Below are positions 1 through 20,268 of a stretch of 20,268 nucleotides of DNA, in pieces. Positions within the stretch are counted from its first letter, which is position 1. The number at the start of each line of letters is the position of its first letter. The translations under genes and the position numbers were made by a program. The notes beneath the pieces were generated by a model. It searched no databases. It saw only the letters and a list, made by a program, of their open reading frames with translations, and was not told the DNA's origin. Source of the stretch: a virus; IMG/VR virus record IMGVR_UViG_3300031687_000133, positions 1 to 20,268 of that record. One strand, 5' to 3'.

Positions 1-2457
1 AAAAGATTGTGTTGCAACCCAAATTTCATTATTAGAACATGGAAATGCTGTTGATACTGTACCACCTGCATTTACTGTTGGCCATGTTTCTATAACATCC
101 CCATCTTGTGATGCAGCAGTAAAATTATTTGCTTTCATTTGCATATATAAGCCAGGTAGCTGGTTGCCAGTAGGTGGGCTTGTTGCTGTTGGGTCTGCTG
201 CTAAAAAGTTTCTAGCTTCAGCTTCTACTGCTAAAACAGTAACTTTTACTTCTTGTGTTAAAGCCCCTGCTGAATCTTTTTTAACAATTAAAGTTTGTCC
301 TGTTTTTACTTTACTTTGATTATCTCCTTCAAGTTTAAAATATGTAACATTAGTCTCAGGGTTAACATAAAAAAAGTTTACAAAAATAGTTTCGTAATTA
401 GTAGCACTTGGTTTAACTACAAACTTATAAGAACTAGCCCAGTACGGAGCTTGGTCAATTGTAGGTATAGATACACTAATTTCATTTTTATCTATAGAAG
501 AGGCTGGAGAAACATAAACTGTATTAAATAATGATACTAACACAGTAGATGCACGAGCATATTCATCCATATAAACAATTCCAGTTTCGTAATCTCTATT
601 ACTGTGTAGACTTGAGGTATCTTGGTCGCTAACGTAAAAATAACTACTATTAATAATCTCAAAATATTCAAATACATTATGAATTATTCCAGTACCATCA
701 ACAAATCTTGAATTCATAGCTATTAATTGCAGTGAAAATGTATTGTCTCCTGGCACTGTAGTTATATTAAATCCTTGTTGTGAAACTGAATCATTAATAC
801 TACTATTATATTTTGTATAAGCACATACCTGAGGTACAGCTGCTGCATTACAATTAAAACGATCAGCCATTGAAGTTCCTTGAGTGGCTGTACCACATAG
901 GTTTAAAGCTGTTACGTTTATAGATAATGCTGTCCCCACTTGAGCTTGAAATTCAGAACTATTAACCATGTCAAAAACGCTAGTATAGTCTTGGTCTAAT
1001 CTAAAAATAAAAGATAATTGAAAAGGAGAGTCTGTTCCATCCCATGTAGGATAACATGAACAGCCAGCTATAGGTAAACCAGCTGAAGTACAAGTTGTTG
1101 TTGTAGTTCCAGCTGCATCTGTAGAAGTGTATTCCCATGATTTAGATTGTACAGAAAAATTAAAACTTAATTGAGTCCCTGCAATTAATTTATTAGCAAT
1201 ACCTGCGTTTACATTAGCTATAAAATTAGTTAAATCAAAAGTAACCGTATTATTTGCATAATTAAAATTAGGGTTATTACCGTTTATTTGATAGTCTACA
1301 GAATTACCTTGCCCAGAAACTCCTGTGTTAAAAATAGGTTGAGGGCCTTCTTCTAAAGATATATCAGTATTGACAACACTTGTAATAAAATTTTGTGAAA
1401 GTGTTTGCCCACTAGCTGTAGATATATTATACCCATCTACATTGTTACCGTAAACTAAACGGTTACCCATAATTGTTTGAGCTTTAGCAAATCTAGGAAC
1501 ATTATCATATAATCTTAAAAGTTCATCAGAACCTAATGTTGTATAAATTTTACTGTTTGTAAATAAAATAGTTTGATTAGTATTATCTCCCCATCCTAAA
1601 TCTTGTTTTACAAATCTTTCAATTACATTAACTACTGAAGATGTAGTTAGTTTATATAAAACATCTATTTCTACAACTCTGCTTGATCCTGTATCAAAAG
1701 TTACATTAGCAGAATTAAAAGCGTTTAACATTCCGTTATTTTTATAACTACTTGGGTCTAAACTAAAAGGTCTAGGTGAAAAAGCAGGTACGGTAAATAA
1801 AGAAATAGCACTATATTCTTTGTCTTCATATCTGTAACGATACGCAAAAGATACAAATCTGTCTTCTAAATAATTTTCTTCTCCTGGAATGTTTACTAAT
1901 TCTACGTCTGGAGATGGAAGATTGTCTAAAGGTTCATACCCAGGTGGTTTTAATATAACATTAATGTCTTCAGCAATAATACCATCAACAGTCCCCACTG
2001 GATCATTATAATTTCTGTTTATGTTTATTTTTCTAGGAGGGTTATTGTCATCTGTAAAAAACAATAAATCTTCTATTAAACTAACACCTGTAACTAAAAA
2101 AGTAGGGTTAAAATTTAAAACATTTATTGTTACAACGTGTTGAGTAATAAGAGTTGTCGGAGTGTGATATGATACAATCATATCGTAATTGTCGGATGAC
2201 ACAAACCAGTATATTGTTTCTCTTACACTATCTGCATACGCACCTATTGTGGTTGGATTAACTAAAGGTGTTCCTTGAAAATCAAGAGTTGTTAATTGCG
2301 TGTTACCTTTTGAGTTTTCTACAGCACCTATTTCAGTACCTTCTGTTGAACCAAGACGTACATTTAAAGCGTCAATATATTGACCGTCAGGAATAAGACG
2401 TTCATCAACACTCTTATTCATTTTGCCCTCAACGAAATTCATACTTGTTAATGCCAT
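1..2457 (-). CDS. Muzzle / P22 gp10-like stabilisation protein (C-terminus missing)
   Basis: The frame is open from the ATG at 2457 to the window edge, giving the first 819 residues; the stop lies outside. It starts MALTSMNFVEGKMNKSVDER and continues with LIPDGQYIDALNVRL and GAVENSKGN. Further in are FFTDDNNPPRKININR, RFVSFAYRYRYEDKEYSA, GNRLVYGNNVDGYN and HSNRDYETGIVYMDEYARAS. From memory, this motif set is typical of the large tail-hub protein of crAss-like and marine Bacteroidota podoviruses, called muzzle or stabilisation protein, which closes the end of the short tail. It begins one base after the preceding ring-protein gene (TAA-T-ATG), suggesting coupled translation. Residues 456-545 hold six cysteines (456, 466, 468, 521, 536, 545), unusual beside its neighbours. 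The virion structural role is quite sure; the muzzle name is an inference from motifs and gene order. Confidence 0.72.
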   Translation of the reverse strand, partial: MALTSMNFVEGKMNKSVDERLIPDGQYIDALNVRLGSTEGTEIGAVENSKGNTQLTTLDFQGTPLVNPTTIGAYADSVRETIYWFVSSDNYDMIVSYHTPTTLITQHVVTINVLNFNPTFLVTGVSLIEDLLFFTDDNNPPRKININRNYNDPVGTVDGIIAEDINVILKPPGYEPLDNLPSPDVELVNIPGEENYLEDRFVSFAYRYRYEDKEYSAISLFTVPAFSPRPFSLDPSSYKNNGMLNAFNSANVTFDTGSSRVVEIDVLYKLTTSSVVNVIERFVKQDLGWGDNTNQTILFTNSKIYTTLGSDELLRLYDNVPRFAKAQTIMGNRLVYGNNVDGYNISTASGQTLSQNFITSVVNTDISLEEGPQPIFNTGVSGQGNSVDYQINGNNPNFNYANNTVTFDLTNFIANVNAGIANKLIAGTQLSFNFSVQSKSWEYTSTDAAGTTTTTCTSAGLPIAGCSCYPTWDGTDSPFQLSFIFRLDQDYTSVFDMVNSSEFQAQVGTALSINVTALNLCGTATQGTSMADRFNCNAAAVPQVCAYTKYNSSINDSVSQQGFNITTVPGDNTFSLQLIAMNSRFVDGTGIIHNVFEYFEIINSSYFYVSDQDTSSLHSNRDYETGIVYMDEYARASTVLVSLFNTVYVSPASSIDKNEISVSIPTIDQAPYWASSYKFVVKPSATNYETIFVNFFYVNPETNVTYFKLEGDNQSKVKTGQTLIVKKDSAGALTQEVKVTVLAVEAEARNFLAADPTATSPPTGNQLPGLYMQMKANNFTAASQDGDVIETWPTVNAGGTVSTAFPCSNNEIWVATQSF

Positions 2458-2458
2458 A

Positions 2459-3382
2459 TTACTTTATCCATTTAGCCTGACCTCTTAAGTTTTGTAAGAG
2501 TCTTCCAGGGTGTATATTACTTAATCTTATTTTTGCATTTCTTAATAATGCAGATTTATCTTTTCTTGCTCTATTTACTATATATTCTTGTACTCCTAAC
2601 CTTCCGTTTAAAATAGAGTATCTAATAAATGCGTAAATATAATCTTCAAAAAGCTTGTTAACTTCTATACTGGCATTGTTTCCGTTTTCCATTCCATCAG
2701 ATACATATTCAACAATTACCATGTCGTTTATGACTCCTGAACTAAAATTAATTACACCACTTTTTTTGTCAATACTAAAAGTGGGGTTTTGATTAGCTGT
2801 TTCTGGGTTTAACCCAAATCTAGCTCCTATTGCATAATCAAAATACCAACTCCCATCTACATTAAATCCAGCTTGATTATTAAAAGGACTGTTAGCATTT
2901 AAATAAATACTTTTTTTAGAGCCTAATATTCTATCCATATCAAGATTAGAATGTTGAGGTTTTAATACGTTACCATCTTGGTCAAAAAGTATATTACAAT
3001 TATTATCCTGCAAATAAGCTCCACTCCAATTTGTTTGAATGTTTTCTACAAGAGGTAATAAAAATCCATTTCTATATACTGAAACTCGAACCCAATTAAC
3101 AAAATCTTGAGGCAAAACAAATCTTAAAGAATTACATACATCAAGTTCTAAGATTTTAATTTCTTTCATTGCATCATAATTAAGCTCTTGAATTCCTCTT
3201 TTTGCATAAAACAAAACTTGGTATCTACTTAAGTTATTTAATAATTCATTGTTACCTTGATACATTAACATAAAATTATTAACTATCTCTTCTAAAGATG
3301 TATATTGGTACGAACCCCAATTAGCATCTTCAGGATTTGCTCCTCCATTTTCGTAATATTGATAATCATTTATGTATGCCAT
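2459..3382 (-). CDS. Ring / tail tubular (head-tail connector) protein
   Basis: The product has 307 residues. An N-terminal helical part (about 28-80, SLEEIVNNFMLMYQGNNELL to KRGIQELNYD) is followed by a beta-rich middle and a helical C-terminus ending in IRLSNIHPGRLLQNLRGQAKWIK-type sequence (last 23 residues, split here by description only). The KRGIQELNYD segment and the basic C-terminal tail recall connector proteins of the P22 gp4-like class that stack below the portal. Its position between another connector candidate and the muzzle-like gene fits a neck/tail-tube ring. It starts one base after the upstream stop (TAA-A-ATG) with no Shine-Dalgarno sequence, so reinitiation is likely. I recognise the general type, not the exact ring number. 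Confidence 0.68.
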   Translation of the reverse strand: MAYINDYQYYENGGANPEDANWGSYQYTSLEEIVNNFMLMYQGNNELLNNLSRYQVLFYAKRGIQELNYDAMKEIKILELDVCNSLRFVLPQDFVNWVRVSVYRNGFLLPLVENIQTNWSGAYLQDNNCNILFDQDGNVLKPQHSNLDMDRILGSKKSIYLNANSPFNNQAGFNVDGSWYFDYAIGARFGLNPETANQNPTFSIDKKSGVINFSSGVINDMVIVEYVSDGMENGNNASIEVNKLFEDYIYAFIRYSILNGRLGVQEYIVNRARKDKSALLRNAKIRLSNIHPGRLLQNLRGQAKWIK

Positions 3383-3383
3383 T

Positions 3384-4361
3384 TTATGTTGTTGTTTGAG
3401 TTTCTTCGTTTAATTCAGCTGTTCCAAATTGGTACACATCTCCTTCTCTAATTTCAATACCTACATACTGACATATTTTAGCAATTAATGCTGGCTCATC
3501 AGAGTCTGGTAATTCAAAGTCTTGAAAAGTTGCAGCTGTATTATTAAATACTGGCTCACCACCTGCCAATGCGACAAATGTCCATTGTGGTGTTAGAGGA
3601 TACCTTATGTATTGTGCTTGTACTCTTGATGCTGCCCATTGACTAAAAACACTACTACCTACATTTGGCCCTATAACTGTTGGGTAAACTGTAACTGTAT
3701 TCCCTTCTAATGTATAAGCTGGAAATTGTGCTGATGGTGCTGTTAACGGTGAGCTAGTCAAATAAAATATTTTGTTTTGACTTACTCTTTCTACTTCTGT
3801 TATGTTAGTATTTTCATATATAACGTAACTATCATTTAAGTTCATTATATCTCCACTTATAGATAAAACAGTAGGGCTGTCAACATTGGTTACAAAACAT
3901 TCTCCTACAGTTGTAGTGTTAACTATTAAACTTCCAACAGGTGGAGTATACGGTGCTGTTAAATTAGAGAAAGTTGCTGCTCCATCAGTTAATTTAAATG
4001 CATTAACAAAAGTATTAGTACCAGTTGATAAAACAGTTGGGTAATAAAACAATTTATCTATAAAATAATAATCTGCTGGAAGTGCATATTGATTAGCTAA
4101 AGTTTGAGCAAGAAATGATGTTACCGAAAAACCTTCAATAACTTCTACTAAACTTTTTAATATATCAGCATATCCAGAACCAGAAGTTCTTCCATTTTGT
4201 CTGTTAATCCAATTGTTGTATTGATAAAAATAATCTTCAAACATGTCCATTTGAGCCTGTTTAGCATAAAGATTAAAATCACTAGGAGATATATATCCGT
4301 AGTTGTTTTTATTAGCTATAGCTAAAACAGTATTTCTTATCTCATTAATATTAGCAGCCAT
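3384..4361 (-). CDS. Ring / head-tail connector protein with inserted beta-domain
   Basis: The product has 325 residues. The N-terminus (NEIRNTVLAIANKNNYGYIS, then PSDFNLYAKQAQMDMFEDYF) is helical and of the type I associate with connector proteins of marine and crAss-like podoviruses. Residues 124-182 form a separate beta-type module (LTDGAATF ... VGSLIVNTTT ... DSPTVLSISGDIM ... SYVIYE), which also occurs twice in the gene ending at 4450. The C-terminal part (from about 290) is helical (LIAKICQYVGIEIREGDVYQ). The gene is the first after a strong terminator, and a TATCTTTG element lies 19 bases upstream of its ATG, so it may begin its own transcript with the next ring gene and the muzzle-like gene. 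The precise ring identity is not established. Confidence 0.66.
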   Translation of the reverse strand: MAANINEIRNTVLAIANKNNYGYISPSDFNLYAKQAQMDMFEDYFYQYNNWINRQNGRTSGSGYADILKSLVEVIEGFSVTSFLAQTLANQYALPADYYFIDKLFYYPTVLSTGTNTFVNAFKLTDGAATFSNLTAPYTPPVGSLIVNTTTVGECFVTNVDSPTVLSISGDIMNLNDSYVIYENTNITEVERVSQNKIFYLTSSPLTAPSAQFPAYTLEGNTVTVYPTVIGPNVGSSVFSQWAASRVQAQYIRYPLTPQWTFVALAGGEPVFNNTAATFQDFELPDSDEPALIAKICQYVGIEIREGDVYQFGTAELNEETQTTT

Positions 4362-4380
4362 AGTGTATAGTTGTTTTTTA

Positions 4381-4388
4381 CAAAGATA
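4381..4388 (-). promoter_or_regulatory. Candidate Bacteroidota -7 promoter element
   Basis: The minus strand reads TATCTTTG, matching the Bacteroidota -7 consensus TAnnTTTG, between a terminator and the ATG at 4361. No TTG -33 element is visible at the usual spacing because the terminator hairpin occupies that position. It is a partial promoter match only. Confidence 0.45.
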
Positions 4389-4390
4389 AG

Positions 4391-4424
4391 AAAAAAAAAA
4401 GAGGCTACTTTATTTAGTAGCCTC
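4391..4424 (-). terminator. Rho-independent terminator
   Basis: A perfect 9-bp inverted repeat (GAGGCTACT at 4401-4409, AGTAGCCTC at 4416-4424) encloses a 6-base loop. On the minus strand it is followed directly by ten T residues (4391-4400). It lies 25 bases after the stop of the gene ending at 4450 and would end or reduce transcription coming from the capsid genes. Confidence 0.93.
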
Positions 4425-4449
4425 CCTTTAAAAGTTAGTTAATTTAATA

Positions 4450-5196
4450 TTAAGCTATATTAATACTGTTAATTAAAACTCTGTGTCTGCTTGAATTTAA
4501 GCCAATTCCAACTTCTTGAGAAGAAGGTTTAGGAATAGATCCTGGCATACTAACTGCGTCTTGCATAGCAAGTTGAATAGCTTCTTGAACTAAACTTGCA
4601 GTTCCTTGGTCTGTATGAGTAATAGTAATTGTATCATTACCTGACCCAGCTCCATAAAAAAGAACAGTTATAAAGTTAGTTGTTCTTTGAACCATTAGTA
4701 ATTCCGATAAAGAAACTAATTGTTCGTTAGAAGTTAACTCGTCTAGCACATTATAAGTATCTCCAATAGTCATAATATCTCCAGAAAGAACTAATCTAAA
4801 ATTAGAACTTACTGAAACTACTCTTGCTGAAGCTCCTGCTGTTGTATTGAAAACAATATCTCCAGGGGAAACAGTAGTTACGAAATTTTGACCACTATCA
4901 TATAACTCATTAGCTGTTGATGCTGCAATAGAATAAGTTTCTAGAGCCACAGTAAAAATATTAGCAGAAATAGCTAATTCTGTTGCTGATGTTACAGCTG
5001 TTACTAACGCTGTATCATTGTTAACTGTATCTGTAACTGTATCTCCTATTTTTACATCTAGTGCAACAAAGTCAGCAGTTGTATCCGTCATAGACGCTGC
5101 TGTAAATGCTGTAATATTATTACCTGTGGTAATTAACGATTCTGTTCCTGAATCAACAATTGTTGCTAAAGGAAACGATAAATATTTAGCTGCCAT
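4450..5196 (-). CDS. Capsid-associated/structural protein with two internal beta-repeats
   Basis: The product has 248 residues. It begins MAAKYLSFPLATIVDSG and contains two related modules at about 36-90 (MTDTTADF ... KIGDTVTDT ... ATELAISANIF) and 98-150 (LYDSGQNF ... PGDIVFNTTAG ... RLVLSGDIM). Both have the pattern D-x-x-F, GD-x-V, V-x-S/AV, L-x-x-S-x-xI and a terminal Y-x-I/V. The C-terminal region from 158 (EQLVSLSELLMVQRTT, then DTITITHTD and a helix rich in A and Q) resembles the 123-residue protein encoded just upstream. I infer a beta-rich virion protein, perhaps an auxiliary capsid or neck decoration, from its place between MCP and ring genes. A strong terminator follows its stop. 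No enzyme motif is visible. Confidence 0.62.
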   Translation of the reverse strand: MAAKYLSFPLATIVDSGTESLITTGNNITAFTAASMTDTTADFVALDVKIGDTVTDTVNNDTALVTAVTSATELAISANIFTVALETYSIAASTANELYDSGQNFVTTVSPGDIVFNTTAGASARVVSVSSNFRLVLSGDIMTIGDTYNVLDELTSNEQLVSLSELLMVQRTTNFITVLFYGAGSGNDTITITHTDQGTASLVQEAIQLAMQDAVSMPGSIPKPSSQEVGIGLNSSRHRVLINSINIA

Positions 5197-5220
5197 ATTA
5201 TTATATTTTAAAGGTTAATA

Positions 5221-5592
5221 TTAAGACCAAGCTATTGCTGTAATTGTTACATTACCTGTTCCTGCCGCTGGTTTGATTTCAGGGTAAGCAGGTACGTTAG
5301 ATATAGAGTAAGCAGGACTTGTCCAACCAGTGGATAAAGCTTGTGCTATAGCGTCAGCAAAGAAATTTCTCATAGCTCTAGAATCCTCTGGCGTTGCAGC
5401 TGCGTAAGCTGGTAGTGCTGTATGGGTTATTGCTACAGTTTGAAAACCTGCTGCTGCATCTCTTAAGTTAATAGTAACTGTTGTTGCATTTGTTTGAAGT
5501 ACATTAATAATACCATCTGCTGGGATAAGATTCGCTCCTCCTGCAATAGATGCTGAATTAATGTATACTGATAAATATTTTGACATTGCCAT
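5221..5592 (-). CDS. Small capsid-associated structural protein
   Basis: The product has 123 residues. It begins MAMSKYLSVYINSASIAGGA, continues with DGIINVLQTNATTVTINL and VAITHTALPAY, then a helix (EDSRAMRNFFADAIAQAL) and a hydrophobic end. The ITHT segment and following amphipathic helix align by eye with the C-terminal half of the 248-residue protein downstream, so the pair look like paralogues. A second ATG (residue 3) is an equally possible start. A TATCTTTG element with a TTG 22 bases further upstream precedes the gene and may drive it. Given its small size and place after the MCP, an abundant capsid or decoration protein is plausible but unproven. Confidence 0.6.
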   Translation of the reverse strand: MAMSKYLSVYINSASIAGGANLIPADGIINVLQTNATTVTINLRDAAAGFQTVAITHTALPAYAAATPEDSRAMRNFFADAIAQALSTGWTSPAYSISNVPAYPEIKPAAGTGNVTITAIAWS

Positions 5593-5623
5593 AATAAAAA
5601 TAAAATTAAGGGTTAATAAAGTA

Positions 5624-5656
5624 CAAAGATAAGTAAATATTACTTAGCCTTATCAA
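5624..5656 (-). promoter_or_regulatory. Candidate Bacteroidota-type promoter
   Basis: The minus strand has TATCTTTG at 5624-5631 (TAnnTTTG consensus) and TTG at 5654-5656, 22 bases apart, within the 17-23 spacing I recall for this phylum. It ends 31 bases before the ATG at 5592. The -33 part overlaps the end of the preceding gene. Confidence 0.5.
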
Positions 5657-6389
5657 GGTGTTTCTTTAACAACTTGTATACTTCTAGTCCTTCATCACTT
5701 TGCATATAAGAAGCTAAAATGTAATGAGAGTCTTCTCCAAAAGGAACTGTCATTAATTTTTTCTTATTTCCTGGTAAATTAAAGTTTACTTTTTTATTAT
5801 TAAGTACTAATAAACCATGACTTATAAACTGAACTACTTCGTCTTGTAGTTCTACCATAGGATCATTAATAGTGTCTAAGAAATCTTGAGGATCTTGTTG
5901 AGCATATATCATCATATCTCTTTTTAATTCTGCTGTTGACATTTTATCAGCTTTTTGTCCAAAGACAACTCTACCTAAAGATGAGAGTTTTTCAACAGTC
6001 AAATCATGAGCTGTTACTTGAGCTTGTAAAACGTAATCCATCCACTCTACTTCTTCATTTGCATCTTTAGCTTTGTCAACTTCTTGAAACACTTGATTTT
6101 TTTGTGGGTGGTAAGATAAAAATTGTTGTAGTATTTGATTTTCTTTTGGAACGAATAAAAACCCATCTTCAAAAACAATTGGTTCTAATATTGCGTTTCC
6201 ATCTTGCTCATCTTCAAAAGGACTTTTTTGATTTCTTGCATAACGAAGAGGTCTGTTAATACCTGCATCTTCGTCAAACCATAATAAAGGAAATCTTGTT
6301 GAGTTTCGTGAGCTTAACATATAATTTAATGGAGAAGCTTCACTTTTTAATTTGTATGTCTTAGCGACATATTTGCTGTTGTTTTTCAT
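5640..6389 (-). CDS. Conserved phage structural protein of unknown function
   Basis: The product has 249 residues. The N-terminus (SPLNYMLSSRNSTRFPLLWF, then DEDAGINRPLRYARNQKSPF and EDEQDGNAILEPIVFEDG) resembles a family I have seen beside capsid genes of marine tailed phages, where a winged or beta-type head precedes a long helical part. Residues from about 125 on are helical and end in a lysine-rich tail (YKLLKKHLDKAK). No catalytic motif or membrane segment is visible. It is the first gene after the MCP terminator, and its ATG is preceded by an A/T-only leader. A head-completion, decoration or cargo role would fit the position; the sequence alone does not decide. Confidence 0.6.
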   Translation of the reverse strand: MKNNSKYVAKTYKLKSEASPLNYMLSSRNSTRFPLLWFDEDAGINRPLRYARNQKSPFEDEQDGNAILEPIVFEDGFLFVPKENQILQQFLSYHPQKNQVFQEVDKAKDANEEVEWMDYVLQAQVTAHDLTVEKLSSLGRVVFGQKADKMSTAELKRDMMIYAQQDPQDFLDTINDPMVELQDEVVQFISHGLLVLNNKKVNFNLPGNKKKLMTVPFGEDSHYILASYMQSDEGLEVYKLLKKHLDKAK

Positions 6390-6412
6390 AATAATATAAT
6401 TTAATTTGATTT

Positions 6413-6445
6413 AAAAAAAAAGGGAGGAGAATTAACTCCCCCCTT
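6413..6445 (-). terminator. Rho-independent terminator after the MCP gene
   Basis: On the minus strand a stem of GGGGGGAG with CTCCTCCC (one G-U pair) encloses a six-base loop and is followed by nine T residues (6413-6421 on the plus strand are all A). It sits 14 bases after the MCP stop. It should insulate or attenuate the abundant capsid transcript from the genes behind it. Confidence 0.9.
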
Positions 6446-6458
6446 ATTAATGTACTTC

Positions 6459-7892
6459 TTATTGTTGGAATAAGAAGAAGTTGTTAGCACCTAAAGTACA
6501 TACTGCTCTCTCTGAAAGGAAATTCACATCCATTAAATCAAAGTTAGAAGTTTGCGCTCCACCTGCTGAACCTGTAATCCAAGTCTTGTAACGTCTGTCT
6601 TCAGTTTCTGAAGCTCTATATCTAACGTGTAAGAATGGTCTCTTAGCGTTTTTACCTAATACTTGGTCATATACTGTAGTTGATCCAGCTGGAACTAATA
6701 GTCCATTTACTGCACCTCCAACAATACCACCTCTCATAGTTGCATCGTTAAGATATTTCCAATCAGACTTGTAAAAGTCATAACCTCTTCTGAATCCAGT
6801 GAATCCAAGATTTAAAGCCATTTCTTTATCATTGTCAAATAAACCATATGAAGTACCACCTGCTCCGTAAGAGTTTTGTGCTGCTAACATATCGTCAATA
6901 TCAAATGAGAATTGTCTGTCTACAAATAATACATTTTCTTCAATTGCTCCTTGCTTATCAAGTCTTTGAATAACATTGTCAAATTGAGCTAAAGCTACTG
7001 GGTTTCCACCACCATAGATATTACCTCTACTTTGTACAACAAAGAAGATTCCGTCTGAACCTTTATTACCTGTAGTAGTTGAACCAATTGCACCTGAAGC
7101 TGCTTCTGCTGGAACTGCTTCCACCATAGCTGTTTCTAGGTAATCTTCAAAACGTAGTCTTGTATCATGCTCTGACTTTAAATACCAAAGGTATCCATTT
7201 ACTCCGTCTTCTCCTGTAATTTCAATCCATCCAATTTGCGCCATATCAGAACCAGCTACTCTGTATCTGTCTTTGATAATGATTGGTGAATTTTGAAAGA
7301 TGAAATCATCTGAAGTTAACGACTCAGCCATTGTGTCTGTTCCTTTTTGGAACTCAGAACCATAAACAAATATAGTTACAGTTGAGTTAACCGCAAATGA
7401 TTGACCAAGAGCTTCGTAAAACAATACTGTTACCACACCTGTTGCGTAGTTAACAGCTGATACAATTGCTTTGTTACTTAATGTTGAATTAGGAGCATTA
7501 TCAGAAATCATAAGAGTTTGACCTACTCTCATTGCAATTTGTCCTGATATATTTGCTGCTGCATTCGTTAAAGGATTTAACACATCGTTTACAGTAAAAT
7601 TAGCTGATGCTGCACCTTGAAGTGCTGCACTATCTGCATTTACATTTGTATATTTAACGTGTAGTCTTCCTTGTTCTGCCCATTTAATCAAATCTGAATT
7701 TGAAGGCATTTCAGCACCTACTTGTCTTAAGAAGGATGCTACTGATCTGTTTCCATAACGCTCAAATTCCTTTTCATATGTATCTGGTAAATACTGATTC
7801 AAGAAATCAAAGTTAGTTATGTAGTTGGATGGAGATAGAGTCCTCTGTGCAGAAGGCTGTAACTGAAATCCAGGTGTTTGTAATACTGACAT
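6459..7892 (-). CDS. Major capsid protein (HK97-fold candidate)
   Basis: The product has 477 residues, close to the roughly 490 usual for crAss-like capsid proteins. The N-terminal arm (PSNYITNFDFLNQYLPDTYE) precedes a conserved helical stretch (RYGNRSVASFLRQVGAEMPS). Residues about 95-185 look like an inserted beta-domain (MRVGQTLMISDN, AIVSAVNYATGVVTVLF). The core follows with HDTRLRFEDYLETAMVEA, then FTGFRRGYDFYKSDWKYLND (364-383), RRYKTWITGSAG and a C-terminal ERAVCTLGANNFFLFQQ. No scaffold or protease is fused. It lies directly after an acidic scaffold candidate and before a terminator, the usual arrangement for the most abundant virion protein. An A-rich leader precedes the ATG. Identification rests on position, length and remembered motif similarity. 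Confidence 0.85.
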   Translation of the reverse strand: MSVLQTPGFQLQPSAQRTLSPSNYITNFDFLNQYLPDTYEKEFERYGNRSVASFLRQVGAEMPSNSDLIKWAEQGRLHVKYTNVNADSAALQGAASANFTVNDVLNPLTNAAANISGQIAMRVGQTLMISDNAPNSTLSNKAIVSAVNYATGVVTVLFYEALGQSFAVNSTVTIFVYGSEFQKGTDTMAESLTSDDFIFQNSPIIIKDRYRVAGSDMAQIGWIEITGEDGVNGYLWYLKSEHDTRLRFEDYLETAMVEAVPAEAASGAIGSTTTGNKGSDGIFFVVQSRGNIYGGGNPVALAQFDNVIQRLDKQGAIEENVLFVDRQFSFDIDDMLAAQNSYGAGGTSYGLFDNDKEMALNLGFTGFRRGYDFYKSDWKYLNDATMRGGIVGGAVNGLLVPAGSTTVYDQVLGKNAKRPFLHVRYRASETEDRRYKTWITGSAGGAQTSNFDLMDVNFLSERAVCTLGANNFFLFQQ

Positions 7893-7909
7893 AATTAATT
7901 TTTTTTTAG
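7893..7909 (-). promoter_or_regulatory. A-rich translation leader of the MCP gene
   Basis: Directly before the MCP start codon the minus strand reads CTAAAAAAAAATTAATT and has no purine-rich Shine-Dalgarno sequence. Unstructured A-rich leaders of this kind are the known initiation context of highly expressed Bacteroidota genes. Confidence 0.6.
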
Positions 7910-7919
7910 TTTAAATAAT

Positions 7920-9029
7920 TTATTTTATACTTCTTATTTTGAGTCCTCTACCTGAATCAGTATTTCCTACGTTTCTTATCTTCAATCCATCTTTTTGAAA
8001 AGATTGAGGAGCTGGCCTAACATCCATGTTTATGTTCTTAGATTTCTTAGTAACATTATCCACAGCTGCTGCTACGCCTTGTTCGTAAAAAAATTTAGCA
8101 AATTTGTCAGGGTTCATTGCAACAGAAAGAGACTTGTGGTATCCTTCCGTATTTTCTATCAAGCCTTTGTCATCCATAAAAGTGTTAAGCCATGTGTTAA
8201 CGTCTTTCTGTTTGTTTTTCAATTCTTGAGCTGTCCCTGGTTTATAAGACATATCTTTTTCACCGATATCAAATTTAAAACCTTTAAATTCATCGTTAAA
8301 AACTTTTTCAGTTTTATCTAAGAAATAGTCATATCTTTTTTCATTTGCTTCTTCAACAGTTTTAGATTCTTCTATGTAACTTTTATAAGCAGTAAGACTT
8401 TTTTCTTGTTCATCAGACAACCCACCCCCACTTGACTCAAGAGGAGCTTTATATTTATCTTTTTGTTCACTAAAAAACTTCTTTGCTTTCGCAAGTTCTC
8501 GTTTTTTTGCTAGCTTAACTTTCTTCACATCTTTAACATCATCTAAATCTTCATCATAAGAAAATTTATCTTCAATTAAATCTTGAATATCTATAGCGTC
8601 TAACCCATCTTCGGTTACGTTATAATAGTCAGCCAACAATTGGTCACCGTCCATGGATTCGTAGTCTTTTTGTAATTTATAAAAGTCTTCAATTCCACGT
8701 CCTGTTTCCTTCTTGTACTTAAAATATGCCGCCACATCATCAGGTAAATCGTCATTGTCTTTTGTTTGCGCAAACAATTCATCTACTGACGAGATGTCTT
8801 TATCATATCTATTTTTAATATATTTAAGAACGTCTTTGTCATTTATTTCTGACTCTGAACTTTCTTCCGCCTTCGTTTCTTTTTCAGACGTAATTTCTTC
8901 TTTTGTGTCAGAGGCTTCTTTTACAGAAGTTCCCTGTAATTTGTCTTCATGATCCTTTAACAGCTTTTCTTCTACTTCGATTGCTGATTTTGGCTCTTCG
9001 AATTTTACTTCTTTTACTTTAATATCCAT
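7920..9029 (-). CDS. Acidic capsid scaffolding protein candidate
   Basis: The product has 369 residues and is very rich in Asp, Glu and Lys. The first 65 residues are low-complexity and probably disordered. A helical charged middle follows (DVLKYIKNRYDKDISSVDEL, DVAAYFKYKKETGRGIEDFY, QLLADYYNVTEDGLDAIDIQ), then a Lys-rich helix (about 170-200) and a basic C-terminal tail (GRGLKIRSIK). Location between portal and MCP, high charge and helical prediction are typical of scaffolding proteins, whose basic C-terminus commonly contacts the capsid protein. There are no cysteines and no protease motif. The start is preceded by an A/T-rich leader with TAACTTTA, one base off the promoter -7 consensus. 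The function is inferred from context. Confidence 0.72.
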   Translation of the reverse strand: MDIKVKEVKFEEPKSAIEVEEKLLKDHEDKLQGTSVKEASDTKEEITSEKETKAEESSESEINDKDVLKYIKNRYDKDISSVDELFAQTKDNDDLPDDVAAYFKYKKETGRGIEDFYKLQKDYESMDGDQLLADYYNVTEDGLDAIDIQDLIEDKFSYDEDLDDVKDVKKVKLAKKRELAKAKKFFSEQKDKYKAPLESSGGGLSDEQEKSLTAYKSYIEESKTVEEANEKRYDYFLDKTEKVFNDEFKGFKFDIGEKDMSYKPGTAQELKNKQKDVNTWLNTFMDDKGLIENTEGYHKSLSVAMNPDKFAKFFYEQGVAAAVDNVTKKSKNINMDVRPAPQSFQKDGLKIRNVGNTDSGRGLKIRSIK

Positions 9030-9069
9030 TTGATTTAATTTTTGTAAAGTTAATACTTATTTATTTAAT

Positions 9070-11505
9070 TTATCTTGGGTCAAATTCTGCTAAGTCAAAA
9101 CCATCTAAACTATCTTCGTTAGATTCAAAATTTATAGAAGGAGTGTTTCGCTTTCTTTGCTCAATCATTCTTGATTGATTACTAGACTGTTGATTAATTC
9201 TTTTGTCTTTAGAAGCTTCTTTACTTTTTTCTCTAGCGTCTAATTGACTTTGCTCAATACCTTTTAATTGCATTTGATATCCAAACTCTTCAGCCATTAA
9301 CATTTTTTTCAATTCAGCTTCGTTTTTTTGTTTTTCTATTTCAAAACCTATCTCAGCTTGTTTTAATTGCATCTTACCTTGAAGCTCTGCTTGAGCTTGT
9401 TGCATAGCTGCTTGAGCCGCTGATTGTTGTTGCTCCATTTGCATTTGAGCTTGCATCTGTTGTTCTTGTTGTTTTTGCTGTTGCTCTGATGCTTGTTTAG
9501 CTTTTCTTTTTACTTTTAGTAATTGATTAGCCATCTTTAAATTATTTATCTCTCTAATATCTATAGCATCTTCTAAACTAATATTTTCTTTAGACAAAGC
9601 CATTTGAATGTTTTGTTCTAACATTGCTTTTTGTTCTTCGTCAGGAGACATTTCTATAAATATACCAAAGTCATGGAGGTATAAGTTTTTAATTTCTTCT
9701 ATAATAGACACATTGTATTTTCCTATCTGCATAGCAAACTCATCTTTAAAATCAGAATATTCTAATATATCAGCTGTTCTTATTGAAAGAGCTTCAGCTA
9801 AAGTTTTAGTTATATATAAACTTGATTGTAAAATATGTCTTGTTGCAGTATTAGAATTTAATGCTGCTAACTTTTGAACTCCTACTAAAGAATTTGGGTC
9901 TGGCATACTACCATCTCTTGCTTCGTTTAATCCAGTAACTTGCCTAATCATATCTAAATAATGATTATAGTTTCCAATAAGCATTTGCATTTTATTAGCT
10001 CCACTATTAGAAGTTAATTGAGTAATAGGAATTTTCGCATTATTAAATTCACCGTCACCTGTGTAACTTCTACCAACAACACTACCTGTTTGAAAATAAA
10101 GTCTTAATGCATCTTCTGGATTATATGCTGCTCCAGTTCCTAAATCTACTTCATTTAATCCATCGGCATCTATAAAGACACCGTCAGGTACAACTCTAGA
10201 AACTACTTGTTGTATTTTTAAATGAGTCATTTGAATTAAATCAGCAAAAGGTATCATTCTTCTAACTAAAGACTCTATGCTTCCTTTGTACATTCTAGGC
10301 GCACATGCTACATAATTTGGTAAAGCATATTGATTTGCAGAATTTGGTCTAACCATATTCTCCATCATTTTCCATTGTAATATAATGTCTGTTCCCATTA
10401 CCATTACACCTTCATACCATACGTCAATTCTTTTTTCTACTCTTTCAAAATTACCCTCTTCCATCATTTCAGGTGGAGGATTAAATTGATCGTCTTTTTC
10501 TACTGTTTTAAAAGTTCCTTCAGCTGTTTCTTTTTTCTTGTAAACAAAAGTATTTGTAGTTTTATAATTAAAATACAACAAAGTACATGTGTCTCTAGCA
10601 AACATACTGTTTTGATACATTTGAGCTACGTTAAAATAATCATACCATGACTGACTGTATTTAGAAATTTCCTCCAGTTGGTCATTGGTAATAGAAGGGT
10701 CTATTTTTATAAGCTCTGTAATTGCTACAGTTTTAATTTCACCCCAATAAAAACAATCTTTAAAGTAAGGATCTTCTGTATAACTGTAAACTATATTTGC
10801 AGGATCAACATAATCAATTTTAACTCCTTGTCCTAATTGAAATTGATGTCTTGTCATTCCAATACCTAAAACCATTAAATCTAAATCAACTCTTTTTCTA
10901 GTATCATCGTAATGGTTCTCAGCTAATAAAGTATTAATAGCTTCTTCTTCAGCAATTTCAATAGCTGGTTTAAACTTCATATTCATGTATAGCTCTAACT
11001 CCTGGTCATCAGTAGGTAAAGTTTCTTCAGGAACTGTAAAAACATCAACTCCAAAATCTTTAGAAATTTGACTTAATAAAGGCTTGGCAATCATTTGCCC
11101 TTCCACCATGTTTTGGAACTTGTTTCTTTTTTCAGCTGACATTGCGTCTTCAGCATAAACTTTTACTTTAAACAATCTGTCCGACATTCCGTTTACAACG
11201 ATGTCAACAAACTTTGGGATAACTGATATAGGAGACCAGTCTAAGTTTAGATAACTTAAGTCTCCATCAATTGCTAATTCGTTTTTATATTTAGCTGTAG
11301 ATTGCTCTCCTCTAGCATATAATCTAAGCCTATTAAATTGTGTCCACTGATTGTAGAACCTATTAGTTCCACCATCTTTTCTAAACCATTCGTATTGAAT
11401 AGCTTGGCCAACTTGTAATCCGAATTCTAATCTTTTTTTATCCGAGTCCGAAGCAAATTGGTCTGGAAATACAGCTGACTTTATATTTATAGTTACTTCT
11501 TTCAT
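9070..11505 (-). CDS. Portal protein
   Basis: The product has 811 residues. The segment 58-115 (NRLRLYARGEQSTAKYKNEL, LNLDWSPISVIPKFVDIVVN, GMSDRLFKVKV) matches what I know of large portal proteins of crAss-like and related Bacteroidota phages. A mixed alpha/beta body holds the acidic LPTDDQELELYMNMKFKPAI region and the LDMIRQVTGLNEARDGSMPD stretch seen in many portals just before the crown helices. From 663 to about 775 there is a long Gln-rich coiled coil, then a disordered basic segment and an acidic end (SLDGFDLAEFDPR). Portals form the twelve-part ring through which DNA enters. The ATG abuts the terminase stop (TAAATG), so translation is probably coupled and stoichiometry shared with the motor. 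Confidence 0.9.
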   Translation of the reverse strand: MKEVTINIKSAVFPDQFASDSDKKRLEFGLQVGQAIQYEWFRKDGGTNRFYNQWTQFNRLRLYARGEQSTAKYKNELAIDGDLSYLNLDWSPISVIPKFVDIVVNGMSDRLFKVKVYAEDAMSAEKRNKFQNMVEGQMIAKPLLSQISKDFGVDVFTVPEETLPTDDQELELYMNMKFKPAIEIAEEEAINTLLAENHYDDTRKRVDLDLMVLGIGMTRHQFQLGQGVKIDYVDPANIVYSYTEDPYFKDCFYWGEIKTVAITELIKIDPSITNDQLEEISKYSQSWYDYFNVAQMYQNSMFARDTCTLLYFNYKTTNTFVYKKKETAEGTFKTVEKDDQFNPPPEMMEEGNFERVEKRIDVWYEGVMVMGTDIILQWKMMENMVRPNSANQYALPNYVACAPRMYKGSIESLVRRMIPFADLIQMTHLKIQQVVSRVVPDGVFIDADGLNEVDLGTGAAYNPEDALRLYFQTGSVVGRSYTGDGEFNNAKIPITQLTSNSGANKMQMLIGNYNHYLDMIRQVTGLNEARDGSMPDPNSLVGVQKLAALNSNTATRHILQSSLYITKTLAEALSIRTADILEYSDFKDEFAMQIGKYNVSIIEEIKNLYLHDFGIFIEMSPDEEQKAMLEQNIQMALSKENISLEDAIDIREINNLKMANQLLKVKRKAKQASEQQQKQQEQQMQAQMQMEQQQSAAQAAMQQAQAELQGKMQLKQAEIGFEIEKQKNEAELKKMLMAEEFGYQMQLKGIEQSQLDAREKSKEASKDKRINQQSSNQSRMIEQRKRNTPSINFESNEDSLDGFDLAEFDPR

Positions 11506-13746
11506 TTATTTCAATAATTGACTGGATGTGTTGCTGTTATTATATCTTGCAAAGTTAATGCTTATTTTTGATTTTTCTTTAGTCGGAGTATACAAGTGCT
11601 TCTGGTTGGCCATTATAGCAAGACCAGAACTAATAGATGCATCATGTTTAGTTCTGTTACTAATATCAAATTTTGCCCAATCTTCTAATGTTCTTTGAAA
11701 ATAACATTCTCCCATATCTTCTTTTTCTCTATACTCTCCACTTAAATCTAAGCCTACATGTTTTTCAATATACGATTCAATAGCTGAAGCGTGTGATTGT
11801 TTTATGTCTTCTGAAGAATTAGGAATCCCTCCTAACTCTCTTTCTGTTTTAGATAATTTACTAAAAGCCTTATCTACTCTATTCATACAAAATCCTCTAT
11901 ACCCTCTATTTTTAAAATGATATAATAAACGTGGTTTATTGTTTTCACATAAAATAGGCATTCCATAAAATATACAAGCCATTAAAATTTCCTCAAAAAA
12001 TATCTCTGCTGTTTGAGGCCTAGCTATATATTCTAAAAAGAAATGATTTGCTGGACATTTTTCCATACTAAACTTAGTCATACCATGCAAAGAACCGTTT
12101 GATCCTTTACCGACTACAACTCCAGAGATGTCATATGAGTCACATCCAAATGAACCTAAATGTTCATTACCTGGATACTTCTTGCCATGCTTGCTAACTA
12201 CTTGATTTTGCAATTCTTTTCTTGGTGTCCAAGTTACAAAAAATCTTCCATTTCTATTGGGACTCCAAATAACCTCAGAATCTTTTATGCCATCTTTCCA
12301 ATGAAACGATCCCCTAGTAACAAAATGTTCTTTAATTAAAGAATCATTATAATCTATTTGTTGATATATCTTAGTTAAGTTAAATAAAGATTGTTTAGAT
12401 TCGTCTCTAAAAGCATGTGAATGAGTTCTAGGAAACTGTCTGTAAAATTCATTTAATGCATCTGGATCATTAGATAAAGACTCTACTTCATTTCTCCAAT
12501 AGTCTATAGCTCCTATTTTAATCCACTCATTATCAATACCCATAATAGGGTTATCTGGAGTTGTTAAAACAGGCATTCCAAATTTATCTATATAACCTTC
12601 AAAGTTCCATTCCATAGGAACAAATAAATTATACAACCCTGATTTAGTTTGTCCGTTTTGATTTCGTTTAGAACAATCAGAATCTTCAAATAACTTTTTA
12701 AAATTAGAACCTCCTTTGTCTAATGCGTTTGAAGTAGAACCCATCATACATTTACCAATAATTTTACTACCTAAACGTAAACAAGTTTTGGTTACACGCC
12801 AATTGTTTAATATATTCTCAGGCCTTTCCCACTTACCGCTTTCATCATGTAATAAGTATTGTAATTTCTCTCCATCGTAAGCATTGTCTCCAGTGTTTTT
12901 CCAATCAATAGTTGTGTCTAATCCCTCAAGCTCTTCATCCCCAGTATCATACATATTCTTTTTAGTAATCTTTGATGCTGGTACACGATAAGCTAATTCT
13001 GTTTTTGGTTTATCCATACCATCTTGGATAGGCTTAAAAAAGAAAGGGTAATTATTTGATATAGGAACAACTTTGTCTGTAAACATTTTTTTTGCATCAG
13101 CTCCTGTTTTAGATAATATTCCTATTCTTGCGTCTTTAGTTATAGTAGCTTGGTTTACTCCTTCGCAAGAACTCATAAATGAAAATCCAGAACGTCTTAT
13201 TTTTAAATAACACATTCCAAAACTTCTGTAGTCCGCTTTACAAGCTTCCCAGAATATATAAAAGATTCTATTAGCTTCTCTAAAATCTGGATTACCAACA
13301 TCTATTTTAGTCCACTGAAGATACATATAATGTGTTCCAGTAATATAAGTTGATTTACCATTATTTAAAAACCAAGTTCCTTGTTCTCGTTTGTCAAACT
13401 CAGATTCAATATAGTCTATCCACTTTGCTTTAAACTGAGGAGGGGTTTGATGCCAATGAAATATAGATTGAATTTTTTTTAATTCTTTTTTTATTAACGC
13501 TGGCTTCCAATATTGATTTTCTTTTTTTTCGTCAGATTTTAATTTAGGTGTTGCAGGAAGTGCTACTATTAAACTATTTATATTATATATATCTCCTATA
13601 GTACCGTCTTTAGATATAACAACTATTTTGTATTTTTCATTATAACCATATTTCCAAGTTCTTGCTTTGTTTTTAGTAGCAATAACTGAGTTAGGAATTA
13701 ATTTAGTAATTAATTTATATAGTCTATTTTGATCTTGATTCTGCAA
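11506..13746 (-). CDS. terL: Terminase large subunit (packaging ATPase and nuclease)
   Basis: The product has 746 residues, in the range of crAss-like terminases. It powers DNA packaging and cuts the concatemer. The ATPase part shows a divergent Walker A-like loop (KIRRSGFSFMSS, about 182-193), without the usual GKS. Walker B with catalytic acid is LQYLLHDESGKW (D301, E302), and the coupling motif is MMGSTSNALDKGGS (336-338). The C-terminal RNase H-like nuclease has GSFGCDSYDISG (D536), ILCENNKPRLL (E601) and RTKHDASISSGLAI (D702), which supply the expected acidic triad. The first 23 bases overlap the end of the small upstream gene, and the portal follows without a gap. The N-terminal 100 residues form an extra region of unknown role. 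Identity is very secure from motifs. Confidence 0.95.
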   Translation of the reverse strand: MQNQDQNRLYKLITKLIPNSVIATKNKARTWKYGYNEKYKIVVISKDGTIGDIYNINSLIVALPATPKLKSDEKKENQYWKPALIKKELKKIQSIFHWHQTPPQFKAKWIDYIESEFDKREQGTWFLNNGKSTYITGTHYMYLQWTKIDVGNPDFREANRIFYIFWEACKADYRSFGMCYLKIRRSGFSFMSSCEGVNQATITKDARIGILSKTGADAKKMFTDKVVPISNNYPFFFKPIQDGMDKPKTELAYRVPASKITKKNMYDTGDEELEGLDTTIDWKNTGDNAYDGEKLQYLLHDESGKWERPENILNNWRVTKTCLRLGSKIIGKCMMGSTSNALDKGGSNFKKLFEDSDCSKRNQNGQTKSGLYNLFVPMEWNFEGYIDKFGMPVLTTPDNPIMGIDNEWIKIGAIDYWRNEVESLSNDPDALNEFYRQFPRTHSHAFRDESKQSLFNLTKIYQQIDYNDSLIKEHFVTRGSFHWKDGIKDSEVIWSPNRNGRFFVTWTPRKELQNQVVSKHGKKYPGNEHLGSFGCDSYDISGVVVGKGSNGSLHGMTKFSMEKCPANHFFLEYIARPQTAEIFFEEILMACIFYGMPILCENNKPRLLYHFKNRGYRGFCMNRVDKAFSKLSKTERELGGIPNSSEDIKQSHASAIESYIEKHVGLDLSGEYREKEDMGECYFQRTLEDWAKFDISNRTKHDASISSGLAIMANQKHLYTPTKEKSKISINFARYNNSNTSSQLLK

Positions 13747-13999
13747 ATCCTTGTGGAGTATTAGTTGTTTTTATATCTATACCATCTAATAAAGCTCTTT
13801 CTTCTTCAATTCTTTTTAATATTTCAAACGCATCAAATATAGCAAGCTTTTTTGTAGCTGCTGCATTTTTTAATCTGTCTGCTGCTAATTCATCTTCTGA
13901 ATTAAATTTTATAATATCTTCTTTAGCAACTTTAATTAACTGAACAACAGCTTGTTCTCCTGCACTAATAATTTGCAACTTAATACTTTTAATATCCAT
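13724..13999 (-). CDS. Small helical protein, terminase small subunit candidate
   Basis: The product has 91 residues and is almost wholly helical by composition (QAVVQLIKVAKEDIIKFNSE, DRLKNAAATKKLAIFDAFEI, LKRIEEERALLDG) with a basic end (GFAESRSK). It overlaps the terminase large subunit gene by 23 bases and the preceding gene by 11. No helix-turn-helix is clear. The position directly before terL and the small helical build fit a terminase small subunit, which recognises phage DNA, but it is shorter than most and could be another packaging accessory. It alone in the window ends in TAG; all other visible stops are TAA. Confidence 0.6.
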   Translation of the reverse strand: MDIKSIKLQIISAGEQAVVQLIKVAKEDIIKFNSEDELAADRLKNAAATKKLAIFDAFEILKRIEEERALLDGIDIKTTNTPQGFAESRSK

Positions 14000-14561
14000 T
14001 TAGTTTAAGAGTTATATTATTAGTAAACATTCTGTATAATACTTCGCCATCTACATTAAACTCATATTCTGTTTCTGGTTGATATGATATTTCATCACCA
14101 ACTTTTAAACCTAGCTTATCTAATTGAGAATTAGAATATTTAAGAGTACCCATTAAAGGCTCTATAATTCCTGATTTTTTTATAAAACTATCTTTAGCAC
14201 TTGCAGGTTTTACAAAACAATATTTGTGATAACCTTTCCATACGTCATTTCTTTTAAATAAAAAAAACTGGTCTGGATCAATAAAAAACAAATCGTCTTT
14301 AAAAAAACTTTTCCCACTTTTTCTTCTGCCATACATGTCATTATAAAACTTAAACACATTATGATGTACCAATAAAGTGTCTCCTACTTTAACCTCTCCT
14401 GTATAGTCTATAGGAACTTCTATAACTTTAGCATATCTATTAGAAACCGTATGGTCTTCCTCTGACGTACTTGTTATAAAATCTATGTTACCGATTTTTT
14501 TTGTATTACTGTATCTCCTATTGTCTATAGGTTTTACAATAAAAGAATGTGGGGATTTCAT
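13989..14561 (-). CDS. Protein with two GroES-like domains (co-chaperonin candidate)
   Basis: The product has 190 residues. Residues about 6-105 follow the GroES layout: FIVKPIDNRRY, a variable segment, AKVIEVP and then VKVGDTLLVHHNVF, ending in DPDQFFLFKR. Residues about 112-188 repeat it: KYCFVKPASAK, GIIEP, GTLKYSNS, LKVGDEISYQPETEYEFNVD and a closing VLYRMFTNNITLKL. In GroES the VKVGD turn and the final strand pattern sit in the same places. Phage co-chaperonins such as T4 gp31 help the host chaperonin fold the capsid protein, so a capsid-folding role would fit the location ahead of terminase, portal and MCP. I cannot see a clear mobile loop, so partner binding is uncertain. Its start overlaps the previous stop by one base (TAATG). 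Confidence 0.55.
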   Translation of the reverse strand: MKSPHSFIVKPIDNRRYSNTKKIGNIDFITSTSEEDHTVSNRYAKVIEVPIDYTGEVKVGDTLLVHHNVFKFYNDMYGRRKSGKSFFKDDLFFIDPDQFFLFKRNDVWKGYHKYCFVKPASAKDSFIKKSGIIEPLMGTLKYSNSQLDKLGLKVGDEISYQPETEYEFNVDGEVLYRMFTNNITLKLNGY

Positions 14562-14785
14562 TAAAAGTTTATATTATACTCTAACGATATTGGCAGTGTT
14601 GTTTTAAAATCTTTCCAAACTAATATTTCGGAATTTTTTTCAACCCATATTTTATACGACTCTGACTCTGGGTCATGTTGTATAAGATGAATTTTATGTT
14701 TACCACCCAAAACTTCTTGGCCTACTATGTAATGCATAGCACCTGATTTATAATCTGCGCCAATAGAAATTTTTCTGATTACCAT
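14561..14785 (-). CDS. Small conserved phage protein of unknown function
   Basis: The product has 74 residues (IRKISIGADYKSGAMHYIVG, QEVLGGKHKIHLIQHD, SYKIWVEKNSEILVWKDF). It looks like a single small alpha/beta or beta domain without signal peptide, membrane segment or cysteine. From memory, small proteins beginning with a similar IGxDxKxAMxYxVGQ pattern are found in late regions of Bacteroidota phages, without known role. It is separated by one base from the gene before it (TAA-T-ATG) and overlaps the next by one base, so it belongs to the tightly coupled block leading to the terminase. Confidence 0.6.
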   Translation of the reverse strand: MVIRKISIGADYKSGAMHYIVGQEVLGGKHKIHLIQHDPESESYKIWVEKNSEILVWKDFKTTLPISLEYNINF

Positions 14786-14786
14786 A

Positions 14787-15311
14787 TTAGAATGATTGTA
14801 ATTCTATATTTCTGTAACGAATATTAATTTTTAGTATACCTGCGCCAACTGTAGCGTTAGCTCCTTGAGCTTGTAATAATACAGAAGTGTTAATAGGTAA
14901 GGCAAGCGTTTGCTTTTGAAAATGTGCGGCAGAATCTGCACCAGCATTCATCAAAGAAGCAGTAGGCAATTCAGCCCAAACTGAAGTTCCTTGTTTAACT
15001 TGAACGGGATCTACAAAATCATAAGCAGTAACGCCTGCATCGAGATACGCAAAAATACTAAAAATGTCATATACTCTACCTACGCCAGGCGCAGGAAGCA
15101 AAGTCTTTGGAACAGTATATAAAGCTAAAAGTTCTGCCGAACTTACTTCTATAGTTATATCATTATAACTTAATTGAAATAAGTTTTTTATTCCATTTAA
15201 TGATACAGTTTTAGTAGCAAGTTTTTTATTCGCATCTGTTATAACAACATAATCAGCTAAAGCAGGTTGAGATAAAGGAGGATATGCAGCTTTATTACTT
15301 ATTCTAGACAT
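14787..15311 (-). CDS. Short fibre or receptor-binding-like structural protein
   Basis: The product has 174 residues. The N-terminus (SQPALADYVVITDANKKLAT, KTVSLNGIKNLFQ) is a pattern I associate with virion attachment stalks of fibre-type proteins. The remaining 120 residues are beta-rich (ITIEVSSAELLALYTVPKTL, GRVYDIFSIFAYLDAGVTAY, LLQAQGANATVGAGILKINI), as in a compact lectin-like or jelly-roll head, possibly trimeric. There are no catalytic motifs and no repeats. It lies between small late genes rather than beside the long fibre, and its ATG abuts the previous stop (TAAATG). A head fibre or small receptor-binding protein is the best reading; other beta-sandwich virion proteins cannot be excluded. 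Confidence 0.5.
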   Translation of the reverse strand: MSRISNKAAYPPLSQPALADYVVITDANKKLATKTVSLNGIKNLFQLSYNDITIEVSSAELLALYTVPKTLLPAPGVGRVYDIFSIFAYLDAGVTAYDFVDPVQVKQGTSVWAELPTASLMNAGADSAAHFQKQTLALPINTSVLLQAQGANATVGAGILKINIRYRNIELQSF

Positions 15312-15617
15312 TTATGCTTTTTTAAGATTATCGTTATATTCTTTTACGTCAGCCTCAGCATCTTCTAATATTTGAGCTGTTTCAGCAGCTTCTTCTTTAG
15401 TTTTTACTTCGCCTGTCATTAAATCAATAATAGAATCTTTTCCATATACTCCAATTAATTCTTTTTCAATTGTAGCAAATTTTTCTCTTATTACATCTAC
15501 GTTTTTTACTAGAGCATCTCTTTGTAATACGTGATCTCCTAGGTCAATCTTAGCTTTGTTAAATGAGTTGTGAATGTCTTGTACTGACTTTAATTCTTCT
15601 GTAGTTAAATTTTTCAT
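15312..15617 (-). CDS. Small coiled-coil protein of unknown function
   Basis: The product has 101 residues. Two long charged helices (EELKSVQDIHNSFNKAKIDL, VIREKFATIEKELIGVYGKD) lead into a short turn (SIIDLMTGEVKT), followed by a third acidic helix (AAETAQILEDAEADVKEYND). The middle motif YGKDSIIDLMTGEV resembles a short YGxxxIxxxTGE element I have seen in small late proteins of marine phages, whose role is not known. Possible roles include a fibre chaperone or internal virion protein. The start is preceded by an A/T-rich leader with a TATCTTTG element 27 bases upstream, so transcription may begin here. Confidence 0.55.
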   Translation of the reverse strand: MKNLTTEELKSVQDIHNSFNKAKIDLGDHVLQRDALVKNVDVIREKFATIEKELIGVYGKDSIIDLMTGEVKTKEEAAETAQILEDAEADVKEYNDNLKKA

Positions 15618-15644
15618 TTGATTTTATTATTTTTATTATTTTAA

Positions 15645-15652
15645 CAAAGATA
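15645..15652 (-). promoter_or_regulatory. Candidate Bacteroidota -7 promoter element
   Basis: The minus strand reads TATCTTTG, matching TAnnTTTG, in the 50-base gap before the ATG at 15617. No TTG is visible 17-23 bases upstream, so this is a half-site match whose weight comes from its recurrence in other gaps of the window. Confidence 0.4.
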
Positions 15653-15667
15653 GGAATTTTTTTTGAA

Positions 15668-16456
15668 TTACTCTATACCATTAACAGCTGATGCAGCTGG
15701 AGTATCTTCTCCCTTCAAGTTTACTTGGTTCACTTGCCATACATCAAAAGATGATGCCATAGCTGGTGTAACACCATTTATTGTATTAGCATAACTACTT
15801 ATTTCATATACCAATGTTAATTTAGGCATAAACCCTCCTGAAGTAAAAAAGTATATACCGTTACGAGCATCAAGACTTGATGATGGGCTAGTTTCACTAT
15901 AATCATAATTATAATTAACTAAAGCTACATTTAATTTTTTAGGACTTGATGAATTGTTTATTTTATTTATACCAGTTGCATTTAATTGAAAGTCGTTTTC
16001 TCCTGAATTTTGTGTACCTGAATTCCAAGCGAAGATAGTATCAGACCCTCTAATTGTATCTGAAAATTGATTTTCAAAAGCTGCTGTATCATAATCACCT
16101 GTAGTCAAAGCACTACCTCCATTTGTTCCAAAAGCTCCATTAGATTCAGTCATTACTACTGAATTTACACCAGCGTTAGAAACACCATTAACTGTAAAAG
16201 TTCCTGCACTTACTACTGCTCCAGCTGGTAAAGAACTACAATCAAAATAAAAGAATGATCTTGAGCAATTAAAAGAAGTATTACCACCTCTATCAGTAGC
16301 TCTTCTTGCACGAACAGGTGTTGATTGAGTAACACTTGAACTTACAGTAGTTCCTGAACTTGCATTAATTACATCATCCCAGTCTTCTGATGCGCCACCG
16401 TTTTTTACTATTGACCCTTGTCTGTTTGATGTTACGTTTATAGTTATTTCAGCCAT
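15668..16456 (-). CDS. Beta-sandwich (DNRLRE-like) structural protein
   Basis: The product has 262 residues, rich in Ser, Asn, Gly and Thr. Residues 67-87 (SFFYFDCSSLPAGAVVSAGT and following F) match the core of DNRLRE-type and related carbohydrate-binding beta-sandwich domains, whose pattern is an aromatic-rich strand, D-x-S-x-LP-x-GA and a second strand. The remainder alternates short strands with Ser/Asn/Gly loops up to LTLVYEISSY at about 215. A short tail follows (INGVTPAMASSFDVWQVNQV). There is no signal peptide. Next to a long fibre and a methyltransferase, it is probably exposed on the virion and may bind glycans, but no catalytic residues are recognisable. Some marine phages carry such proteins in their fibre clusters. 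Confidence 0.5.
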   Translation of the reverse strand: MAEITINVTSNRQGSIVKNGGASEDWDDVINASSGTTVSSSVTQSTPVRARRATDRGGNTSFNCSRSFFYFDCSSLPAGAVVSAGTFTVNGVSNAGVNSVVMTESNGAFGTNGGSALTTGDYDTAAFENQFSDTIRGSDTIFAWNSGTQNSGENDFQLNATGINKINNSSSPKKLNVALVNYNYDYSETSPSSSLDARNGIYFFTSGGFMPKLTLVYEISSYANTINGVTPAMASSFDVWQVNQVNLKGEDTPAASAVNGIE

Positions 16457-16458
16457 TG

Positions 16459-17025
16459 TTAATATTGTTTTTTTGGTAAATAATATTCTGTATGATTGAA
16501 ATACAAATTAGAGTCTGGAGTTACTGGTATAACTTCGTAACTATCAGCTTCTATTTTTAATTGATTATCTTCTGTAAGATAACTATTCCACCAAGTAGCT
16601 AGCCCATTTTTTTTCATTAAATAAGGCATTACTTGTTTTAAATGTTTTGCGTTTTCATCACCCCATGTATCGTAAAATATCCCATCATATGTTAGTAAAT
16701 GATTTCTTACTTGATACCAATCTCCTAAAACAATATTTACCTTAGGTTTATTTTCTGCCCATGCTAAAGCTTTGTTATATATTTCTGGATGGTACTCTAC
16801 AATTGTATGTGAATTAATATTATTAGCTTGTATAAAATCTGCGCTAATTCCCATTCCAAAACCTATTTCTAAAATATCTCCTCCTTTAGAACAAATATAG
16901 TCAGCATGAGCTTTCATAATTGTTTGTTCCCAATCCATCATTATATAATGAGTTTCTTCTGTTTCTTGGTCTATATAATATATAGAATTTTCAGTAAATG
17001 TAAGATTACGATTTATAAATTCCAT
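16459..17025 (-). CDS. SAM-dependent methyltransferase, guanidinoacetate N-methyltransferase-like
   Basis: The product has 188 residues. The SAM-binding motif is GGDILEIGFGMGISADFIQ (about 48-66), followed by the motif II acid in TIVEYHPEIY (E77) and GDWYQV (101-106). DGIFYDTWGDE (114-124) has D119 where guanidinoacetate methyltransferase has its guanidino-binding aspartate, and MDWEQTIMKAHADY has E33 where the enzyme has its second substrate acid. The central fold therefore follows the GAMT/RMT2 family closely; by comparison with human GAMT, the N-terminal cap before the WE motif is shorter, as is the C-terminus. The physiological substrate is not known: guanidinoacetate, an arginine side chain or another guanidine is possible. 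It lies between the long fibre and a beta-sandwich protein and is likely co-transcribed with late genes. SAM-methyltransferase assignment is firm, GAMT-like affinity likely. Confidence 0.85.
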   Translation of the reverse strand: MEFINRNLTFTENSIYYIDQETEETHYIMMDWEQTIMKAHADYICSKGGDILEIGFGMGISADFIQANNINSHTIVEYHPEIYNKALAWAENKPKVNIVLGDWYQVRNHLLTYDGIFYDTWGDENAKHLKQVMPYLMKKNGLATWWNSYLTEDNQLKIEADSYEVIPVTPDSNLYFNHTEYYLPKKQY

Positions 17026-17035
17026 TATTTATATT

Positions 17036-20000
17036 TTATGGATTTGCTATTACAACCCAAGTCTTATCTGGGTCAAAATAAAATATTGTACTACTGTATG
17101 CATATCCAACTATTCTTGCATATCCAGATGTAGGGACTGTTGTTGTTATGTTTCCACTTGTCGTTAAGTATGCAGCTATACCGTTACTTGTAACTGATTG
17201 CGCTCCATTAACTAAACCTTGAACAATCATTCCAACAGAACCTGATGTTCCAGTTCCTTTAGCCATAGCTATTAATCTATTATAAGCATTAGTTGGCGTT
17301 GCAAGTGTCCATCCACTTCCTGTCCAGTAATATATTTTACCACCTGTCACTGAAGAACCTCCAGTAAATAATGTAAATCCATTACCATTGTTATTTGCTA
17401 AACCTACATCTAATCCTATAGGCTTAAATGTAATTATTCCTGAGTCTTTTATAGTGGCTACAGCAACCTCTCCTCCTACACCAGCTACAGAAGTATTTGC
17501 TCTTAAATCAATTTCCCCATTAGCTGCTCTGTTTTGAAGAACTACTCTATTTGAGTTTTCAAAAGTTAAAGCTGTTTTATATCCTCCTGAAGTGTCTTTA
17601 TATAATATTCCGTCTCCTGCTCCACCAGATGTAGCATTAAAACGTATATTATTATCCCCCATGTCAATATTACCAGTCATTGTACCACCTGCTAGTGGTA
17701 AAAAACTTGCTTGTGCTGAAGTAATATAATTTGAATCATTAGTCCATTGACTAATATTACCTGACTTGTTAGTAAAAGTTTCTGTACTACTTGGAGTTGT
17801 AGTTCCTTGTGGATTAGAAAATGAAGTAGTAAGTGTACTACCGCTTTGCTGTGATAATGTTAATGTTATAGTTGATGATCCTGAATCAGAAAATCCTGTT
17901 ATACTTCTTGTGTAACCAGTTTCCCATTGTACTGAATTAGTAGCTCCGTTGGCACTTTGTATATTTCCATCAACAAATAATGTTCCATCTATTACTAATT
18001 CCGAACCATCCCATGTAAGGTCTGCATCACCTTCTAAGGAAGATGTGCCTGTCCAAATAGCTAACCTATTATTAACTCCTGATCCAGTAACTGAACCACT
18101 ACCAGTACCTGCTCCTATAAGTGATCTGATTTCTGCTGCTGTTACACCTGAAGCTAATGTTGGTGAACCTCCTCCACTAAATATCCCTGGTTCTGCAAAA
18201 GATGTAAAACCTGAAGGGTTAGTATTGTTATATGGAGTAAATCCTAATGCACCTGTTACATTAGCACTTGATAAAGACAATGAGCCTCCTAATGTTAAAT
18301 CTCCTGTACCTGTTACTGTTCCTGTTAATGTAAGTCCACTTACCGTTCCTGTTCCACTTACTGACGTTACACCTGCGCTTGAACTTGTTCCTGCTCCAAT
18401 TAAATTTCTAACTTCTACAGCTGAAATATTTGAGTTTAATGATGGTGTAGAACCATTTGATAATATTGCTGGTGTACCTGAATCTGTGACCTTACCATTA
18501 TTAGTTACAATATTTGCAGCTTGAGTAGATGTAATACCAACCTTCCCATTGTTAGTTGTAATGTTAGATGCTTGAGTACTTGTTATTCCTACTTTAGCAT
18601 TGTTAGTTGTAATGTTTGAAGCTTGAGTACTTGTAATACCTACCTTGGCAGTATTTGCAGTTATAGCTGATGCTTGACCTCCACTAATCGTTGTAGTATT
18701 TCCAGCCATTGCTGTAGTAGAAGTTGTTCCAATAACTAAATTAGAAGTACCACTACCTGTTCCTGCGCCAATTAAATTCCTTACTTCTACAGCACTTATA
18801 TTAGTATTTAAACTCGGTGTAGAACCATTACTTAGTATAGCTGGAGTACCTGTATCATTTACAACTCCTAAATTACTTCTTGCTCCTGAAGCTGTGCTTG
18901 AACCTGTTCCTCCGTTAACAACAGCCAAGTCTGTTCCAGACCAATCTGAATTACTAATAGAAAGTGAACCTCCTAATGTTAAATTACCACTACTTGTTAC
19001 AGTACCTGAAAGAGTAATTCCATTAACAGAGCCTGTAGTTCCAACACTCGTTACAGTTCCTTGTGGAATGCTAAAGCTTGTAGTTAAAGTACCACCGTCT
19101 TGTTGTGTTAATGTAAGTGTTTTAGAACTAGAACCTGAATTACCAAATCCTGTTACCATATTATCATATGCAGAATTTGATTCTAATGAACTACCTCCTG
19201 ACCAAGTTACTGTACCACCAACAGTTAAAGCATTTGAACCTCCATTAAATGTTAATCCTGCATCACTTGTTATATTCGAATTACTATTCCAAAATGCTAC
19301 TCTAGTACTTGAACCAGAACCTGTAACATTTCCTACTTGTGAATTATCTATTTTTGTCCACGTTGTATTAGCAAATACTGCCCAATCTCCTATTGCCCAA
19401 TCTGTTATTCCATCTAAGTTTGTGCTACCAGCAACTGATACTATATAGTAATCACCTGACGTTCCAACACCACTTGATAAAGAAGGACTGTTTGTAGAAG
19501 CATTCCATGTGCCTTCAAACTGTAATACTCCTGTAAGAGCTGAGTTTATAGCTGTTTGTATTTGCGCTCCTGTAGCTAAATTAGATGACGAACTATTTAC
19601 AGTTCCTACAATTGCATTTATAACTGGAGTAGTTCCTCCAGATGAACTTATTCTATTTGCAGTTCCACCTACAGATGTAACTCCAGAACTTGAGCTTGTT
19701 CCTGCGCCAATTAACGTACGCATTTCTAAAGCACTTATATTAGTATTTAAACTTGGAGCAGAACCATTTGATAATACCGCAGGTAAACCTGTATCTGTAA
19801 CCTTAGCATTGTTTGTTGTTATATTACTTGCTTGAGTACTGGAAATTCCTACCTTGGCATTGTTTGTTGTTATATTACTCGCTTGCGTACCAGTAATAGT
19901 TGTTGTATTACCAGCTTTCGCTGTAGTTGAAGTTGTCCCAATAACTAAACTTGATGTACCTGCTCCTATAAGTGATCTTACTTCAGAACCTGAAATACCG

Positions 20001-20268
20001 CTATTTAAACTTGGTGTTGAACCGTTAGATAATATAGCTGGAACACCTTGTAAAGAAGCTGAAGTTATATATCCAGCACCATTTGTTATTTGGTTATTAT
20101 TAATAGCAAAAGTTACTGCACCAAGTCCTTGTCTGTTTAAGGTTACTGTTCCTCCTGATATACTTCCACTTGTTACATAATTATTTGTATTGGTATCTGT
20201 AGAAGTTATAGTTAAAACATCTCCAACAACAGAAGTAGAAACATTAGTTCCACCTAAAATTGATAAAG
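17036..20268 (-). CDS. Long repetitive tail/head fibre protein (N-terminus missing)
   Basis: The frame is open from the window edge to the TAA at 17036, giving 1076 residues; the true start is outside. An ATG at 19723 is internal, since upstream codons continue the same repeat (SNGSAPSLNTNISALEMRTL). The protein is Gly/Ser/Thr-rich. A module like SNGSTPSLNTNISAVEVRNL ending in IGAGT occurs five times, and a 17-residue unit (KVGITSTQASNITTNNA) occurs in tandem. VVNGGTGSSTASGARSNLGV resembles the phage fibre repeat of PF03406. The C-terminal part (KPIGLDVGLANNNGNGFTLF, GGKIYYWTGSGWTLATPTNA, ending YFDPDKTWVVIANP) looks like a compact trimer-capping domain. It is probably a shaft of beta-structured repeats ending in a host-contact head. 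It ends ten bases before the methyltransferase gene. Confidence 0.85.
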   Translation of the reverse strand, partial: LSILGGTNVSTSVVGDVLTITSTDTNTNNYVTSGSISGGTVTLNRQGLGAVTFAINNNQITNGAGYITSASLQGVPAILSNGSTPSLNSGISGSEVRSLIGAGTSSLVIGTTSTTAKAGNTTTITGTQASNITTNNAKVGISSTQASNITTNNAKVTDTGLPAVLSNGSAPSLNTNISALEMRTLIGAGTSSSSGVTSVGGTANRISSSGGTTPVINAIVGTVNSSSSNLATGAQIQTAINSALTGVLQFEGTWNASTNSPSLSSGVGTSGDYYIVSVAGSTNLDGITDWAIGDWAVFANTTWTKIDNSQVGNVTGSGSSTRVAFWNSNSNITSDAGLTFNGGSNALTVGGTVTWSGGSSLESNSAYDNMVTGFGNSGSSSKTLTLTQQDGGTLTTSFSIPQGTVTSVGTTGSVNGITLSGTVTSSGNLTLGGSLSISNSDWSGTDLAVVNGGTGSSTASGARSNLGVVNDTGTPAILSNGSTPSLNTNISAVEVRNLIGAGTGSGTSNLVIGTTSTTAMAGNTTTISGGQASAITANTAKVGITSTQASNITTNNAKVGITSTQASNITTNNGKVGITSTQAANIVTNNGKVTDSGTPAILSNGSTPSLNSNISAVEVRNLIGAGTSSSAGVTSVSGTGTVSGLTLTGTVTGTGDLTLGGSLSLSSANVTGALGFTPYNNTNPSGFTSFAEPGIFSGGGSPTLASGVTAAEIRSLIGAGTGSGSVTGSGVNNRLAIWTGTSSLEGDADLTWDGSELVIDGTLFVDGNIQSANGATNSVQWETGYTRSITGFSDSGSSTITLTLSQQSGSTLTTSFSNPQGTTTPSSTETFTNKSGNISQWTNDSNYITSAQASFLPLAGGTMTGNIDMGDNNIRFNATSGGAGDGILYKDTSGGYKTALTFENSNRVVLQNRAANGEIDLRANTSVAGVGGEVAVATIKDSGIITFKPIGLDVGLANNNGNGFTLFTGGSSVTGGKIYYWTGSGWTLATPTNAYNRLIAMAKGTGTSGSVGMIVQGLVNGAQSVTSNGIAAYLTTSGNITTTVPTSGYARIVGYAYSSTIFYFDPDKTWVVIANP
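18491..18660 (-). repeat. 51-bp tandem coding repeats in the fibre gene
   Basis: Three to four units of 51 bases (17 codons) are recognisable by the recurring CATTGTTAGTTGTAAT and CTTGAGTA strings on the plus strand. Units are in frame and differ mostly at synonymous sites, indicating selection on the protein repeat and scope for recombination. Confidence 0.85.
19803..19905 (-). repeat. Second block of 51-bp tandem repeats in the fibre gene
   Basis: Two units 51 bases apart (GCATTGTTTGTTGTTATATT on the plus strand at 19806 and 19857) encode the same 17-residue motif as the block at 18491-18660, about 1.2 kb away. The stretch between the blocks carries copies of the larger IGAGT module, so the fibre has likely grown by duplication. 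Confidence 0.8.

Follow-up and report, generated by a model that had tools for sequence, protein, structure and literature searches.

The window analysed here covers positions 1 to 20,268 of the IMG/VR virus record IMGVR_UViG_3300031687_000133, and all coordinates are those of this whole stretch. The gene of interest is located on the minus strand (16459..17025, with its ATG start at the 17025 end), and its open reading frame, homology and structure model indicate a SAM-dependent methyltransferase of 188 amino acids with the fold of guanidinoacetate methyltransferase (GAMT). Ten bases upstream lies a long repetitive fibre-like gene (17036..20266, minus strand) that runs off the end of the window. 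Its C-terminal domain (17039..17335, minus strand; ..YARIVGY..IFYFDPDKTWV..) is also found in other phages, both with and without the methyltransferase. On the other side is the gene for a protein of 262 amino acids, called DN (15668..16456, minus strand), which is predicted to form a CBM-like beta-sandwich and which we propose as the substrate of the enzyme. An earlier sequence-only reading of this DNA had already remarked on the fibre neighbourhood, and the same fibre-module context is present in relatives.

The terminase of the window shares 72% identity with its counterpart in an environmental podovirus and 44% with the one in Elemovirus. By this measure the phage is a relative of these flavobacterial phages, which are crAss-like. 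Just upstream of the terminase genes, a protein of 190 amino acids (13989-14561) has a match (E 4e-21) to phrog_13932, a family of GroES-like phage co-chaperonins. Our search of phage records gave no match to the methyltransferase in the environmental podovirus or in Elemovirus, and the annotation of both shows other genes at the place of the module. In another carrier (L005), some genes resemble those that encode the tail sheath and tail tube in contractile-tailed phages. Because both this carrier and the crAss-like-related phage of the window have the module, it moves between phage groups. The host group is hinted at by a phage contig that carries the complete fibre-enzyme-DN module and was binned in a Flavobacteriales MAG (NAT55; L167).

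The 188-residue protein is a GAMT-fold methyltransferase by both sequence and fold. When compared with PDB chains by phmmer, it produces strong matches to GAMT entries only (1p1b, 1khh, 1xcj and 3orh; E 3e-12 to 4.5e-12), and a profile built from three relatives improves the GAMT E value to 6e-21. The AF2 model is of high confidence (pLDDT 93.1, pTM 0.90), and Foldseek ranks the GAMT structures 3orh, 1xcj and 1khh first among PDB entries (E 3e-12 to 1e-10, 25-27% identity). Every GAMT entry listed ranks ahead of the spermidine synthases (best E 3.1e-12 versus 3.7e-8), which show only 10-14% identity, and the spermidine synthase family was rejected on that ground. Because no PRMT model (type I-III) is present among the Pfam or NCBIfam matches at E values up to 1 and the enzyme has only 188 residues, we do not assign it the catalytic core and beta-barrel of a PRMT. 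There are no matches above the cut-offs in Pfam, NCBIfam or PHROGs, only weak sub-threshold ones, and thus routine annotation misses this enzyme family. The GAMT-like assignment made from the sequence alone therefore stands after comparison with GAMT, PRMT and spermidine synthase families. As far as fold ranking and alignment can show, the enzyme does not belong to another methyltransferase family with its key acids outside the active site, which had been named as the outcome that would overturn the idea.

Besides the fold and the best sequence match, the likeness to GAMT (1xcj, 1p1b, 3orh) extends to the GFGM SAM loop and to the two acids that hold the guanidino group. The two enzymes differ in length (236 residues in GAMT versus 188 here) and in a short motif that reads TYCN in GAMT and TWWN in the phage enzyme. 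In the phmmer alignment, W32-E33 of the query stand opposite W44-E45 of GAMT, and Y118-D119-T120 opposite the YDT that includes D134 (rat numbering), the acid that accepts the proton in the GAMT mechanism (PMC12471008). E33 (codon 16927..16929, minus strand) is present in all 120 aligned phage enzymes of our first set, and in 157 of 157 distinct enzymes when 37 later ones are included. D119 (codon 16669..16671, minus strand) is conserved in 114 of 119 aligned first-set enzymes and in every one of the 37 later distinct enzymes. Within the SAM-binding loop (residues 55-58; 16852..16863, minus strand), G55, G57 and M58 each vary in at most one of 120 aligned enzymes. The conservation that had been supposed for both acids and for the loop thus extends across the family.

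Among enzymes linked to DN, the only changes at D119 are D119N substitutions in two loci (L155 and L234). The other D119N changes occur in three degenerate copies that have no recognisable DN (L117 4872-5510, L118 1165-1803 and L119 4866-5504). These copies also have E77 changed to I and an altered SAM loop, and they are located near a fibre gene with the common C-terminus. Possibly they represent an enzyme that has turned into a structural factor.

Chromosomal bacterial homologues show a different pattern, with both acids replaced together in 21 of 22 (E to Q or L, D to H). The phage enzymes, unlike these homologues, retain both acids, as a guanidino substrate would require. The bacterial proteins (L169-L189, L168, L173, L178) are about 262 amino acids long and come from Flavobacteriaceae and relatives, and a chromosomal homologue from Micromonospora (L171) has kept both acids. 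The same GAMT-like domain also occurs inside bacterial proteins of 704-2993 amino acids that resemble peptide synthetases.

There are at least 410 IMG/VR viral stretches that encode relatives of the enzyme, and they derive from uncultured aquatic phages. By comparison, a search of 50,697 phage records yielded one match, in a 634-kb megaphage, and no DN was found in named phage records. Two copies of the megaphage type (L006 11974-12558 and L476 2475-3044) are located behind a fibre-like gene and have no recognisable DN.

DN, at about 210-260 amino acids, is encoded directly downstream of the enzyme for 153 of 158 distinct enzymes, and one other has too little flanking sequence to tell. This total comprises 117 of 121 in the first set, which includes the one with insufficient flank, and 36 of 37 further distinct enzymes from a later scan. 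There are 103 first-set pairs (of 117) that also follow a fibre-like gene with the common C-terminal domain. Among the 36 later loci, 32 have an upstream gene without this domain, and the enzyme and DN are still paired there. Since the upstream gene varies while DN stays, the enzyme and DN constitute the constant pair. Furthermore, enzyme divergence tracks DN divergence (rho 0.32, partial 0.31; the largest value among 999 permutations was 0.22), whereas it does not track the equally close fibre C-terminus (rho 0.09, partial 0.03). Some loci have the fibre C-terminus or DN but no enzyme, which permits a comparison of each with and without its neighbour.

This comparison points to one residue of DN. 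Located 8-10 residues before an invariant structural Arg is a motif, for example GRGGG, that carries Arg in enzyme-adjacent DN proteins with two exceptions. In the window this is R56 (codon 16289..16291, minus strand), which is our proposed methylation site and lies in the turn D55-R56-G57-G58-N59 between strands 43-54 and 60-72. Wherever the enzyme is intact, with E33 and D119, the motif residue is Arg, and this holds for 151 of 151 DN proteins (115 of 115 in the first set and 36 of 36 later). The 36 later pairs were fetched after the rule had been formed, and all have E33, D119 and the motif Arg. Among 44 DN proteins without the enzyme, a set in which the Lys members come partly from a Lys-biased query, 37 have Lys at this position and 7 have Arg. 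Their records are mostly fragments, and the 14 that were searched in full contain no copy of the enzyme. Perhaps the seven with Arg are recent enzyme losses. The two exceptions with Lys beside an enzyme are the near-identical L155 and L234, the same loci whose enzymes are D119N, so that the Arg co-varies with D119 as well as with the presence of the enzyme.

No other DN column is as strongly associated with enzyme presence (mutual information 0.465, with the next column at 0.285). Pooled over distinct sequences, the Arg:Lys ratio is 151:0 with an intact enzyme and 7:39 without one (Fisher p 2e-34, a value that ignores relatedness). There are only 3-4 changes from Arg to Lys on the DN tree, and the likelihood model estimates such changes only where no active enzyme is present. 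A tree-based test of dependent versus independent evolution gives a likelihood ratio of 32.6 (p 1.4e-6), which one large clade can drive, and an independent-pairs test finds 1-2 concordant and 0 discordant pairs, too few to reach significance. The association between the enzyme and the DN Arg is therefore strong, and its independence from ancestry is not proven. Two other arginines were considered and rejected as the enzyme-linked site. The one considered first, in the C-terminal domain of the fibre, never varies, whether or not the locus has the enzyme. The same is true for R66 of DN (codon 16259..16261, minus strand; R-S-F-F-Y-F-D in the window, RxFFxFD in general), which is invariant with and without the methyltransferase and is taken as structural.

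The DN proteins are very divergent, with a mean column identity of 29%. The model of the window's DN has a pLDDT of 86 and a disordered tail, and in it the hairpin region that carries R56 at its predicted turn is confidently placed (block mean pLDDT 95). The best matches in a fold search are a chondroitin-sulfate-binding CBM (8wab, E 5.8e-6) followed by the CBM96/DNRLRE structure 7vbo (E 8.9e-5), with moderate TM values (TMq 0.38-0.47). Weak matches to Pfam CBM96 occur in 9 of 72 DN proteins (best E 1.2e-4), the window's DN has no Pfam match, and a DN profile run against PDB sequences produced chance-like matches only, mostly to antibody chains. In CBM96, Lys and Arg residues of a shallow groove bind the acidic glycan alginate (PMC9971899). 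A fair guess from the modelled fold is that DN might be an adhesin for an acidic surface glycan, and it is the position of its gene that suggests a location in the virion.

We consider the best explanation, with a probability of roughly 0.68, to be that the enzyme is a phage-encoded guanidino N-methyltransferase derived from GAMT and that its substrate is the Arg of the neighbouring DN protein. SAM would be held in the GFGM/E77 site, and the Arg at the DN hairpin tip (R56 in the window) would have its guanidinium bound between E33 and D119. D119 would then take a proton, as D134 does in GAMT, and a guanidino nitrogen of the Arg would be methylated, presumably ahead of assembly or while it takes place. 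At the hairpin tip, the added methyl groups would alter hydrogen bonding and bulk while the charge stays. The product would be a virion adhesin with methyl-arginine on an exposed loop, and this residue might tune the grip on an acidic host-surface glycan or the assembly of DN on the fibre. Lys may be a stable unmethylated replacement once the enzyme has been lost. We rate at somewhat better than even odds the broader proposal that this is a widespread phage module, wherein a dedicated GAMT-derived enzyme methylates one exposed Arg of its partner adhesin. Under this proposal, phages would encode their own system for methylating arginine in the virion, and the target Arg would persist for as long as the enzyme remains intact but could disappear once the enzyme is lost.

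The sequences suggest methylation of one exposed adhesin Arg rather than the making of creatine. In the latter case, the gene would be an auxiliary metabolic gene whose product turns guanidinoacetate into creatine in the infected cell. The nearest solved relatives are indeed true GAMTs, both acids are kept, and a survey has proposed this role for Arctic Ocean virus genes annotated as GAMT. In that survey, GAMT (K00542) is found in nine Arctic virus populations, is the most virus-enriched metabolic gene (85.4-fold relative to microbial homologues) and is read as creatine synthesis in low oxygen, and the passages considered mention no adhesin partner (PMC11360552). The survey's GAMT genes probably belong to the enzyme family described here. 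However, the gene is located in a fibre module, and creatine synthesis gives no reason for its near-constant pairing with DN or for the co-variation with a DN residue. In addition, the amidinotransferase that makes guanidinoacetate (PF02274) is absent from 20 large enzyme-bearing viral records, whereas three control genomes matched. A search for the creatine kinase family (PF00217) was silent on the records and on its control genomes alike. We regard creatine synthesis as very improbable. The sequence-only reading had left the target as either a virion protein or a host small molecule. The near-constant DN pairing and the lack of an amidinotransferase in the 20 records disfavour the small molecule, and the virion protein is favoured, with Arg56 of DN as the candidate.

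Two further explanations were weighed. The enzyme might indeed methylate protein arginine but act mainly elsewhere, on the upstream fibre or on another virion or host protein, with the DN Arg kept for another reason linked to gene order. The fibre C-terminus does have an invariant Arg (VRxxGY), and the DN-less megaphage copies would fit such a target. Yet this fibre Arg is just as invariant without the enzyme, the fibre C-terminus fails to follow enzyme divergence, and the enzyme occurs behind varied fibre C-termini while being nearly always in front of DN, all of which make this explanation unlikely. Less probable again, though slightly ahead of creatine synthesis, is a non-catalytic assembly factor, in which a protein of methyltransferase fold would help to fold or mount DN or the fibre in the manner of phage fibre chaperones. 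Such chaperones are typically encoded between fibre and adhesin genes, an example being the shared fibre-plus-chaperone module described in PMC10579305. In addition, the degenerate copies that have lost D119 and E77 persist beside the fibre. A pure chaperone need not keep the SAM loop, E33 and D119 near-invariant, and the coincidence of D119N with loss of the DN Arg also argues against this role.

Methylation of the DN Arg would have partial parallels in known systems. The phage enzyme differs from GAMT in its fibre-module context, its co-varying partner protein and, judging from these sequences, a probable protein substrate. In yeast, RMT2 methylates the delta nitrogen of protein arginine and has a C-terminal domain that resembles GAMT. 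It would set a precedent for a domain of this kind acting on protein arginine, and the phage enzyme differs in having no room for an extra N-terminal domain. The same fold family also includes UniProt A0A8D9CBY1, 'Putative guanidinoacetate methyltransferase [uncultured marine phage]' (BFVD E 3.8e-20, TMq 0.90, 41% identity). Methyl-Arg and methyl-Lys have been reported on structural proteins, including a putative tail fibre, of phages of the marine host Cellulophaga (PMC13288928). Those phages are said to encode no known methyltransferases, with host enzymes assumed to act, whereas here the enzyme is encoded by the phage.

Our literature search, whose coverage is incomplete, found no paper describing the enzyme-DN module, and what is new here is the partner protein DN, the candidate site and the co-variation. 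If the proposal is true, phages have an enzyme of their own for methylating protein arginine, and its target can be named as one site on what is probably a host-recognition protein. This would also alter the reading of viral GAMT, which ranks as the most virus-enriched metabolic gene in the ocean survey (PMC11360552). The claim is specific, concerns a widespread module and is easily tested.

Some loci show other arrangements of the module. In L096 the methyltransferase frame is split in two (887-1171 and 1263-1451) while the downstream DN keeps its Arg, which reflects either recent decay or a sequencing error. In L120-L123, L126, L135, L140, L152 and L153, the common fibre C-terminus is followed by unrelated genes encoding proteins of about 312-316 amino acids. 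The slot behind the fibre therefore looks like an exchangeable tip cassette.
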